From positions 310,001 through 374,000 of the forward strand of contig JAQWTL010000007.1 of the NCBI GenBank assembly GCA_029242715.1: a stretch of 64,000 nt of DNA, written 5' to 3'. This DNA comes from Phycisphaerales bacterium. GTDB taxonomy: Bacteria; Planctomycetota; Phycisphaerae; Phycisphaerales; SM1A02. The position numbers and the translations under genes were made by a program. Within the stretch, counting starts at the first letter, position 1; each line of letters starts with the position of its first letter. The notes under the pieces are model-generated. The model was not told the origin of the DNA, did not search any database, and saw only the letters and a program-made list of their open reading frames with translations. Below are positions 1 to 64,000 of the stretch, in pieces.

Positions 1-388
1 ATCCCATCCCACCCATGTCCATCGGCATCATCATCGATGGCATGGATCCCCAGGCCATTGGCTGCGTCATCGGCATGAGATCCATCGTTCCGAAACCACT
101 CATTCCGCCTGCCATCTGCGGGAACAGTGGCGTGCCTCCCATTCCTGGCATGCCCCCCCACCCGGGAAAACTCCCAGGGAGCGCAGAAGTCGTAGGAACG
201 TGCGTCATGGTTGGATAGAAACCGTTGACGCCGGAATTCAGATGGTGTCCTGTTGAAGGATGATGCCCGACCAACTGATGCGTGACTGACGGTGTCGTTT
301 CGACAGAACGAGTATGAACAACGATTTCCTCGCCACTCGCCAGAACCGTGATGGATAGAAATGCAAGGAAGAACACACCAGACTTCAT
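1..388 (-). CDS. Met/Gly-rich secreted protein, cut by window edge
   Basis: This reading frame begins at an ATG whose complement is at 386-388. A strong GGAGG ribosome-binding site lies about 7 nt upstream. The frame stays open to base 1, giving at least 129 residues with the C-terminus outside the window. The first 18 or so residues (MKSGVFFLAFLSITVLASG) form a typical signal peptide. The rest is low-complexity: a His/Thr/Ser-rich stretch, then Gly/Pro/Met-rich sequence with runs such as MPSMMMPMDMGG. It starts 44 nt after flgA in the flagellar operon, a place where flgH often sits, but it does not look like FlgH and has no lipobox. I do not recognise the family. An exported structural or metal-binding role is possible, but that is a guess. 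Confidence 0.6.
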   Translation of the reverse strand, partial: MKSGVFFLAFLSITVLASGEEIVVHTRSVETTPSVTHQLVGHHPSTGHHLNSGVNGFYPTMTHVPTTSALPGSFPGWGGMPGMGGTPLFPQMAGGMSGFGTMDLMPMTQPMAWGSMPSMMMPMDMGGMG

Positions 389-432
389 GGTCAAAACCTC
401 CGTCAATTCGTCAATGCAGATGGATCAGGGGA

Positions 433-1512
433 TCATGTGCCGCGGACGGGATCAGCTACATCAATGAGCGCTTCTCCGGGACCGGTCACGATTGCCGTGA
501 AGGTCTCACGTTCACGTCCCTTTCTAAGCTCGATCGATTCACCAAGTCCGCCGGATGATTCCGCCTTCGCTCTCAATGAAATAGCAGCACCGCCAACAAG
601 GCAGCGGACAATGACCTGATCTCCACGATCAACAAGCTGTACCGAGCGGATGTCACGGGACCGGAACATCGTTCCTCGACGCAGTGGTGCAACGGGAACG
701 CGACCAACGACATCCACCGGGTGAAGTCGTATGGTCCGTTGTGACGGCGTCAGCCAGGCCTCTACCGGCGTGATCTGATTGGCCTGAATAGCCGAGTGGC
801 GAGGCAGGTTGACTGCTGCCTGAGCAACCGTACATCTGATCAGAGGCTTCACCTTCAGAAGCCGCCGTTCACCAGGACGACCGTCGCTCCACCGGCGAAG
901 TTCCAGATCAATTCGATCACTCATGGCGAGATCGTTCATCGCCTTAATTTCATACCGCGCGTCCTTGAGTGTCGCATCAAGCCAGCGATCGTCGCCGGAA
1001 TCAAAGATGACCTTCATGTTTTCTGGTGTCGTATCAAGTGATGTCACCAGATATCGGATCACGGCACCTCTCAACGAATTGGAGTCCGTCGATTCACTCG
1101 CGGGACGTGGTTGCTCAACTCGATCAGCTGCTGAACGTCCACGCCCTATGGACATCGCTCGCATGGCAGTGGGCGGCTTGGCGGATGCCTTTCCTTCAGG
1201 GCGGACAACAACAACCTGTCCATGCAGATCGACACGACCCCAGTGGACGCCGGAATCTTCCAACCGGCGTCGCACGTCCGCAACCGTGATGCGGATGGGG
1301 TCCTGCCCATCAACTTCCGTAATGCCAAGCGATCCCCAGCCTTGGGCTTCCGAACCTTCAAGAATGGCAATATCTGCCAGTGTTATGAGGTTGGCATCGA
1401 GGGATCTTTGAGCAGATGAGCGCAGGGTGATGCTGTCAGCCATGGCTGTTGTCGCCATCACGAACAAGCCGGCACCAATCACGCTTCCGATCTTCCTGGT
1501 CGTTGTGTTCAT
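433..1512 (-). CDS. flgA: FlgA-like flagellar P-ring assembly chaperone
   Basis: FlgA is a periplasmic chaperone that helps FlgI assemble into the flagellar P-ring. The 359-residue product has an N-terminal signal segment (about 1-25, ending near TTAMADS). A divergent middle region follows, then a C-terminal SAF/ChapFlgA-like part in which the segments PLRRGTMFRSRDI and VDRGDQVIVRCLVGG are typical. It is longer than the roughly 220-residue enterobacterial FlgA; the additional N-terminal length may carry an extra SAF-type domain. An in-frame TTG at 1521 is an alternative start, but the ATG at 1512 sits at a more reasonable distance from AGGGA. It follows flgG by about 23 nt in the same operon, which supports the assignment despite low overall conservation. 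Confidence 0.82.
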   Translation of the reverse strand: MNTTTRKIGSVIGAGLFVMATTAMADSITLRSSAQRSLDANLITLADIAILEGSEAQGWGSLGITEVDGQDPIRITVADVRRRLEDSGVHWGRVDLHGQVVVVRPEGKASAKPPTAMRAMSIGRGRSAADRVEQPRPASESTDSNSLRGAVIRYLVTSLDTTPENMKVIFDSGDDRWLDATLKDARYEIKAMNDLAMSDRIDLELRRWSDGRPGERRLLKVKPLIRCTVAQAAVNLPRHSAIQANQITPVEAWLTPSQRTIRLHPVDVVGRVPVAPLRRGTMFRSRDIRSVQLVDRGDQVIVRCLVGGAAISLRAKAESSGGLGESIELRKGRERETFTAIVTGPGEALIDVADPVRGT

Positions 1513-1535
1513 ATCAATCAAACGTCCCTATTGGA

Positions 1536-2348
1536 TCAACCGTATCGCCGCAGGTTGGCAACGATCTGGAGGACTTCATCCGCAGCCTTCAAGGCCTGGG
1601 AGTTGAACTCGAAGGCTCTTTGTGTATTGATCAGATCGACAAGTTCCGTAACCGGATCGACATTCGAGGCTTCCAGAAAATTCTGGATGATCGTGCCACG
1701 CCCGTTCTCGGTTGGAAGTCCAATGCCAACTTCCCCCGAAGCAATGGATTCCGTATAGAGGTTGCCACCAATGGGTGTCAGTCCTGCAGGGTTGGCGAAT
1801 ACTGCAAGTTCCAGCTGTCCGATTTCTTCGAACAACTCTCCGTAGGAGATCTGAACATTGCCATCATTCGTAATGTTGATTGCGTACTCGGGAACCCCCC
1901 ACGGCACCTCGATTGCAGGCACAAGTCTCCGGCCCTGATCGTTGGCCAGTACGAGTTCACGTTCCGCATTCAGTGCAAAGTTTCCAGCCCGTGTGTATGC
2001 GAGCCCATTGGTGTACGTATCTTCGACCTCGACAACGAAGAACCCACTACCGCTGATAGCGGCATCCAGAGGTTGGTCCGTTGAGACCAAGGGGCCTTCC
2101 TGCAGGTTCAGTTGTGTACCCGATACCCTTGTTCCGACGCCTGCATAGAGACCGGTCGGATTGAGATCACCCAATGTGTTCTCCAGACCAGGTTGCCTCT
2201 GCTCAAGATAGAGAAGGTCCTGAAAGTTCACCCGGCTTGCCTTGAAACCATCCGTGTTTGCATTTGCCAGGTTGTTGGCAATGACATTCAGGTTGGTCGT
2301 CAGGGCGCTGAGGCCAGTTGCTGATGCGTCAAGGCATGTAAAAGCCAT
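1536..2348 (-). CDS. flgG: Flagellar distal rod protein FlgG
   Basis: FlgG builds the distal rod of the flagellar basal body. The 270-residue length fits the family (about 260). The N-terminus carries the rod-protein signature ATGLSALTTNLNVIANNLAN with NTDGFKAS. The central hook/basal-body domain includes the GSGFFVVEVED and AYTRAGNF segments, and the C-terminus ends in LEASNVDPVTELVDLINTQR and a heptad-rich helix (FEFNSQALKAADEVLQ). The N- and C-terminal helices are the coiled-coil ends expected of axial proteins. A GGGAG ribosome-binding site precedes the ATG. It lies 44 nt after flgF, and flgA follows, the classical rod-gene order. Confidence 0.95.
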   Translation of the reverse strand: MAFTCLDASATGLSALTTNLNVIANNLANANTDGFKASRVNFQDLLYLEQRQPGLENTLGDLNPTGLYAGVGTRVSGTQLNLQEGPLVSTDQPLDAAISGSGFFVVEVEDTYTNGLAYTRAGNFALNAERELVLANDQGRRLVPAIEVPWGVPEYAINITNDGNVQISYGELFEEIGQLELAVFANPAGLTPIGGNLYTESIASGEVGIGLPTENGRGTIIQNFLEASNVDPVTELVDLINTQRAFEFNSQALKAADEVLQIVANLRRYG

Positions 2349-2392
2349 GTCTAACTACTCCCGTGGTGACCGGATCCTGGTCACCGCCTGAT

Positions 2393-3163
2393 TCAAGTCA
2401 CTTTTCCAAAGGTATTGATTGCCTGTCCCGCCAGAAGATCCTGAGCCTGCATGAGCTTGGCATTGGCTTCCACTGCCCGGCCGATCTGAACGATTCCGGC
2501 CATCTCGATGACCGGCTCGACAGTGCTTGATTCCAAGTACCCCTGCCAAATCGTCGAGTTGGAACCAGTCGTCAGCTTGCCTGCTTCTGGAGTAGGCATG
2601 ATGAGGCTGTCTCCGACCTTGCGAAGGGCATCCGTATTCTCAACATTCACCATCCCGACACGCCCCAGTTCTTCGCCTGCCTGTGTCACCAAACCGTCAG
2701 CTCCGACAGAGATGGCACCTGGAGGCACGGCGATGGTCCGGTTCCGGCTATCAAGGACCTTCATTCCGGTACCGAGCATTGCCAGTTCACCTTCTGGATC
2801 ACGCGTAAAACGACCATCCCGGGTAAGCCGGATGCTTGAAGCGTCACCCCTTGCATCACCCACGACGAAAAAAGCATCGCCATCAATGGCCAGATCAAGC
2901 TCCCCATCAGTAGGGGAAAGTGACCCTTGTGCCATGACGAACCGTGTTGGATCCGCTAGTTGACCGCCACCCAGTTGCTCCAGAAGCCACTGAGGATCGG
3001 TTGCGTATCCGCCCTCGATGCGTGCAGGCAGTCGCTGTGATGTAACCAGTTCATCAGCCTTGAAACCATTGGTTTCACTGTTGGCCAGATTGTTGGTTGC
3101 AACCTGGAGTCGGTGGACCTGGGTCATCAGGCCAGTTGCTGACTGGTAGAAGCCGTAGTTCAT
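2393..3163 (-). CDS. flgF: Flagellar proximal rod protein FlgF
   Basis: This 256-residue rod protein starts with an ATGLMTQVHRLQVATNNLAN segment followed by SETNGFKADE. The central motif is DGDAFFVVGDARG with RLTRDGRFTRDPEGEL, and the C-terminus is LESSTVEPVIEMAGIVQ plus a final helix. These are the conserved features of the FlgF/FlgG family. FlgF rather than FlgG is favoured because the gene precedes a clear FlgG and because the N-terminus is more divergent. The ATG overlaps the stop codon of the small upstream ORF by 4 nt (ATGA), which suggests translational coupling. The product is exported through the flagellar type III apparatus, so no signal peptide is expected. Confidence 0.9.
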   Translation of the reverse strand: MNYGFYQSATGLMTQVHRLQVATNNLANSETNGFKADELVTSQRLPARIEGGYATDPQWLLEQLGGGQLADPTRFVMAQGSLSPTDGELDLAIDGDAFFVVGDARGDASSIRLTRDGRFTRDPEGELAMLGTGMKVLDSRNRTIAVPPGAISVGADGLVTQAGEELGRVGMVNVENTDALRKVGDSLIMPTPEAGKLTTGSNSTIWQGYLESSTVEPVIEMAGIVQIGRAVEANAKLMQAQDLLAGQAINTFGKVT

Positions 3164-3396
3164 GATGATCGATCCTCACTGCCTTGGGTACCGGCAGGAT
3201 TGCCGCCCATCAGGCTCACATGCATGGCGGTGGCCGCCTTGGCCATGAAGAGGATTGACTGCCCGAGGCGGTTTCCTGGTGAACCAAGATCGCCCGCCTG
3301 CCTGGCAGCTTCGAGAAGTCGCTTTGCTGTGTCTTTGTTCTTGTCCACCCGCTTCGGCCTCCTGCCCTGGGTTGCCCTATCAATGGCAAGCGGCAT
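3160..3396 (-). CDS. Small unknown protein translationally coupled to flgF
   Basis: This is a 78-residue frame whose TGA overlaps the flgF start codon as ATGA, the best argument that it is translated. The product is basic at the N-terminus (RRPKRVDKNKDTAKRLLEA), probably helical, and has a hydrophobic segment SILFMAKAATAMHVSLMGG. An AGGAGG lies about 14 nt upstream of the chosen ATG, rather far, so the start is uncertain. The frame stays open further upstream, but that part has poor protein character. It does not resemble FlgM, FlgN or FlgJ. Its place at the head of a rod operon hints at a flagellar accessory role, which is inference. Confidence 0.45.
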   Translation of the reverse strand: MPLAIDRATQGRRPKRVDKNKDTAKRLLEAARQAGDLGSPGNRLGQSILFMAKAATAMHVSLMGGNPAGTQGSEDRSS

Positions 3397-3568
3397 GCCG
3401 GATCGTGAAACCTCCTGAAACGGCCAAGAACGCGAATTGCACACCTTCAGAATGCGCCAAGCTCGCCAGCAAGCGCAGATACTGCGCATCAAATGGCATT
3501 GGCTGCTGACTGCGTAAACCCCTTTGTGGCCGCTGCCCACTATCCCCGCCGATAGAACGCGTTAGGAC

Positions 3569-3859
3569 ATGAGGCATACCTCGACTGGCAACTTGATGAT
3601 GGCAGACACTTCCCCTGAGATGGAAGTGGATTGTGGATCCTGTCCATGGGTCGACCACGCCCTCTCGGATTGCCGAAGCCGATTCAATCTGCAGTCCATC
3701 GATCAGGCCATGAATACCTGTTTTGGTGATTGGTCCAGTTGTCCTGTCTACAGGGCCATTGCCCGAGAGGGTTCTGACCCGGAACGACAATTACCCGTCC
3801 CTGTGGTCCTGACAGTCCGACAGCAAGAGCATGTCCCACTTCGACCAACCGGTTCGTGA
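3569..3859 (+). CDS. Small Cys-rich protein upstream of xerD
   Basis: This 96-residue frame overlaps the recombinase start by 29 nt. Its central part has five cysteines: CGSC, then a Cys in SDCRSRF, then Cys in MNTCFGD and SSCPVYR. This spacing suggests a bound metal (zinc) or an iron-sulfur site. The start is unclear; ATGs at 3569, 3596 and 3599 are all possible and none has a strong ribosome-binding site. The C-terminal 30 residues are basic and proline-containing. I do not know the family. A competing antisense frame covers the same DNA, but the regular Cys pattern and the overlap with a same-strand gene favour this one. Confidence 0.5.
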   Translation: MRHTSTGNLMMADTSPEMEVDCGSCPWVDHALSDCRSRFNLQSIDQAMNTCFGDWSSCPVYRAIAREGSDPERQLPVPVVLTVRQQEHVPLRPTGS

Positions 3860-4739
3860 AGTCCTGAACTGGCTCCGCATCGAAGCAGGTCTTTCTGCTG
3901 CAACGCTGGAAGCCTATGAGCGTGATCTCCATTGTCTTGTGGAGGATCTGCTCAACCATGGCGTGAATGCCCCTGGTGATGTGACGCCAAGGCATCTTTC
4001 TGACCATCTGCAGTACCTGCATCGCGAGCTTGATCTGCAACCAAGCAGTATCAGCAGACATCTTTCGACGATTCGTACATTCTTCCGCTACCTCGAAGCG
4101 GAAAAACAGATTCAACGCAACCCGGCATCTCCATTGACGCCGCCAACACGATGGAAACGTTTGCCGGGCGTGATGACACCAAGGCAGATGAAATCTTTGA
4201 TTGAAGCTGCGGATCCGGGATCTGGAAGACTCTGGCAACGTGATCGGGCCATGCTTGAACTGATGTATGCCGCCGGACTCCGTGCCTCGGAGGTCGGCTC
4301 GATTCGATTCCACGAGTACAAGGAAACACTGGGCGTGATACTCGTGCATGGGAAGGGCAATCGAGAACGGCTCGTACCTGTTGGTGGTCCGGCACGAGAA
4401 GCTGTGAAGGCCTACGTCGAATCGTTGTATCCGGAACTCAAAAGATTTGATGATGGGCGTGATGAAAATCGGCTTCTGTTAAGCAACACGGGCAGACCAT
4501 TGGAACGTGTTGCGGTCTGGCAGATTGTCCGGAAGCTGGCAAAGCGAGCCGGCCTTGAAAACATTCACCCTCACATGTTGCGGCACTCCTTTGCCACACA
4601 CCTCCTTGCAGGCGGCGCGGATCTGAGAGTTGTGCAGGAACTCCTCGGCCATTCAGACATCGCAACGACACAGATCTACACACATGTCGATCGAAGCCGA
4701 TTGAAATCCGTTGTCGCCCAGCATCATCCCCGCCCATGA
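3831..4739 (+). CDS. xerD: Tyrosine recombinase XerC/XerD
   Basis: This is a 302-residue site-specific tyrosine recombinase of the size of XerD. It resolves chromosome dimers at dif with a partner Xer protein. The N-terminal SAM-like core-binding domain (about 1-90) includes LSAATLEAYERDL and SISRHLSTIRTFFRYL. The catalytic domain carries the expected active-site residues: Arg in AGLRASEVGS, Lys in HGKGNRERLVP, His and Arg in HMLRHSFATHLL, His in ELLGHSDIATTQ, and the nucleophilic Tyr in QIYTHVDRSRL. XerC and XerD cannot be told apart with certainty from one window. There is no cassette array, attachment repeat or phage gene nearby, so a housekeeping role is likely. It converges on trpS with a 16-nt gap. 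Confidence 0.93.
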   Translation: MSHFDQPVREVLNWLRIEAGLSAATLEAYERDLHCLVEDLLNHGVNAPGDVTPRHLSDHLQYLHRELDLQPSSISRHLSTIRTFFRYLEAEKQIQRNPASPLTPPTRWKRLPGVMTPRQMKSLIEAADPGSGRLWQRDRAMLELMYAAGLRASEVGSIRFHEYKETLGVILVHGKGNRERLVPVGGPAREAVKAYVESLYPELKRFDDGRDENRLLLSNTGRPLERVAVWQIVRKLAKRAGLENIHPHMLRHSFATHLLAGGADLRVVQELLGHSDIATTQIYTHVDRSRLKSVVAQHHPRP

Positions 4740-4755
4740 TTGGCCAGGGGCTGAC

Positions 4756-5832
4756 CTAGATCGTCACCGTCCGGTCGAAGAACTTCAGCTTGGCTGCTTC
4801 CTTTGCCATCGCGAGGGTCTCCTCGGTAGCTTCGATGGCCTGCTTGCAGCCTTCGTGCAGGATGTCCATGATCACATCATCGGACTCGAACTGCTTTCTT
4901 CGATCCTGCATAGGCTCGAGCAGAGCGCTGATGCATTCCGCAACACGAACCTTCACCACGCCATCACCGATGTTGTCGCCACGAGCATATCGATCACGAA
5001 GTTCTGCAACTTCTTCCGGCGAATCGATGAAGGTCTCGACATACTGGAACAGCGGGTTCTTTTCAGGATCCACTTCGCCAGGATCGTTCGGTTGGCGATT
5101 GTCCACGCCGACGTAGATCTTGCCCAGTTTCTTCTTCACCTGCTTGGGCGTGTCAGTGATGAGGATGCTGTTGCCCAAAGACTTGCTCATCTTGTTGATG
5201 CCGTCGGTTCCGATGAGACGACCAACCTTGCCAACATCTGCCACTGGAATCGGGAAGACGCCGCCAAGAGATTCATGTTCCTCATCTGGAGCCTTGTCAG
5301 GAACGCCGCAGTAGTACTTGTTGAATCGCCTGGCGACCTCGCGGGTCAATTCCAAGTGAGGGACCTGATCTTCGCCGACAGGAACCTCATGCGCGCGGAA
5401 CGAAAGGATGTCAGCGGTCTGGCCCACCGTGTACAGCGGGAAACCAAAGGAGTAGTTGTCCTCCAGGCCCTTGACCTTCAACTCATCTTTCAGTGTTGGG
5501 TTTCGCATCACCCGGTTGTAGGGAAGCAGCATCGAGAAGAGATAGGTCAACTCCAGGATGGCCGGCACCTCAGTCTGCAGAAAGATTGATGCCTTGCCTG
5601 GATCCACTCCCATCGCAAGGGCATCCCTCACGACCTCGATGCAGTCATTCCGTATTTCCTCGGGCTTGTCCGCACGCGTCGTGAACGCATGAAGATTGGC
5701 CACCAAGAAGAAACAGTCATGTGTTTCCTGAATCTCGACCCGTCGCTTGACGGATCCGACCCAGTGACCGATGTGAAGAGACCCCGTGGGCGTATCACCG
5801 GTGAGCACACGACGTCTGGCGGGATCTGGCAT
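4756..5832 (-). CDS. trpS: Tryptophanyl-tRNA synthetase
   Basis: This cytosolic class Ic aminoacyl-tRNA synthetase of 358 residues charges tRNA-Trp. The Rossmann-fold signature is GSLHIGHWVGSV near the N-terminus, and the KMSKS loop is seen in INKMSKSLGNSI. FGFPLYTVGQTADIL and the GEDQVPHLELTREVARRFN segment are characteristic of bacterial TrpRS. The start at MPDPARRR fits the family; the open frame continues upstream for over 100 codons, but that stretch is antisense to or overlaps the neighbouring protease gene and has no family character. The gene lies 23 nt downstream of the CPBP protease gene on the same strand and may be co-transcribed with it. Confidence 0.95.
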   Translation of the reverse strand: MPDPARRRVLTGDTPTGSLHIGHWVGSVKRRVEIQETHDCFFLVANLHAFTTRADKPEEIRNDCIEVVRDALAMGVDPGKASIFLQTEVPAILELTYLFSMLLPYNRVMRNPTLKDELKVKGLEDNYSFGFPLYTVGQTADILSFRAHEVPVGEDQVPHLELTREVARRFNKYYCGVPDKAPDEEHESLGGVFPIPVADVGKVGRLIGTDGINKMSKSLGNSILITDTPKQVKKKLGKIYVGVDNRQPNDPGEVDPEKNPLFQYVETFIDSPEEVAELRDRYARGDNIGDGVVKVRVAECISALLEPMQDRRKQFESDDVIMDILHEGCKQAIEATEETLAMAKEAAKLKFFDRTVTI

Positions 5833-5855
5833 GGCGAAATTGTAACGACAGGGCT

Positions 5856-6803
5856 CTAGGCGAGCACCTGGAGGAGATTGACCCCGTTGAAGCCTGCGTG
5901 CATGACGATGCTGGCCATGAGACGGCCGGTCTTGAGGTAGATCCATCCGAATCCAAGGGACAATACGAACAGTGCAATCAAGCCACGGAGATCCACGACC
6001 GCACCGTGCATCAATGCAAAGATGATGCTGGTGATGATGATGGCCAGCCAGGGCGAATCGCCTGTAGTCAACATGCAACGCCTGATCGCCTCTTGAAGAA
6101 GACCACGATAAAGCACTTCCTCGATCACTGGCGTGACCAGCAGAATCAAAATAATCACCGTGATGAACCACGCGTCCGCTTCAGCGGATGCTTCGGCCAG
6201 TAGATTCAGAGTGCCATGTGCAATTTCCGGCAGTTGCTGGCCACTGAAGAAGTACACGAATATTCCGACCACGACACCAACAGCCATGACCAGTGGAAGA
6301 AACAAAGCAAGTGAACCAATCCCTGAAAGAACCGCCTGCCACCATGACCTTGGCACGAGCTCGGGATCCTCTGGTGCTTGCCTGGCCATCAGAAGGCCCC
6401 AGACCAACCCTGGTACCAGGAGCAGGACAACCACTTCGCCCACGTAGTTGGCAAGCATGCGGATCACAAGCTCTCGAAGATTCAGCGATCCAATATCGGC
6501 TGCTCCAGAGCCCGACAGGCTGATGATGATCTGAGTAGCCATCAACCCTGCCAGGAGTGAAACTGCAAATAAGATCAGTCCGGCATTTGGTGACCATCGC
6601 CACCGCTTGAGCCTGGCCCGTCGCAATCGCAGGTCAGGCAGGCACAGAAAGATGATGATTGACAGGATTCCCAGAGGAATAGGCCAGAGATCCCCCCACA
6701 GCAACCCTGAAACCATGGATGCTGGTGGTTCGTCTTGATTCGGTGTCGTAGGCGCAGCTATAACGGAACCAGCCGACAGCAATGTGCCAAGGAAGATCGC
6801 CAT
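5856..6803 (-). CDS. CPBP-family intramembrane glutamic protease
   Basis: This is a 315-residue membrane protein with about eight hydrophobic segments and an N-terminal signal-like region (MAIFLGTLLSAGSVIAAPT). The C-terminal half carries the CPBP/Abi (Rce1-type) motifs: EEVLYRGLLQEAI with the catalytic Glu pair and Arg, then the His motif in IIFALMHG, and a final HAGFNGVNL with conserved His and Asn. In this family the glutamates activate water to cleave peptide bonds in the membrane. Substrates are unknown. Its start codon shares the tetranucleotide CATG with the divergent trpC start, so the true start may lie further in. trpS follows 23 nt downstream. Confidence 0.85.
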   Translation of the reverse strand: MAIFLGTLLSAGSVIAAPTTPNQDEPPASMVSGLLWGDLWPIPLGILSIIIFLCLPDLRLRRARLKRWRWSPNAGLILFAVSLLAGLMATQIIISLSGSGAADIGSLNLRELVIRMLANYVGEVVVLLLVPGLVWGLLMARQAPEDPELVPRSWWQAVLSGIGSLALFLPLVMAVGVVVGIFVYFFSGQQLPEIAHGTLNLLAEASAEADAWFITVIILILLVTPVIEEVLYRGLLQEAIRRCMLTTGDSPWLAIIITSIIFALMHGAVVDLRGLIALFVLSLGFGWIYLKTGRLMASIVMHAGFNGVNLLQVLA

Positions 6804-7623
6804 GCCCCCAACTCTTGAAGAGATCGTCCAGCACAAGCGCCGGGAAGTCGCCGAAGCGAAGGAATCCACATCGCTGGAAGCACTTCGTGAATCCGTTGCC
6901 TCAGCGTCTCCAGCAAGAAACTTCTTTGGCGCTGTTGCCAATGGCCGTGGCCCAGGAGGCATCAACGTAATCGCGGAAGTCAAAGCCATGAGTCCCTCAG
7001 CAGGCAAGCTGCGAGACCCCTATGACCCCGCAGGTATCGCTCTACAGTACGAGAATGCCGGCGCCGTCGCGATTTCATGCCTGACTGATGCCACGTTTTT
7101 CGGTGGCAGCCCCGAACACCTCAAGCAGGTCCGCGATGCTGTGAACCTCCCCGTGCTTCGGAAGGACTTCATAATCGACCCCTGGCAGGTATGGGAAGCC
7201 CGTGCCATGGGCGCTGACGCGATTCTGCTGATCGCCGAAGTCCTTTCCGAGGGCCAGGTGCTGGACATGATGATCCTGGCCCATGAACTCAATATGACCG
7301 CGCTTGTCGAGGTTCATGAAATGGAATCCCTGCTTCGAATGCGCCGGCATATCGGTTTTCCACACCCTGGCTACGGCTTGCTTGGCATCAACAACCGCGA
7401 CCTCAAGACAATGACCACGGATCTCAACCACACGATCCGCCTGCTGGATCTCGTCGAGGATCAGTGTGACATCATCGTGAGTGAGTCAGGAATCAAGACC
7501 CGAGAAGACCTGGTTCGATTGGCGAGACATGGAGTCCGCCGCGTACTGATCGGCGAGTCGCTCTTGAAAGAGGAAGACCCGGGCCAGGCGCTTCGAGAAC
7601 TCCTGGATACACCGTGGTCATAG
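6802..7623 (+). CDS. trpC: Indole-3-glycerol phosphate synthase
   Basis: TrpC closes the indole ring from carboxyphenylamino-deoxyribulose phosphate in tryptophan synthesis. The 273-residue TIM barrel shows the family landmarks: LEEIVQHKRREVAEAK at the N-terminus, VIAEVKAMSPSAG with the catalytic Lys, ISCLTDATFFGGS, LPVLRKDFIIDPWQV with another catalytic Lys, LVEVHE, LGINNRDLKT, and SESGIKTREDL plus VLIGESLL for phosphate binding. I chose the ATG at 6802 because AAGGAAG lies about 7 nt upstream; an in-frame ATG at 6784 is possible. It is the only trp biosynthetic gene in the window. The next gene starts 10 nt before its stop. Confidence 0.95.
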   Translation: MPPTLEEIVQHKRREVAEAKESTSLEALRESVASASPARNFFGAVANGRGPGGINVIAEVKAMSPSAGKLRDPYDPAGIALQYENAGAVAISCLTDATFFGGSPEHLKQVRDAVNLPVLRKDFIIDPWQVWEARAMGADAILLIAEVLSEGQVLDMMILAHELNMTALVEVHEMESLLRMRRHIGFPHPGYGLLGINNRDLKTMTTDLNHTIRLLDLVEDQCDIIVSESGIKTREDLVRLARHGVRRVLIGESLLKEEDPGQALRELLDTPWS

Positions 7624-8381
7624 AGCCGCCTGGACAACGTGTTCGCCGTCGCGCTGGTCCAATTCGTCGCATCAAACGTTGGTATCGACGACTGAATTAT
7701 GAATCAGCCTCTCGACCACGTACACCATGGACACTTCGCGTTGACCTTTCGCTTGTCCTGACTGGCGTCCTGGCACTCATTGCCATCTGGATCCTTCAAT
7801 CAGCCTTCCAGCATGTGACTGACACCAAGACGGTCGACTACCACGCCCGGATGATCAATGATTCAATCGTGCTCTCGCCGGTAGGAAGCGGTACGTCTGG
7901 TACCGGACAAAACACAGTGCATGTCATGCTTGAAACGGCTCGAGCAGGATGGCCCTTTCGGACTGCTACTGTTTATCGAGATCCTCTGGTGAGTTGGTCA
8001 CTTTCAGGCATGGAAGATGTCGTCACACGGACAACACAACCTCGAACTCCCTTGACGGATCATGTCGAACTGGCTCCCCAGATCCGTACGGCCCTCGAAA
8101 CATCGCAGGATGCTGGTATCCGACCCTTCGCAAATGGACATCAAGTAGATGTTGATCTGCTGGTTTTCATTATCGTCACCGGAACAACCTGGATGTTTCT
8201 GTGGTTCTTGTCGCTTCCATTGCTCGGGTTGGTCGGATTCAGTGAAGGAGTCGCGGGGCATGTTGGAAGCGTTCGCCGCCAAGCCCGCCGCCGACAAAAT
8301 CGCTGCGAACAGTGTGGATACGATCTCAAGGGACTGGATTTCACGGCTGCTTGCCCTGAGTGCGGCGCACTGCTGACCTGA
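7614..8381 (+). CDS. Zinc-ribbon membrane protein, unknown function
   Basis: This 255-residue protein starts at a GTG overlapping the end of trpC by 10 nt. It has a basic N-terminus (RVRRRAGPIRRIKRWYRR), one transmembrane segment around residues 43-65 (LVLTGVLALIAIWILQSAF), a roughly 110-residue region that probably lies outside the cytoplasm, and a second membrane segment near 185-210. The C-terminal tail ends in a CEQCGYDLKG...CPECG zinc ribbon, a short domain seen at the ends of many planctomycete membrane proteins. Overlap with trpC suggests co-transcription, but nothing ties it to tryptophan synthesis. Function unknown. Confidence 0.8.
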   Translation: MVIEPPGQRVRRRAGPIRRIKRWYRRLNYESASRPRTPWTLRVDLSLVLTGVLALIAIWILQSAFQHVTDTKTVDYHARMINDSIVLSPVGSGTSGTGQNTVHVMLETARAGWPFRTATVYRDPLVSWSLSGMEDVVTRTTQPRTPLTDHVELAPQIRTALETSQDAGIRPFANGHQVDVDLLVFIIVTGTTWMFLWFLSLPLLGLVGFSEGVAGHVGSVRRQARRRQNRCEQCGYDLKGLDFTAACPECGALLT

Positions 8382-8409
8382 AGCCTGAATGCTGACTACA
8401 CTGAAGCCC

Positions 8410-9156
8410 ATGACACTGGTCCAAACCACGATCGAAGATGGCATTGCCACCGTTATGCTGGATCGCCCCGACAAGCGAAATGCGTTGTCTCTTGATTTGA
8501 TCAACGATCTGGAATCGGCCTTGTCATCAGTGGCTGAAAATGATTCCATTCGGGTCCTGATCCTGGCCGGCGAAGGGAAATCATTCTGTGCCGGAATGGA
8601 TCTCCAGGGTGTCCTCGATGATGCCCCCAGAATGGCGGGAATGCTCCATGGGCTCTCCCGGGCAATGCGTGCCATTCGCAGGCTGCCCGTGCCAACAATC
8701 GCAAGGGTCCAAGGGGCTGCGGTTGGGGGTGGCTGTGGTTTGGCAGTGGTCTGTGACTACGCCATCTCTCACCCAGAAGCGAAATTGGGCTATCCAGAAG
8801 TTGAGCTTGGGGTCTGCCCTGCAGTTGTTGCCCCTTGGCTGATTCGTCGGGTGGGCCCTGGCAGAGCCCGTGGCCTGTTGCTGGCAGGTGGAACGATGAG
8901 CGGACAATCTGCCCTGGAAATTGGCCTTATTGATGAATTAGCCGCCCAGGAAGCCTTGAGTGGCCGAACCAATGAATTTGCTCAAAAACTGGCCTTAGGT
9001 GGCCAAAAAGCCCTCTCGATCACCAAACATTGGCTAAATGAGCTTGAGGGCTCCCTCGTAGATGAATCCTTCGAGCAGGCCGCCCAGATCTCTGCCGAGG
9101 TTATTGCGGGTGAAGAGGCCCAGAATCGCTTGAAACAGATATTCAAAGAATCCTGA
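8410..9156 (+). CDS. Enoyl-CoA hydratase/isomerase family protein
   Basis: This 248-residue crotonase-fold enzyme hydrates or isomerises acyl-CoA double bonds. Family motifs are LDRPDKRNALS, the oxyanion-hole segment SFCAGMDLQGV, and GAAVGGGCGLAVVCDYA followed by YPEVELGVCPAVV. The second catalytic Glu (in YPEVELG) is present. The position of the first (normally GGGxELA) is Gly here, so it may not be a standard two-Glu hydratase. An isomerase or a methylglutaconyl-CoA hydratase-like activity are options. The start at 8410 gives the usual family N-terminus; an in-frame ATG at 8389 is possible. A 323-nt gap separates it from the next crotonase gene. Confidence 0.85.
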   Translation: MTLVQTTIEDGIATVMLDRPDKRNALSLDLINDLESALSSVAENDSIRVLILAGEGKSFCAGMDLQGVLDDAPRMAGMLHGLSRAMRAIRRLPVPTIARVQGAAVGGGCGLAVVCDYAISHPEAKLGYPEVELGVCPAVVAPWLIRRVGPGRARGLLLAGGTMSGQSALEIGLIDELAAQEALSGRTNEFAQKLALGGQKALSITKHWLNELEGSLVDESFEQAAQISAEVIAGEEAQNRLKQIFKES

Positions 9157-9479
9157 GATACCCCAATCCCAGGCCCCTAAGCGATCTATCCACCTCAATG
9201 GCTCCACAACCCATCCAGATGACCTCTCCAAGGCCTGCCTCTGTCCGCTAGAATAGGCCTGTACAGGTCCGGCAGGAGACTTGGACTCAGCTGCCCATGT
9301 TTGGGCAAGCGAGAACCAGGCAACCGATTGGCAAGCCCTTCAAGGCCTGCTCCTCCATGATTGGGGATGCCCGGATCAACGCCCACAAGCCACCCTTGGG
9401 TGGCATTCAGCACTCGCGGCCGATTCGCCTCGCCCGCCATGGGAGATCACCCCCTTCTGATCTTGGAAGGGAGCACGAC
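9157..9479. other. 323-nt intergenic region with candidate -10 element
   Basis: The gap lies between two same-strand crotonase-family genes. An open frame continuing upstream from the second gene covers part of it but has no protein-family character. A TAGAAT hexamer preceded by CGC lies near 9251-9256, about 220 nt before the next start, and could be a -10 promoter element. No convincing -35 is seen. GGGAG about 6 nt before the ATG at 9480 is the ribosome-binding site. No terminator hairpin followed by a T-run was found. Confidence 0.35.
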
Positions 9480-10394
9480 ATGACTACCAGCGTTTCAACC
9501 AGCCAAGCTCCAGTAGAGCCCCTTCCCGTGACCAAACTTCCAGGTGAGGTTGCGATGATCACTCTGGAAAATCCGGGACAGCCACTGGTCATCATGGACC
9601 ACGCTCTGCTCCGCAGGCTTGATAGAACAATTGATGAATTGGAAGACACTCTCAGTGCTGTCTATATCAAGAGTGCTGACGAGCGGGTCTTTGTCGCCGG
9701 TGCGGACCTGAAGGAAATAGATGCTCTGGAAGATGATCAACTCCTGGAGTACCTGGAAGCGGGTGCTCGGACTCTTGGTCGACTGGCCAGTCTCCCCTGT
9801 CATACGGTTGCGCTCTTGAATGGCGCCACACTTGGTGGTGGAATGGAACTGGCATTGCATTGCTCAGCAATCATTGCCACCAGAACAACTCTCAAAGGAA
9901 AGCCCTACCCCATCGGTTTGCCCGAAGCTGGGCTTGGGCTCTGTCCCGGCTGGGGTGGTACGCAGCGTATGCCCGCTCGCATGGATCCCGTCACCGCCAT
10001 CACGGCTACTGCCATGGGACGACCATTCAAAACCAACGAAATTCCAGAAGGTCTCGTGGATGCCTTTGTGGATGGACCCGAGGATCTGGTTGCTCAAGCG
10101 AATGCATGGTGTGGCGAACAGCATGACATTCGTCCACCACGCGCCATCCAGGATGCAGACCCTGAAATGATGCAGGCTGCCCTTGTCACAGCACGTGATT
10201 CCCTTGGGGATGATGCCGCAGCACATGCTGTCTGTGAAGCAATCTGGGCCGGACTTGAGCATGGCATGGAAGCTGGCCTCGCGGCTGAACGAAGGCTGCT
10301 GGTAGCACTTCGCAATACTGAATCAACTAGAACCAAGTTAAATGCATTCTTCGAAGGTGCCCGCTCAGCACCAAGGGAGTCTGATCGTGGCTAA
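9480..10394 (+). CDS. Enoyl-CoA hydratase (FadB/FadJ N-domain-like)
   Basis: This is a 304-residue crotonase-fold protein. The oxyanion motif is ERVFVAGADLKEI, and both catalytic glutamates are in place: TLGGGMELAL and GLPEAGLGLCPGWGGTQRM. The latter segment is typical of the hydratase half of FadB/FadJ multifunctional proteins, but no 3-hydroxyacyl-CoA dehydrogenase domain follows, so this is a stand-alone hydratase. The ATG at 9480 is preceded by GGAAGGGAG. The stop overlaps the acyl-CoA dehydrogenase GTG start by 8 nt, so the two are almost certainly co-translated. They could act in sequence: dehydrogenation, then hydration of enoyl-CoA. Confidence 0.88.
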   Translation: MTTSVSTSQAPVEPLPVTKLPGEVAMITLENPGQPLVIMDHALLRRLDRTIDELEDTLSAVYIKSADERVFVAGADLKEIDALEDDQLLEYLEAGARTLGRLASLPCHTVALLNGATLGGGMELALHCSAIIATRTTLKGKPYPIGLPEAGLGLCPGWGGTQRMPARMDPVTAITATAMGRPFKTNEIPEGLVDAFVDGPEDLVAQANAWCGEQHDIRPPRAIQDADPEMMQAALVTARDSLGDDAAAHAVCEAIWAGLEHGMEAGLAAERRLLVALRNTESTRTKLNAFFEGARSAPRESDRG

Positions 10395-12336
10395 ATCAAA
10401 CCTGACTGACAATCTCAAGAACATCTCCGAGAAAGATCGCAAGCAGATCGAACAGGCCCAGGAAATGCTGGGCCCTGATCCGGAGACCATGGGCTTCGTC
10501 AAGAACCTCTTCTGGGGCAATTACCGCTCCGAACTCATTGCGCCATTCCCTGCAGTCGGCGCGGAGGAAACAGCCCGTTGTGATCAGATGCTGGCTGAGC
10601 TTGATGAATACCTGCGCAACGAACATCCTTCCGCTGAAGTTGATCAGACACAACAGATTCCCGACTGGTGCATCAAACGACTGTTCCAGATGGGCGTCAT
10701 GGGCATGATTGTTCCAAAGGAGTATGGAGGTGGCGGGTTCGGTGTGACCAGCTACAACAGAGTCCTGGAACGCATCGGAATGTCCTGCGGATCCACTGCT
10801 GTGATGGTTTCCGCTCACCAGTCCATTGGTTGCGGAGCCATCGCGCTCTTCGGAACCGACGAACAGAAGCAATATTGGCTGCCAAAGGTGTCCCAGGACA
10901 CGCTTAGCGCATTCTGCCTGTCTGAGCCGAATGTTGGATGTGATGCTGCTGGCCAGGAAACCCGCTGTGAAGTCACCGAGGATGGTGAACATTACATCCT
11001 CAATGGCGAGAAGAAGTGGGCCACTTCCGGCGCACTTGCTGGCATGTTCACTGTCATGTGCAAACAAAACATCACTGACCCGAAGACTGGTCGCGTCAAG
11101 GACCAAATCTCAGCCTTGATCTGCACACCTGACATGGAAGGCATCAAGATCACCAGCCGGAACCGTTCCAAGTGCGGTATCCGCGGAACCTGGCAGGCTC
11201 GCATGACCTTCAAGGATGTCAAGGTCCCTCGAGGAAACCTGTTGCACCGAGAAGGCCGCGGGCTGAAAGTGGCACTCACTTGCCTGAACTGGGGTCGTTG
11301 CACGCTGTCTGCGGGCATGGTTGGTGCTGGCAAGGCTGCCTTTGAACAAGCGATGAAGTGGGCTCGATACCGATACCAGTTTGATCGTGCCATTGGTGAA
11401 TTCGAACTCGTTCGCGAGAAGCTCGCCTACATGAGCGCCATGTGCTACGCCATGGATGCGATGCTCTACATGACCACCGGCATCGTGGATCGTGAAGACG
11501 AAGACATCATGCTGGAGACCGCCATCTGCAAGGTCTTCTGTTCAGAGATGGGCTTTGCCTGCTGTGATGATGCTCTTCAGATCATGGGCGGCGAGGGGTA
11601 CATGACTGAAAACGTCGTCGAAAGGCTCTGGAGAGACTCCAGGATCAACACGATTGTCGAAGGTGCCAACCAGGTCATGCATACATTCGTATTCGCCTAT
11701 GGATCCAAACAGCTTGGCGAATACATGCTTGGGATCAAAGCTGCTCCGCTGAAGCATCTCAAGGCGGCCACAAAAATCGCTGCAGAACTCTTCCTGCATA
11801 TTCGACGAGCCGCCCCCCGCATCACAGGCTTCGATCCATCCCTGCGAAACCACGTCAACACCCTGGAAGCATCTGTCCGCGAGTTCAGTCACCAGGTGAA
11901 GATGATGTTCAAAGTGCATGGCGAGGATCTCATCACCAGCCAGACCATCCAGAAGCGGCTCAGCAGCTGTGTCATCTGGATTCATGCCATGAGCTGCGCT
12001 TTGTCACAATTCGACCGATCCATACGTGAAGGTGTGGAAGGGTCTGCTCGTCGCCTTGAGCAAGCCAACGTGGATCACATTTTCGCCCTGGGGGTCAAGC
12101 AGATCAGGGACAACACCCGATCGCTAGGCCTCAATACGGATGATTCCATGCGTCTGCTTGCTACCGAGCTTGATTCCTTCGTGGAGACCCTTCCTGATTC
12201 TGATTACTTTATTCCAGAAAGAACGCCGGTTGAAACCGCACAAGGCAAGGGGCTCAAGCCTGACCACGATGCGATCCCGCAGTTTGGTGAAGGCAGTGCG
12301 TACCCGGCTTTCCGCGCTGCCTTTGACAAGGCCTAG
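10387..12336 (+). CDS. Long acyl-CoA dehydrogenase (VLCAD/ACAD9-like)
   Basis: This FAD enzyme introduces the alpha-beta double bond into acyl-CoA. At 649 residues it is much longer than the usual 380-residue ACADs and resembles the VLCAD/ACAD9 group with its C-terminal helical extension. Motifs include MGMIVPKEYGGGGFG, AFCLSEPNVGCDA, LNGEKKWATSGA and FDRAIGEFELVREKLA. The catalytic Glu is in INTIVEGANQVM, the position used by VLCAD. The C-terminal part (about 440-649) is the second helical domain. GTG at 10387 is the likely start, with AAGGGAG 7 nt upstream, overlapping the hydratase stop. Its substrate could be fatty or branched-chain acyl-CoA; the leucine dehydrogenase and 2-oxoacid dehydrogenase genes downstream favour a link to amino-acid catabolism. 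Confidence 0.92.
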   Translation: MAKSNLTDNLKNISEKDRKQIEQAQEMLGPDPETMGFVKNLFWGNYRSELIAPFPAVGAEETARCDQMLAELDEYLRNEHPSAEVDQTQQIPDWCIKRLFQMGVMGMIVPKEYGGGGFGVTSYNRVLERIGMSCGSTAVMVSAHQSIGCGAIALFGTDEQKQYWLPKVSQDTLSAFCLSEPNVGCDAAGQETRCEVTEDGEHYILNGEKKWATSGALAGMFTVMCKQNITDPKTGRVKDQISALICTPDMEGIKITSRNRSKCGIRGTWQARMTFKDVKVPRGNLLHREGRGLKVALTCLNWGRCTLSAGMVGAGKAAFEQAMKWARYRYQFDRAIGEFELVREKLAYMSAMCYAMDAMLYMTTGIVDREDEDIMLETAICKVFCSEMGFACCDDALQIMGGEGYMTENVVERLWRDSRINTIVEGANQVMHTFVFAYGSKQLGEYMLGIKAAPLKHLKAATKIAAELFLHIRRAAPRITGFDPSLRNHVNTLEASVREFSHQVKMMFKVHGEDLITSQTIQKRLSSCVIWIHAMSCALSQFDRSIREGVEGSARRLEQANVDHIFALGVKQIRDNTRSLGLNTDDSMRLLATELDSFVETLPDSDYFIPERTPVETAQGKGLKPDHDAIPQFGEGSAYPAFRAAFDKA

Positions 12337-12402
12337 AATACTCCAGCCCCTTCGCACTTCAATGCATTTAAAAACGCCGCACTACCCCTCAGGAAGACAC
12401 AC

Positions 12403-13488
12403 GTGAACGATTCCAACCTCAGCCTCAATGCCCTTGAAGAGATGTCACGATGCGGGCATGAACGCGTGTGTTACCACGTTGACGAGGAAACAGGTCTACG
12501 TGCTCTCATCGCGGTTCATTCCACGAAATTGGGCAACGCTCTTGGTGGCGTTCGGCGATGGCACTACGCCAATGAACACGAAGCACTCTTTGATGTCCTC
12601 AGGCTTTCCGAGGGCATGACCTGGAAAGCGGCCTGTGCCGGACTGGCCATGGGTGGCGCCAAGAGCGTCATCATGCTCCCAGAACGCGGCGCTCCAGGAA
12701 CCCGCGACATCGCCCATGCCATGGGTCGTTTCATTGACACGTTCAATGGCGCCTATATCGGTGCAGAGGATGTCGGGGTATCCCCGGAATTCACCGACTG
12801 GATGCTTGAGAAAACTGACCATGTGATGGGTGGCACTGGTGATGGCCAGGGCGGAGACCCTTCTCCACATACGGCCATGGGCGTCATCTATGGCATGCAG
12901 GCAAGCCTTCGACATGTTGGACGGGACCAGTTTGCCGGACTGACTGTCGCAATACAGGGATTGGGCAGTGTCGGTACCTACCTTGCTCAATTCCTGAACG
13001 AGAGAGGCGCCGAACTCATCGTGGCGGATCACCATGATGACAGGGTCCAGCACATACTGGACACGTGCAACGCAAGAGGCGTCAGCTGTGAAGAGATTCT
13101 TGGAGTCGAATGCGACATCATGGCCCCCTGTGCACTTGGTGCAATCCTTGATGAAAAGAGTATTCCGACACTCAAGACAGGAATCATCTGCGGAGCAGCA
13201 AATAATGTCCTCAGAGATCCAGAAGCCGATGCCCATCGACTCTCGGACAGGGACATCCTGTATGCACCTGACTTTGTCGTGAACGCCGGTGGCCTGATCC
13301 ATCTCGCTGGCCTCTACCTGGGATACACCCTTCCACAACTGGAAGCCATGATTGCCAGGATTGAAGAGACAACCATGACGGTCTTTGAAATGACCAAGGA
13401 ACACAAGACCACGGGCCATGCTGCCCTGGCACTTGCCAAACTGCGAATCGAAGAAGGCACCGCCCAGGAGCAGGTCAATGCCCATTAG
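12403..13488 (+). CDS. Leucine (branched-chain amino acid) dehydrogenase
   Basis: This NAD-dependent enzyme deaminates Leu, Ile or Val to the 2-oxoacid. At 361 residues it matches the Bacillus LeuDH family. Key parts are TKLGNALGGVRRWHY at the substrate site, GMTWKAACAGLAMGGAKS with the catalytic lysines, GAEDVGVS with the conserved Asp, and the NAD-binding motif IQGLGSVGTYLAQFL. The C-terminus has ICGAANNVL and DFVVNAGGLIHLA. The start is GTG with AGGAAG 6 nt upstream. A TAGAAT hexamer 65 nt upstream may be a -10 element. The stop lies inside the start of the E1-alpha gene, so both are coupled, recalling the bcd-bkd arrangement of Bacillus. Confidence 0.93.
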   Translation: MNDSNLSLNALEEMSRCGHERVCYHVDEETGLRALIAVHSTKLGNALGGVRRWHYANEHEALFDVLRLSEGMTWKAACAGLAMGGAKSVIMLPERGAPGTRDIAHAMGRFIDTFNGAYIGAEDVGVSPEFTDWMLEKTDHVMGGTGDGQGGDPSPHTAMGVIYGMQASLRHVGRDQFAGLTVAIQGLGSVGTYLAQFLNERGAELIVADHHDDRVQHILDTCNARGVSCEEILGVECDIMAPCALGAILDEKSIPTLKTGIICGAANNVLRDPEADAHRLSDRDILYAPDFVVNAGGLIHLAGLYLGYTLPQLEAMIARIEETTMTVFEMTKEHKTTGHAALALAKLRIEEGTAQEQVNAH

Positions 13489-14596
13489 CTCGGTCTTTGA
13501 GACCAAGATCGAACGCATTTCAATCCTGGACCATGACGGTTCATTTGATGAATCACTGGGCAAAGGACTGATCCCGGATCAGGATGCTGTTGCCCTGTAC
13601 CGACACATGATGCTGTGTCGACAGTTCGACGAGATTGCCTTCAAGCTTCAACGGTCGGGACGAATGGGTACTTACCCTGAGAACCGTGGCCAGGAAGCAA
13701 CATCACTTGGTGCCGCCTATGTACTTGAAAAAAGTGACTGGCTGGTGACTTGCTATCGGGAGAATGCCGGACTTTTCTGGCGGGGTCTTCCAATGGAAAA
13801 GATCCTGTTGCACTGGATGGGTGATGAACGAGGCAATCAGATCGATCCCGACCTTCACATCACTCCCTTGGCCATTCCGATTGGAACCCAGATGCTCCAT
13901 GCCGTCGGCCTGGCCTGGGCAGACAAGTATCGTGGCGAGAAATCCATCTCGTGCACCTTCTTTGGTGATGGGGCAACCAGCGAGGGGGATTTTCATGAAG
14001 CGATGAACTTCGCTGCGAATCTAGAAATCCCAACCATCTTCTTCTGCCAGAACAACGGCTGGGCCATTTCCGTTCCTACCAAGCTCCAGTGCTCGGCGCC
14101 GACAATTGCACAACGCGCCCTTGCGTATGGCATGAGAACGATTCAAGTTGATGGCAATGACATCTTTGCAGTAGTCAAAGCGGTGCGTGACGCCGCAGAT
14201 CATGCCAGGAAGACATCGCAACCTTCGTTCATTGAAGCAACGACGTATCGCCTGGGTGATCACACTACGGCCGACGATGCACGCCGCTATCGGGATTCCG
14301 ATGAGGTCGAAAAATGGAATCAGCAGGAACCCATGATTCGGTTACGGAAGTACCTGGAACAGCGGGATCTCTGGGACGAGTCTCGCCAGTCCGAAATGCT
14401 TGCCAAAGCCGAGAAGGTCGTCGCTGAAGTCGTCAAGAACGCCGAGGAAATCGAGGATCCGATCCAGACCGACATGTTCGACAGCATGTATGCCTCCATC
14501 CCTGAGAACCTCAAAGCTCAGCGTCGCACGATGCGAACCACGAGTCTGGGGCAGGACCCATCGCAACTCCCCACGCCAAACACGGCCCGAGCCTGA
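13478..14596 (+). CDS. 2-oxoacid dehydrogenase E1 component, alpha subunit
   Basis: The 372-residue ThDP-dependent E1-alpha subunit decarboxylates a 2-oxoacid together with E1-beta. FDEIAFKLQRSGRMGTYPEN and NRGQEATSLGAAY are conserved N-terminal parts. The thiamine diphosphate/Mg motif is GDGATSEGDFHEAMNFAANL followed by FFCQNNGWAIS, and TTYRLGDHTTADDARRYR is the phosphorylation-loop equivalent. Sequence alone does not cleanly separate pyruvate from branched-chain dehydrogenase. Coupling to leucine dehydrogenase argues for the branched-chain enzyme (BkdAA-type). ATG at 13478 has AGGAG upstream and overlaps the previous gene by 11 nt. Confidence 0.92.
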   Translation: MPISSVFETKIERISILDHDGSFDESLGKGLIPDQDAVALYRHMMLCRQFDEIAFKLQRSGRMGTYPENRGQEATSLGAAYVLEKSDWLVTCYRENAGLFWRGLPMEKILLHWMGDERGNQIDPDLHITPLAIPIGTQMLHAVGLAWADKYRGEKSISCTFFGDGATSEGDFHEAMNFAANLEIPTIFFCQNNGWAISVPTKLQCSAPTIAQRALAYGMRTIQVDGNDIFAVVKAVRDAADHARKTSQPSFIEATTYRLGDHTTADDARRYRDSDEVEKWNQQEPMIRLRKYLEQRDLWDESRQSEMLAKAEKVVAEVVKNAEEIEDPIQTDMFDSMYASIPENLKAQRRTMRTTSLGQDPSQLPTPNTARA

Positions 14597-14613
14597 GAAG
14601 GAAACGAATTGCC

Positions 14614-15582
14614 ATGGCGAACCTGACTCTTGTTCAAGCCATCAACCTCGCTCTCATCCAGGAGATGGAGCAAGATGACCGAGTGCTCGTCCTTGGAGAG
14701 GATGTCGGCATCAACGGTGGGGTATTCCGTGTGACAGAAGGTCTGCACAAGCGATTCGGTGGTCATCGCGTCGTCGATTCACCTCTGGCTGAATCCGGCA
14801 TCATCGGCACTGCCGTTGGGCTGGCCATGGGTGGCCTGCGACCCGTTGCCGAAATTCAGTTCGAGGGTTTTCTTGGACCCGCCTATGACCAGATCTGCAC
14901 CCATGCCGCACGCATGCGAACCAGAACCCGTGGTGGGCTCACCGTGCCACTCACCGTTCGTGTTCCCGTTGGCGGTGGCATTCATGCACCTGAGCTTCAC
15001 AGCGACTCGCCCGAAGCCATCTATACGCATACACCTGGCCTCAAGGTCGTAATGCCAAGCTCTCCCTACGATGCCAAAGGCCTGCTTGTAAGTGCCATTC
15101 GTGATCCTGATCCCGTGATCTTCTTCGAGCCCAAGCGAATCTATCGCGCCTTCCGTGAGGAAGTACCTGAAGATGAATACACGGTGCCTATCGGCGAGGC
15201 CCGGATTGTCCGCGAAGGAAGCGAGATGACCATGGTTTCCTGGGGCGCCTCCGTCATTCACTGCATGAATGCGATTGAAGCCAGCGGCCGTGATATCGAG
15301 TTGATCGATCTCCGTACCATCTGCCCGCTGGACATTGATACGGTCGTCACTTCGGTTCGCAAGACTGCCCGTGCCGTCATCGTGCATGAAGCACCTCTGA
15401 CCTGTGGCATCGGTTCTGAACTCAGCGCAAGGATCATGGAGCACTGCTTCCTGGATCTCGAATCACCTGTCCAGCGTGTTGCTGGATTTGATGTCATCAT
15501 GCCCTACTACAAGCTCGAACTTGATTACCTGCCTGATGCAGATCGCATTGGAAAGGCCATCGAGGAAACGGCTGCATACTGA
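14614..15582 (+). CDS. 2-oxoacid dehydrogenase E1 component, beta subunit
   Basis: This 322-residue partner of E1-alpha forms the alpha2beta2 tetramer. It starts with TLVQAINLALIQEMEQDD and VLGEDVGINGGVFR. Active-site and interface segments include DSPLAESGIIGTAVGLAMGG, EIQFEGFLGPAYDQI and the ELHSDSPEAIYTHTPGLKVV stretch with its conserved His and Ser. The C-terminal transketolase domain has ELIDLRTICPLDIDTV and HEAPLTCGIGSEL. It lies 17 nt after E1-alpha and 12 nt before E2, so all three subunits form one operon. Confidence 0.94.
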   Translation: MANLTLVQAINLALIQEMEQDDRVLVLGEDVGINGGVFRVTEGLHKRFGGHRVVDSPLAESGIIGTAVGLAMGGLRPVAEIQFEGFLGPAYDQICTHAARMRTRTRGGLTVPLTVRVPVGGGIHAPELHSDSPEAIYTHTPGLKVVMPSSPYDAKGLLVSAIRDPDPVIFFEPKRIYRAFREEVPEDEYTVPIGEARIVREGSEMTMVSWGASVIHCMNAIEASGRDIELIDLRTICPLDIDTVVTSVRKTARAVIVHEAPLTCGIGSELSARIMEHCFLDLESPVQRVAGFDVIMPYYKLELDYLPDADRIGKAIEETAAY

Positions 15583-15594
15583 TTCTTCCCCACC

Positions 15595-16944
15595 ATGGCT
15601 ATCAAGCAACCACCTGACAAATCCCACTTTCTCCTTCCCGATCTTGGCGAGGGTGTCGCTGAAGCAGAGCTGATCTCCTGGAAAGTCCAGGTCGGCGATG
15701 ACGTTGCAGAACACCAGACGCTGGCGGAGATGGAGACAGACAAAGCACTCGTTGAAGTCCCCAGTCCCTGGTCGGGCAAGATCAGCGAACTGCATGGAGC
15801 CGCCGGCGACATCATCAACGTAGGAAGTGTTTTGGTGAGTTATGGGCATGGCCAACAGGCCAAGGCGACTGCCGAGCCCAAGACCGCTGCTGCTGCTGAA
15901 TCCTCCAAAGATGCTGGAACAGTCGTCGGAAACGTGTCTTCTGAATTGAGCATGCCTTCCTCGTTTGCCAGAAGTGAACCTGCGATCTCTGAAAGCAAAG
16001 GCAGTAAAGCTCAGGCGACCCCGGCTGTTCGAAGGATCGCACGTGATCTGGAAATTGATATCAATTCCATCAGTGGTACTGGGCGTGGCGGACGAGTGAC
16101 AGCATCAGATGTCCATGCCCATGCTTCAGATGGGACGACAGCAGAACTTGCATCGCCTGCAGTCCCCTCCATGGCACCTGAACCCATGGCGCCACAGGAA
16201 GCAGCCGCTTCCATGCCACTGGCTACGACACGGGTCGCCATTACCCCTGAAGGTACGACAGAGAAAATTCCTTTCCGTGGTGTCCGTCGCAAGATTGCTC
16301 AGTCACTGCATCACTCGGTCCAGACAACTGTGCACTTCACAGTCGTTGATGAAGCCGATATCACACGTCTTGAGCAGAAGCGAGCAGGTTTCGAATCCCT
16401 TCTGGGAACCCGACTGAGCCTGCTTCCCTTCGTCATGACTGCTGTATGTGCCGCTCTCAAGCAGCATCCCACCCTGAATGCCAACGTGGACGACTTCATG
16501 GAAGAAATCCACTTGAAGGGGCCGATCAATCTGGGCTGTGCCGTAGATACCGATCATGGCCTGATGGTTCCCGTGATCCATGGAGCCCAGGACCTGACTT
16601 TCGTCCAGGTGGCACAACATGTACGGGATATGGCTGCTGCCTGCCGCGATCGGAGCATCCCCCGGGAATCACTCTCAGGCGGAACCTTCACGATCTCGAA
16701 TGTTGGCAGTGCTGGAGGCATGTTCGCTACGCCAATCATCAACTATCCGGAAGTTGCCATTCTCGCTGTCGGCCGAGCCAAGGAAACGGTTCTTACTCGA
16801 AACGGTTCCTTCTATGCAGGGTTGGTACTTCCACTTTCACTGAGTTGTGATCATCGTGTCGTGGATGGTGCAGAAGGCGCTCGATTCCTGGGCACACTCG
16901 TGAGTCTGCTGGAGGCTCCGGAAAAACTGCTTCCTGAAGTCTGA
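15595..16944 (+). CDS. Dihydrolipoamide acyltransferase E2
   Basis: This core subunit of the complex transfers the acyl group from lipoyl to CoA. The 449 residues contain one lipoyl domain at about 1-85, with the lipoylated Lys in EMETDKALVEVPSP. An Ala/Pro/Ser-rich linker follows, then a peripheral-subunit-binding domain near 140-175 (AVRRIARDLEIDINSISGTG), a second linker, and a catalytic domain from about 225. The catalytic His/Asp motif is CDHRVVDGAEGARFL. IPFRGVRRKIAQSLHHSVQT is the usual start of the catalytic domain. No E3 (lipoamide dehydrogenase) gene is nearby, so E3 is probably supplied from elsewhere. A single lipoyl domain and the neighbouring LeuDH favour a branched-chain complex. 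Confidence 0.93.
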   Translation: MAIKQPPDKSHFLLPDLGEGVAEAELISWKVQVGDDVAEHQTLAEMETDKALVEVPSPWSGKISELHGAAGDIINVGSVLVSYGHGQQAKATAEPKTAAAAESSKDAGTVVGNVSSELSMPSSFARSEPAISESKGSKAQATPAVRRIARDLEIDINSISGTGRGGRVTASDVHAHASDGTTAELASPAVPSMAPEPMAPQEAAASMPLATTRVAITPEGTTEKIPFRGVRRKIAQSLHHSVQTTVHFTVVDEADITRLEQKRAGFESLLGTRLSLLPFVMTAVCAALKQHPTLNANVDDFMEEIHLKGPINLGCAVDTDHGLMVPVIHGAQDLTFVQVAQHVRDMAAACRDRSIPRESLSGGTFTISNVGSAGGMFATPIINYPEVAILAVGRAKETVLTRNGSFYAGLVLPLSLSCDHRVVDGAEGARFLGTLVSLLEAPEKLLPEV

Positions 16945-16975
16945 TATCCATGGCGTTGAACAGGGGGAGAATGAG

Positions 16976-17815
16976 ATGAGCACCTGGTCCTGTACGCTTC
17001 TTCGAGCCGGTGGTTTCCGTCTTGATGGCGGCAGCATGTTCGGAGTTGTTCCGAGAGCCATCTGGTCAAAGATGGTCGATCCGGACGCAGATAATTGCAT
17101 TCCACTACAGACCAACTGTCTTCTCCTGGAACTGGATGGCAGTCGAGTCCTGATTGAAACCGGCAATGGTGGCAAATGGTCGCAAAAGGAACGGGCCATT
17201 TTCGGGATTGAGGAGCGGACCGTCGAAACCGCACTTGGTGAGAACGGAATTTCTCCAGAGCAGATTGATCTTGTGATCCTCACGCACCTTCACTTTGATC
17301 ATGCCGGAGGGCTTACAAGACTGACTCCCAGTGGCGAGCTCATGCCGACCTTTCCAAATGCAGAGGTCGTCGTCCAACAGCAGGAATGGGACGATGCCCT
17401 TGCCAACCGCTCCACCATGAACGCGACTTATCTTCGCAGCCATCTGGATCCCATTGCGGATCAAGTCCGCTGTGTTGAGGGCGAAGTTCTGGTGACCGAC
17501 GGGCTGAGTGTCATACCGTCCCCTGGTCATACATGGGGACATCAATCGATACTCATCGAGGAAACAGATGGACCGATCTGTTTTACTGGTGATCTCTTGC
17601 CGACCCGCCATCACATTGGTCGTGCCTGGAGCATGGGCTATGACATGCTGCCCTATGACACCCTCAAGACAAAGGAATCCCTGCTCACCCGGGCCGCGGA
17701 TGAAGGCTGGCGACTGGTGCTCGATCATGAGCCCGGCGAACCGATGGTCGGTGTTGAACGAGATGAATCCAAGGCATGGTTCGAACTGACGCCCACAAGG
17801 GTGCCACTTCGGTAA
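16976..17815 (+). CDS. Metallo-beta-lactamase-fold hydrolase
   Basis: This 279-residue hydrolase has a dinuclear zinc site seen as THLHFDHAGG, a third His in SPGHTWGHQS, the bridging Asp in FTGDLLPT and the last His in LDHEPGEP. The overall layout (LETGNGGKW, ILTHLHFDH, GHTWGHQS) resembles the quorum-quenching lactonase/MBL-hydrolase group, but lactonase activity is not established. An AGGGGGAGA ribosome-binding site precedes the ATG 31 nt after E2, so it is probably the last gene of the catabolic operon. It could hydrolyse a thioester or lactone intermediate of that pathway. It converges on the oligosaccharyltransferase gene with a 6-nt gap. Confidence 0.88.
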   Translation: MSTWSCTLLRAGGFRLDGGSMFGVVPRAIWSKMVDPDADNCIPLQTNCLLLELDGSRVLIETGNGGKWSQKERAIFGIEERTVETALGENGISPEQIDLVILTHLHFDHAGGLTRLTPSGELMPTFPNAEVVVQQQEWDDALANRSTMNATYLRSHLDPIADQVRCVEGEVLVTDGLSVIPSPGHTWGHQSILIEETDGPICFTGDLLPTRHHIGRAWSMGYDMLPYDTLKTKESLLTRAADEGWRLVLDHEPGEPMVGVERDESKAWFELTPTRVPLR

Positions 17816-17821
17816 AGACCC

Positions 17822-20377
17822 TCAGGGAGCCGGCTGTTCCTGCTCGCTGATCTCCTCGACAACTGATGCCTCGGACTCTGGCATGAAGCCGTCCTTCAAT
17901 TGGAAAACGCGTGCATGTCCGTTCTTGTGCACCAGCTTCCACAAGTCTTTGTCAAAGTTCTGAAGGACCGTCATCTGTATGAAGTTCGAGTTGAGGTACT
18001 TGTCATCAACAATGACCATGGCGCCTGTGCTTTCAAGAATCAGAAGATGAACTTCATGGAAGCCCTCGGGCAGCTCCTGCCCTGGCATGATGATTCTGTA
18101 CTCAGAATTTCCGCCACCTCGACACGCGACTCGAGGCCCTGGCGTTTTCAGCTTTGGCCCCATTCGAAGGCCGGTATAACCTGTTTCGCCGTCTTCAAAG
18201 ACGTAGTAGAGAGAGCTGAATTCAATGGGTATTCGTTGCTGGCTGGACTTGTCGAATAAAGATGTGGTCAAGTTCTTGAGATCCAGGATGATCCCGTTGA
18301 ACATGATCTCATAGCCATTTGCAAGCGGCTGAGCTGTTCCTGCTTGAATGTAGTGATACACACCGGCATTTGGCGAGTCTGGCAGGTTGTAGTCAGGGTT
18401 TGCGTAGCATTCAATGACCGACAGGATCCTCAACATATCGTTGGGGATATACAGAAAGATCTCTCGAGTCTTTGGAGGCAGGTCTATGTCTCCGGATTCA
18501 AGGCCATTGAGAAACGCCTGAGGGTAAATGGGAGAATCGCTATAGACCTTCAAGTATTCATGCGAAGAAGGCAGATGGCCGTCAATTGCTGATTCAGCTG
18601 AGACTCTTGCAAGAGACGCTGCTATCTGCTGTGAATCCGAAGTGATCATGTTGGCAACGGTCCAACAATCATCCGTAACAGAGATCGGAGACATCAGGAC
18701 ATTTCGTTCCGAGTAATACCACAGCCCTGAGCCATAGTCCCACCAGGACAGAACATAATCGCCTGGTTCAGAAACCTTATGAATAGCTCTCATCGCTTCA
18801 ATGACGGGAAGCTGAAAAACTGGACCCACCTTGAAACTGATCGCATGCGTCATGTTGATTGCAATGAAAGGTGCCGCAAGCACCATGCCGCCCAATATTG
18901 CCCCTGTACGCCTTGTTCTCAGCGTCAAGTTTGGCAACAGGCGAATAGCCGCCTGAACACCGATGAACAGGGCATACACAAGTGCCGGGGCTGCCACTAC
19001 CCCGCCCCAAGTCGTAAAACGGAGGCCTCCATCAAACGAAAAGAGACCGATTGCTGCCAAGGGGGTGCATATGAGAAAACTGGGGTAACGAATACAGAGG
19101 AGTATGAAGCCGATCAATGAAATGATTGCGCCTGTCACCGATCCAATGATGCGCTGACAAAGCGCTCCAAATGGCTCGCCTCTTGCCTCAAGAACAGTGT
19201 GCTTATGAGTGTTTCGATAATTGACTTCATCCAGAATGTCCTGACGCTTCAATTCCACTGGATCCAATTGCTCGATGGCCCCACTTCCTGCCCCAAAGAA
19301 ATGCGAGTAGGTTTCGATCTGAACAAAGAAGAAGCTCCATGGCATGCTGATCAGAAACCAGATGATGCATGCCCCTGAAATGCACAAGAGCGCTTTGTGC
19401 TTGCCAGAAGACATGGCGGCTGGAGCATCTATTTGATCGCCGGAAGAGGGGCTCCTCTCTGATGTTTCGCTGGAAAGTATTCGCGATAACAGAACCCAGG
19501 CCACAATAATCGCAAACAGAGACAGGAACCAATACCAGGGCAATTCCCTGACGTATGTTCCGTAGGACCAAGGACTACCGGCTGCACCCGCCGCCACCAG
19601 GGCAATCATTCCCAATCGGACACGTACGTTTCGGCGGAGCAGCATGCAGAGAAGCTGTAGCCCGATGAAGCAGCCTGCGATTCCCGTTCCTATGACAAGA
19701 CCTTTGGCATAGAAAAACGGATACAGGAACAGCACAATCGCACTGAAACCCGCGTACCTCAAACTGCACCGCTCATGGGTTGCCATGAGAACATATGCCA
19801 GGAACAAGGCTATCCAGAACGAGAATAGATCCGTGTCAAAATAGCCAGCCATCGTCCGTTCGTAGTAATTCCAGGCGATTCCACCAAGCAGCGCTGCAGT
19901 GAACCCCCACAGAGCGCTGCCAAACAAGCGGCCAATGAGGACAACCGGCACCACCATCATGCTTCCCATGACAACTGGGGCCCAGATCAGAAGTGTCGGA
20001 ATTGTTATGGGAATGAACTTGAGGAGCAGCCATGAAAAGAGATGCAGGGCGCCCTGGTTGTTCAGAATGGGATAGATATTGGGGTTCTGGCTATGCAAAC
20101 CTGTCAAGTGTTGCTGCAGCACTGCCCCGTGCGTGAAGGCATCATGTGTTGTAGGCTGAATACTGCCCAGATACTTGAATGCCTCAATCCCGTCAGCCCA
20201 AGCGATCCATTGGTATCGAATCAGGGCACAGACAAACCACGCAATCAGGATCAGCAGGAACGTCATCCACGGTTTATTGAAACCATCCTGTGGGACGGTC
20301 AACCAGGATCGCCAGCCTGTTTCATTTGCCAGTTGTGGAATCTGTGTCGACTTGCCTGAGGCCAGTGTTTCTGACAT
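17822..20377 (-). CDS. STT3/PglB-type oligosaccharyltransferase
   Basis: This is a multi-spanning membrane protein of 851 residues with about 12-13 hydrophobic segments up to residue 510 and a large extracytoplasmic C-terminal domain. The catalytic fingerprints of bacterial and archaeal N-oligosaccharyltransferases are present: RTMAGYFDTDL (Asp181 and Asp183), the external-loop-5 segment HTVLEARGEPF (Glu397, the TIxE-type motif) and SWWDYGSGLWY (WWDYG at 545-549), which recognises the acceptor sequon. An Asp near residue 62 or 79 could be the first-loop metal ligand. In known members the enzyme moves a lipid-linked glycan to Asn of N-x-S/T. The ATG follows directly on the stop of an aminotransferase gene. 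The exact glycan and acceptors are unknown. Confidence 0.88.
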   Translation of the reverse strand: MSETLASGKSTQIPQLANETGWRSWLTVPQDGFNKPWMTFLLILIAWFVCALIRYQWIAWADGIEAFKYLGSIQPTTHDAFTHGAVLQQHLTGLHSQNPNIYPILNNQGALHLFSWLLLKFIPITIPTLLIWAPVVMGSMMVVPVVLIGRLFGSALWGFTAALLGGIAWNYYERTMAGYFDTDLFSFWIALFLAYVLMATHERCSLRYAGFSAIVLFLYPFFYAKGLVIGTGIAGCFIGLQLLCMLLRRNVRVRLGMIALVAAGAAGSPWSYGTYVRELPWYWFLSLFAIIVAWVLLSRILSSETSERSPSSGDQIDAPAAMSSGKHKALLCISGACIIWFLISMPWSFFFVQIETYSHFFGAGSGAIEQLDPVELKRQDILDEVNYRNTHKHTVLEARGEPFGALCQRIIGSVTGAIISLIGFILLCIRYPSFLICTPLAAIGLFSFDGGLRFTTWGGVVAAPALVYALFIGVQAAIRLLPNLTLRTRRTGAILGGMVLAAPFIAINMTHAISFKVGPVFQLPVIEAMRAIHKVSEPGDYVLSWWDYGSGLWYYSERNVLMSPISVTDDCWTVANMITSDSQQIAASLARVSAESAIDGHLPSSHEYLKVYSDSPIYPQAFLNGLESGDIDLPPKTREIFLYIPNDMLRILSVIECYANPDYNLPDSPNAGVYHYIQAGTAQPLANGYEIMFNGIILDLKNLTTSLFDKSSQQRIPIEFSSLYYVFEDGETGYTGLRMGPKLKTPGPRVACRGGGNSEYRIIMPGQELPEGFHEVHLLILESTGAMVIVDDKYLNSNFIQMTVLQNFDKDLWKLVHKNGHARVFQLKDGFMPESEASVVEEISEQEQPAP

Positions 20378-21574
20378 TCAACCGGCCTCGACAGTAGCGT
20401 GAGACTTCACAAAGGAAATAATCGTGCTGGCCACATGCTGTTTCTGTTCCATTGAAAGCTCCGGGTAGACCGGCAGGGCAATCGTCTGGAGTGCTGCTGA
20501 TTCCGTTTCGGGCAGTGAGCCCGTTGCCTCAGCAAGCTCCTTGAAACAGACCTGGCAATGCAATGGCACCGGATAATAGACATCATGACCGATCCGGTTC
20601 TCCACAAGATTCGCACGAAGCTCATCGCGAATCTCGGATGGAACACGAATGACGTACTGGTTGTAGATGTGTCGAGATGGTGCAACCGGACAACTCGGTC
20701 TCAGCAAGGGTATATCCGCATCCTGAATAGACATTCCCGAGGTCCCTGCCCCGGCTTCATCGAACATCCGGTCATACTCTGCAGCATTGCGACGTCTTCC
20801 ATCAGTCCAGTCATCGAGATGCCGTAATTTCACATTCAGGACGGCCGCCTGAAGCGCATCGAGCCGCGAGTTCAAGCCCACCTCATCGTGATAGTACTTG
20901 GGCTCCATGCCGTGGTTCCGAAGTCGACGCATGCGATCAGCAAGGTCTCCATCGTTTGTTGTAACGATGCCGCCATCACCAAACCCTCCGAGATTCTTGG
21001 AAGGGAAGAAGCTGAAGCATCCGACATGTCCGCGAGAGCCAACCCTCGCACCACCAGTGTCCCGGCTACCGATCGCCTGGGCCGCATCCTCGATAACTGG
21101 AACACCCTTGGACTCCGCGAAGTCCAGGATGCCATCCAGGTCGACCGCCTGACCGAACAGGTGAACCGGCATGATCGCCTTGAGTCGGGAGCAACGCCCC
21201 GCTGCTTCGGCAATGGTGTCCACTGTGCAGTTGTACGTTCCCGCCTCGATATCACAGAAGACCGGCTTGGCCCCCAGTCGCCAGATCGAGCCCCCTGTCG
21301 CAAAGAAGGTATAGCTCGGACAGATCACTTCATCGCCAGGCCCGATGTCATGGGCCATCAAGGCAAGAAGCAAGGCATCTGATCCACTGGCACAACCCAC
21401 GGCATGTTCCGCGCCGCAATAGCTCGCTACTGCGGTCTCGAAATCAGCAACATTGGGGCCCATGATGAACCACTGGCTTTCGACGACATCACGAAGAAGT
21501 GGCTCAATCTCATCACGAATCGTGTCGTACTGGGCCTTGAGATCCAGAAGTGGGACATTGATTTCCTCGGGCAT
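20378..21574 (-). CDS. DegT/DnrJ/EryC1 nucleotide-sugar aminotransferase
   Basis: This 398-residue PLP-dependent aminotransferase transfers an amino group to a keto nucleotide sugar. Family motifs include VPLLDLKAQY near the N-terminus, GCASGSDALLLALMA, the VIEDAAQAIGS segment, and SFFPSKNLGGFGDGG with the PLP-binding Lys. The C-terminal half has ALQAAVLNVKLRHLDDW and HIYNQYVIR. It is closest in style to WbpE/PglE-type sugar aminotransferases making aminosugars for glycans. The start at 21574 has GAGGAATC upstream. The downstream oligosaccharyltransferase starts immediately after its stop, so both are likely co-expressed; the sugar may belong to the transferred glycan (inference). Confidence 0.92.
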   Translation of the reverse strand: MPEEINVPLLDLKAQYDTIRDEIEPLLRDVVESQWFIMGPNVADFETAVASYCGAEHAVGCASGSDALLLALMAHDIGPGDEVICPSYTFFATGGSIWRLGAKPVFCDIEAGTYNCTVDTIAEAAGRCSRLKAIMPVHLFGQAVDLDGILDFAESKGVPVIEDAAQAIGSRDTGGARVGSRGHVGCFSFFPSKNLGGFGDGGIVTTNDGDLADRMRRLRNHGMEPKYYHDEVGLNSRLDALQAAVLNVKLRHLDDWTDGRRRNAAEYDRMFDEAGAGTSGMSIQDADIPLLRPSCPVAPSRHIYNQYVIRVPSEIRDELRANLVENRIGHDVYYPVPLHCQVCFKELAEATGSLPETESAALQTIALPVYPELSMEQKQHVASTIISFVKSHATVEAG

Positions 21575-21732
21575 CCGATGATTCCTCGGCTTGTGGGGTC
21601 CATGACTCCGCGGAAAGCCTCCGCGGACGAGTGTGCATTGTAGGTACTTACTCAGGATCAAACGCCTTTCGTCTGCCTTGCCACAATGGAACATGCGGAG
21701 AAGCCCCACCTGACCGCGGCAACATGAAAAAA

Positions 21733-21756
21733 CCCTTTCCCAGCTCTGGGAAAGGG
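21733..21756 (-). terminator. Rho-independent terminator of the third VCBS gene
   Basis: This is a perfect 11-bp stem (CTGGGAAAGGG pairing with CCCTTTCCCAG) with a 2-nt spacer between the arms. On the minus strand it is followed by TTTTTT. It lies 37 nt after the stop of the 910-residue VCBS protein gene and separates that gene from the aminotransferase downstream. Confidence 0.85.
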
Positions 21757-21792
21757 TCATGAATCGAATCATGGGTTCAGCAAATAGACGGC

Positions 21793-24525
21793 CTACTCGC
21801 AGTCTTCGATGCAGGTCGTGCCTTCCCCGAGCCACTCGGCGCCAGGGAATGCGCATTCGGCTTCGGTCATTTCCAGGCATGCAAGCTCACTACAGCAGGC
21901 ACCGAGAGGAGCTACTGGGCCGCCTCCACCAGCACATGGGTCGCATAAATAGTTGTCCAGCAGGCCATCAATCAGGATGTTCCAGATGCCTTGGATGATC
22001 TCCGGAGGGACAGTGCCGCCAAACTCTGGTGGCCATGTGGATGGATTTTCCTTGTCCAGTGAGCAGATGTAGTCACATGGATCCATGCCTGTAGGAATTG
22101 TGATCGTGCCGTCACCTCCAGGTAAAGCGCCATTGCCACCACCACCGCCGCCGCTGCCGGGCAAGCCGCCGGGCAAGCCGCCAAAGTCAAAGTCATCCAG
22201 GCCATTGAAACCGTCGAGGTCACCCAGGCCGTCGCCCTCGCCGGGTAACGCACCGAGATCAGCAGGAAGGCCCTGGAAGAAATCAATGTCCATCGCGATC
22301 AGGGTGCCATCCGGAGTCATGCGCCAAGCTCCGCCAATCCGGTATGGCATGGCGTTGGAATAACTCGTAGTCGTTGTAGTCGTCGTCTCTTCAGCAGGCT
22401 TGTCATCAGAGAGGTCATCCTCTGATCCGTCATCTTCTCCATCGCCATCAATATCATCTTCATCAGCGCGTCGGAAGCCTTCTTCCTCAGCTTCAAGATC
22501 CTCTTCCAGATCCGGCTCTTGGACAGGTAGAGGATTGCTTGAGAAATCTCCCCGGTCCATCTGCCAATTCACCACGCCCTGACCGTCATTCCAGACGATG
22601 TTTACATGGCCGTTGCTGCTATAGGTTCCGATGCCTCCCAGGGACGCATCGATGATGACTTCTTGCCCGTTGTATGTGAGGTAATCACCTTCACGGAAGT
22701 TGTCTGACCCGATGATCCAGATCGCGATCCGGTTGTATTCCTCGGCCCACCAGAGCAGGTCTCCATCAAGACCATCACCGTTCAGGTCGCCACTTCCAAT
22801 GACATGCCAATTGCTTCCTGGAATCAATGCTTCACCGCCTGGATAGGTCAACGGCGATGCGATTTCGACTGCGTTCGGCGCCACTGAAGACATCGTCCAC
22901 ATGCCCACGACGCCGTCGATAAGGCTTTGCCAGACGATGCTCTGTCGACCATGCCGATGACCTGTAGCAACGATTTCCCAACTCAGATCCGTAATGGCGA
23001 CAGAAGGCAATGAAGATGCCACCCAATCCTCGCCGGTGGTGCTGATGATCCAGACCCAGGTTGCGCCCGTAAGACTGTTCCACCAGAAGATCTCGGAGAT
23101 GCCGTCACTATCAAGGTCAACAACGATCGGCTTGAGTTCGACGCCTGTCAGCGGCAGACTTCCGGTCTTCACGAGGTGACCGTTCTGGAGAATCCAGATC
23201 ATGCTGGATCCAACAGATTCATTCCACCAGAAGAGATCCATGCTGCCGTCGCCATTGAAATCACCAGGGGTTGATGTCCATCCCCCACCTGGCAACAAGA
23301 CATTCTCGCCGCTGTCAACGTAAGACATTTCACGAGGGCCGCCCTGGAATGCTTCGGTATGCAGAAGATTGATCTCGGCCCCGCTACCTCGCCCATGAGG
23401 ATCGGAAAGCGAGATGGTCGGCAGCGACTTGTAGCCACTGCCTGGATCAAAGTCCGTGATCTCATGAATCGGTCCGCGACGCTGCCATGAAAGGGTGAGT
23501 CCTGTTCCGCCCTGTACAGAGCCATCTGGAAACTCGGGGTCGGACAGGAAGCCACTACCTTCGTCATTCAAGGCGACATGAACCACCTCGCCACCATGGT
23601 AGAACTCGATCACAGGGTTGGTATTGAACTGAACACGCTCGCCATCAACTTTAAATCGGGGAACAAAGGGATCTGTTCCAATGACCAAGCCATTCGTATT
23701 CAACTGGTTGAAGTAATAGACGCTGTCGTCCTGCTCAGGCAGCACATCCGTGAGCTTATGGATGATATTGTCGGAGATGTTGAGGTTGTCGGATTCATGC
23801 TTGATATTCGAGATCCCGCCACTTGAATCGGTGTAGCAACGGATGTCTCCAAAGCTGCCTGCATTATCCGGCGTGGGAAAGAATTCAAGATTAAAAACTG
23901 GCATGCTCATGCCATCGATGTTTGCACCTGAGCCTGCAGAGATGATCTTGAAACCCGTAATATGGGACTGATCATCCGTATCCCCGTCCGGATAGGGCGC
24001 AACATACGCATCTGCGTCAGCATTCGTTCCATTCTCATTACTGTTCACTGCAATGAGTGAAAAAGACCTGATACCGTAGTCCTCGCTGATACCACCCCCG
24101 ATGCCACCTTCATTCAATGGCCGGGTGTTAAGACTGTGGTTCATGCCAGCCGAAGTGACTTCCAGATTGGTGATCCGCCCATTGACCTCGTAGTTTGCTC
24201 TTGCCCCGCTGCCGCCAGTCTCGTTGTTATTGAAGACGATCGTGCCCGCTGAGTACTCCGTACCTTCCAGACCCTCGGTAAGCTCAAGGCCATCCAAGGT
24301 GAATTCCGACTCGATCAAATCAAGCCCGGTGTCTGTCAGGAAATGCAGTGTGACCTGACCAGTACTTGCGTCATGCCAGATGATGTCGTGGTTCTGATCA
24401 ACACCAGCATTCAAAGGTCCACGTCCCAGGTCAGCTACAGAAACAGCCGCTGAACCGCCAAAGGCGGAACTTCCGACGAGCAGGCTTGTTACCACACAAC
24501 CCAATACGTTCAATCTGGAGATCAT
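21793..24525 (-). CDS. Giant secreted FG-GAP/VCBS protein, paralog 3
   Basis: This 910-residue exported protein starts at MISRLNVLGCVVTSLLVGSS, a clear signal peptide, with GAGGAA upstream; ATGs at 24540 and 24546 are alternatives. After a beta-rich region it has calcium-binding-like FG-GAP/VCBS repeats from about residue 420 (GDFNGDGSMDLFWWN, then DLDSDGISEIFWWN and GDLNGDGLDGDLLWW). An acidic Asp/Glu stretch follows (around 700-740), then a run of seven Thr and a Gly/Pro-rich segment. The C-terminus is a Cys-rich motif (LGACCSELACLEMTEAEC...GTTC) often seen at the end of planctomycete secreted proteins. It is related to the two genes upstream. Function unknown; a surface or secreted structural or adhesive role is plausible. 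It carries about five N-x-S/T sequons. Confidence 0.82.
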   Translation of the reverse strand: MISRLNVLGCVVTSLLVGSSAFGGSAAVSVADLGRGPLNAGVDQNHDIIWHDASTGQVTLHFLTDTGLDLIESEFTLDGLELTEGLEGTEYSAGTIVFNNNETGGSGARANYEVNGRITNLEVTSAGMNHSLNTRPLNEGGIGGGISEDYGIRSFSLIAVNSNENGTNADADAYVAPYPDGDTDDQSHITGFKIISAGSGANIDGMSMPVFNLEFFPTPDNAGSFGDIRCYTDSSGGISNIKHESDNLNISDNIIHKLTDVLPEQDDSVYYFNQLNTNGLVIGTDPFVPRFKVDGERVQFNTNPVIEFYHGGEVVHVALNDEGSGFLSDPEFPDGSVQGGTGLTLSWQRRGPIHEITDFDPGSGYKSLPTISLSDPHGRGSGAEINLLHTEAFQGGPREMSYVDSGENVLLPGGGWTSTPGDFNGDGSMDLFWWNESVGSSMIWILQNGHLVKTGSLPLTGVELKPIVVDLDSDGISEIFWWNSLTGATWVWIISTTGEDWVASSLPSVAITDLSWEIVATGHRHGRQSIVWQSLIDGVVGMWTMSSVAPNAVEIASPLTYPGGEALIPGSNWHVIGSGDLNGDGLDGDLLWWAEEYNRIAIWIIGSDNFREGDYLTYNGQEVIIDASLGGIGTYSSNGHVNIVWNDGQGVVNWQMDRGDFSSNPLPVQEPDLEEDLEAEEEGFRRADEDDIDGDGEDDGSEDDLSDDKPAEETTTTTTTSYSNAMPYRIGGAWRMTPDGTLIAMDIDFFQGLPADLGALPGEGDGLGDLDGFNGLDDFDFGGLPGGLPGSGGGGGGNGALPGGDGTITIPTGMDPCDYICSLDKENPSTWPPEFGGTVPPEIIQGIWNILIDGLLDNYLCDPCAGGGGPVAPLGACCSELACLEMTEAECAFPGAEWLGEGTTCIEDCE

Positions 24526-24866
24526 CTTCAATTTCCTCATCGTCATCACTGCAAATCTGACCTGGTGAATTGCCCAGGCAGCCGTCTTCTGGAGGAGCCA
24601 AATACAGCCCTTCTCCATCCCACAGCATACCCCACCATCGGCCGAACCCCACTCAAGGCCTAGAATTCAGGGATTACTGGCATTCCTCATTCCAATCATA
24701 TGGATTCCATCATTCCTTCAGGCGGCTTTTACAGCCCCACACAGGAGTACGTGTGCTGAGAGGGAGCAGTTCAAGATGCCTTCAAGAACGCCAATAGAAG
24801 GCCTGAAAGAGGTTTACAGGGGCCTCAAGGGAATTCTGCCTGGGATGGACCTGCCGCTCAGGCGAT
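24526..24866. other. 341-nt intergenic region between VCBS paralogs
   Basis: This region lies downstream of paralog 2 and upstream of paralog 3 on the minus strand. No terminator with a T-run was recognised after paralog 2. A GCCTAGAATTC segment near 24657-24668 contains a TAGAAT hexamer on the plus strand, but no plus-strand gene follows it. A promoter for paralog 3 is expected here on the minus strand; I could not pick a convincing -35/-10 pair. Confidence 0.3.
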
Positions 24867-27824
24867 CTACCTCAGGCGATCCACCTGGAAGGGCTTGGCA
24901 GACCGTCCGGTCCCTTCAATCCCTGCCTTATTGGTACGGACAGCATCGACACTTCGATCAAACCGCCAGGTGAACCACGGACCGGTTCCTGGAAGTGTCC
25001 AACCAATGGTTGGGAACCACTGGGTCCGACCTGAATCCTGACGGCTGTGTGACCACTGGACATCCTCAAGGGCATACTGGCCAATGCCCACAGGACGGTA
25101 ATGGCGAATGTCGCCCCCAATGACTGCCCCGGATCTGGTTACGAAGCCTGCTCCCCCATTAGGGGCTGCCCCATCGATCTGTGTTCCAGATCCATCCAAG
25201 AGCCAGATCGCGGATCGACCGCTGTCACGATCAAAGAAAAGGAGGTCCCTGAAGGCATTGGCGCCGTCTGACCGAGGTCGGCCTGCCAGACTACCTGCCG
25301 CAATCAATTCCCATGTTGAATCCATGCCTGTGATCTGCTCGCCATCGGCATCACACAGGTACTCATGCTGTTCCAACCATTCTTCAGTGGGACGACTGGG
25401 ATCTACGGCGATCTTCCATTGAGCAATGCTGCCTTCTGTTGGATCGATCCAGTACAAGCGGTCACCAACATTACATGCAGCATTATTTGTACAGGCCATT
25501 GACCAGCCCAGGTCAACAACACCGGGCAGGAACCTGGACTCCGGCTGAATCCAATTCGATGGATCAGGATGACTTGAATCGATGATCCAGATCGCATTCT
25601 GGCCGGTTACTTCGTTACGCCAGAGCACACAGCAGCCCGGCTGTTTCATTCCGAAACGACCGATGCCACCGATTTTCCAGGCCGGCAGAAGGCTCGGCAA
25701 AGCATGGGCCTGAGGTTGACCGTTGTACACGGGGACTGAAGCACCGTTACTCAAATTCCAGATAGCCGATTCACCGGTTCCTGGATTGTGCAGCAGCAGA
25801 TCAGAAATACCATCATTATTGAAGTCGCCATCTGCATGTGCTTCCCAGCCAGCGAGATTGACAACGGCAACCTCATCGCCTGTGGTCACGAAACAACGGC
25901 CATCATCCCCAAGCGACGCCGCCAACTGAGCTGCCTCGCCTGATGATTCTTCGAGTGTCATGACTTCCGGTGTCCGGTAGTAGCCGCTTCCATTGGCATC
26001 AATGGTCACCCCGACAATACGCCCATGAGCAGGTGCACGCATATCGAACTCTGGTGAGGCCTTGGCAAGCAATACACTGCCTGCATCGGAAAGTCGATCA
26101 ATGAGGATCTGCGGAGCTGACTCAACGTCATATCCATCTGGAGATTCTGTCTGATTGCTCATTGGTGGTAAAGCAATCAACTGCCCAAAGAGCTGTATGC
26201 CCTCGCACTGAAAACCAGTACCTGACCCCTGGGGCTTCAGCGTCCAGCCCCTGGCATCGAGGATGGCGGCAGGATTCCGCTCGATGGTCCATCCGTGCCG
26301 GTACACAACTGCATCTGGTACGCCGACTCGCTCTCGGGTCATGTTATTGCGTACCGACTTGGCTGATCCCTTTGCATTGACATAGACCCGGCCATCAACA
26401 TCCGTCTCGTAGCGAATCACCCAGCCACGTACTGGTGTTCCATTTGAATCCTGGATGTCAAAGACACCGGATTGATATCCAATGCCACTGGTCGGCTCAG
26501 ACTCCTGATACTCAGACTCCTGAGGCTCCAACTCGCCTTCAATGGCTTCGCCTTGTTGTTCGTCAGCAGATCTGTCTTGATCTGTCGACTGGCCTTCATC
26601 CTCTTGCTCATCCTCTTGCTCGGACATTGGCAGCTGGTCATCGTTTGTGATTCCCTGGCCAAGACCCGCCAAGCTTTCAATCTCTCCCCCGATGTCATCA
26701 GGAGTAGCAGAGGGCGATTCGTCAAGGAGACTGTTGACGTTTGTGTTTCCTTCCAGGGAATCATCATCGTCAACATCTGGTTCTTGATCGACACGTTCTG
26801 CCGCTACGCCGTCAGCGGCTTGTGAGTCCATCTCTTCTGCCACGAGCTCCTTGCCCACTGCATCGGCAACGATGAGCAGGTTGGCAATCTGCCCCGGTTC
26901 ACTGGCAGCCCACGGCAGGGACCAACCCGTAAGGGGATGGCCGTTGGCAGGCGTGTGCGCCAGGAAGTTTCGCCAGTTGCCAGGTCGTGGAAAAAGAGGG
27001 TTCAGCACATCGCCCGTGACTTCAATGGTGTCAATCGTTTCCGTGACTGGCGTATTGTCCCCAGGCAAGAATCGTGTCTGTGTCAGATCGCCACCAGGCA
27101 CGAATCCAAGCGTGCCAATGCCATCGCCGGTCAGGCGAATCGATAATCGTGCCCGGCCTGACTCCAGCAACGCTGGTGAAAGCAGGTAACCGGTTCCCCC
27201 GTAAATGATCTGAAGATCATTGTCCTCCAACGAAATCGGAAGCATTTCTTCCGACAGAAGTGGGTTCTCCCAGGGATGGTCGACGGGATAGTAGGACCAT
27301 GCCCCAGCACGACCGTCCAGAATGGCCGACGCTTTCAGGCCGCCGCCCTCCGTCCCAGCTTCAAGAACCCTGAGTGGAATTGTCCACATGTCCAGGTTGG
27401 GTTTCAGAGTCGCATCCAACTCTGGCATGTCTTCGAGCAATTTCAACTGGTATGACTCGATGAGGTGAGTCCAGTTGACCGTACGAACACCAAGTCCACT
27501 GCTACCCACTGCTGAGCGTCCGTACCTCTGGCCACCCTCGATCACCTCGATGTGCACAACCTGATCAGAGCGATCATCACGATCCAGTCCGTCTTGCCCT
27601 ACATAGTGAATGACCAGACAGGATCTGGCGTCATCCCATAGAAGACGATCCGCAAATCCATCTGGCATGGCGGTCGAAGGGGTCCCGAAATCTCCAAGTG
27701 TCAGGAAGTGCTCCGCTGCCTGACAGGGGTTCGCAGTCCAGGCCAGGGAGATCCATCCCAGGACAAGACAGCAAACTGATCGCTGGATCAGCCTGGATGA
27801 ACGTGATTTCGGGGCTCGCCTCAA
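24867..27824 (-). CDS. Giant secreted FG-GAP/VCBS protein, paralog 2
   Basis: This 985-residue exported protein starts most likely at TTG (27824), which sits 6 nt after AGGAGG; the in-frame GTG at 27830 directly abuts that AGGAGG and is a poor fit. The basic N-terminus and hydrophobic core (CCLVLGWISLAW) form a signal peptide ending near CQAAEHF. It parallels paralog 1 along its whole length (LGDFG...MPDGFADRLLW, GLDRDDRSDQVVHI, SGIGYQSGVFDI, GDFNNDGISDLLLHN, NAIWIIDSSH). It differs by an acidic, Gln/Ser-rich insert of roughly 100 residues near 340-465 (EQEDEQEDEGQS), which looks disordered. It has about six sequons. Function unknown. Confidence 0.82.
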   Translation of the reverse strand: MRRAPKSRSSRLIQRSVCCLVLGWISLAWTANPCQAAEHFLTLGDFGTPSTAMPDGFADRLLWDDARSCLVIHYVGQDGLDRDDRSDQVVHIEVIEGGQRYGRSAVGSSGLGVRTVNWTHLIESYQLKLLEDMPELDATLKPNLDMWTIPLRVLEAGTEGGGLKASAILDGRAGAWSYYPVDHPWENPLLSEEMLPISLEDNDLQIIYGGTGYLLSPALLESGRARLSIRLTGDGIGTLGFVPGGDLTQTRFLPGDNTPVTETIDTIEVTGDVLNPLFPRPGNWRNFLAHTPANGHPLTGWSLPWAASEPGQIANLLIVADAVGKELVAEEMDSQAADGVAAERVDQEPDVDDDDSLEGNTNVNSLLDESPSATPDDIGGEIESLAGLGQGITNDDQLPMSEQEDEQEDEGQSTDQDRSADEQQGEAIEGELEPQESEYQESEPTSGIGYQSGVFDIQDSNGTPVRGWVIRYETDVDGRVYVNAKGSAKSVRNNMTRERVGVPDAVVYRHGWTIERNPAAILDARGWTLKPQGSGTGFQCEGIQLFGQLIALPPMSNQTESPDGYDVESAPQILIDRLSDAGSVLLAKASPEFDMRAPAHGRIVGVTIDANGSGYYRTPEVMTLEESSGEAAQLAASLGDDGRCFVTTGDEVAVVNLAGWEAHADGDFNNDGISDLLLHNPGTGESAIWNLSNGASVPVYNGQPQAHALPSLLPAWKIGGIGRFGMKQPGCCVLWRNEVTGQNAIWIIDSSHPDPSNWIQPESRFLPGVVDLGWSMACTNNAACNVGDRLYWIDPTEGSIAQWKIAVDPSRPTEEWLEQHEYLCDADGEQITGMDSTWELIAAGSLAGRPRSDGANAFRDLLFFDRDSGRSAIWLLDGSGTQIDGAAPNGGAGFVTRSGAVIGGDIRHYRPVGIGQYALEDVQWSHSRQDSGRTQWFPTIGWTLPGTGPWFTWRFDRSVDAVRTNKAGIEGTGRSAKPFQVDRLR

Positions 27825-28041
27825 CGACACCCTCCTATCTCGAATTGCACTCTGATCAAGCCCTCTTGGCGTCTCACTTGCCCAGGCCCATCAGCAACCC
27901 ATCAATCACGCCAGCAGGGTCTTCTGCCGAAGACCAACCGACGATTCGGGAATGGTATCACGGCCAACCATCCACATGGTTATAGGATCGCCACAAATAG
28001 CCTATTCCCAGCAGTATGCGATCTGTTCATGTCAAAAAAGA

Positions 28042-28069
28042 CAGCGGCGTGCCCGAAGGCACGCCGCTG
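28042..28069 (-). terminator. Rho-independent terminator of VCBS paralog 1
   Basis: This is a 12-bp GC-rich stem (CAGCGGCGTGCC with GGCACGCCGCTG) and a 4-nt loop, followed on the minus strand by a TTTTTT run. It lies 39 nt after the stop of the 954-residue VCBS gene, so paralog 2 must have its own promoter in 27831-28041. A TATAAC hexamer near 27979-27984 on the minus strand is a weak -10 candidate. Confidence 0.87.
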
Positions 28070-28108
28070 CTATTTCAAACAGTACTCAGTACTGGTCTCT
28101 TAAGGAGA

Positions 28109-30973
28109 TCAGTCGAGTGGGCTGCTACCAGAGATGTCGTAAGGATCAACCAGGAGACCAGTGCCCGTGACAGGAGTCACGTTGTAGTCATAGAGGCTGA
28201 TATTACGATCCATCTTCCAAGAGAAGTTGGAACCGAAATCAGGCAGTGACCAGAAGAGGTCAGCAAACCATGTTTCGCGTGTCTGGCCACCAGGCAGGGG
28301 GAACCCTGCTGGCATCGTGGCATAGATGGCATTCACCTTGTACTGACCAATTCCACGGAAGTTGTAGAAGTTGTCAAGCGTGATTGTGCCGCCACTGGTA
28401 GTGAAGCCACCACCGCCGCCAACTGCTGACTCATCGATGGCGTAGCCATTCTCAGACATCAGCCACACCAGAGTCTCGCCAGTGAATCCATTGGCCAAGA
28501 CGATGTCGCGGAGGACGTTACTTGCAGTAACTTCGCGGCCAGACATGTTGCCCGCACCAGCAATGTTGGTAGCGAACTCGACTGGGAACAGAACTTCGCT
28601 GCCACCGAGCGAGATGAGACCTGCACCAGAAGTTGAGCCTGATGAGACGTTGCTGTTGATAGCAACTGGCCAGTAGGCCATCTGTCCAGTGAGCTCGTCC
28701 TGCCAGTACATGGCGTTGCCTGCATTCATGACAACGTTGTTGGAGCAGCGAGGTGAGTCGCTGAGCAGTGGGACCGTGTCAAGGAAGACACCGCCGACAA
28801 CCCAGTCAGCATCGCTGGCATGGCTGGAATCAACAATCCAGACAGCAGTCTGGCCGTCAAAGATGTTGTGCCAGAAGATGCCGCAACCTTTTCCGCTGTA
28901 TCCAAACTTGCCAATGCCGGCAAGGGACCAACCTGGACCAACGCCCTCAATTGGGAGGAAGCCAGCACTCATGATTTCGCCCTGAGGACCCATGTTCCAG
29001 ATCGCAGTAACCTCAGCGTCGTCGCTGTGCCAGAGAAGGTCAGCGTAACCGTCGCCGTTGAAGTCACCGTTCATGTAGCACATGAAGCCGTTGTTGAAGA
29101 GGTCGGTTTCGACATCTACGCCACCGTCAGTGATGGTGACACGGCCAGTGCCGCCGATTGCACCCGCAAGGACGCCGCCGGTACCGGTGTTTGGCTGTGG
29201 TGTGATCCAGCCAGTGGTTGGAGTTGTGTAACTCTGGCCACCAGTGAGGACATAACCATCAGTGATATGGCCGGTTGGGACAGGACCATAGCTGATCATG
29301 TATTCGTCATCGGTATTGGCACCGGAAGGAACTTGGGCAGTTCCGTCGCTGTCTGTACCCATCCTGCCGGTTTCGATTTTCACATCAGGAATGCCAGTGA
29401 CATTCCAAGAATCAGTGCCATTGGTCTGGCAACCCATGTAAGGCAGGTTTACGACCTGACCCCAGAGGTGTGCACCCCTGCAATCAAAGCCGAAGCCGGA
29501 GCCTGGAGGGGTAACGGTCCAACCAGCAGTGCTGTGGTAGCCACTGCCGCAATTCTCGATATGCCAACCAGCAGTCTCATTCCGTTGTCGAGTAACAACA
29601 CTACGGTCAGGACCACCGGTGACAGAGCTGACATTGGCGTTGTAGAGGCCGTGGTAGAACGAACCCTTGGCCTGTGCATAAACACGACCAGAAGAATCGA
29701 CCTCACATCGGATTTCTACGCCAGTTACATCGTTGCCATCAGCATCTGTAATGGTGAAGAGGCCAGCCTCGTAACCAATACCAGAGGTGCCGTTGCCATT
29801 GAATCGGCCGGCGCCGCCGTTGGGATCGTAAGAGTTGGAGTTCTGAACGATGTCCAGATTCGCAACCTCACCAGCTGCGGTTGCTACATCCCACGTTGTG
29901 GTTGTGCCTGAAGCTGTACCAAGAGCAGAAAGGTTTCCGTTTGCAGGTGCTGGGGTATGGCCCAGGTAGAGACGGAAGTTGCCGTACTGTTCAAAGGACA
30001 CATTGTGATTGACGTAGTAGTTGGCGTTGTAAGTACCTTCACTCAATGCAGCAGGGGAATTGTCGTTGAAGATGTACATGCTCTTGTTGGTGTTTTCGAT
30101 ATTGGCCAGGTTAAATGCGCCAATACCAGCGTCTCGAGCAAGCGTGCCACCAGGCTGGTTAATCAGGCTGGTAGGAATCTCCATGATGTCACGAGAAGCA
30201 GACTCTTCCGGTGGGTTATCGGTGCCGCCGTTAACTTTGGTGACGATGCCGAAGCTGCCGATCGAGCCTGCGGGGGCGCCAATCTGATCATTGGCTGACA
30301 ACCAAAGCGAACCATTCGTATTGATGGTGTTATTGATGTCGCCCCAACCACCGGACCAGCCTGTGCCGTTATATGGGCCGGTGTTGTTACCAACCATATA
30401 GCCGGTACCACCACTGGTGACTTGCATCATGCCGAAATCAGAGCGGTCGTAGTAACGAGCATTCGGGTTGCCAACACCCGCGACGGTGTCTGGGCGAGCG
30501 TTGCTACCAGCGTAGAAGTAACCGCCGGCAGGTCCGTCGACCTGGTAGTAGCCACTACCACCGGTACCACCGGTACCGTTGTTCTGGACATCTGCCCAGA
30601 CGTACCAGCCATTGTTGTACTGACGGTCATCCAAGGCAGCCAGGGGGCTGTCGTTCTGGAGGAACTTGATGCAGGATGCGAGGCCGTTGACGTTCTTGCC
30701 ATAACCAGAACCATTGCTGGATACGAGAATGTCTACCAACTGACCAGAGCGATCCAATGCGGACAAGCCGTTGGCATCCAGGTAGGAGATGTCAACTGTG
30801 TTGTTGAGTGTGTTGATGATCACACAGTCAGCGTTACCGTCGGGCATTGGGGAATTGAAATTACCCATGTCACCAACGCCGTAAAGTTCACTGGCTCCGA
30901 GGGCCACGGTGGCGAACCCGCCCACGAGACCACCGGCCATCACTGCGATGCCGGCTTTCTTAAAGCTAAACAT
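28109..30973 (-). CDS. Giant secreted FG-GAP/VCBS protein, paralog 1
   Basis: This 954-residue exported protein begins with a classical signal peptide (MFSFKKAGIAVMAGGLVGG... cleaved near GASEL). AAGGAAAG forms a good ribosome-binding site. Composition is rich in Gly, Asn, Thr and Ser, unlike the acidic paralogs. Repeats of the form xGGTGYxxG and GSGYxxT occur in the first 600 residues. FG-GAP/VCBS segments start near 636 (GDFNGDGYADLLWH), followed by GIFWHNIFDGQTAVWIVDSS. I count about 20 N-x-S/T sequons, far more than in the other two paralogs. The gene has a strong upstream promoter and its own terminator, so it is probably a well-expressed single unit. Possible surface-layer, adhesion or matrix protein; function not known. 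Confidence 0.85.
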   Translation of the reverse strand: MFSFKKAGIAVMAGGLVGGFATVALGASELYGVGDMGNFNSPMPDGNADCVIINTLNNTVDISYLDANGLSALDRSGQLVDILVSSNGSGYGKNVNGLASCIKFLQNDSPLAALDDRQYNNGWYVWADVQNNGTGGTGGSGYYQVDGPAGGYFYAGSNARPDTVAGVGNPNARYYDRSDFGMMQVTSGGTGYMVGNNTGPYNGTGWSGGWGDINNTINTNGSLWLSANDQIGAPAGSIGSFGIVTKVNGGTDNPPEESASRDIMEIPTSLINQPGGTLARDAGIGAFNLANIENTNKSMYIFNDNSPAALSEGTYNANYYVNHNVSFEQYGNFRLYLGHTPAPANGNLSALGTASGTTTTWDVATAAGEVANLDIVQNSNSYDPNGGAGRFNGNGTSGIGYEAGLFTITDADGNDVTGVEIRCEVDSSGRVYAQAKGSFYHGLYNANVSSVTGGPDRSVVTRQRNETAGWHIENCGSGYHSTAGWTVTPPGSGFGFDCRGAHLWGQVVNLPYMGCQTNGTDSWNVTGIPDVKIETGRMGTDSDGTAQVPSGANTDDEYMISYGPVPTGHITDGYVLTGGQSYTTPTTGWITPQPNTGTGGVLAGAIGGTGRVTITDGGVDVETDLFNNGFMCYMNGDFNGDGYADLLWHSDDAEVTAIWNMGPQGEIMSAGFLPIEGVGPGWSLAGIGKFGYSGKGCGIFWHNIFDGQTAVWIVDSSHASDADWVVGGVFLDTVPLLSDSPRCSNNVVMNAGNAMYWQDELTGQMAYWPVAINSNVSSGSTSGAGLISLGGSEVLFPVEFATNIAGAGNMSGREVTASNVLRDIVLANGFTGETLVWLMSENGYAIDESAVGGGGGFTTSGGTITLDNFYNFRGIGQYKVNAIYATMPAGFPLPGGQTRETWFADLFWSLPDFGSNFSWKMDRNISLYDYNVTPVTGTGLLVDPYDISGSSPLD

Positions 30974-31445
30974 GTTTGCTTTCCTTTGTTTGGCCTTGGT
31001 GTCTCACGACCAAGACGCTTCAAACCCATCTCTAGAGATTCATGAATGCTGCCGGCCCTCTCACCAACAGCCAATTAGACAAACTAGTTCGATACGTACC
31101 GGAATCCCCGCTATCGGCGGATGACATCTCCACCATGCAAAAAGGCCATATACCGAGGGCCCGGCAATTGACGCGAATTGTAAGGATCGTGGACCTCCTG
31201 TCAAACCCGCCTGGGACCGCCCCAAGCTCAAGGTCCGAGAACCCAAGGGCCAAGCTTGGCACCATGAGCCCCTCATGGACCCTATAGGGACATCAACAGG
31301 CGACTATGTGAAGCCTTCAGGCGGAATTGTGGTTTTTCAGACCCCTGAGTGGTCACAAGCAGAATTCCTCACAAATGAGTGATAAAGCAAGCCAAAGCAA
31401 TGACTTGTGCTCTTCTGTATAGAAAGGATGCTACTTTTTTTGGGC
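30974..31445. other. 472-nt intergenic region carrying the VCBS1 promoter
   Basis: This region lies between the 261-residue methyltransferase gene and VCBS paralog 1, both on the minus strand. It contains a strong sigma-70-like promoter (described separately) and an inferred 5' leader of about 195 nt. Short open frames exist but lack protein character. A seven-T run at 31434-31441 on the plus strand belongs to the segment after the methyltransferase stop; I see no stable hairpin with it. Confidence 0.4.
31177..31204 (-). promoter_or_regulatory. Sigma-70-type promoter for VCBS paralog 1
   Basis: On the minus strand the region reads TTGACA (31199-31204), 16 nt, then TACAAT (31177-31182). Both hexamers are near consensus. 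Transcription would start near 31170, giving a leader of about 195 nt before the ATG at 30973. It is the best promoter match I found in the window. Confidence 0.65.
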
Positions 31446-32231
31446 CTAGGAGCGATAACCTGCCACGACGACCCGTTTGCCGCGCAGCATCTGCTCATTT
31501 CCCGTGCCGGGCGGAGAAATAGTCTCCACACGGCTGAATCCCAAAGATCGCAGGACTGTCCTCAATGCCTCTGGGGATGGGCATAACGCAAGTGGAGACG
31601 CTCCTGTCTCCGGATTGTCATCGAAACAGGTCTCATCTATGAGGGCAAATCCACCCTGATAGGGCATCTGACACTCCTGGCGACCCCACTCCGTCTGACC
31701 TTGTATCTCATCACAGACCTGGGTCTCCACCACAATCATTTCCGAGCAACGGGCTGAAATCTGCCTCAGACACCTGATTGGGTTCTCCAGGTGGTAGATC
31801 AGGCCCACACAGAGACACAGCTCGTACTGGTCTGTGACGTGATGATCCAGCTCCTCACAATTGCAGTGGGTCCAGTCCATCGATTCATGGCCTGCAATCT
31901 CGGCCAGCGATCGAGCCTTCTGAAGGCTCTCCAGCCTCAGATCCACGCCATGGATCCGGGGAACGCCAAGTTCTCTTAGAAGGAAGCTGAAATAGCCCTC
32001 ATGGCACCCCACGTCCAAAGCATTCACACTGCCGAGCCGTTCACCGAAATGACCTCTAACAGCCCCTGCCACCATTTCACGCCGAGTGACGTGGATGTTG
32101 TCATGGGTTGCAGCAACCTTGGATGTGGTGCGAAGGCCATTGCCCAGCTCCATGTCATAGAACCACGGCCCCATCTCATCGATGCGTGCCTGGAGTTCAG
32201 CGGTATTTCCAACTGGGGTGGGCATGGTCAC
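31446..32231 (-). CDS. SAM-dependent methyltransferase (CmoB-like fold)
   Basis: This is a 261-residue class I methyltransferase. The SAM-binding motif I is NALDVGCHEGYFSFLLRELG, and motif II is IHGVDLRLESLQKARSLAE. The LCVGLIYHLENPIRCLRQIS segment resembles CmoB/DUF1698-type methyltransferases, and the N-terminal PWFYDMELGNGLRT also fits that group. In a polysaccharide locus it probably methylates a sugar or the glycan end rather than tRNA. It is the last gene of the Wzm-Wzt operon, 66 nt after another methyltransferase. The start could be 32231 or the second Met at 32225. Confidence 0.82.
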   Translation of the reverse strand: MTMPTPVGNTAELQARIDEMGPWFYDMELGNGLRTTSKVAATHDNIHVTRREMVAGAVRGHFGERLGSVNALDVGCHEGYFSFLLRELGVPRIHGVDLRLESLQKARSLAEIAGHESMDWTHCNCEELDHHVTDQYELCLCVGLIYHLENPIRCLRQISARCSEMIVVETQVCDEIQGQTEWGRQECQMPYQGGFALIDETCFDDNPETGASPLALCPSPEALRTVLRSLGFSRVETISPPGTGNEQMLRGKRVVVAGYRS

Positions 32232-32297
32232 GGCTCGGGCCTCCTGCCTACCAGTGTCCCCGGATCAGGCCCGGATCGCCAGCCCGTTCGGATTCAT

Positions 32298-32984
32298 TCA
32301 GCGAACAGCCGCCATGGCAACTGCGCAGGGGAAGGCCACGGACGTCAGGGTGACTTTGCTGAATCCAGCTTCCAGGACCTGGCACCAGGCATCGGCCCCG
32401 TATTCGGTCTGGACACTCCAATCGTCCTGTGACGTGCCTGGTTCGCCATGCCAGGAAGGCGGCAATCCATCACGGCGACGACTGAGACGGCCAATGATGA
32501 TGGGGATGGTGAAGCAGCACGCCCCTCCCGGTCGCAGAACTCGATGGCATTCCGACAAGGCCTTCACGGGATCCGGCACATGCTCCAGCGTGTCACTGTG
32601 TACGACCAGGTCGAAGGATTCATCTGGAAAGTCCATTGCCTGCATGTCGACCTCGGGGTAACAGCCCAGGACATGGCCCGCCTGCTGACTCAACAGCGGG
32701 GACAATGTGCCCGCCTCGTTCAACTCGAGGATCTTGAGTTTGCGCCACCTTCGATGGCCCATTTCATCCTTCAACCAATGTGACATGCCCAGATGGGAAC
32801 GAATACTTCCTGCCAGAGCGATTGAACGAAGATTCGCCCCGCAGTTGCTGCAACACTCACCCTGCTGGCGATCAATGTATTTTCGTTCCTCTTGCGACAA
32901 GCCCCAGGCTTCGACCAGTTCATCCCAGAGCACCGCTTCGAATCGGAACTCGTTGCCGCCACAGACCTCGCAGAGGGATGTCAT
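32298..32984 (-). CDS. Zinc-ribbon plus class I methyltransferase
   Basis: This 228-residue protein starts with a four-Cys ribbon (CEVCGG about residue 5-10, and CCSNCGANLRS near 44), then a methyltransferase-like domain. The acidic-loop region LELNEAGTLSPLL stands where the usual glycine-rich SAM motif I would be, so motif I is degenerate. The later segments FDLVVHSDTLEHVPDPVKAL and RVLRPGGACCFTIP are typical. Its ATG overlaps the wzt stop (ATGA), so it belongs to the exporter operon. It may act on the nascent glycan; terminal methylation often defines chain length in Wzm/Wzt systems (family knowledge, not shown here). The window holds a second protein of this layout at 37409-38242. Confidence 0.8.
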   Translation of the reverse strand: MTSLCEVCGGNEFRFEAVLWDELVEAWGLSQEERKYIDRQQGECCSNCGANLRSIALAGSIRSHLGMSHWLKDEMGHRRWRKLKILELNEAGTLSPLLSQQAGHVLGCYPEVDMQAMDFPDESFDLVVHSDTLEHVPDPVKALSECHRVLRPGGACCFTIPIIIGRLSRRRDGLPPSWHGEPGTSQDDWSVQTEYGADAWCQVLEAGFSKVTLTSVAFPCAVAMAAVR

Positions 32985-34336
32985 GGTTGCTCCTGCACAA
33001 CTGCGTCTGAAACGGTTGGTTCCAGGGTGACCGAAAGCATGGGCAGGCCAACCAGACCCACTGCCACGTGCGAGCCATGGATCCGGAATGTCATTGCGGA
33101 TTCGATCCAATGTTGTGGAACACTCTCCTCAACCGGACCGTTGGCGATTGCCACACCCACGGAGTACTCGCCTGCGGGCATCCAGGGCATCTGGAATCGG
33201 AACCCGGCTCGAAAACCACCACCAGCCTTCAAAGGCATGCATTCAACTGTGGTCCCAAAGGCCGTGTTGTCGGCAAAGAGCACCTGCCCAAGTCGATCCT
33301 GTACATAGAACCCGACGATTGGCGAAGGAATCTCACTGGTGACATGGCCAATGATTTCCAATTCAACGACCTCTCCGCCAAACAGGACATCCAGGTCCTG
33401 GTTGGTCTCATCCAGAAAACGAACGCGCTTGATCTCTGCGCCGCCTTCACCAAAGCTCGCGGCTGCAGGGTCGAAGATGGCCACTGCTTCTGTGCCGGAT
33501 GCCGCCTGAGCTCGAAGCGACTCGGCTCGCGGATCTTCAACTGGAGCCTGAGCCTCCCGTGAGGTCACTTCAAATCCAGCACTTCCCACTGATCGCTGCT
33601 TCAGGCTTGCCTCGTACTCAAGGACGACGTCCTTTGCAGGCCCGGCCGCCATCAACCGTCCTTTGTCCAGCCAGATGGCACGTTCACACAACGCCAGAAC
33701 TGCAGGCGTGTCATGTGAAACGAAGAACAGTGTTCCTTCTTTCTTGAACTCACGGATGGCACGCATGCACTTCTGGACAAAGGCGCCATCGCCGACAGCC
33801 AGAATTTCATCGACCACCAGGATGTCCGCGTCCACATGAATGGCGACTGCGAAGGCAAGGCGTGCATACATGCCACTGGAATATCGCTTGACCGCCTGAT
33901 CAATGAAGCCGTCTGGGAGATCTGCGAATTCAATGATGTCCTCGATCCGGTCATCGAGTTCCCGACGCGTAATGCCAAGGATCGATGCTGCCAGTCGTAC
34001 GTTTTCACGGCCTGTGAACTCCGGAGCGAATCCGGCACCAAGTTCGAGAAGTGGTGCAATTCGGCCCGTTGTCTCTATCCAGCCCTTCGTAGGTGTGGAT
34101 GTGCCACAGAGCAGCTGGAGGAATGTTGACTTGCCGGATCCGTTGCGCCCAATCACCGCTACCGATTCACCTTTGGCAACATCGATATCCATTTCCTGCA
34201 ATGCCCAATGTTCTCTGTAGAACCGCTTGCCGAGGCCAAATGGCAATTGCTGAAGGACACGGTGGTGCCCGCGATCAAAGAGCCTGTAGGCCTTTGCAAG
34301 ACCGCGAGCTGAGATGGCGGGCTGATCAGACGGCAT
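32981..34336 (-). CDS. wzt: Polysaccharide ABC exporter ATPase (Wzt type)
   Basis: This 451-residue ABC ATPase powers export of a lipid-linked O-antigen-like polysaccharide. The nucleotide-binding domain (about 1-245) has Walker A GRNGSGKST, ABC signature VKRYSSGMYARL, Walker B ILVVDEILAVGD and the His switch FVSHD. FYREHWALQEMDIDVAKGES is typical of the Wzt/TagH group. The C-terminal extension (about 300-440) matches a Wzt-C carbohydrate-binding domain, which in known systems recognises the modified glycan end. It overlaps the permease gene by 11 nt and is coupled to a methyltransferase downstream, which fits export of a terminally modified glycan. Confidence 0.93.
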   Translation of the reverse strand: MPSDQPAISARGLAKAYRLFDRGHHRVLQQLPFGLGKRFYREHWALQEMDIDVAKGESVAVIGRNGSGKSTFLQLLCGTSTPTKGWIETTGRIAPLLELGAGFAPEFTGRENVRLAASILGITRRELDDRIEDIIEFADLPDGFIDQAVKRYSSGMYARLAFAVAIHVDADILVVDEILAVGDGAFVQKCMRAIREFKKEGTLFFVSHDTPAVLALCERAIWLDKGRLMAAGPAKDVVLEYEASLKQRSVGSAGFEVTSREAQAPVEDPRAESLRAQAASGTEAVAIFDPAAASFGEGGAEIKRVRFLDETNQDLDVLFGGEVVELEIIGHVTSEIPSPIVGFYVQDRLGQVLFADNTAFGTTVECMPLKAGGGFRAGFRFQMPWMPAGEYSVGVAIANGPVEESVPQHWIESAMTFRIHGSHVAVGLVGLPMLSVTLEPTVSDAVVQEQP

Positions 34337-35210
34337 CGGCGAACCCCCGCCGCGTGATGATGAACCACGTCCATCCGATCCATGCCACGGCCACCGATGC
34401 CCCGAGGTAGATCAACCAGATCCCGATGTCTGGAATCGTGCCGGCAAAGGTGACCTCACGAACCATTTCGATGGCGACTGTCAAGGGATTGATGTACAGC
34501 CAATTCTGCCAGGGGTCAGGAACCATCCACAAGGGATAGAAGATCGGGCAGGTGAACAAGGCGATCATGAGCACCAGGCCGACGACCTGCTGGGTGTCCT
34601 GAACATACAGACCAATTGACATCAATATCCAACTGAGCCCCAGCACCATGATGATGACCGGGAGGACGATGATGGGGACAAGCAGCACAGTTACTGGTGG
34701 CACGCCCTCGATGAAGGCGTAGAAAACAGCAAAGACAATTGTTGCAACGATCGCATTGAAGATTGCCATGACCATCGTTGACCAGGGAAGAATCTCCAGA
34801 GGGAAAACGATCTTCTTCACGAACGTGACATTCTCCCGAAGAATGCTTGGCGCCTTGCCCACGCAGTCACTGAAGAGGTTGTAAAGAATCAGGCCTGCAA
34901 ACAGAGACATCGCAAAGCTAGCTTCTTCAACCTGCGCAGCACTCTCCTCCAAGCCGATCTTGGTAGCCCTCATCTTGAAGACGACGCCGAAGACGAAGGT
35001 ATAGACGGCCAGCAGGACAAGTGGCTGCAGAATCGCCCAGATCAAACCCAGGGCAGAGCCTCGATATCTTGATTCGATATCGCGTCGGCCCAGCCGAAGG
35101 ACAAGGTCCCGGTGCCGCCAAGGTGACAGCAAGGGCTGCAGGGGTGACAGATCCCTGATCGGAGCGTCAGCCGAATTTCGAAGTGTGGTCGGGATGATCG
35201 GGCTTCCCAT
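34326..35210 (-). CDS. wzm: Polysaccharide ABC exporter permease (Wzm type)
   Basis: This 294-residue ABC-2 type membrane permease forms the export channel with Wzt. After a cytoplasmic N-terminus the segment LVLRLGRRDIESRYRGSALG is the typical gate-helix region of this family. Six hydrophobic segments follow (ILQPLVLLAVYTFVFGVVF, ..., IGIWLIYLGASVAVAWIGW). FVKKIVFPLEILPW and ALFTCPIFYPLWMVP are further family hallmarks. MGSPIIPTT at 35210 is the likely start; the open frame continues upstream without family character. It is the first gene of the minus-strand operon, divergent from rmlB. Confidence 0.92.
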   Translation of the reverse strand: MGSPIIPTTLRNSADAPIRDLSPLQPLLSPWRHRDLVLRLGRRDIESRYRGSALGLIWAILQPLVLLAVYTFVFGVVFKMRATKIGLEESAAQVEEASFAMSLFAGLILYNLFSDCVGKAPSILRENVTFVKKIVFPLEILPWSTMVMAIFNAIVATIVFAVFYAFIEGVPPVTVLLVPIIVLPVIIMVLGLSWILMSIGLYVQDTQQVVGLVLMIALFTCPIFYPLWMVPDPWQNWLYINPLTVAIEMVREVTFAGTIPDIGIWLIYLGASVAVAWIGWTWFIITRRGFADAV

Positions 35211-35274
35211 GGCGGCCTCATCCGGGGGCTTCTGGCTCCCGGCGGCTCGAATGCTACCCAGCAGCCCGGGAACT

Positions 35275-35318
35275 GACCAGAAACCGCACGAAACGCCCTG
35301 GTCGGCTAGAATGACCAG
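35275..35318. promoter_or_regulatory. Candidate operator/promoter between wzm and rmlB
   Basis: An inverted repeat CTGGTC-(9 nt)-GACCAG occupies 35298-35318, and a further GACCAG copy lies at 35275-35280. The spacer of the inverted repeat contains GGCTAGAAT, whose TAGAAT (35307-35312) is a plausible -10 element for rmlB 40 nt downstream. The overlap suggests a regulator-binding site controlling one or both divergent transcripts; this is inference. Confidence 0.35.
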
Positions 35319-35351
35319 ATTCCACGGGGCAAGCAACGGGAGTGCTTAATT

Positions 35352-36371
35352 GTGTCTAAGTACGGGAAGGTGATGGTCACCGGCGGCGCCGGGTTCATCG
35401 GTTCAAATTACGTCCGCATGGTCTGTGAAAAGGACCCTGACCGCGAGATCGTGGTCTATGACGCCCTGACCTACGCGGGTAATCCAGAAAATCTCGCTGG
35501 CCTTGAGAGCCGGGTCGAGTTCATTCGAGGCGATATCGCCGACTCTGACATGGTCGAACGGGCCATGGAGGGATGCGATGCCGTAGTGAACTTTGCGGCC
35601 GAAAGCCACGTCGACCGAAGCCTGGTCGATGGCCGACCTTTCGTGAAGACCAATGTCGAGGGGACGTTTGTCCTTCTTGATACTGCCAAGCGGCTGGGAA
35701 TCTCGCGGTTCCTGCATGTCTCGACGGATGAGGTCTATGGGGACCTGGTTGGAACAGATCACCATTCTCTGGAATCCGATGTCTTCAAGCCACGAAGCCC
35801 GTATGCGGCATCCAAGAGTGCTGCGGAGCATCTGGTATTCGCTTACGGCATTTCCTTTGGCTTGAATGTCGTAGTCACCCGAGGCTCCAATACGTACGGC
35901 CCCTACCAGTTCCCTGAGAAAATCATTCCACTGTTCATCACGAATGCCGTCGATGACAAGCCTTTGCCGCTCTATGGCAAGGGTGATGCTGTCCGCGACT
36001 ACATGCATGCAGAAGATCATGCCAATGGCATTGACATCGTTCTGCATAATGGAGAGACCGGACTGGCCTACAACCTGGGCGCACGGCTGGAAGTCACCGG
36101 CTGCGAAGTCGCCCAGAGCGTGTTGTCCAATCTTGAGAAACCTGATTCCCTGATCGAGTTCGTACCGGACCGTCCAGGACACGACTATCGCTATGCCGTC
36201 GATCCGGCTGCAGCCGAATCACTTGGATGGAAACGCAAGTGGACATTCGAAGATGGACTGGCTGCCACCTGCCGCTGGTATCTCGAGAACGAGGATTGGT
36301 GGCGGAAGATCAAGCGTGGCGAGCATTTTCAAGCTCATGAGGAATCCTGGTACGCCGAACGGCAGGCCTAG
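35352..36371 (+). CDS. rmlB: dTDP-glucose 4,6-dehydratase
   Basis: RmlB makes dTDP-4-keto-6-deoxyglucose, the second step to dTDP-L-rhamnose. The 339-residue extended SDR enzyme shows the NAD motif TGGAGFIGSNYV, FAAESHVDRSL, the catalytic triad region STDEVYG (Thr125, Asp126, Glu127) and YAASKSAAEH (Tyr151, Lys155). RGSNTYGPYQFPEKIIPLF and YNLGA are also conserved. The start is GTG with GGGAG about 10 nt upstream. Unusually, rmlACD lie 13 kb away on the opposite strand. A GT2 gene follows after 42 nt. Confidence 0.96.
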   Translation: MSKYGKVMVTGGAGFIGSNYVRMVCEKDPDREIVVYDALTYAGNPENLAGLESRVEFIRGDIADSDMVERAMEGCDAVVNFAAESHVDRSLVDGRPFVKTNVEGTFVLLDTAKRLGISRFLHVSTDEVYGDLVGTDHHSLESDVFKPRSPYAASKSAAEHLVFAYGISFGLNVVVTRGSNTYGPYQFPEKIIPLFITNAVDDKPLPLYGKGDAVRDYMHAEDHANGIDIVLHNGETGLAYNLGARLEVTGCEVAQSVLSNLEKPDSLIEFVPDRPGHDYRYAVDPAAAESLGWKRKWTFEDGLAATCRWYLENEDWWRKIKRGEHFQAHEESWYAERQA

Positions 36372-36413
36372 CCTCTCCGGTAATCACGATCCGAGGACGG
36401 GAGAACCCGCCCC

Positions 36414-37385
36414 GTGGAACGTCCCAGCAGTCAGATCAGCCTGATCATCCCCGTCTTTCGAGACGCTGATGTCGTTCTGGAATGTCTGCAGAGCCTGGCA
36501 TCGGATCCAGCCGCTGAAGATCTCGACATCGTCGTGGTTGATGATGCCAGTGGAGATGACACGGCTGATCGAATTGCAGAAGCCAGAGTGCCGGGTGTTC
36601 GGCTCATCAGGCGACAGGTCAATGGTGGCTTTGCACGTGCCTGCGGTGAAGGCTGGCGAAATCGGGACATGAACCGCCCATTCGTTGGTGTGCTCAATGC
36701 GGACACGGTCGTCGAGCACGGATGGCTCAAGAAATGTCTTGATGTCCTGATTGCGGATTCTGCTCGCGGTTGTGTTGTTCCCTCTGTGGTTCGCTGGGAC
36801 AGTCCCGATACGCTGGATTCGGCAGGCCAGTCTTATGCCGCATGTGGTTGGGGCTTTCGACGAGGTCATCAGCAGGCTGCTTCGGTGTACACGCAGATCC
36901 AAGATGTCTTCGGCCCCACTGGTTGTGCGATGCTGGCGAGAGCAGAAGCCATCGAGGCCTGCGGCGGACTTTTCCGTGAGGATTTGGAGTGCTACTACGA
37001 AGACACCGAGTTGGGTTTTCGCCTGCACAAGAACGGCTACCGATGCACACACGTTCCTGATGCCCGCGTTCGTCACCGAATCTCACTCACCTATGACAAG
37101 ATCCCCGCCCGCCGCGCCTACTTCGTCAGCCGAAACTCGACCATGCTGTTCTGGACCGCCGTGCCCCTGAAACAGTGGTGGAGTGCCGTACCCCAAAGAG
37201 GCCTGCTGAGTTTCATGCTGGCCATCAAGGCCCTGCGTCATCGCTGCCTGATCCCATTCCTGCGAGGTCGACTGGAGGCCTGGCCGATGATCTTCCGAGG
37301 TCCCTCCCTGAGACGATCTGGCGCTGATCAGACGTTCAGCCGTGGGTGGATGGCTGAGGCAAGACGACAAGCCGCGAACCATTAG
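36414..37385 (+). CDS. GT2-family glycosyltransferase (rhamnosyltransferase-like)
   Basis: This 323-residue GT-A enzyme starts at GTG (36414). SLIIPVFRDADVVLECLQSL and DIVVVDDASGDDTADRI are the nucleotide-sugar-binding part, NGGFARACGEGW is typical of rhamnosyltransferase-like GT2 proteins, and FVGVLNADTVVEHGWLKK holds the DxD-like metal site. The ECYYEDTELGFRLHKNGYR segment is the catalytic ED motif of this subgroup. It is cytoplasmic, with amphipathic C-terminal segments that may contact the membrane. Donor sugar unknown; dTDP-rhamnose is a reasonable guess because rmlB lies just upstream. Confidence 0.9.
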   Translation: MERPSSQISLIIPVFRDADVVLECLQSLASDPAAEDLDIVVVDDASGDDTADRIAEARVPGVRLIRRQVNGGFARACGEGWRNRDMNRPFVGVLNADTVVEHGWLKKCLDVLIADSARGCVVPSVVRWDSPDTLDSAGQSYAACGWGFRRGHQQAASVYTQIQDVFGPTGCAMLARAEAIEACGGLFREDLECYYEDTELGFRLHKNGYRCTHVPDARVRHRISLTYDKIPARRAYFVSRNSTMLFWTAVPLKQWWSAVPQRGLLSFMLAIKALRHRCLIPFLRGRLEAWPMIFRGPSLRRSGADQTFSRGWMAEARRQAANH

Positions 37386-37408
37386 GTACGCCGTTAGGCT
37401 GGAGCATC

Positions 37409-38242
37409 ATGGGCGTAAGAAACCACCTGCAACGAATCAAGGCCGCTGCACGGGAACCTGGGTTGGCCTGGGACCGTGTCTGCCGCGAAGTACGACCCGT
37501 TTATCGCGGACGAGGCACATGCCCAATCTGTGAGACAGAGGTCACCTTCAAAGCCACCCGGGAATGGTTCCGAGATCACCTCTTCTGCTCCGGGTGTGGC
37601 AGCATCCCCCGTGAACGCGCGCTCATGCAGGTCATCAAGGATTGGTATCCGGACTGGCAACAGGCTGACCTGCACGAATCATCGCCTGATGAACGTGTTC
37701 ACCGGGTGATCGCTGCAAGCGACCGTGGCATCTCGTCCCGACTCTCACGGGAATGTCCCGGATATGTCGCCTCTCAGTACGACCCCGATACGCCATGGGG
37801 CGAACTTGACCCGACAGGTCAATGGCGTAGCGAGGATCTGGAGAAGCAGACTTTTCCAGACAACTGCTTTGATCTGGTGATTACGCAGGATGTCTTTGAA
37901 CACATCTTCGACATCGATGCAGCCTTTCGTGAGATCGCCCGGACCTTGAAACCTGGTGGCGCACACATTTTCACGACACCACTGGTGAATGGCACTGCAC
38001 CAAGTGAGCAATGGGCCAGACGGCGAGATGACGGTTCCATCGATCATCTTCAGGAACCGGAGTACCACGGGAACCCGATGGACCTGGAAGGTGGTTCACT
38101 GGTGACATGGCACCATGGCTATGACATCGTTGATCGAATACACGATGCCTGTGGACTGGATACGACGATTGTGCTGCTTGATGACCTCACCCGGGGTCTC
38201 AAGGCGGAGTACATGGAAGTCATGGTGACCCGAAAGCCGTGA
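37409..38242 (+). CDS. Zinc-ribbon plus class I methyltransferase (second copy)
   Basis: This 277-residue protein has a ribbon CPICE...FCSGCGSIPRERAL near residues 38-72 and a methyltransferase-like domain behind it. The usual motif I is degenerate (LHESSPDERV), while FDLVITQDVFEHIFDIDAAF and RTLKPGGAHIFTTPLVNG match motifs IV-V. The layout is that of the 228-residue protein at 32298-32984, and both end with a YHG or WHG-type segment after the final motif. It lies 23 nt after the GT2 gene and probably modifies the same glycan. The catalytic target is unknown. Confidence 0.8.
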   Translation: MGVRNHLQRIKAAAREPGLAWDRVCREVRPVYRGRGTCPICETEVTFKATREWFRDHLFCSGCGSIPRERALMQVIKDWYPDWQQADLHESSPDERVHRVIAASDRGISSRLSRECPGYVASQYDPDTPWGELDPTGQWRSEDLEKQTFPDNCFDLVITQDVFEHIFDIDAAFREIARTLKPGGAHIFTTPLVNGTAPSEQWARRRDDGSIDHLQEPEYHGNPMDLEGGSLVTWHHGYDIVDRIHDACGLDTTIVLLDDLTRGLKAEYMEVMVTRKP

Positions 38243-38254
38243 CACCTTGAATCA

Positions 38255-39217
38255 CTAAAGATACTTCCTGTAACCACTGAAAATCGTTTCAAGAAAGAAT
38301 CGGATGCGCCTTGTCCATCCCTGGGGTCGAACGCCAGCCCTCACAGCGGCGTGCCTGAGGCGACGTCCGCCGATGGGAATGGCGTCGATGAATTCCCGTA
38401 CAGGTTCTGACAGTTGGGAACCGAATCGTTTTCCGAGTTCCACATCCTGATTCAGCACATCAGCAAGAGCCCGTCTTGCAACAGGACCGGGCATGACACG
38501 ACGGAGTCCGACGAGGCTTACCAGGGGTGACGCACCAACCTGGTTGCTTCCATGTTGTCGATAGCGAACAGTCGGCTCATCGAGAAGCCTGATCTCCCCT
38601 ACCGCGGCTGCTACCAGTGCCAGCCACCAGTCATGCATGATGAGTCGTTCAGGAAATGGGCTGGCCTGCTCCAGCAAGGCTCTGTTGCAGGTAACAGTGC
38701 AACCAGTCACAAGGTTGTGGCGAAGAAGCACGCCCAGTGGATCCTTGACGTGACCATCAACCCCTCGGGTTGCCATGAATCGCTGGCCCATGCTGCATCC
38801 ATCTGCATCTACCAGCAGCAAGTCGCTGTGAACCAGGACCGGCTTCGAGCCATCACCTTCTGCCGCCTTGATCTCGGCAACACCTCGTTCCAGCCGGTCC
38901 GGCAGCCATTGGTCATCCTGATCGCAGAGTGCCACATAGCGGCCTCGCGCACGGGACAACGTCACTTCAAAGTTGTCCACGACACCCAATGCAGGTTCAT
39001 GGCGGGCGATGTGTACAGGAAACGACGCTCGCCTTGCAAAGGTCTGGAGAATTCCAAACGTGGCATCCGTGGAAGCATCGTCACCTATGACCAGTTCATC
39101 AGGGGGCCGCGTCTGCGCCTCGATCGAGGCGAGTTGTTCCTCAAGCCAGGACTCCCCATTGCATGTACACAGCGCAACGGACAGCTCGGTCGATTCCCCA
39201 TTCGTGATTGAGCTCAT
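38255..39217 (-). CDS. GT2-family glycosyltransferase
   Basis: This 320-residue GT-A glycosyltransferase begins ELSVALCTCNGESWLEEQLA, with VIGDDASTDATFGIL and the metal-binding motif VALCDQDDQWLPDRLERG (DQDD, a variant of DxD). LIMHDWWLALVAAA and RYRQHGSNQVGAS are conserved in RfbN/WcaA-like rhamnosyl- or galactosyltransferases of this subgroup. It starts within the stop of the upstream epimerase (ATGA), so the two are coupled and may share a sugar. It converges on the methyltransferase gene with a 12-nt gap. Confidence 0.9.
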   Translation of the reverse strand: MSSITNGESTELSVALCTCNGESWLEEQLASIEAQTRPPDELVIGDDASTDATFGILQTFARRASFPVHIARHEPALGVVDNFEVTLSRARGRYVALCDQDDQWLPDRLERGVAEIKAAEGDGSKPVLVHSDLLLVDADGCSMGQRFMATRGVDGHVKDPLGVLLRHNLVTGCTVTCNRALLEQASPFPERLIMHDWWLALVAAAVGEIRLLDEPTVRYRQHGSNQVGASPLVSLVGLRRVMPGPVARRALADVLNQDVELGKRFGSQLSEPVREFIDAIPIGGRRLRHAAVRAGVRPQGWTRRIRFFLETIFSGYRKYL

Positions 39218-40182
39218 GTCGTCTCGGCTTCGGTAAGCACGTATTGCTTCATCCAGACCATGGCATCCTCAAGGCCCTCATGCCAGCCTGTCATTGGTCG
39301 CCAAGCCAGCTCGCGCCGTGCAAGTTCAATATCAAGAACCGAACAAGGTACATCCACATCTCGACCGGGCCGACGGTTGATCTTGACCGGGCGTTTCATC
39401 AGCAACTCAATGTCATTGATCAAGCGAGCAATGGACAATCCGGCCCCTGAGCCGATGTTGAAGACCCGTTCATCGCCTTCATAAAGCGTCACTGAACACA
39501 TGGCAGTGACGACATCATTGACGTGGAGGAAATCACGGATGATTTCTCCGTCACCCCACAACTCGATTGGTTCATCACGTAGCGCGCGGTAGAGAAAGGC
39601 ATTGACGGCGCCCTGGCCTCGGCGTGGATCCTGCCAGGGTCCGTATGGATTTGCGACACGCAGGTTGAAGGCACGCATGCCATGCATTCGCTCAGCCAAC
39701 TGCATGTGGCCTTCGGCTGCGAGCTTTGAAATCCCGTAAGCACAGACTGGATCGGTTGCCGCCGATTCCGGTGTCGGTGTTGGCGCGTTGGGACCGTAGA
39801 CCGTTCCGCCGCTGGAGACATGAACAACCTGAGGCACGCCTGCAGCCTTGACCGCCTCGAGCACATCGAGCGTCAGACCGACCGTGCCGGCCATGTCCTC
39901 TCGCAGATGAACATTTGATGATGCGGGCTCCGTCGAGCCGGCTACATGGAATACGACCGAGGACCCCTGGACGGCTTCAGTCGTCAAGACAGGCTCATGG
40001 TGAATCGAGAGCCCCTGGACTGCCTCGGGCCTGAGTGGATTGGGATCGATGGCCGTGACCTGGACCCCGGAGCGTGCCAGGTGCTGACAGAGGTTCAGGC
40101 CGATGAAGCCACCCCCGCCCACGACGCTGACGCGACCGAGCCTGGAGAGATCGGCAGGCTGTATCAGGAGAGCCGTCGACAT
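39214..40182 (-). CDS. NAD-dependent sugar epimerase/dehydratase
   Basis: This 322-residue extended SDR protein has the motif VSVVGGGGFIGLNLCQHLA, FHVAGSTEPASSN, HVSSGGTVYGPN and the catalytic YGISKLAAEG. LRVANPYGPWQDPRRGQGAV and DGEIIRDFLHVNDVV are typical of UDP-glucose 4-epimerase/GalE-like and dTDP-sugar enzymes. The substrate cannot be fixed from sequence. The product is likely a nucleotide sugar used by the glycosyltransferase coupled to it downstream. It is divergent from an MBOAT gene across a 106-nt gap. Confidence 0.88.
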   Translation of the reverse strand: MSTALLIQPADLSRLGRVSVVGGGGFIGLNLCQHLARSGVQVTAIDPNPLRPEAVQGLSIHHEPVLTTEAVQGSSVVFHVAGSTEPASSNVHLREDMAGTVGLTLDVLEAVKAAGVPQVVHVSSGGTVYGPNAPTPTPESAATDPVCAYGISKLAAEGHMQLAERMHGMRAFNLRVANPYGPWQDPRRGQGAVNAFLYRALRDEPIELWGDGEIIRDFLHVNDVVTAMCSVTLYEGDERVFNIGSGAGLSIARLINDIELLMKRPVKINRRPGRDVDVPCSVLDIELARRELAWRPMTGWHEGLEDAMVWMKQYVLTEAETT

Positions 40183-40288
40183 GCCCTCATGGTAGCCGCT
40201 GGAGGGTTCTCAGGAACCAATCGAACAGAACCATGACCAGAGCGAGTACCCTGTCGATCAACTTACCTGACCGGCCGCGAACCGCGAT

Positions 40289-41722
40289 ATGGTCTTCTCT
40301 TCGATCACGTTTCTGTTTTTCTTTCTACCACTGGTCGTGGTGCTCTATCACGTGGCACCACGCCCGGCCAGAAACACCATCCTGCTGATCGCCAGCCTGC
40401 TCTTCTATCTCTGGGGCGCAGGCATCTTCGTACTGCTGCTCCTCGGAGCCATCATCACCAACTACATCGTTGGTTACATCGTGATGGTGGCCCATGAACG
40501 AGGCAATCGATTGCTGGCCGCCTTGTGCATCACGATCTCGATCGTGACGAGCCTGGTGATCCTTGGCTGGTTCAAGTACTCGAATTTCTTCGTCGACGCC
40601 GTGAACCAGTTTGGGGGATACATGGGGGTGGCCGAAGTCGCCTGGTCTCATGTCATCCTTCCCATCGGCATCTCCTTCTACACGTTCCAGTCGATGAGCT
40701 ACGTGATTGATATCTCTCGAGGCAAGGCGAAACCGATGCGGAATCCCATCGACTTCGCCTTGTATGTTTCGTTCTTCCCGCAACTGATTGCCGGCCCGAT
40801 TGTTCGATTCCACGAAATCGACTCCCAGATCCGAAAACGATCAGAACGCTGGGACGGTTTCTGCGAAGGCACGATTCGGTTCACCTGGGGTCTCGTCAAG
40901 AAGGTTGTGATTGCAGATGCCGCAGGCGCTGTCCAGGTTCGTGCCTTTGAGATTCCCATAGATGAATTGACCACTGAAGCTGCCTGGATCGGATTGTTTG
41001 CCTTCACCGTTCAGCTCTACTTTGACTTCTCCGGTTACAGCGACATGGCCATCGGCCTTGGTCGCATGTTCGGGTTCAAACTCCCTGAGAACTTCAAACG
41101 CCCCTACTCATCGCTTTCCTTCACGGACTTCTGGCGCCGATGGCACATCACCCTCTCGACCTGGTTCCGGGATTACCTGTTCTTTCCAATGGGTGGTTCA
41201 AAGGGATCGGCAGCCCGAGTCATCTTCAACCTTGCGGTTCTGTTCATCCTGGTTGGAATCTGGCACGGTGCAGGGTGGACGTTCCTGATCTGGGGCGCTT
41301 ACAACGCGGTGCTCATGATCTGGGAGCGACTCACGAAACGAAACTTCATTGATCCGAATGCCGTCAAGAATCCTGTTGGTCGGCGCATCATCACGGTCTT
41401 CATGCTGATGATGGGCTGGCCCATCTTCATGTGCCCAACTGTGACAGATGCCCTCGCCTACTACGGGCGGCTCTTTGACTTCGAGTTCCACGGTACCGGA
41501 GCACTTGGGCCGTGGCTCGCGCCTGAAAACATCATTCTGATGATCATTGGTGGCCTGACCGTGTTCCTGCCACATGACTTCTATGGAGGCCCCTGGATCA
41601 CCTCATCGTCATCACGGCTGGCAACCATTGCTAGAGCATTCCTGTTGTTCGTACTTCTTCCGTGGACACTGATGCTGATCATCAGTGGCACATTCAGTCC
41701 CTTCATCTACTTCCAGTTCTAG
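40289..41722 (+). CDS. MBOAT O-acyltransferase (AlgI-like), copy 1
   Basis: This 477-residue membrane protein of about 11-12 segments moves acyl groups across the membrane onto a glycan acceptor. AlgI-family signatures include WFKYSNFFVD, LPIGISFYTFQSMSYVID, FPQLIAGPIVRF, YFDFSGYSDMAIGLGRM, FKRPYSSLSFTDFWRRWH (His286) and the catalytic GIWHGAGWTFLIWG (His326). It ends in GTFSPFIYFQF, identical in style to the second copy at 51153-52586. The SGNH partner starts 2 nt after its stop. Such AlgI + AlgJ-type pairs O-acetylate exopolysaccharides. Confidence 0.93.
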   Translation: MVFSSITFLFFFLPLVVVLYHVAPRPARNTILLIASLLFYLWGAGIFVLLLLGAIITNYIVGYIVMVAHERGNRLLAALCITISIVTSLVILGWFKYSNFFVDAVNQFGGYMGVAEVAWSHVILPIGISFYTFQSMSYVIDISRGKAKPMRNPIDFALYVSFFPQLIAGPIVRFHEIDSQIRKRSERWDGFCEGTIRFTWGLVKKVVIADAAGAVQVRAFEIPIDELTTEAAWIGLFAFTVQLYFDFSGYSDMAIGLGRMFGFKLPENFKRPYSSLSFTDFWRRWHITLSTWFRDYLFFPMGGSKGSAARVIFNLAVLFILVGIWHGAGWTFLIWGAYNAVLMIWERLTKRNFIDPNAVKNPVGRRIITVFMLMMGWPIFMCPTVTDALAYYGRLFDFEFHGTGALGPWLAPENIILMIIGGLTVFLPHDFYGGPWITSSSSRLATIARAFLLFVLLPWTLMLIISGTFSPFIYFQF

Positions 41723-41724
41723 AC

Positions 41725-42867
41725 ATGAAAACCGAACGACTCATCTTCGCCCTGGTGTTCTGGATCCTGATCGTGATCCCCGCTCCACTCGTCCTGATCG
41801 GTTTGAGCGGTGACACCTCGCTGGAAGCGCGTGTCCTTGTCCCCTACCCGTCACCCACTTGGGCCACGTCCTATCAACAGCAGACCTACCAGGAGGTCTC
41901 CGTGGCGCTTGAAGACCGAATGCCGTTCAGAACGCATCTTGTCGGCTTCCGTTCGAATCTGGCACGCAAAGGGCTGATACCAAATCCATTCGACAAGGTC
42001 GTCATCGGCCAGGGCGACTGGCTCTATGTGGCAACCTCCTTCGATTCCCACTGTCCTGATGATGAGCGATCCTTAATTGCTTCACGCCTCGCAACCATTG
42101 CCAACATGCTTGAGCAGAACGACATTCGCTTCGTCGTTGCCATGGTGCCAAACAAGGCGAGCATCCATGAAGAAGGCCTGCCTGCCTGGATTCGATCAGA
42201 ACACGATTCCGCACAGGACCGTTCAGAAGCCATGCGCATGGAGCTGGCTTCAGAAGGCGACTGGTTCATCGACATCACGCCGGCGATGAGGGCGCGTCAC
42301 GCTGCCTCCCCTGAGGAACATCTCTATTACCCGACTGATACCCACTGGACATGGAATGGTGCAGAAGTCCTCGTCGAGGCTGTTGTCCAGAAACTTCAGC
42401 CCGGTCTGTATGACCCGGATGAGATCTTCCTGAACAGGACGATTTCCGCCAATCTCGATCTGGATCGCCTGTCGGGATCTTCCGTGCAACGGGATCTGCA
42501 CTATTACTCCGCACGTCGCCCTGGAACAACCGACATGGTGCTGGAGGATCCACCCGATTCCATACCGGCAGTAGTCACCAGAAAACATGGTGATGCCGGG
42601 CGATTGATCAGTGGCGACAGCCTCATCATCAGGGATTCGTTCTGGGATCACGCTGGCTCCGTTGGCCATGAGTACTTCGAACACCTGGTCTCAGTACATG
42701 CCAATGATGCCCGTGACCTTCAAGCACTCGCCGATGCCCTGGCCGCCGCTGATACGGTGATCTTCGAAGCTGGAGAACGAAAGTTCTGCGAGGTCATGCT
42801 GGCCACGATCGCTGATGGCGCGTTCCAGGAACTGCTCGGCAAGGCGTTGGAGTCACGGGGCCGCTGA
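41725..42867 (+). CDS. AlgJ-like SGNH/DHHW O-acetyltransferase, copy 1
   Basis: This 380-residue protein has an N-terminal membrane anchor (LIFALVFWILIVIPAPLVLI) and a periplasmic SGNH-like domain. The metal-free catalytic Asp-His pair is in YPTDTHWTWNGAE (Asp205, His207), and SGDSLIIRDSFWDH likely supplies the Ser nucleophile. GDWLYV around residue 97 and RFVVAMVPNKASIHEE are also AlgJ/AlgX-like. It receives acyl groups passed by the MBOAT protein and puts them onto the polysaccharide. The 2-nt gap to the MBOAT gene makes a coupled pair. Confidence 0.88.
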   Translation: MKTERLIFALVFWILIVIPAPLVLIGLSGDTSLEARVLVPYPSPTWATSYQQQTYQEVSVALEDRMPFRTHLVGFRSNLARKGLIPNPFDKVVIGQGDWLYVATSFDSHCPDDERSLIASRLATIANMLEQNDIRFVVAMVPNKASIHEEGLPAWIRSEHDSAQDRSEAMRMELASEGDWFIDITPAMRARHAASPEEHLYYPTDTHWTWNGAEVLVEAVVQKLQPGLYDPDEIFLNRTISANLDLDRLSGSSVQRDLHYYSARRPGTTDMVLEDPPDSIPAVVTRKHGDAGRLISGDSLIIRDSFWDHAGSVGHEYFEHLVSVHANDARDLQALADALAAADTVIFEAGERKFCEVMLATIADGAFQELLGKALESRGR

Positions 42868-42884
42868 TCATCCCCACTGCGACC

Positions 42885-42890
42885 TATACT
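42885..42890 (+). promoter_or_regulatory. Possible -10 element of a leaderless transcript
   Basis: A TATACT hexamer ends 10 nt before the ATG at 42901. If used as a -10, transcription would begin within a few bases of the start codon, giving a leaderless or nearly leaderless mRNA. No -35 match is evident, and the stretch between it and the ATG is C-rich without a ribosome-binding site, which fits the idea but does not prove it. Confidence 0.3.
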
Positions 42891-42900
42891 CCCCCCGACC

Positions 42901-45237
42901 ATGCGGATCTCTGTCGTCATCCCGTCCTACAACCACGCCCGGTACATCGAGGCTGCCATTCAATCGGTCTTCATGCAGGCAGCCGATGGCCTGGAGATCG
43001 AACTGGTCGTTGTTGACGATGGATCTCCCGACGACAGCCTGCCGATCATCCGCCGCTGTCTCAAGAACAGCCCTTTGCAGCGCACGGTATTGATCGAACA
43101 GGAAAATCGCGGCGCCCATGCTGCCATCATGAGAGGCATCGAGCATGCTCGCGGGGATTTCCTTTCCATCCTCAATTCAGATGATGCTTTTCTTCCTGGG
43201 CGTTTTACCAGCGTGGCACCACGACTCTCCGCAGACACCGATTGTCTGGCCTTCACGCTTGTGGAGATGATTGATGAACACGATCAGCCGCTCCAGAACG
43301 ACGCACCGGAGTTCGGCTGGTATCAGGAGGTCCTGGCCAGTGCCGCGGCCTGTCCGACCCGGGGGTTCGCCCTTCTCAGAAACAATCCCGCAGTTACGAG
43401 CGGCAACTTTGTCTTCAGCCGAAGCCTCTATGAACGACTCGGTGGATTCAGTGAACACCAGTTGTCTCATGACTGGGACTTCCTGTTGAGGTCGACGTTC
43501 TATGCCGAACCCGTCTTTGTTCCTGAAGTGCTCATGAGGTATCGAGTGCACCCTCAGAACACGACTGGTCGTGTCCAGCACCTGATGGCCCAGGAAGGCA
43601 GGGATGGGCTTCATCGCTTCCTCTCCCTGGCACGCACAGGTCCATCACCCAATCCGTTGGCGCCGCTCCCGGAAAACTGGCCGCGATACTGGCCATGGTT
43701 CTGCACTGCGATCCGACCCCATTTCAGCGATCGCCCCATCATCGAGAGCATCGACCAGAATGTTCTGCCGCCTCGGAACCCTGACCCCAACATGACATCT
43801 CGAGTCTTCGATGGCGAAGCTCAGGTCCAACGGCCTGGAAGAGCTGGAGGGCTGGATGAACCCCGAATACGAGAGCTCGATCTGATGGCAAGGCCTACAC
43901 CAACAACAGACGGCATGAATCTCGCGGCATCTGCCCCGGCTCATCAACAGAATTCAGCCAACGCTCCCGCGGCAGAGTCCACTTCATCGCTCAAGAAAGT
44001 AATCAAGCGGGTCACTCCGGCACCGGTTCTGCAAGCGGCAAAGAAGGTGATTGGCACTCCGCCACCCGCGATAACCGCTTCTGGACCATCGGTTGATCCT
44101 GCGGCGATCACTGTTGACCCGAAGCGACCTGTCGTACTGCTTGTCACCCATTCCACATCGCGTACCGGTGGTCCGTTGCTCGCACTGGACATCGTCCGTC
44201 GGTTAACTCGTGACCACGATGCGCAATGTGCCGTCATATACGCCAATCCAGGTCCTCTCCTGGATGACTTTGCAGAAGTTTCATGGTTGATTGATGGCCA
44301 GCAACTGAACCCCTGGGGCGCACCCACCTCCTATGGACGAACGATCATGCGGATGCTGGAAAAAGCTCCTGACCGCATGGCGATCTGCAACACGGCACCA
44401 ACCTGGTACTTCGCCCGGTGGATCAGGCGGTTTGGATGGCGGACATTGTCCCTCGTCCATGACTTTGCAACGAATTCACCGAAGGATGACTACCACCTGG
44501 TCGCGGAGAGCCCAGATCTGCTGGTCTATCCTTGTGAGGCAATGCGAAAAGTAGCCTGCGACTGGGCTGATCTTCCACAAGATCATGGTGTCGTTCACCC
44601 CCAGGGACTCATTCGGGAATCTTTCCTGGATGGACTCAACGACAAGGCACGCAAGTCATTCCGGCAGAAACTCGGGCTTGATGATGATGCGATCATCGTC
44701 CTGGGCTGCGGCAGCCTGGAACTCAGGAAGGGCCCGGAACTGTTCCTGTTGTCCGCTCTGGCGGCACTTCGGAATGGTCTGGATCCACGTGTTCACTTCG
44801 TCTGGATCGGCAGCGGCGCTGATACCTATCTTGATCCCACCTTCTGGTGCCCACGTGATGCTGCCAGAGCCGGTATTTCTGACCGATTGCATTTCACAGG
44901 TGAAGTCGACGACACCGAGGAAGCCTTCAGGGCAAGTGATCTCTATCTGTTGACTTCCAGAGAAGATCCTTTCCCATGTGTGGTCCATGAGGCAATGGCC
45001 TGCGGCATGCCGGTGGCCTGTTTCCAGGATTCCGGAGGTACACCTTCAATGCTGGATGCCGGCGGCGGAACTGTCGTCCCGTTTGGGGATGTGAATGCCA
45101 TGGCGGCTACTGTCCATGAATGGACTTCAGATGTTTCGCGGTGCAGAAGCATCGGACAGCAAGCCCGGGAAATCGTCCGGGATCGATACTCCATGGACCG
45201 TTACGTTTGTTGGTTACTTGACCAGGGACTCGCGTAG
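42901..45237 (+). CDS. Bifunctional GT2-GT4 glycosyltransferase
   Basis: This is a 778-residue fusion. The N-terminal GT-A domain (about 1-230) begins RISVVIPSYNHARYIEAAIQ, with VVDDGSPDDSLPIIRR and the metal motif FLSILNSDDAFLPGRF. A linker of about 150 residues follows, partly Ala/Pro/Ser-rich. The C-terminal GT-B domain (about 400-778) shows VTHSTSRTGGPLLALDIVRR, VHPQGLIRESFLDGL, LGCGSLELRKGPELFLLSAL and the GT4 donor motif EDPFPCVVHEAMACGMPVAC. The enzyme probably adds two sugars in sequence. No ribosome-binding site is visible before the ATG. The gene ends 24 nt inside the convergent WbsX-GT4 gene. Confidence 0.9.
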   Translation: MRISVVIPSYNHARYIEAAIQSVFMQAADGLEIELVVVDDGSPDDSLPIIRRCLKNSPLQRTVLIEQENRGAHAAIMRGIEHARGDFLSILNSDDAFLPGRFTSVAPRLSADTDCLAFTLVEMIDEHDQPLQNDAPEFGWYQEVLASAAACPTRGFALLRNNPAVTSGNFVFSRSLYERLGGFSEHQLSHDWDFLLRSTFYAEPVFVPEVLMRYRVHPQNTTGRVQHLMAQEGRDGLHRFLSLARTGPSPNPLAPLPENWPRYWPWFCTAIRPHFSDRPIIESIDQNVLPPRNPDPNMTSRVFDGEAQVQRPGRAGGLDEPRIRELDLMARPTPTTDGMNLAASAPAHQQNSANAPAAESTSSLKKVIKRVTPAPVLQAAKKVIGTPPPAITASGPSVDPAAITVDPKRPVVLLVTHSTSRTGGPLLALDIVRRLTRDHDAQCAVIYANPGPLLDDFAEVSWLIDGQQLNPWGAPTSYGRTIMRMLEKAPDRMAICNTAPTWYFARWIRRFGWRTLSLVHDFATNSPKDDYHLVAESPDLLVYPCEAMRKVACDWADLPQDHGVVHPQGLIRESFLDGLNDKARKSFRQKLGLDDDAIIVLGCGSLELRKGPELFLLSALAALRNGLDPRVHFVWIGSGADTYLDPTFWCPRDAARAGISDRLHFTGEVDDTEEAFRASDLYLLTSREDPFPCVVHEAMACGMPVACFQDSGGTPSMLDAGGGTVVPFGDVNAMAATVHEWTSDVSRCRSIGQQAREIVRDRYSMDRYVCWLLDQGLA

Positions 45238-47718
45238 ATCCACGCCGCACGTCGTCGCAACGACATTCAGAATCCCATCAAAGTGATGTCGCGAACTACA
45301 GGTTGCCTCTGCACGCGCCCTGGCGGCATCGCCCATGGATTTTCGTCCTGAATTGTCTCTGACAAGATTCACGATCGCATCCGCCATGGCTGCAGTGTCA
45401 GGGAACGGAACAACAACACCGGTCCCATCCACGAGCGCTTCAGGCGCTCCGCCCACACCATCGAATGCGATGACCGGCAATCCTGCTGCCATGGCCTGCA
45501 CACAGACGATTGGGTATGGATCTTCTCTGGAAGAGAGGACGTACAGATCCGAAGCCTCGAAGTATGGATGAATGTCTGATTTGGAAGGGACAAGGTGCAT
45601 CCGGTCTTTACATGGAAGGATTGCAATATCGTGAGCAACCCACCGAGTGTCATCCGCACTCCCGTCGCCGATCCAGACAAAGTGCACGGATTCGGTTCCT
45701 GGCTGTGAGAGCACCTTGGCTCCCGTCTGAACGAAGAGATCAACACCCTTGCGTGGATGGATCTGGCCGCAGCCCAGAACGATCAGGGCATCCTGGGGTA
45801 ATGACAGTTCTTTTCGAATCCTGCTTCTCAGTCGATCATGATCCGACTGCACATGGCCATTGCCAAGCCATCCGGGATGAACGATGGCACATCGAGACTC
45901 ATCAAGCCCGAATCGGTTCACAAAGGCCTGTTGGCTGAAGCGTGAGACAAAGACCATGCGTCGAACAGATGAACCAATATCTATGACCAGATCTTCCCAT
46001 CCATTGCATTCAACGGTCGTCGGCAGTTCGTTGATGAGATGAACAACTGGAATATCCATTGACCGGAATACGCGAGCCGCTCCTGCACATGCGATTGTGC
46101 TGCAGATCGCCACTTCTGGCCTGACTGGTGCTGCCTCGATGGCTGATGCGATCGCATCATCCGGCGAGATGCCGGCCTCAAGCATCGGCATGATGTTGCA
46201 CGTGTTGACCAGCTTCTGATAATTCGGCTCCAGGACACCATCTCCAAGAAGCAGAAGGCTCGGGTTGATCTGACTGGACTCCCTGGCCATGCGAAGCATC
46301 TCAAGCAGGAGCATCTGAGAGCCTGCGAGATGAGAATCATGCCCAACGAACATGACAGCGTGTCGTCCTGACGACTTGCTCCCGGATACGTTTCGCCAGA
46401 GAGGCTCCATGGCCGCTTTTCCGGGTCCTCGATTTGGCAGGAGTTTACGCAGTATCGCGGCCAGTGCTGCAGAGCCATGTTTTTTCAGCTTGCTGATCTT
46501 TCCGGGGCGTCGCATGAAGTTGCCTGAGCGGACCATGAGTGTCTGGAATCGCTGCCGACTCCGTGCTCGCCTTCGGTTCTTCAACAGTCGCGTGACATCT
46601 TCGGCAGTCGGGTCGGCTTCGATCGCAACGGCAGCCTGTATCGTGCCGACATGTCCGGCTTGGCCGCCGATGGATTCCACTGCTTCACGTGTTGCTTCAA
46701 GCCATTGATGCCCGTTGTCTTCATCAGGTTCCAGGTAGGTTCCCTCTGCCCATTCATTCCAGGCATTGATGAATACAACATCATCAGGACCACCATGTTT
46801 CTTGGCATCCTGAAGCATGGCTTCGAGCCATTCCCGATACCGTTGTGGAGTTGCGCCGTGATAAACCGTTGCGGATTTTCCGCGACGAGCCGTATTGTCC
46901 CAACCAAGCATGACACCTCGATGCAACGGATAATGCGGTCGATGTCGACTGCTGGCCAGCTTTGCCAGTGCGTCATACTCGTAGATCCCCCCCTTGAACT
47001 CGGGATCCAGGCCATCCATCTTGTGCTGAATGTCCGGAACAGCCATGCCATGAGGAGGGAACTCGACAGCGGCATCAAAGCCCATCTGCAAAGGGTTGTC
47101 ATCGCCGTGCTGAACCATCACGAGATGCAGGTCGCCCAGGCCCGCCTTGAGCACCTCATCCCGCCAGGTATCAGTGGCACGACGGCAATCGAAAAGGCGT
47201 GATGGTCGATACACCATGAGAAGCCGCTTGCCGCCGACCGTGATGTAACGGTCATCAGCAAGAGTTGGCATGAGATCAAGTATGAAACGCTGATCGATCT
47301 CGGGCGAATGCTGTTGCCCGATGAGAATCTCGTCTTCCAGCCCATCCCATCTCCTGGTCCAGTTTTCATTGGCCCAACAGACACAGAATGGAAGTGATGG
47401 ATTTCTGGTTTTGAGAACGGTGTCGAGCGGTCGCTCAAGAAGTCGCGTTCCAGCAAACCAGTAGTGGTAATAGCAGAAGCCATGAACGCCGAAGCTGGCG
47501 GCGAGATCTGCCTGCTCCTGCTGTACTTCTGGAATTCGAAGGTCGTAATAGCCCAGATCCGCAGGGCGACGCGGCTGACGATGCCCCTTGTACAGCGGCG
47601 TCCCTCGTGTGACATTGCGCCACTCGGTGAAACCAGGACCCCACCATGCATCGTTCTCCGGAATCGGGTGGAACTGCGGAAGATAGAACGCTATGAGCCT
47701 TGGACAGACTTCGGTCAT
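45214..47718 (-). CDS. WbsX-like plus GT4 fusion protein
   Basis: The 834-residue product opens with a WbsX/GH99-like domain (about 1-340): LIAFYLPQFHPIPENDAWWG, FTEWRNVTRGTPLYKGHRQP, HGFCYYHYWFAGTRLLERP and FCVCWANENWTRRWDG, plus FINAWNEWAEGTYLEPD. The C-terminal half (about 450-834) is a GT-B glycosyltransferase with MFVGHDSHLAGSQMLLLEM, LGCGQIHPRKGVDLFVQTG and the GT4 donor motif EDPYPIVCVQAMAAGLPVIA. WbsX proteins occur in many O-antigen loci with uncertain activity. It starts within the stop of the upstream methyltransferase gene (ATGA), as the last gene of the rmlACD operon. Confidence 0.9.
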   Translation of the reverse strand: MTEVCPRLIAFYLPQFHPIPENDAWWGPGFTEWRNVTRGTPLYKGHRQPRRPADLGYYDLRIPEVQQEQADLAASFGVHGFCYYHYWFAGTRLLERPLDTVLKTRNPSLPFCVCWANENWTRRWDGLEDEILIGQQHSPEIDQRFILDLMPTLADDRYITVGGKRLLMVYRPSRLFDCRRATDTWRDEVLKAGLGDLHLVMVQHGDDNPLQMGFDAAVEFPPHGMAVPDIQHKMDGLDPEFKGGIYEYDALAKLASSRHRPHYPLHRGVMLGWDNTARRGKSATVYHGATPQRYREWLEAMLQDAKKHGGPDDVVFINAWNEWAEGTYLEPDEDNGHQWLEATREAVESIGGQAGHVGTIQAAVAIEADPTAEDVTRLLKNRRRARSRQRFQTLMVRSGNFMRRPGKISKLKKHGSAALAAILRKLLPNRGPGKAAMEPLWRNVSGSKSSGRHAVMFVGHDSHLAGSQMLLLEMLRMARESSQINPSLLLLGDGVLEPNYQKLVNTCNIMPMLEAGISPDDAIASAIEAAPVRPEVAICSTIACAGAARVFRSMDIPVVHLINELPTTVECNGWEDLVIDIGSSVRRMVFVSRFSQQAFVNRFGLDESRCAIVHPGWLGNGHVQSDHDRLRSRIRKELSLPQDALIVLGCGQIHPRKGVDLFVQTGAKVLSQPGTESVHFVWIGDGSADDTRWVAHDIAILPCKDRMHLVPSKSDIHPYFEASDLYVLSSREDPYPIVCVQAMAAGLPVIAFDGVGGAPEALVDGTGVVVPFPDTAAMADAIVNLVRDNSGRKSMGDAARARAEATCSSRHHFDGILNVVATTCGVDLRESLVK

Positions 47719-48704
47719 GCTCTGTCCTCGGGAGTCTTCTTCACAAGCCCCAGTCTGGAAGCGATGCGAACCACCATGGATCGGCGCACTGCAGCCAGCT
47801 CGCTGTTCGCTGCAGTCAGCGCGGCCTCGTATTCAGAACGAATTGATTCGTTGGTTTTCTTCAGTTCATGCACGGAACGTACCACCAGAGAAGTGTCATG
47901 CCGAAGACGCATGACATTCTCAATAGCGTAGTCCGGATCGTCCAACAGGCTCCAATTGACCTTCGGAAGTACGCCATCCGTGGCTATCGCCACCAGATAC
48001 AGGGCTGTTTTTCCGAATTGGCCCAGATCCTCGATCGACATCTCCTCGGAATGAAGGCGGTACACCCCTGGAGGCGTCATGTTGCTCGTCTCGTCCAGAG
48101 GGTTCATGACTGAACCCGATAGACATTGCTGTGCGCCGTAAATGGCATGAGCAAAGCTCTTGTCGATGAGATTGGCGAACTCACTTCGTTTGAGTTCCTT
48201 TACATGGAACGGATTGTCGCCTTCATCATCATGGCCATAGTTGTCCGGATCTGGAGTCGAGATCAGCAGCAATCCACCAGGCCGCAGTACACGACGAATT
48301 TCCGTCATGAACGCTCCGTGATCTGCAATATGCTCGATGGTCTCGAAGCTGACCAGAACATCAATCGAGTCGTCTTCAAGCGGTATGGCAAGACAGGAAC
48401 CGGTTTCAAATCGAATCCCGGGACCCTTGTGCACAAGCCGGGCACGTTCGATGGTCTTCTGATCAATATCCACTCCGACGACAGAACGCGCTACGCTCGC
48501 AAGAAGTTCCGTTCCATATCCTTCACCACAAGCGATATCGAGAACATCACGATCCGCAGCAAACTGGCGAGCCAGCAGATAGCGGTGCACGTGCTCGACC
48601 TCGATCTGCCCGCCAACACCGGGTATGAATCGTTCGCCAGTGAACTCCGGAGATGTTTCAGAGGACTCTGGTTGACGATAGGAAATGTGATTGGAACCAC
48701 TCAT
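47715..48704 (-). CDS. SAM-dependent methyltransferase with C-terminal coiled coil
   Basis: This is a 329-residue protein with a complete class I methyltransferase core: DVLDIACGEGYGTELLASVA (motif I), VVGVDIDQKTIERAR, DVLVSFETIEHIADHGAFM and LRPGGLLLISTPDP. The last 70 residues (HELKKTNESIRSEYEAAL... ANSELAAVRRS) form a likely coiled coil, as in enzymes that cap or measure glycan chains. It starts at ATGA with rmlD and runs into the WbsX-GT4 gene by the same device. A role in glycan methylation is inferred from context. Confidence 0.87.
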   Translation of the reverse strand: MSGSNHISYRQPESSETSPEFTGERFIPGVGGQIEVEHVHRYLLARQFAADRDVLDIACGEGYGTELLASVARSVVGVDIDQKTIERARLVHKGPGIRFETGSCLAIPLEDDSIDVLVSFETIEHIADHGAFMTEIRRVLRPGGLLLISTPDPDNYGHDDEGDNPFHVKELKRSEFANLIDKSFAHAIYGAQQCLSGSVMNPLDETSNMTPPGVYRLHSEEMSIEDLGQFGKTALYLVAIATDGVLPKVNWSLLDDPDYAIENVMRLRHDTSLVVRSVHELKKTNESIRSEYEAALTAANSELAAVRRSMVVRIASRLGLVKKTPEDRA

Positions 48705-49588
48705 CCGCCATGATCCCCCGCGGCGGCTGTGGCCAGTTCATCGATGACGATTCTGACTTCCTCCTGCCAATGACGCGGAGTACGTCCAATCATCGCCTCG
48801 GTCCGGGACATGTCCAGAACGCTGTAGGAAGGTCGCTTTGCGGGAGCAGGCCAATCCTTCCCGGGAATCGGATCGATCGTGACATCACGATCAAGCAACC
48901 CCTTCTCGCGGGCCGCGTCATGTATGCCAACTGCAAACTCGTGCCAGGTTGCTTCACCGCCGTCAGTCCAGTGGTAGGTGCCGGAGGCTTTCTCTTGAAG
49001 AAGGTCCCACAATGCCCTTGCCAAACTGCCCGCAGATGTCGGCGTGCCACGCTGGTCTGCAACGACGCTCAGCTGATCCCGCTTGGACATCAGATCAAGC
49101 ATCGTGCGAAGGAAATTCTTCCCGTGAGCCGAGTACAGCCATGCTGTACGAACCACCATCGCTGATTCACCCAGGGTCTTCAGCACCACCTGCTCGCCAG
49201 CGAGTTTGGTACGGCCATAGGCACACAGTGGGTTGGTTGGATCATCCACCTTGTATGGAGTGTCCGAGTTGCCATCGAATACGAAATCCGTTGACACATG
49301 AACCAATCTGGCGCCAAACTCCCCGCAGGCTTGCGCAAGATGAGAAGCGCCATTGTCATTCACGGCTGCAGCAGAAGACTCGTTTGATTCCGCACCGTCT
49401 ACGTCCGTCCAGGCTGCCGCGTTGAAAACGACATCAGGCCGGATTGCGCTGACTTGATCCATGACCTGCTGGCGCACCGTGATATCCAGCGTCTCGATGT
49501 CGAGCGCATGGAGTTCAGCAAGACCTGGGGCATGCCTTACCAGTTCCATGGCAAGCTGCCCCCCCGCACCGGTAATCAGGCATTTCAC
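48701..49588 (-). CDS. rmlD: dTDP-4-dehydrorhamnose reductase
   Basis: RmlD reduces dTDP-4-keto-L-rhamnose to dTDP-L-rhamnose with NADPH. The 295-residue SDR protein has LITGAGGQLAMELVRH, FNAAAWTDVDGAE, HVSTDFVFDGNSDTPY and the catalytic YGRTKLAGEQ. VVRTAWLYSAHGKNFLRTML and VVADQRGTPTSAGSLA are conserved in RmlD. It is coupled on both sides by 4-nt overlaps within rmlA-rmlC-rmlD. Confidence 0.95.
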   Translation of the reverse strand: MKCLITGAGGQLAMELVRHAPGLAELHALDIETLDITVRQQVMDQVSAIRPDVVFNAAAWTDVDGAESNESSAAAVNDNGASHLAQACGEFGARLVHVSTDFVFDGNSDTPYKVDDPTNPLCAYGRTKLAGEQVVLKTLGESAMVVRTAWLYSAHGKNFLRTMLDLMSKRDQLSVVADQRGTPTSAGSLARALWDLLQEKASGTYHWTDGGEATWHEFAVGIHDAAREKGLLDRDVTIDPIPGKDWPAPAKRPSYSVLDMSRTEAMIGRTPRHWQEEVRIVIDELATAAAGDHGG

Positions 49589-50133
49589 GGGAAGACATCC
49601 GCCTTCAGCAATACCTGACCCTCGCGATCCTTCTCGGTGATCAATGGCTCGAAACCAGCCGGGATTGGCCAGTCGATACCAAGGGCCGGATCATTCCAGA
49701 GCAACGTACGTTCATGTTCCTTCGCGTAGAAGTCTGTGCACTTGTACTCAAAGGCAGCTACTTCACTGAGAACCAGGAAGCCATGGGCAATTCCAGGTGG
49801 GACCCAGAGGGATCGCTTGTTCTCACAGGAGAGATTCACGCCGACCCATTTGCCGAACGTGGCTGATGATCGCCGGATGTCGACGCAGACATCGTAGATC
49901 TCGCCCTGAACAACACGCATCAACTTTCCCTGGGTCTGCTCGACCTGGTAATGCAGGCCCCTGAGCGTTCCCTTCTTCGAGAAACTGAAGTTGTCCTGGA
50001 CAAACGAAGCATCGATACCCTGCTCCGCAAACCTTTGGGAGTTCCAAGTCTCTATGAAGTAACCCCGATGGTCACCGAAGACCTGCGGCTCGATGATCCG
50101 CACGTCAGGAATGGCTGTCGGAATCACCTTCAT
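49585..50133 (-). CDS. rmlC: dTDP-4-dehydrorhamnose 3,5-epimerase
   Basis: This 182-residue cupin enzyme epimerises C3 and C5 of dTDP-4-keto-6-deoxyglucose. Landmarks are [38 protein letters not shown] (catalytic His61), [34 protein letters not shown] and the C-terminal [22 protein letters not shown] at 50133 is the start, overlapping the rmlA stop as ATGA. Length matches the family. Confidence 0.96.
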
Positions 50134-51020
50134 GCCGTCGTTACCGGCTCCCTGAGTAGATCGAGCAGGTATTCCCCGTACTCGTTCTTTGACAGCGGTC
50201 GCGCCAGTTTCTCCAGTTGTTCGTCTGCTATCCATCCGGCTCTCCAAGCGATTTCCTCGGGACAAGCAATCTTGAGTCCCTGCCTGGTTTCAATTGTCTC
50301 AACAAACTGTGATGCCTGCAGAAGGCTCTGGTGAGTCCCCGTATCGAGCCATGCATCGCCTCGACCCAGCATCTCCACGTGAAGACGGTCCTGCTGAAGG
50401 TAGACATCGTTGACCGAGGTGATCTCGAGCTCCCCACGAGCGGAAGGCTTGACTCCCTTGGCAATCTCAACGACATCGGTGTCATAAAAATAAAGCCCTG
50501 TCACAGCGAAGTTTGATCGCGGTTCCTTTGGCTTCTCCTCAAGGCTGATCGCCTTGTTGCCTTCACCCAATTCAACGATACCGAAGGCCTCGGGATTGCT
50601 CACCCTGTATGCGAATACGGTTGCACCATCTTCCTGGGAATCAGCACGCTCCAACCTGGTCACCAGATCATGGCCGAAGTAGATGTTGTCCCCCAGAACC
50701 AGTGAACTTGGATGGCCCCCAATAAAGTCCTCGCCGATCAGGAAGGCCTGGGCCAGCCCCTCTGGGCGTGGCTGTTCGGCATATGTGAACTCGACACCCC
50801 AATCTGAACCGGTCCCCAACAGCCGCTTGAAGGCAGGCAAGTCGTTGGGGGTGCTGATGATCAGGATTTCCCGGATACCGGCCAGCATGAGGACCGAGAG
50901 CGGGTAGTAGATCATTGGCTTGTCATAGATCGGCATCAATTGCTTGCTCACAGCCCTGGTGACCGGATACAGCCGCGTTCCAGAACCGCCTGCGAGGATG
51001 ATGCCCTTGCGTGGTGTCAT
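50130..51020 (-). CDS. rmlA: Glucose-1-phosphate thymidylyltransferase
   Basis: RmlA activates glucose 1-phosphate to dTDP-glucose, the first step to dTDP-rhamnose. The 296-residue protein has the nucleotide-binding [16 protein letters not shown] and [49 protein letters not shown] and [18 protein letters not shown] are typical. It is the first gene of the minus-strand operon rmlA-rmlC-rmlD-methyltransferase-WbsX/GT4, all linked by 4-nt overlaps. Divergent MBOAT copy 2 begins 132 nt away, so promoters for both directions lie in that gap. Confidence 0.96.
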
Positions 51021-51152
51021 GTGAAGGTTCCCGTGGGTAAGTGATCGGCCATTGTAGGGCTTCAGGGCTATGAAAGCGACGACTTGATGACGTGCCCGGG
51101 GCAAGGCCCGGTATCATGCCGCCTACCGCCTGCAGCAACGTCACATACCCCC

Positions 51153-52586
51153 ATGGTCTTCTCCTCCCAGACTTTCCTGTTTTTCTTCCTGCCGGTCGTC
51201 CTGGGCATCTACGCCCTGCTCGGGATCGGGCCCGCGCTCCGGAATCTCTGGCTCCTGATTGCCAGCCTTGTGTTCTACACATGGGGAGGCGGCGATTTCG
51301 TAATCGTGCTTCTGATCTCGATTGGGGGCAACTGGTTCCTGGGCCTCCTTGCTGATCGCGCGAGGGGCACCGGCAGCAACATTGTCAAAAACGGTTCGAT
51401 TGCGCTTTCGGTCATTCTGAACATCGGCATCCTCGCCTGGTTCAAGTACGCCAACTTCTTCGTTGACCAGATGAATGATGTTGGCACAAGCATCGGCATG
51501 GATGAAATCCTCTGGACAGACATCGTCCTTCCGATCGGCATTTCCTTCTTCACCTTCCAGGCAACTTCTTACGTGATTGATGTCGCCCGCGGCCAGGCGA
51601 AGGTGATGCTCAATCCAATCGATTTCGCGCTCTATGTGTCACTGTTCCCCCAGTTGATCGCCGGCCCGATCGTCCGCTACCACGAGATCAGCACGCAGCT
51701 CAAATCGCGACCATTTGACTGGGACAATGTTTCTTCAGGAACCATTCGATTCGCCCATGGACTTGTCAAGAAAGTCGTCATCGCTGACAGCGTGGGGGTC
51801 ATCGCGGATGCAGCCTTTGCAACCGATGCCCAACTGAATGCCGGTGATGCCTGGATCGGGCTTCTTGCCTACACGCTCCAGATCTACTTCGACTTCTCCG
51901 GCTACAGCGACATGGCCATCGGTATGGGGCGCATGTTCGGTTTCAAACTTCCGGAGAACTTCAAGCGGCCCTACTCGGCCATCTGCATGACGGACTTCTG
52001 GCGACGGTGGCATGTCACCCTGTCCAACTGGTTCCGTGACTATGTCTACATTCCGCTGGGTGGTTCACGGTGTTCCAAGTCGAGAACCTATGCCAATCTC
52101 GTGATCGTGTTCCTGCTGACTGGTTTCTGGCATGGCGCCAACTGGACCTTCATTATCTGGGGCATCTACAACGGATTCTGGCTGATCTGCGATCGACTGA
52201 CCGGACAAACTCGTCCTGAGATGCTTGGCTGGGTCCCCTTCCGTCGACTGGCGACCTTCTTCGTCGTCATGATGGGATGGGTGGTCTTCAGAGCAGTGGA
52301 TATCTCGCATGCCGGTGATTACTACGCCACACTCTTCGACTTCCCGTTGACCTCGGTTTCCGGAAACCTCAATTCCGTGTTGACCACACAAAGCATCTTC
52401 TTCCTTGTGCTGGGCAGTTTGATTGCACTCATGCCGGGACGAATCAGTACCGGGCGGTGGCTGGATGAATCTGATCACACCGGAGCCGCCATCTTCCGCA
52501 TCGCGCTATCCTGCATATTCCTGCCTCTTGCCCTGATCATCGTGATCGGGGGCACCTTCTCACCATTCCTCTACTTCCAATTCTGA
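51153..52586 (+). CDS. MBOAT O-acyltransferase (AlgI-like), copy 2
   Basis: This 477-residue membrane acyltransferase is a close paralog of copy 1. It shares MVFSSxTFLFFFLP at the start, WFKYANFFVDQM, LPIGISFFTFQATSYVIDVA, FPQLIAGPIVRYHEI, YFDFSGYSDMAIGMGRM, the DFWRRWH segment, the catalytic GFWHGANWTF and the same C-terminal GTFSPFLYFQF. The length is identical. It is coupled to an SGNH partner whose ATG overlaps its stop (TGATG). ATG at 51153 is chosen because it aligns with copy 1; the frame is open further upstream. A TATCAT hexamer near 51112 could be a -10 element. Confidence 0.93.
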   Translation: MVFSSQTFLFFFLPVVLGIYALLGIGPALRNLWLLIASLVFYTWGGGDFVIVLLISIGGNWFLGLLADRARGTGSNIVKNGSIALSVILNIGILAWFKYANFFVDQMNDVGTSIGMDEILWTDIVLPIGISFFTFQATSYVIDVARGQAKVMLNPIDFALYVSLFPQLIAGPIVRYHEISTQLKSRPFDWDNVSSGTIRFAHGLVKKVVIADSVGVIADAAFATDAQLNAGDAWIGLLAYTLQIYFDFSGYSDMAIGMGRMFGFKLPENFKRPYSAICMTDFWRRWHVTLSNWFRDYVYIPLGGSRCSKSRTYANLVIVFLLTGFWHGANWTFIIWGIYNGFWLICDRLTGQTRPEMLGWVPFRRLATFFVVMMGWVVFRAVDISHAGDYYATLFDFPLTSVSGNLNSVLTTQSIFFLVLGSLIALMPGRISTGRWLDESDHTGAAIFRIALSCIFLPLALIIVIGGTFSPFLYFQF

Positions 52587-54217
52587 TGTCAAAACCAGGA
52601 AATTCATTTGCGGGCATCGTCATACTCGTGCTGCTTTGCGGCCCGGTTGTCCTGTCTCCTTTCCTGTTTGAACGGAATGCCACCTTCATACGCGAGGTAG
52701 AGAACCGGGAACCAACCTCCTTCCCGGAGATCGAGAGCGCAAGTGACACATTGGACACAGCGAAATGGGATGGTCTGTCCAGTTGGCTGAGGGAGCATGT
52801 TCCTTTCCGTGGAGATCTCATTGCCGGGAAGACCTGGGTTGAAATTGAACTGCTCGGGCAACGTCGCATCGGCGCAGTCGACCGAGGTGATGATGGCTGG
52901 CTCTTCATCCTGCAGAGCTATGGAGGTCATTGGCATCAGCCTGGAAGAAATGTCACCGAAGCAATCGATGGCTTGAACCACTTCCTGGCAAGAAATGCCA
53001 ATTCATCCACGACATTCCGAGTGCTTCTGACACCTGACAAGCACACCATCTATCCCGAGCACCTCACCCGTGATGGACGGCGTGACATCAGCCATACCGC
53101 AGCGGATCGGGCGCGTTTCGAAGAATGGTTCGCCCAGGAAGATGATGATCGCATCATTGACCTCCATGCCGCCATGCGGGAGTCCAAGGAGAACGTGGGA
53201 AAAGAACTCTATTTCCGGGATGACACCCACCAGAACTGGCATGGTGGCAGCGTCATGGCGAAAGCAATCGTTGATTCGATTCAACCTGGAACCTGGGATG
53301 ATTCCAGTGTGATCAAGACCCAGACGATCAAGTATCCCGGCGATCTTCGTTCACTCTGTGGGTTGACCTCGATGCCTATGCGGCAGAAGGAAGTCATGGT
53401 CACTGCGAGAGCAGGTGTTTTGCCTCAGCAGGTGACGTTTGAAGGCAACGTATTTGATGACTTTGAGGCGGTAGACAAGGATCCACACAGTTGGCAGTGT
53501 CCTGTTCGTTCGACATTCGCATCAACTGAGGGTCTTCCGCTGATACCCGGACGAACGCTCATTATGCATGATTCATGCATTGGCTCTATTGCCAGACCTT
53601 TGATTCGCCCCTACTTCGAAGACATCACGTTCATGCATTACTCGGATGCGACACCGGAATCCATCGAGCAGGCATTAGAGGAATATGACACCGTGGTTCT
53701 CGAAGTAGTTGAACGTATTGCCCCTGAGACCTTCGTACGACTCATGGCCGATCCAGACCCCGATGCGCCGTCCCTGGTCTGGCAACGTGATGAAGCGAAA
53801 CCGGTCTGGTCGTTGCTTGATACGGGACCTGAAAAAATGTTCCCGGCTGATGGCGTCGTCGCAACCCTGGAAAACGGGCGAATCACGACGCAGTCAACTG
53901 GAATCTCGTCCGCAATCGTATTCAACGACCTCCAACTGCCCGCGGATCATCGACACGTGGCTAGGATTCTCTTGGATTCACCCGGCCTGGGACAATCCTC
54001 CTTGTTCTGGTCCGCAGAGTCCGAGGAAATGTCCCCGGATCGAAGTGACTCGAAACCGATTCGTGGCGGACTCAGCGAACTCTTCCTTGAAATGCGATCC
54101 GATCAGCCGATTACGAGCATCATGTTCGAACCTGGTGGTGGCACCGGTGAACATGTCATTGAATCCATTGAGATTCGAAGCATTCCCCTGGACTCGGAAC
54201 CACCGACCAGCTCCTGA
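52586..54217 (+). CDS. AlgX/AlgJ-like SGNH acyltransferase, copy 2
   Basis: The 543-residue product has a single N-terminal membrane anchor (AGIVILVLLCGPVVLSPFLF) and a periplasmic domain with GDDGWLFI near residue 105, TFRVLLTPDKHTIYPE, the DTH motif in YFRDDTHQNWHGGSV, and LIMHDSCIGSIARPL with the probable Ser nucleophile. About 150 residues beyond the catalytic core (roughly 390-543) form an extra C-terminal domain not present in copy 1, perhaps carbohydrate-binding. It starts on the last base of the MBOAT stop. The two paralogous pairs may acylate different sugars or positions. Confidence 0.85.
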   Translation: MSKPGNSFAGIVILVLLCGPVVLSPFLFERNATFIREVENREPTSFPEIESASDTLDTAKWDGLSSWLREHVPFRGDLIAGKTWVEIELLGQRRIGAVDRGDDGWLFILQSYGGHWHQPGRNVTEAIDGLNHFLARNANSSTTFRVLLTPDKHTIYPEHLTRDGRRDISHTAADRARFEEWFAQEDDDRIIDLHAAMRESKENVGKELYFRDDTHQNWHGGSVMAKAIVDSIQPGTWDDSSVIKTQTIKYPGDLRSLCGLTSMPMRQKEVMVTARAGVLPQQVTFEGNVFDDFEAVDKDPHSWQCPVRSTFASTEGLPLIPGRTLIMHDSCIGSIARPLIRPYFEDITFMHYSDATPESIEQALEEYDTVVLEVVERIAPETFVRLMADPDPDAPSLVWQRDEAKPVWSLLDTGPEKMFPADGVVATLENGRITTQSTGISSAIVFNDLQLPADHRHVARILLDSPGLGQSSLFWSAESEEMSPDRSDSKPIRGGLSELFLEMRSDQPITSIMFEPGGGTGEHVIESIEIRSIPLDSEPPTSS

Positions 54218-54220
54218 TCA

Positions 54221-55063
54221 TCAGCCGCCTGAAAGCAGAACCCTCATCCTTGATGAAGTCTCCGCCAGGTGTGGGCCTGGCAGATTGATTCTGGGATGAA
54301 CAAGTTGCAGACATTGCTCTGGTTGAATCGCGTTCCCCGAACCTGACAGGATGGCTGGAGGCGAATCGGTTTCCTGCTCGGATACGACGAAAACAAGATC
54401 GGGCTGAAGTCGAACGACATCCTCCATCGACAGGAGTTTCCAGCCCCCCTGGCCTGCAACGTTCTCGGCGCCCGTCGCCTCAAGCAGCTCTCCCAGGTAT
54501 GAATCTTCACACCATGCCAATGGTGGCAGGCCGTCGTTGATCAGAAGTACACGCCGGCCGCTGGCGATGTCGACTGGCCGAATGGAATTGGATGTTGAGG
54601 TGACCAACTGGTCACAACGTGATGCCAGACCATCCTGCAGCTGTTCATCCTGAAATTCGATGACTGCTGGAAGATCCACAAGAACCTGCTGGATCTCACT
54701 CACTGTGCGAAGTGGCCAGGCTCGCAATTGCCAGCCATGTCTCTCTGCAAGTTCAACCAGCGCCTGATCCGTCTTTACATCCTCAGCCTGGAAGAAGACA
54801 TGTGTTGGGCGAATACGCAGGATCGCCTCCCAGTTACGCTCATGAAGATCGCCGACTGCTGGAATATCTTCGATATCACGCGTTCTGGTACGACACCAAT
54901 TGGATCGCCCCACCAGATAGGGACCAAGACCGACATCTTCAAGAGTTCCCGTGATGCCGGGACTGAGGCTGATGATCCGAGGTTCATCATTTGCTTCCGG
55001 CGGAGGAGTGGGTGCTCCGCAACTGGCAAGCAACATCATGGCTATCAAGCACCATCGAGACAT
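54221..55063 (-). CDS. Periplasmic substrate-binding lipoprotein (BtuF/FecB-like)
   Basis: The 280-residue protein has a lipoprotein signal (RWCLIAMMLLASCGAP, with the lipobox LASC) and a class III periplasmic-binding fold. RIISLSPGITGTLEDVGLGP, LVGRSNWC, DIPAVGDLHERNWEAILRIRPTHV and VVRLQPDLVFVVSEQE are typical of BtuF-type proteins that bind cobalamin or iron chelates. No permease or ATPase gene is adjacent, so the transporter is encoded elsewhere or the protein has another role. ATG at 55063 fits the signal peptide. It follows the PEP-CTERM gene by 68 nt. Confidence 0.85.
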   Translation of the reverse strand: MSRWCLIAMMLLASCGAPTPPPEANDEPRIISLSPGITGTLEDVGLGPYLVGRSNWCRTRTRDIEDIPAVGDLHERNWEAILRIRPTHVFFQAEDVKTDQALVELAERHGWQLRAWPLRTVSEIQQVLVDLPAVIEFQDEQLQDGLASRCDQLVTSTSNSIRPVDIASGRRVLLINDGLPPLAWCEDSYLGELLEATGAENVAGQGGWKLLSMEDVVRLQPDLVFVVSEQETDSPPAILSGSGNAIQPEQCLQLVHPRINLPGPHLAETSSRMRVLLSGG

Positions 55064-55131
55064 ACGGGCAGTATCCAGAGTCTGGTGGCCGAACGCCATA
55101 CCCAGTCACAGGCAAGCCGGATCATGTCATG

Positions 55132-55791
55132 TCAGGAGCGGTTTCGCCGTCGCCCTGTGATTGTCATGGGCAACAGCAGGAGCAGTCCCATGGATGGTCC
55201 CGGCACTGAAACGCCATAGATGGCGAAGCTGCTGACCCCTGTCACTGGCTGAGATCCATCCCAATCGAAGGTGATATCGCCCTTGAGTCTCCAGATACCT
55301 TCCAGCTCAGCATCGCTGAGCAGGAGATCGATCCGGTCTGCCGTTGCATTGGCCAGAATATCCGTATCCAGAGGGACACCATTCAATACCCAGTTGTCTA
55401 CCGTCAACGAAACATCATCCACCTGGGCGGAGAAAAGCAAACTGTCCAGATTCTGGAGTGCCATGCTCCAGGAAACCAATTCGACATCCGTCGCTGATTC
55501 ACGTACCTCGTAGCTGAGTTCCTGCAAACTTGGATTCCAACTGAGCTGCCAGCCATAGGTCTGTCCGGGCAACCACTCATTCAAAGTCGAGGAGACCGGT
55601 GGGCCACCGGGAGGTCCTATCGAGATATGAGAATCATCGGCTGTCAGAACGGAATCTGCAGCAAACAGAGATCCTGCCATGTAGCTTTCAGCCTCTGACG
55701 CAGACAGGGACTCCAAAGGCAACGAATCACCACCTGGCCCCCATGAGGCAAGTGCCATGCAACAGACAGCTGTTTCGATCGTGGCGATCAT
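55132..55791 (-). CDS. PEP-CTERM-type exported protein, unknown function
   Basis: This is a 219-residue protein with a short N-terminal signal region (MIATIETAVCCMALASWG), a beta-rich body without recognisable domains, and a C-terminus of the PEP-CTERM kind: VPGPSMGLLLLLPMTITGRRR, a VPxPS-like motif, a hydrophobic helix and a basic tail. Such proteins are processed and anchored by exosortase; no exosortase gene is in the window. The coupled lipoprotein downstream may act with it. Function unknown. Confidence 0.75.
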   Translation of the reverse strand: MIATIETAVCCMALASWGPGGDSLPLESLSASEAESYMAGSLFAADSVLTADDSHISIGPPGGPPVSSTLNEWLPGQTYGWQLSWNPSLQELSYEVRESATDVELVSWSMALQNLDSLLFSAQVDDVSLTVDNWVLNGVPLDTDILANATADRIDLLLSDAELEGIWRLKGDITFDWDGSQPVTGVSSFAIYGVSVPGPSMGLLLLLPMTITGRRRNRS

Positions 55792-56141
55792 GTCTCTTCA
55801 ACTCCGAGGATTTGGACACCAGGCATGGACCAGGCGATCAATTACTGACTTTCAGAAACGCTTCCATGCCTAATCCGTGGCATACGTGGGTATCTGTCAC
55901 ATTCATTTCCAGATACGTGACAAATCCTCTACAAGTGCGCAGCAGATCGGGCAAAAGTCGCATGTAACTACCTATTTTTACAATACTACCGCTGAAAGGC
56001 CCTGTGGGCCTGTTAACCAAAGGTGAGCGCCTTGCCCGCAAATGAAAAAAGGGCCTTCGACGCATGCCGAAGACCCATTTGAATTTCAATGAATATTGCA
56101 ATGAAGCCTTCTACATCTGTGGAGGGCCGCAGGATACGGGC
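55792..56141. other. 350-nt intergenic region with a terminator
   Basis: This region lies between the PEP-CTERM gene and the 141-residue unknown gene, both on the minus strand. It holds the terminator of the upstream gene (listed separately) and must contain the promoter of the PEP-CTERM gene. An open frame at 55838-56101 on the minus strand has no ribosome-binding site and an improbable composition. Nothing else was recognised. Confidence 0.4.
56051..56076 (-). terminator. Rho-independent terminator
   Basis: On the minus strand GGGTCTTCG pairs with CGAAGGCCC (one mismatch) around an 8-nt loop and is followed by TTTTTT. It lies 66 nt after the stop of the 141-residue unknown gene and would end the transcript that starts at the PmtA-like gene. 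Confidence 0.78.
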
Positions 56142-56567
56142 TTATCGGGGGTCCGCGAGATCCTTCCGTAACTGCTCAGGAAGTCCCAAGCCAAGTATGT
56201 CATCAGCCGCCTTGTTGCCTGGTCCCGGCTCGGGTCCATCGAAGAGCATGTACGCCATCACATCGAGCATTTCGCTGTCGCGGTCTGGTAGCGATGAGCG
56301 GCCAGCCTCTTCGACTTCCATCTTCCAGGTTCGACCACCATCAGGACTGCTGACCGTAATGGGAAGGTCCTGCTCGAGTGATTGGACCCACGCACAGAAT
56401 TTCTGGATGGAAGCCTGGTCACCCCGATTCATGTCACCCATGAGTCGCTGTGATTCCGGATCCAGTTCCGCATCTGTTTTAACCCAGTCTGCGGCACGCT
56501 CTCGAGTGGATAGCATTTCAATCAAGATGTTTTCAAGTGCTTTGTTGCGTGGTAGAGATTCGCCCAT
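56142..56567 (-). CDS. Small acidic unknown protein
   Basis: This is a 141-residue soluble, acidic protein. ATG at 56567 has AGGGAG at 8 nt; the in-frame GTG at 56576 is closer than usual to that site. Helix-rich segments (LENILIEMLSTRERAADWV) alternate with a region containing SLEQDLPITVSSPDGGRTWK and a C-terminal GPGNKAADDILGLGLPEQLR. No catalytic motif is seen. It lies 26 nt after the PmtA-like methyltransferase gene and ends at a clear terminator, so the two form a short operon. Function unknown. Confidence 0.65.
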   Translation of the reverse strand: MGESLPRNKALENILIEMLSTRERAADWVKTDAELDPESQRLMGDMNRGDQASIQKFCAWVQSLEQDLPITVSSPDGGRTWKMEVEEAGRSSLPDRDSEMLDVMAYMLFDGPEPGPGNKAADDILGLGLPEQLRKDLADPR

Positions 56568-56593
56568 GATGCTCACTCCCTGTGAAAACTAGT

Positions 56594-57202
56594 TCAAGAC
56601 CCCTTACCCGGAAGACGGTGATTTTCAAGAAAGTCCTCATAGATATTACGGCAATGATAAACACCTCCAGGAGGCGCACTCATCATTACTAGTTCGAATT
56701 TAACCTCCCTGAATACCCTGCGATAAAGGGTTTGATACCACCAGGGAACCTGTGTTATCTGCGTAAAGACACCCGTAGTGTTCATACGTTTCCAGGTATC
56801 GAAAATGACTCGATTGACTTTCTGGGGCAGACTTGGAACAGGTAGGCAACTCAGGCAGAGATCAATGTGCTCAATATCACGTTCCGCCAGAAGATCTGGA
56901 AGATGTTCAACGCTGGAATTGACAATGTCCGCCTTTGGACAGCGGGAAGTTGCAATGGCATGGAGATCAGGATCCACTTCGATGGAAAGAAAGGTGCTCT
57001 CCGGGTGCATCCGATCCACAATCATCTCTGTAAGTGGCCCGGTACCTGTTCCCAATTCAATGATGACCTGGGGATTAGCGGGATCGAGATCTCGACACAT
57101 GGCACTGCATAGCCACCGACTCGATGGAGTCAGGCTGGCAATTTTTGTTCCGTGCCGCAAGAACTTCCGTACCCATACGGAACGTTCGGCAATGCGTGTC
57201 AC
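56594..57202 (-). CDS. PmtA-like class I methyltransferase
   Basis: This 202-residue protein opens with VRKFLRHGTKIASLTPSSRWL, the segment found in phospholipid N-methyltransferases (PmtA) and rRNA dimethylase-like enzymes. The SAM motif is IIELGTGTGPLTEMIVDRM, and LSIEVDPDLHAIATSRC follows. LCLSCLPVPSLPQKVNRVIF corresponds to the GLPF-type segment of PmtA. In PmtA the enzyme methylates phosphatidylethanolamine towards phosphatidylcholine; the actual lipid here is unproven. It is divergent from the chitinase gene across a 263-nt gap. Confidence 0.78.
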   Translation of the reverse strand: MTRIAERSVWVRKFLRHGTKIASLTPSSRWLCSAMCRDLDPANPQVIIELGTGTGPLTEMIVDRMHPESTFLSIEVDPDLHAIATSRCPKADIVNSSVEHLPDLLAERDIEHIDLCLSCLPVPSLPQKVNRVIFDTWKRMNTTGVFTQITQVPWWYQTLYRRVFREVKFELVMMSAPPGGVYHCRNIYEDFLENHRLPGKGS

Positions 57203-57382
57203 GTGTCGACTCCCTGCAAATGAGTGAAAAAGGGGATCCCAGTTCTATCAAAAGTTGGACGTTTGAAAGGACCCGATTCTTGATCCCTTTAAACGTTACT
57301 TGTGCTGATGATAGCCTTCCCTGGTGCCTAAGTGCTGATCCTGAATGAACTATCCTTGACAAGGAACCGATGAGGCTGGGAT

Positions 57383-57404
57383 CCGTATCAGTTGATCAAT
57401 ACGG
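57383..57404. promoter_or_regulatory. Inverted repeat upstream of the chitinase gene
   Basis: CCGTAT (57383-57388) and ATACGG (57399-57404) form an inverted repeat around a 10-nt spacer, and the palindrome TTGATCAA lies at 57392-57399 inside it. It is 61 nt before the chitinase ATG, downstream of a TTGACA at about 57355. It could be an operator for a substrate-responsive regulator; no regulator gene is nearby. Confidence 0.35.
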
Positions 57405-57465
57405 ACTGGCTGCACAAGGTACAGACGTCTGAACCCGGCCAATCCAAGCCTGAGAGGGCCATTAA

Positions 57466-59274
57466 ATGATGATTATCACGAGAGCAGGCCTCGCCTGCAG
57501 TTTGGCACTGGTGACAACAAGCGCCTCCATTGCCGATGTCAACAGCCTTTCGATCCAGACAACCAACAACTGGGAAGACGGGCACAGTGGCGAAATAAAG
57601 TTTGTAAATGATGGCAATGAAGCCATTGATGGCTGGAACTTCTGGTTTGAAGACGGTCCTGGCATCACATCTGCCTGGAACTGCCAGTGGTCCGCCGATG
57701 GCAATCGTGACACTTTTATTGATGACGGTTGGAATAGCACAGTTAATCCTGGTGAGACCGTAAGCATCGGTTACCAGGCGACTGGCGTACTTGAAGAAAC
57801 AATATCGGCGGCCGAGTTCAATGGTCTGCCGATTGAAATCATCTATCAGGGGACTGACGATGGTGAAGACGATGGCGATGATGGTGATGAAGATGATGGT
57901 GATGATGGAAATACAACGCCGGGCTGTCCTGGCGACACGGACGGCAATGGCACGGTTGATGTAACAGATATCCTGGCCATCCTTGACGGTTGGGGCCCTT
58001 GCCAATCATGCGCAGCAGATATCGATGGCAATAATGTAATTGATGTTGATGACATGCTCGCAGTCCTGGCCGCCTGGGGCGACTGCCCCGCTACCGGACC
58101 AACCAACAAGAGAATCGTTGGTTACTACATCGAATGGGGCATCTATGGACGGGACTACCATCCAGCAGACATGCCGCTCGACAAGATCACACACGTAAAC
58201 TACGCCTTTGCCAATATTGGTGATGATGGCCGAATTGCCATAGGTGATCCCTATGCAGCCATTGATCGTGCCTATCCCGGTGACACCTGGGAACAGCCTT
58301 ACCGTGGCACATATAACCAGCTGAACAATGTCCTGAAGGCCCAGTACCCTCATTTGAAAACGTTGATTTCCGTTGGTGGCTGGACGTGGTCGGGCAAATT
58401 TTCAGATGTTGCTGAAACGCCGGAATCACGACAGGTCTTCGCAGAATCCTGCGTCGAATTCATTCGCACCTACAACTTTGATGGTGTTGACATCGACTGG
58501 GAATATCCCGTGTGCTGTGGTCTGTCAGGTAACACGTACCGGCCAGAGGATCGAGAGAACTACACATTCCTTGCAGAAGAACTACGCACACAGCTGGATG
58601 CCGCTGGTGCTGAGGATGGTCGTGAATATCTCCTGACGATTGCCGCTGCAGGTGGTGTCGACAAATTGGAGAACTATGAGCTTGCAGAACTGGCTTCCCA
58701 CCTGGACTGGGTAAACACCATGTCCTATGACTTCATGGGTACCTGGGATCTGTCCCTGACCGGACACCACAGCCCCTTGTACGCCAACCCTGCAAACCCA
58801 TCTCCGAATCCCAATGTCCGAAACTTCTACAACGCTCATGAATCGATCTCGCCATGGCTGGACGCTGGCGTCGCTGCCGACAAGATTGTCATGGGTGTGC
58901 CCTTCTATGGGCGAGCATGGGGTGGCGTAAATTCGGATAACAACGGCCTGTATCAATCGGCCACACTGGTTCCTCCAGGAACCTGGGATGACTGGTCGAG
59001 TGGTGCCACAGGCATGAACGACTACACCGAGATCGCCTCGTTCATCGCTTCCGGCAACTATTTTCGGTTCTGGGACGACGTTTCAAAGGTGCCATGGGCC
59101 TGGAGTCCAACCAGCCATGGAGGTCACTTCATCACATATGACGATCCGGAGTCGATCCAGTTGAAGATGGATTACATCAAGGAAAATGGCCTTGGTGGAG
59201 CCATGTTCTGGGAAGTCACCGCCGATCGGGAGGCTGAGCTCCTCGACGTGATCTACCAGGCCCTGGAAGACTGA
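57466..59274 (+). CDS. Secreted GH18 chitinase with CBM and dockerin-like repeats
   Basis: The 602-residue exported enzyme cleaves beta-1,4-GlcNAc linkages. Domains in order: signal peptide (1-23), a CBM2-like carbohydrate-binding module (about 25-125, with WNFWFEDGPGITSAWNCQW and NPGETVSIGYQ), an acidic Asp/Gly linker (about 128-149), two dockerin-like calcium repeats (GDTDGNGTVDVTDILAILDG and ADIDGNNVIDVDDMLAVLAA, about 155-205), and a GH18 catalytic domain from about 215. The catalytic motif is FDGVDIDWEYP with Glu346 as acid/base. TLISVGGWTWSGKF, MSYDFMGTWD and GGAMFWEVTADRE are also family landmarks. GAGAGG lies 9 nt before the ATG. Cytosolic use of the released GlcNAc is not encoded here. 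Confidence 0.93.
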   Translation: MMIITRAGLACSLALVTTSASIADVNSLSIQTTNNWEDGHSGEIKFVNDGNEAIDGWNFWFEDGPGITSAWNCQWSADGNRDTFIDDGWNSTVNPGETVSIGYQATGVLEETISAAEFNGLPIEIIYQGTDDGEDDGDDGDEDDGDDGNTTPGCPGDTDGNGTVDVTDILAILDGWGPCQSCAADIDGNNVIDVDDMLAVLAAWGDCPATGPTNKRIVGYYIEWGIYGRDYHPADMPLDKITHVNYAFANIGDDGRIAIGDPYAAIDRAYPGDTWEQPYRGTYNQLNNVLKAQYPHLKTLISVGGWTWSGKFSDVAETPESRQVFAESCVEFIRTYNFDGVDIDWEYPVCCGLSGNTYRPEDRENYTFLAEELRTQLDAAGAEDGREYLLTIAAAGGVDKLENYELAELASHLDWVNTMSYDFMGTWDLSLTGHHSPLYANPANPSPNPNVRNFYNAHESISPWLDAGVAADKIVMGVPFYGRAWGGVNSDNNGLYQSATLVPPGTWDDWSSGATGMNDYTEIASFIASGNYFRFWDDVSKVPWAWSPTSHGGHFITYDDPESIQLKMDYIKENGLGGAMFWEVTADREAELLDVIYQALED

Positions 59275-59298
59275 TACTGAATCTCCCATTGATTTGTG

Positions 59299-59352
59299 AA
59301 CGCCCCACGAACCGAGCTGCGCAGGATGCAGGCTCGGTTCGTGGCTGGCGTT
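59299..59352 (+). terminator. Long hairpin after the chitinase gene
   Basis: CCACGAACCGAGC (59305-59317) pairs with GCTCGGTTCGTGG (59332-59344) in a perfect 13-bp stem with a 14-nt loop, and the flanks AACGCC and GGCGTT can extend it past a 2-nt bulge. It lies 30 nt after the stop. No T-run follows on the plus strand, so it may protect the mRNA end or terminate by another mechanism. Confidence 0.55.
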
Positions 59353-59466
59353 TGAAAAGACATGCCCGGTGACATGCTGATCCCGATATCATTCGGCGAT
59401 CATGCTCAGGAAATACGATGATCAATCGACGCGATGTCCCGACCACCCGGGGTCTGGGGGGTCGTC

Positions 59467-61197
59467 GTGAGCAAGATTCCTGTGACCGTCATCCTTCCAG
59501 TAAAGGATGATGCCGAAACAGTTGCCAGCAGCCTGGCTCGCCTGAAACGATTCCAGAAGATCGTCGTCGTCGATTCCGACAGCAAAGACGGAACAGACAA
59601 GGTGGCCGCAGAACATGGCGCCGAATATGTGATCTTCAACTGGAACGGTAAACCGCCCAAGAAACGCACCTGGTATCTCGACAACCATGAGATCGAGACG
59701 GAGTGGGTGCTCTTTCTGGATGCCGATGAACTCGTGAATGACGCCTTCTGCGACGAAGTCGAACGTTCCACGGCTTCTGGCAAGTACGTGGGCTTCTGGA
59801 TGACCTTCCAGAACTGGTTCATGGGCAGATGGCTTCGCCACGGTGATCCATTTTCAAAGCTCGCTCTCTTCCGCCATGACTCGGGTCGATATGAGCGGGT
59901 GGCTGATGAACGGTGGACGACCATCGACGTTGAGGTGCATGAGCACCCGATTCTTGACGGGCCTGTTGGCAAGATCCACGCCCCCGTTGCTCACGATGAG
60001 CGCAGAGGCATGGATTCCTACATTGGCAAGCACAATGAATACTCGACATGGGAAGCCAATCGCTTCATTGCCCTGGAGCCCAAAGGCGATCGTTCCTGGA
60101 ATGCCCTGACACGACGCCAGCAATTCAAGTACCTCCACGTGGACAAGTGGTGGTTCGCAACGGTTTACTTCCTTCATGCATTCATCATGAAACGCGGGTT
60201 TCTCGATGGTCGTTCTGGTTTCATATTCGCCTCCCTGAAAAGGGAGTACTACAGCCATATCAGACTGAAAATCCTTGAGATTCGGAACAAGGTGCTGATG
60301 GACTCCAGTGAAAGCCAGACCGAACACATCACTGGCAACACGACGGAGAAGGACATACCGGTCACCCTTATTGTGCCGGTCAAGAATGAAGCCAAGAATC
60401 TGGCCTGCTGCCTCGAGCGGCTCAAGAGATTTCAGGAAGTCGTCGTCGTCGATTCGGGCAGTACGGATGCCACTATCGAGATTGCCAAGTCATATGGCGC
60501 CAAGTGCGTCCAGTTCGAATGGAATGGTCGTTTTCCCAAAAAGCGAAACTGGTACCTTGAGAATCATGAAGTCAGCACTGACTGGGTCCTTTTCCTGGAC
60601 GCAGATGAACTGATCAACGATGACTTCTGCGAAGAAGTCAAGAAGGCTGTCGCTACGAAAACCCATGTTGGCTATTGGCTCAACTTCCACAACTGGTTCC
60701 AGGGAAAATATCTCCGTCACGGGGACCCGTTCTCCAAGCTCGCGCTCTTCCGACCTGACGCAGGACGTTATGAGCGAATAGATGATGAGCAATGGAGCAA
60801 GCTGGATATGGAAATCCATGAACACCCCGTTCTTGATGGAACAGTGGGATACCTCAAATCGCCCATTGATCACAATGACCGGCGTGGATTGAGTTCCTAT
60901 ATCAATAAACACAACGAATACTCGACATGGGAAGCGCGTCGCCAGATCGACATGGATTCCAGTAGAGGCAAGACCTGGAAATCGCTCACCCGACGGCAGC
61001 AATTCAAGTACAAGCATGTTGAGAAATGGTGGTTCAAGTGGGTGTACTTCTTCGTCGCCTTCATCATGAAACTTGGCATCCTGGATGGTTGGTCTGGATT
61101 TGTATTCGCCTCTCTGAAGCGGCAGTACTACGGCCACATTCGCCTGAAAGTCCGTGAATTCCGTGAACTTGAATCTCAAGGTGATTCGTCACGCTAG
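59467..61197 (+). CDS. Glycosyltransferase made of two tandem GT2 domains
   Basis: The 576-residue product consists of two similar GT-A units. Unit 1 (about 1-285) has VILPVKDDAETVASSLARL, VVVDSDSKDGTDKVA, WVLFLDADELVNDAF and WMTFQNWFMGRWLRHGD. Unit 2 (about 300-576) repeats this as LIVPVKNEAKNLACCLERL, VVVDSGSTDATIEIA, WVLFLDADELINDDF and WLNFHNWFQGKYLRHGD, and each ends with a SLTRRQQFKY-like segment and a short hydrophobic stretch. The DADE metal motif is intact in both. The style is that of WaaE/LgtF-like core glucosyltransferases. I chose the GTG at 59467 after GGGGGG; an ATG at 59434 gives 11 more residues. The gene may add two sugars in turn. Confidence 0.88.
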   Translation: MSKIPVTVILPVKDDAETVASSLARLKRFQKIVVVDSDSKDGTDKVAAEHGAEYVIFNWNGKPPKKRTWYLDNHEIETEWVLFLDADELVNDAFCDEVERSTASGKYVGFWMTFQNWFMGRWLRHGDPFSKLALFRHDSGRYERVADERWTTIDVEVHEHPILDGPVGKIHAPVAHDERRGMDSYIGKHNEYSTWEANRFIALEPKGDRSWNALTRRQQFKYLHVDKWWFATVYFLHAFIMKRGFLDGRSGFIFASLKREYYSHIRLKILEIRNKVLMDSSESQTEHITGNTTEKDIPVTLIVPVKNEAKNLACCLERLKRFQEVVVVDSGSTDATIEIAKSYGAKCVQFEWNGRFPKKRNWYLENHEVSTDWVLFLDADELINDDFCEEVKKAVATKTHVGYWLNFHNWFQGKYLRHGDPFSKLALFRPDAGRYERIDDEQWSKLDMEIHEHPVLDGTVGYLKSPIDHNDRRGLSSYINKHNEYSTWEARRQIDMDSSRGKTWKSLTRRQQFKYKHVEKWWFKWVYFFVAFIMKLGILDGWSGFVFASLKRQYYGHIRLKVREFRELESQGDSSR

Positions 61198-61218
61198 TGA
61201 TTGACCGGACATTTTCGC

Positions 61219-62358
61219 ATGTCGCATTATGAAGTCATCGTGATTGGAGTTGGATGCATGGGGGCTTCCGCCTGTGCTTCCATTGCGCAGCGTGGCGTCA
61301 AGGTTCTTGGCATCGAGCAGTACACCATTCCCCATGACATGGGATCCAGTGGCTACCAGTCACGGATTTTTCGCATCGCCTACTACGAACATGCCGACTA
61401 TGTCCCACTCCTGAAAGAGGCGCATACGGGTTGGCTTGAACTGAATCAGGTTGCGGACCAAACGGTCTTTCATGAAACAGGTGGACTCTACATGGGGCCC
61501 CAGGGCGGTGACTTCGTGGAGCATTCCCAGTCATCTGCAAAGGCACACGATCTTGAATTCGAACGTATGGATGCCCAGACCATTCGAAACAGATTCCCGG
61601 TATTCAACATCCCTGATTCATTCGCTGGCATATTTGAACAGCCTGCAGGTATTGTTTTTCCTGAACGGGCCATCGAAGCCCAGGCTCGAATCGCACGAAA
61701 GCATGGCGCAGAACTGCTTGAAGACACCAGGGTCAACAGTTGGAAAGAAGAAGATGGATGCATCACTGTTGAAAGCTCTGGGGGGACCTTCACCTGTGAT
61801 CGACTGGTGATCTGCAGCGGCGCCTGGACCCAGAAACTCTGCCCAGATCTTCCATTGAGCGTTTCACGGCAAGTCATAGGATGGATGCAGACGTCAGACC
61901 CTGAATTGATTACCTGGCCGAACCTGGTCACCTGGGCCATTGAACTGCCCGATCAATCACTGCTCTATGGCTTCCCTTTGATGGATCAACTCGACGGTCC
62001 TGCCGGTTTCAAGATGGCCCGTCATCTTCCCGGTGAAACCTCGGATCCGGACACCATGGATCGAACGCCTCGTGAAGACGAGGAATCGAGTTTTCTGGAA
62101 TATGCCAAGCAACATCTCCCGAGCATCATCGGAGAGATCACCGATCTGAAGATCTGTCTGTACACCAATACTCCCGACAAGCATTTCATCATCGATCATC
62201 ACCCGGAACATGACCATGTGTTCATTGCTGCTGGGTTCAGTGGGCACGGCTTCAAGTTTCAGCCAATTGTCGGCAGGATTCTGGCTGATCTTGCAATCGA
62301 TGGGTGCACTGGACATCCCATTGAATTTCTCAGCATGGATCGATTCAAGACAGGCTGA
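61219..62358 (+). CDS. FAD-dependent oxidase (sarcosine/N-methyltryptophan oxidase-like)
   Basis: This 379-residue DAO-family flavoenzyme has the dinucleotide motif VIVIGVGCMGASACASIAQR at the N-terminus and GIEQYTIPHDMGSSGYQSRI, close to monomeric sarcosine oxidase. KICLYTNTPDKHFIIDHHP contains the Cys that carries covalent flavin in MSOX, and VFIAAGFSGHGFKFQPIVGR is the conserved C-terminal FAD segment. It oxidises the C-N bond of an N-methyl amino acid or similar secondary amine. A TTG at 61201 is another start. The stop abuts the arnD stop back to back (TGATCA). No demethylation pathway genes are adjacent, so its physiological substrate is open. Confidence 0.9.
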   Translation: MSHYEVIVIGVGCMGASACASIAQRGVKVLGIEQYTIPHDMGSSGYQSRIFRIAYYEHADYVPLLKEAHTGWLELNQVADQTVFHETGGLYMGPQGGDFVEHSQSSAKAHDLEFERMDAQTIRNRFPVFNIPDSFAGIFEQPAGIVFPERAIEAQARIARKHGAELLEDTRVNSWKEEDGCITVESSGGTFTCDRLVICSGAWTQKLCPDLPLSVSRQVIGWMQTSDPELITWPNLVTWAIELPDQSLLYGFPLMDQLDGPAGFKMARHLPGETSDPDTMDRTPREDEESSFLEYAKQHLPSIIGEITDLKICLYTNTPDKHFIIDHHPEHDHVFIAAGFSGHGFKFQPIVGRILADLAIDGCTGHPIEFLSMDRFKTG

Positions 62359-63246
62359 TCAGCCTTCGTCCCCGACGACAGCAACCCATCCTTCACGTCC
62401 ATCAACATGCCCCTGCAAGATGGGGCGTCTTGGCAGCTCCCCGCTGTCCCCGACCATCTGGCCAAGCGGGACAATCGTGCGACCCATCTCCATGGCTCGA
62501 TCCAGAAACTCCTCGAACATGTCCGCCTTGGACATTCCCTCAGCCTCTGCATGGATCGTGAGAACCTCATCATGATCAGGTCGCATCGAATCAAGCATGA
62601 AACTGTTGTACTGCTGATCGGAAATCTGGCCCGCAACCTCATCCCAGGTCGGCAGAGTCACGGGCACCTGTGGTTGTTCAAGACAGGTTCCGTTGATCAA
62701 TGGGAGAAATGGGCCACAACGGCCTCGGCAATCGCTGTTGTATTGAAATGGAAATGACGACTTGATCTCCAGGACATCATTTGTGCATCGCCAGCCAGCT
62801 GAAGCAGAACAGGACGGCGTCTTGCCGATGATTTCGGCCAGCAATTCAAAAGCAGATTGAGTTTCTCCTGCCAGGGCCGTGGCCCCCATGCGTTCCACGG
62901 CAACCTGCCAACGATGGTGGTCCCAGGCATGGACTCCGATTTCATGGCCAGCATCAGCCGTTTCACGAATCACCGCTGAGAGCTTCTGGCCGATACGGGG
63001 ACCCGGCCAGATTGTTCCACGCAGCAGGATGTCCCAGCCATAAAGACTGCCTGCCCGTGTCCGCATCATCTTGCGAAGAAAAGTTGGCTTCAGAAGTCTG
63101 AAAAGATGCCGGCCCATGTTGTCGGGCCCCATCGTGAAGAAGAAGCTTGCCTGAAGCCCACGGGATTCCAGGATGTGACACAGCCGCGGCACGCCATGTC
63201 GCGTGCCCCGAAAGGTGTCTACATCAATTCGAAGTCCCAAACGCAT
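62359..63246 (-). CDS. arnD: ArnD-like deformylase (polysaccharide deacetylase family)
   Basis: The 295-residue protein matches ArnD, which removes the formyl group from undecaprenyl-phosphate-4-deoxy-4-formamido-L-arabinose. The NodB-fold motifs are LRIDVDTFRGTRHGVP (metal-binding Asp), SFFFTMGPDNMGRHLFRLL, SLYGWDILLRGT, GHEIGVHAWDHHRWQ (HxxxH-type His pair) and a C-terminal LTIHAEAEGM. ATG at 63246 gives the usual N-terminus; GTG at 63252 and TTG at 63261 overlapping the arnA stop are possible. It follows arnA directly, as in known arn operons. It contributes to Ara4N modification of lipid A. Confidence 0.9.
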   Translation of the reverse strand: MRLGLRIDVDTFRGTRHGVPRLCHILESRGLQASFFFTMGPDNMGRHLFRLLKPTFLRKMMRTRAGSLYGWDILLRGTIWPGPRIGQKLSAVIRETADAGHEIGVHAWDHHRWQVAVERMGATALAGETQSAFELLAEIIGKTPSCSASAGWRCTNDVLEIKSSFPFQYNSDCRGRCGPFLPLINGTCLEQPQVPVTLPTWDEVAGQISDQQYNSFMLDSMRPDHDEVLTIHAEAEGMSKADMFEEFLDRAMEMGRTIVPLGQMVGDSGELPRRPILQGHVDGREGWVAVVGDEG

Positions 63247-63257
63247 GGGCACAGGAC

Positions 63258-64000
63258 TCAACGGCTTGCCGCCGTCTCCGCTTCATAGGTCTCGATCCCA
63301 TGCTGGACCGCCCAGTCTCGAAGGAACCAGTCCAGTGTCCTGGCAACCGAATCACGTGTCTTGACCTGTGGACGCCATCCGACATATCGAAGGGCATTTC
63401 GGATACTGGGACGACGATGTTGGACATCCTCGTAGCCCTTCCCGTAATAGGAACGACTCTCGATCTCCTTGAAACCTGCAAACGGTGGGAAATGCGATCG
63501 TAATGGATGGGACTCGAACTCTTCGACCAGCATCTCTGCCAGTTCACGAATGCTCGCCTCGTTATCCGGGTTGCCGACATTGATGATCTTGCCGTTGCAT
63601 CGATCATCTTCGTTCTCGATGATTCTGAAGAGGCAATCAACGCCCTCATCAACTTCCGTGAAGCACCGCTTCTGCTGACCACCGTCAACAAGAAGGATCG
63701 GAGTGCCTTCCACGAGATTGAGAATCAACTGCGTGATCGCGCGGGATGATCCGATGCGAGCGGAATCAAGAGTATCCAGTCTCGGGCCAATCCAGTTGAA
63801 TGGCCTGAAGAGTGTGAACTTGAGATTCTCATGCTGGCCGTAGGCCCAGATGACTCGATCCAGCAACTGCTTGGAGCATGAATAGATCCAACGCTGCCTG
63901 TTGATCGGTCCGGTTACCAGAGTGGATGTGTCCTCGTCGAAATAGTCGTCCTTGCACATGCCATAGACCTCGGAGGTCGATGGGAAGATGATCCGCCGGC
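63258..64000 (-). CDS. arnA: ArnA C-terminal (UDP-glucuronate decarboxylase) domain, partial
   Basis: The reading frame is open to base 64000, so the N-terminal part lies beyond the window; about 247 residues are visible. They match the C-terminal oxidative decarboxylase half of Arn[31 protein letters not shown] (catalytic Tyr and Lys), [37 protein letters not shown] and [14 protein letters not shown]. It converts UDP-glucuronate to UDP-4-keto-arabinose for Ara4N synthesis. Whether the formyltransferase half is fused cannot be seen here. Its stop lies 12 nt before the arnD ATG. Confidence 0.9.

Follow-up and report, generated by a model that had tools for sequence, protein, structure and literature searches.

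The chondroitin polymerase K4CP (KfoC; PDB 2z86/2z87) combines two GT2 catalytic units in a single polypeptide, and two catalytic domains for alternating transfer are described for it (PMC13411425). A bi-domain plan is also found in the exostosin EXTL3, one GT domain of which is ineffective, and the authors argue that this plan would preclude processivity (PMC9178029). EXTL3 joins GT47 and GT64, unrelated families, and is eukaryotic, unlike the protein described here; the likeness to one homologue of that protein (genome G002, see below), in which one of two GT domains likewise does not work, is an analogy only. WaaE, the heptose β-1,4-glucosyltransferase of the lipopolysaccharide (LPS) inner core, has the GT2 superfamily and the unit length in common with the units studied here. 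In relatives, members of the same GT2 family also form heterotypic fused pairs (A-B, A-K, A-T, T-A2 and A2-T), with two units in one frame; the subfamily letters (A, B, K, T and A2) are labels of this analysis, and the present gene belongs to B. The halves of the heterotypic pairs come from different subfamilies and are 30%–38% identical where computed, whereas those of the present protein come from one subfamily and are 63% identical. Tandem GT2 is a known architecture, and what is new here is the homotypic variant; no account of the fused protein was found in the literature searched, judged by title or start of abstract.

The gene lies on the plus strand of the window, the stretch of 64,000 nucleotides analysed here, in an open frame that runs from ATG 59434 or GTG 59467 to a stop codon ending at 61197. 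GTG 59467 is probably the start codon of the fused gene, because the alignments of relatives begin at that residue, ATG stands there in G003 and a GGAG- or GGGGG-like stretch lies upstream. By eye, such a stretch precedes the start in five of the six genomes of the genus, and the upstream sequence of G004 is uninformative for the start since it belongs to a longer frame. The resulting frame of 576 amino acids (59467–61197) consists of two GT2 units. BLASTP of half against half showed 169 of 270 residues identical (63%) and 219 of 270 positive with no gaps (E 4e-138), which bears out the whole-length tandem duplication of a GT2 unit put forward in a preliminary description of this DNA. The N-terminal unit (residues 1–274; 59467–60288) and the C-terminal unit (residues 1–274 of that unit; 60346–61167) both exceed the Pfam Glycos_transf_2 (PF00535) cut-off of 23.3 bits, with 34.5 and 70.9 bits, respectively. 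Between them lies a linker of about 19 residues (60289–60345), and a C-terminal tail with the stop codon (61168–61197) completes the open reading frame. The four fused genes of the genus have linkers of different length and sequence, none with a stop codon. The same fused frame was found in two public records (L033 and L034), 76% and 75% identical to the window protein; these were taken as the same genomes as G001 and G005 and were counted once.

Each half of the window protein carries a DXD-type motif, DADE, at 59719–59730 in the N unit and at 60598–60609 in the C unit. A family alignment of 25 sequences, with both window halves among its rows, has 25 invariant columns, and all 25 invariant residues, including DADE, are kept in both units. 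As the preliminary description had held, both units look catalytically intact as far as their conserved residues tell. The closest solved relatives by sequence profile are GmaR (E 2e-21) and SunS (E 2e-13). AlphaFold2 gave low-confidence models, with a mean pLDDT of 48.7 for the C half (6 rows) and 49.1 for the whole protein (3 rows), the alignments being shallow because the sequences were limited to the window, L033 and L034.

Two successive transfers or a processive cycle had been suggested for this architecture. A polymerase that works processively or by alternation, of the chondroitin-synthase (K4CP) or PmHAS type, would agree with two GT2 units in one polypeptide and with a profile match to chondroitin synthase 2z86. 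However, this match is weak and short (residues 377–434, E 8e-5), no stretch passes the threshold by itself, and homology to this solved polymerase over both domains was not found in the profile search. Unlike the domains of K4CP, the window units both come from one subfamily, and no sign of polymerisation was seen. The motif QxxRW is the signature of processive synthases; it was not found by eye in the sequences inspected. Relatives with a single unit are frequent in the family, and in three species the N unit has been maintained with no functional C unit beside it. We regard a polymerase as very improbable; the suggestion of processivity found no support. Two successive transfers are plausible.

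Comparison with WaaE showed 27%–30% identity between the Aeromonas caviae gene at the waaE position and the window halves, in alignments that span most of each half. This reference is a single gene, identified from its neighbours, which were tentatively read as waaF, a wahF-like gene, waaA and coaD; the published neighbours waaF, waaE, wahF, waaA (PMC5372535) fit this arrangement. Orthology with WaaE was rejected, as the A. caviae protein scored 144 bits with a paralogue in the window genome (L002) and 75.5 and 74.7 bits with the two halves. By these comparisons the window gene is WaaE-like, with WaaE itself ruled out; the window gene also differs in having two units and an arn neighbourhood, whereas WaaE has a waa neighbourhood. 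The C half matched 74 plasmid records; identity was 28%–31% among the 15 matches listed, 8 of which are named ‘glycosyltransferase family 2 protein’. One A. caviae ‘plasmid’ record of 4.94 Mb (L099, NZ_AP026896.1) has waaA-, waaF-, waaE- and coaD-like ORFs and is probably a chromosome.

Upstream of the GT gene lies a GH18 chitinase gene with CBM2 (57466–59274, plus strand). Downstream, on the same strand, follows an FAD-dependent amine oxidase (61219–62358), a homologue of which was not found in the G001 and G005 stretches. Convergent with the GT gene is arnD (62359–63261, minus strand), coding for formamido-arabinose-phosphoundecaprenol deformylase (NCBIfam NF011923, 383.9 bits; cut-off 382), followed by arnA (NF005998, 1085 bits; cut-off 777), which occupies 63258–64000 on the minus strand within the window and continues to 65267 in window numbering. 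After arnA, outside the window, come arnC and arnB, whose best matches fall below the NCBIfam cut-offs (472 vs. 529 for ArnC, 585 vs. 631 for ArnB). An identity of the GT gene with ArnC was rejected, since no ArnC model was among the matches of either half up to E 0.01 and the locus has an ArnC-like gene of its own. The order arnD-arnA-arnC-arnB (62359 onward; L035:12359–17458) is an L-Ara4N modification cluster in a Phycisphaerales-type genome. Between GH18 and CBM2 the chitinase carries two GxxDG-like repeats that, by eye, are putatively dockerin-like.

Homologues of the chitinase, arnD and arnA were found in all six stretches of the genus (L035–L040). The single-unit GT gene of genus g61 also sits between chitinase and arn homologues, with chitinase, arnD and arnA in the stretch of G173 (L090) and chitinase, arnA, arnC and arnB in that of G177 (L088). 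In the g53 stretch (G101, L089), oxidase and binding-protein homologues were present and a chitinase or arn homologue was not found, implying that the locus is not shared that far out. In the window genome, the Kdo-transferase domain family has one match and the heptosyltransferase family two, which makes an LPS core plausible. The locus points to an uncharacterised surface-glycan step beside L-Ara4N genes in Phycisphaerales-type bacteria.

A search of 61 genomes included six from the genus of the window, its own (G000) among them. The fused gene is present in four of the six (G000, G001, G002 and G005), and the other two (G003 and G004) have a single unit at the same locus. The N unit is retained in all six, the C unit is absent from G003 and G004, and in G002 the C unit has lost catalytic motifs. 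In unit trees, the single genes of G003 and G004 fell with the N units in one clade (support at least 100/99), separate from a second clade of C units. Across species N groups with N and C with C, which shows that the halves do not homogenise. The C unit of G002, on a long branch, grouped with the other C units (86/88) in the tree without g53 and g61. A tree that places the duplication after the split of G003 and G004 was 52.8 log units worse and was rejected (p-AU 9.9e-06). The identity of arnA to the G000 copy was 92% in G002, 87% in G001, 86% in G005, 83% in G004 and 81% in G003, in agreement with G003 and G004 as the outer pair of the genus. DNA identity between the window halves is 65%, and dS is saturated at 2.5, indicating that the duplication is old. 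A recent or redundant duplication was rejected by the trees, the AU test, the saturated dS and purifying selection (see below); dated against single-domain homologues, the duplication predates the split of the six species and is neither recent nor limited to the window genome.

The trees speak against the alternative named in the preliminary description, that each half is closer to a different single-domain family than to the other half. In the two trees that include both genera g53 and g61 and omit the C unit of G002, N and C stood together apart from the single-unit genes of these genera with support of 99/98 and 97/98. Raw identity gives a less clean picture for the C unit, which is 66% identical to the single-unit relative G175 and 63% to the window N unit. 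A tree joining the C units to the g53 and g61 singles was 7.2 log units worse and was not rejected (p-AU 0.11). These last two results would favour an origin of the C unit by transfer from a g53 or g61 relative, or an older duplication with N lost in those genera; against either stand the best trees, which join N and C, and the position of the g61 single gene, likewise between chitinase and arn homologues. We consider such a history quite unlikely. The simplest reading of the sequence comparisons is that the unit was duplicated at its own locus before the divergence of the six species sampled and that C was then lost in the line of G003 and G004.

That the single gene of G003 and G004 is a chimaera, produced by recombination between the repeats, was also considered and rejected, because recombination would put C-derived residues towards the 3′ end and the pattern is contrary. 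At the 25 columns that separate four N from three C halves, the G003 gene has the N state at 15, the C state at 3 and neither at 7, and the G004 gene at 17, 3 and 5, respectively. The three C matches (110, 112 and 270) look ancestral, since most outgroup rows carry the same state.

Both halves are under purifying selection in G001–G005, the one pair with usable dS (1.2–1.3), where pairwise dN/dS (NG86) was 0.067 for N and 0.048 for C. For G000–G002, at higher dS, the values were 0.053 for N and 0.262 for C. Between six N-type and three C sequences, 13 columns were fixed differently; polarised with five outgroup sequences, all of which have the C state at 7 columns and the N state at 2, the change is derived in N at 7, derived in C at 2 and mixed at 4. 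Most unambiguous derived changes fall on N, which makes N the more derived unit; C keeps more ancestral residues. Five of the seven N-derived changes lie within residues 145–178 (binomial p 0.0005, for a region chosen after seeing the data and therefore given no weight here). In addition, N68 of the PKKRNW loop, nearly invariant in the family, has been replaced by T or S in each of the six N-type sequences.

The claim of a gene-internal duplication kept as one polypeptide is supported. Both units keep 25 of 25 invariants in G000, G001 and G005, whereas the C unit of G002 (L037:9811–10650) has lost 7 of 25, among them S39, D41, T43 and the DA of DADE (GSDD at this place), and is still in frame. 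Compared with the C unit of G000, it is 70% identical in residues 241–270 and 37%–56% elsewhere. With loss or decay of the C unit in three of the six species, these results show that two working sites are not required everywhere. A C unit that has lost catalytic residues yet remains in frame, and is best conserved in its last part, is what would be seen if the second unit served as a scaffold, that is, if one unit held the acceptor or replaced a dimer partner, or if both units formed one linkage, so that the fusion would be a pseudo-dimer with a single product. Further decayed halves are found in the fused genes of G033 and G239. This explanation must be set against the full set of invariants in both units of G000, G001 and G005, the strong purifying selection on both units in G001–G005 and the asymmetry of the fixed differences between them, and we hold it to be rather unlikely. 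The genus offers a natural series at one locus, from a single unit to two intact units to one intact beside one decayed unit, in which the division of work in a fused GT pair, and the point at which a second active site ceases to matter, can be tested.

The reading that we prefer, and to which we give about an even chance, is a bifunctional, non-processive GT2 enzyme of two units, duplicated in place, that adds two successive sugars to a surface glycan. On this reading, one WaaE-like gene at the chitinase-arn locus was duplicated in frame, head to tail, before the six species sampled diverged, and both units stayed in one polypeptide, where each would be a transferase by itself. Both sugars would go, one after the other, onto a single surface glycan that faces the cytoplasm; an LPS core or a lipid-linked saccharide is the likeliest acceptor. 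Since N is the only unit in G003 and G004 and has a decayed C unit as its partner in G002, it should not depend on the product of C; the N unit may act first or independently, with the C unit adding an outer, dispensable residue. The comparisons show the duplication, its position in the tree, selection on both units and the loss or decay of C; from these patterns we infer the two activities, their order and the acceptor.

Paired units, side by side or fused, recur elsewhere in the order. Among 181 family genomes, 66 matched the C half at E 1e-60 and 56 matched the subfamily A protein of G009. Comparison of the lists by eye showed both A and B in 11 of the 181, where 20 would be expected if the two were independent and kinship is ignored. 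The two are fused in one frame in 10 of these 11 genomes (G096, G097 and G162–G169) and lie on different contigs in G187. Subfamilies A and B are seldom together in one genome unless fused. A search of the order covered 121 genomes with selected loci examined, and further frames over 500 amino acids exist, so that the following is no census. A-K fusions were found in G241, G250 and G265, T-A2 fusions in G232 and G234, an A2-T fusion in G256 and an A-T fusion in G008. In G239 a degenerate unit precedes T, and in G033 a degenerate unit (hhalign probability 85%) precedes B. A long open frame proved unreliable as a sign of doubling, as those of G194 (593 amino acids) and G120 (1184 amino acids) hold one unit each. 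The subfamilies formed separate groups with support of 88–100 in a quick tree of 50 rows, which omits G239_1, G033_N and G002_C.

Altogether 23 fused genes were examined, of which 4 are homotypic (all in this genus), 17 are heterotypic and 2 (G033 and G239) have a half too decayed to assign. The DADE motif was lost from one half in 3 of the 22 genes checked for it (G167 was left out), namely from the C half of G002 and the N halves of G033 and G239. In G256, G232 and G234, DADE is kept, but 4–5 other invariants are missing from one half. The decayed halves of G033 and G239 lie at L044:7440–8198 and in the first unit of the frame 2840–4666 of L107, respectively, and their partner halves, like the N half of G002, keep DADE. 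Unfused neighbours were also found, with T and A2-like genes in G205, G209, G214 and G260 and a T pair in G053. That such pairs recur, fused or unfused, suggests a frequent need in these bacteria for two consecutive transfers by enzymes that lie side by side. Tentatively, and with somewhat less than even confidence, we propose that Phycisphaerales use two-step WaaE-like transferases, repeatedly fused from at least five subfamilies in differing orders, to make part of a surface glycan; the genus of the window would have doubled one subfamily, after which the N copy would have gained a new specificity and outlasted the original, and the C copy would have disappeared from two species and become a pseudo-transferase domain in a third.

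Some further features were recorded. In G018 (L049:8232–10634), two adjacent separate genes of another subfamily are 72% identical, a tandem duplication without fusion. In the window, an MBOAT acyltransferase is followed by an AlgX-like protein (51084–54217), as in alginate-type O-acetylation, and the ORF 55132–55791 (minus strand) ends in VPGPS, a hydrophobic stretch and an RRR tail, which by eye resembles a putative PEP-CTERM-type sorting signal.
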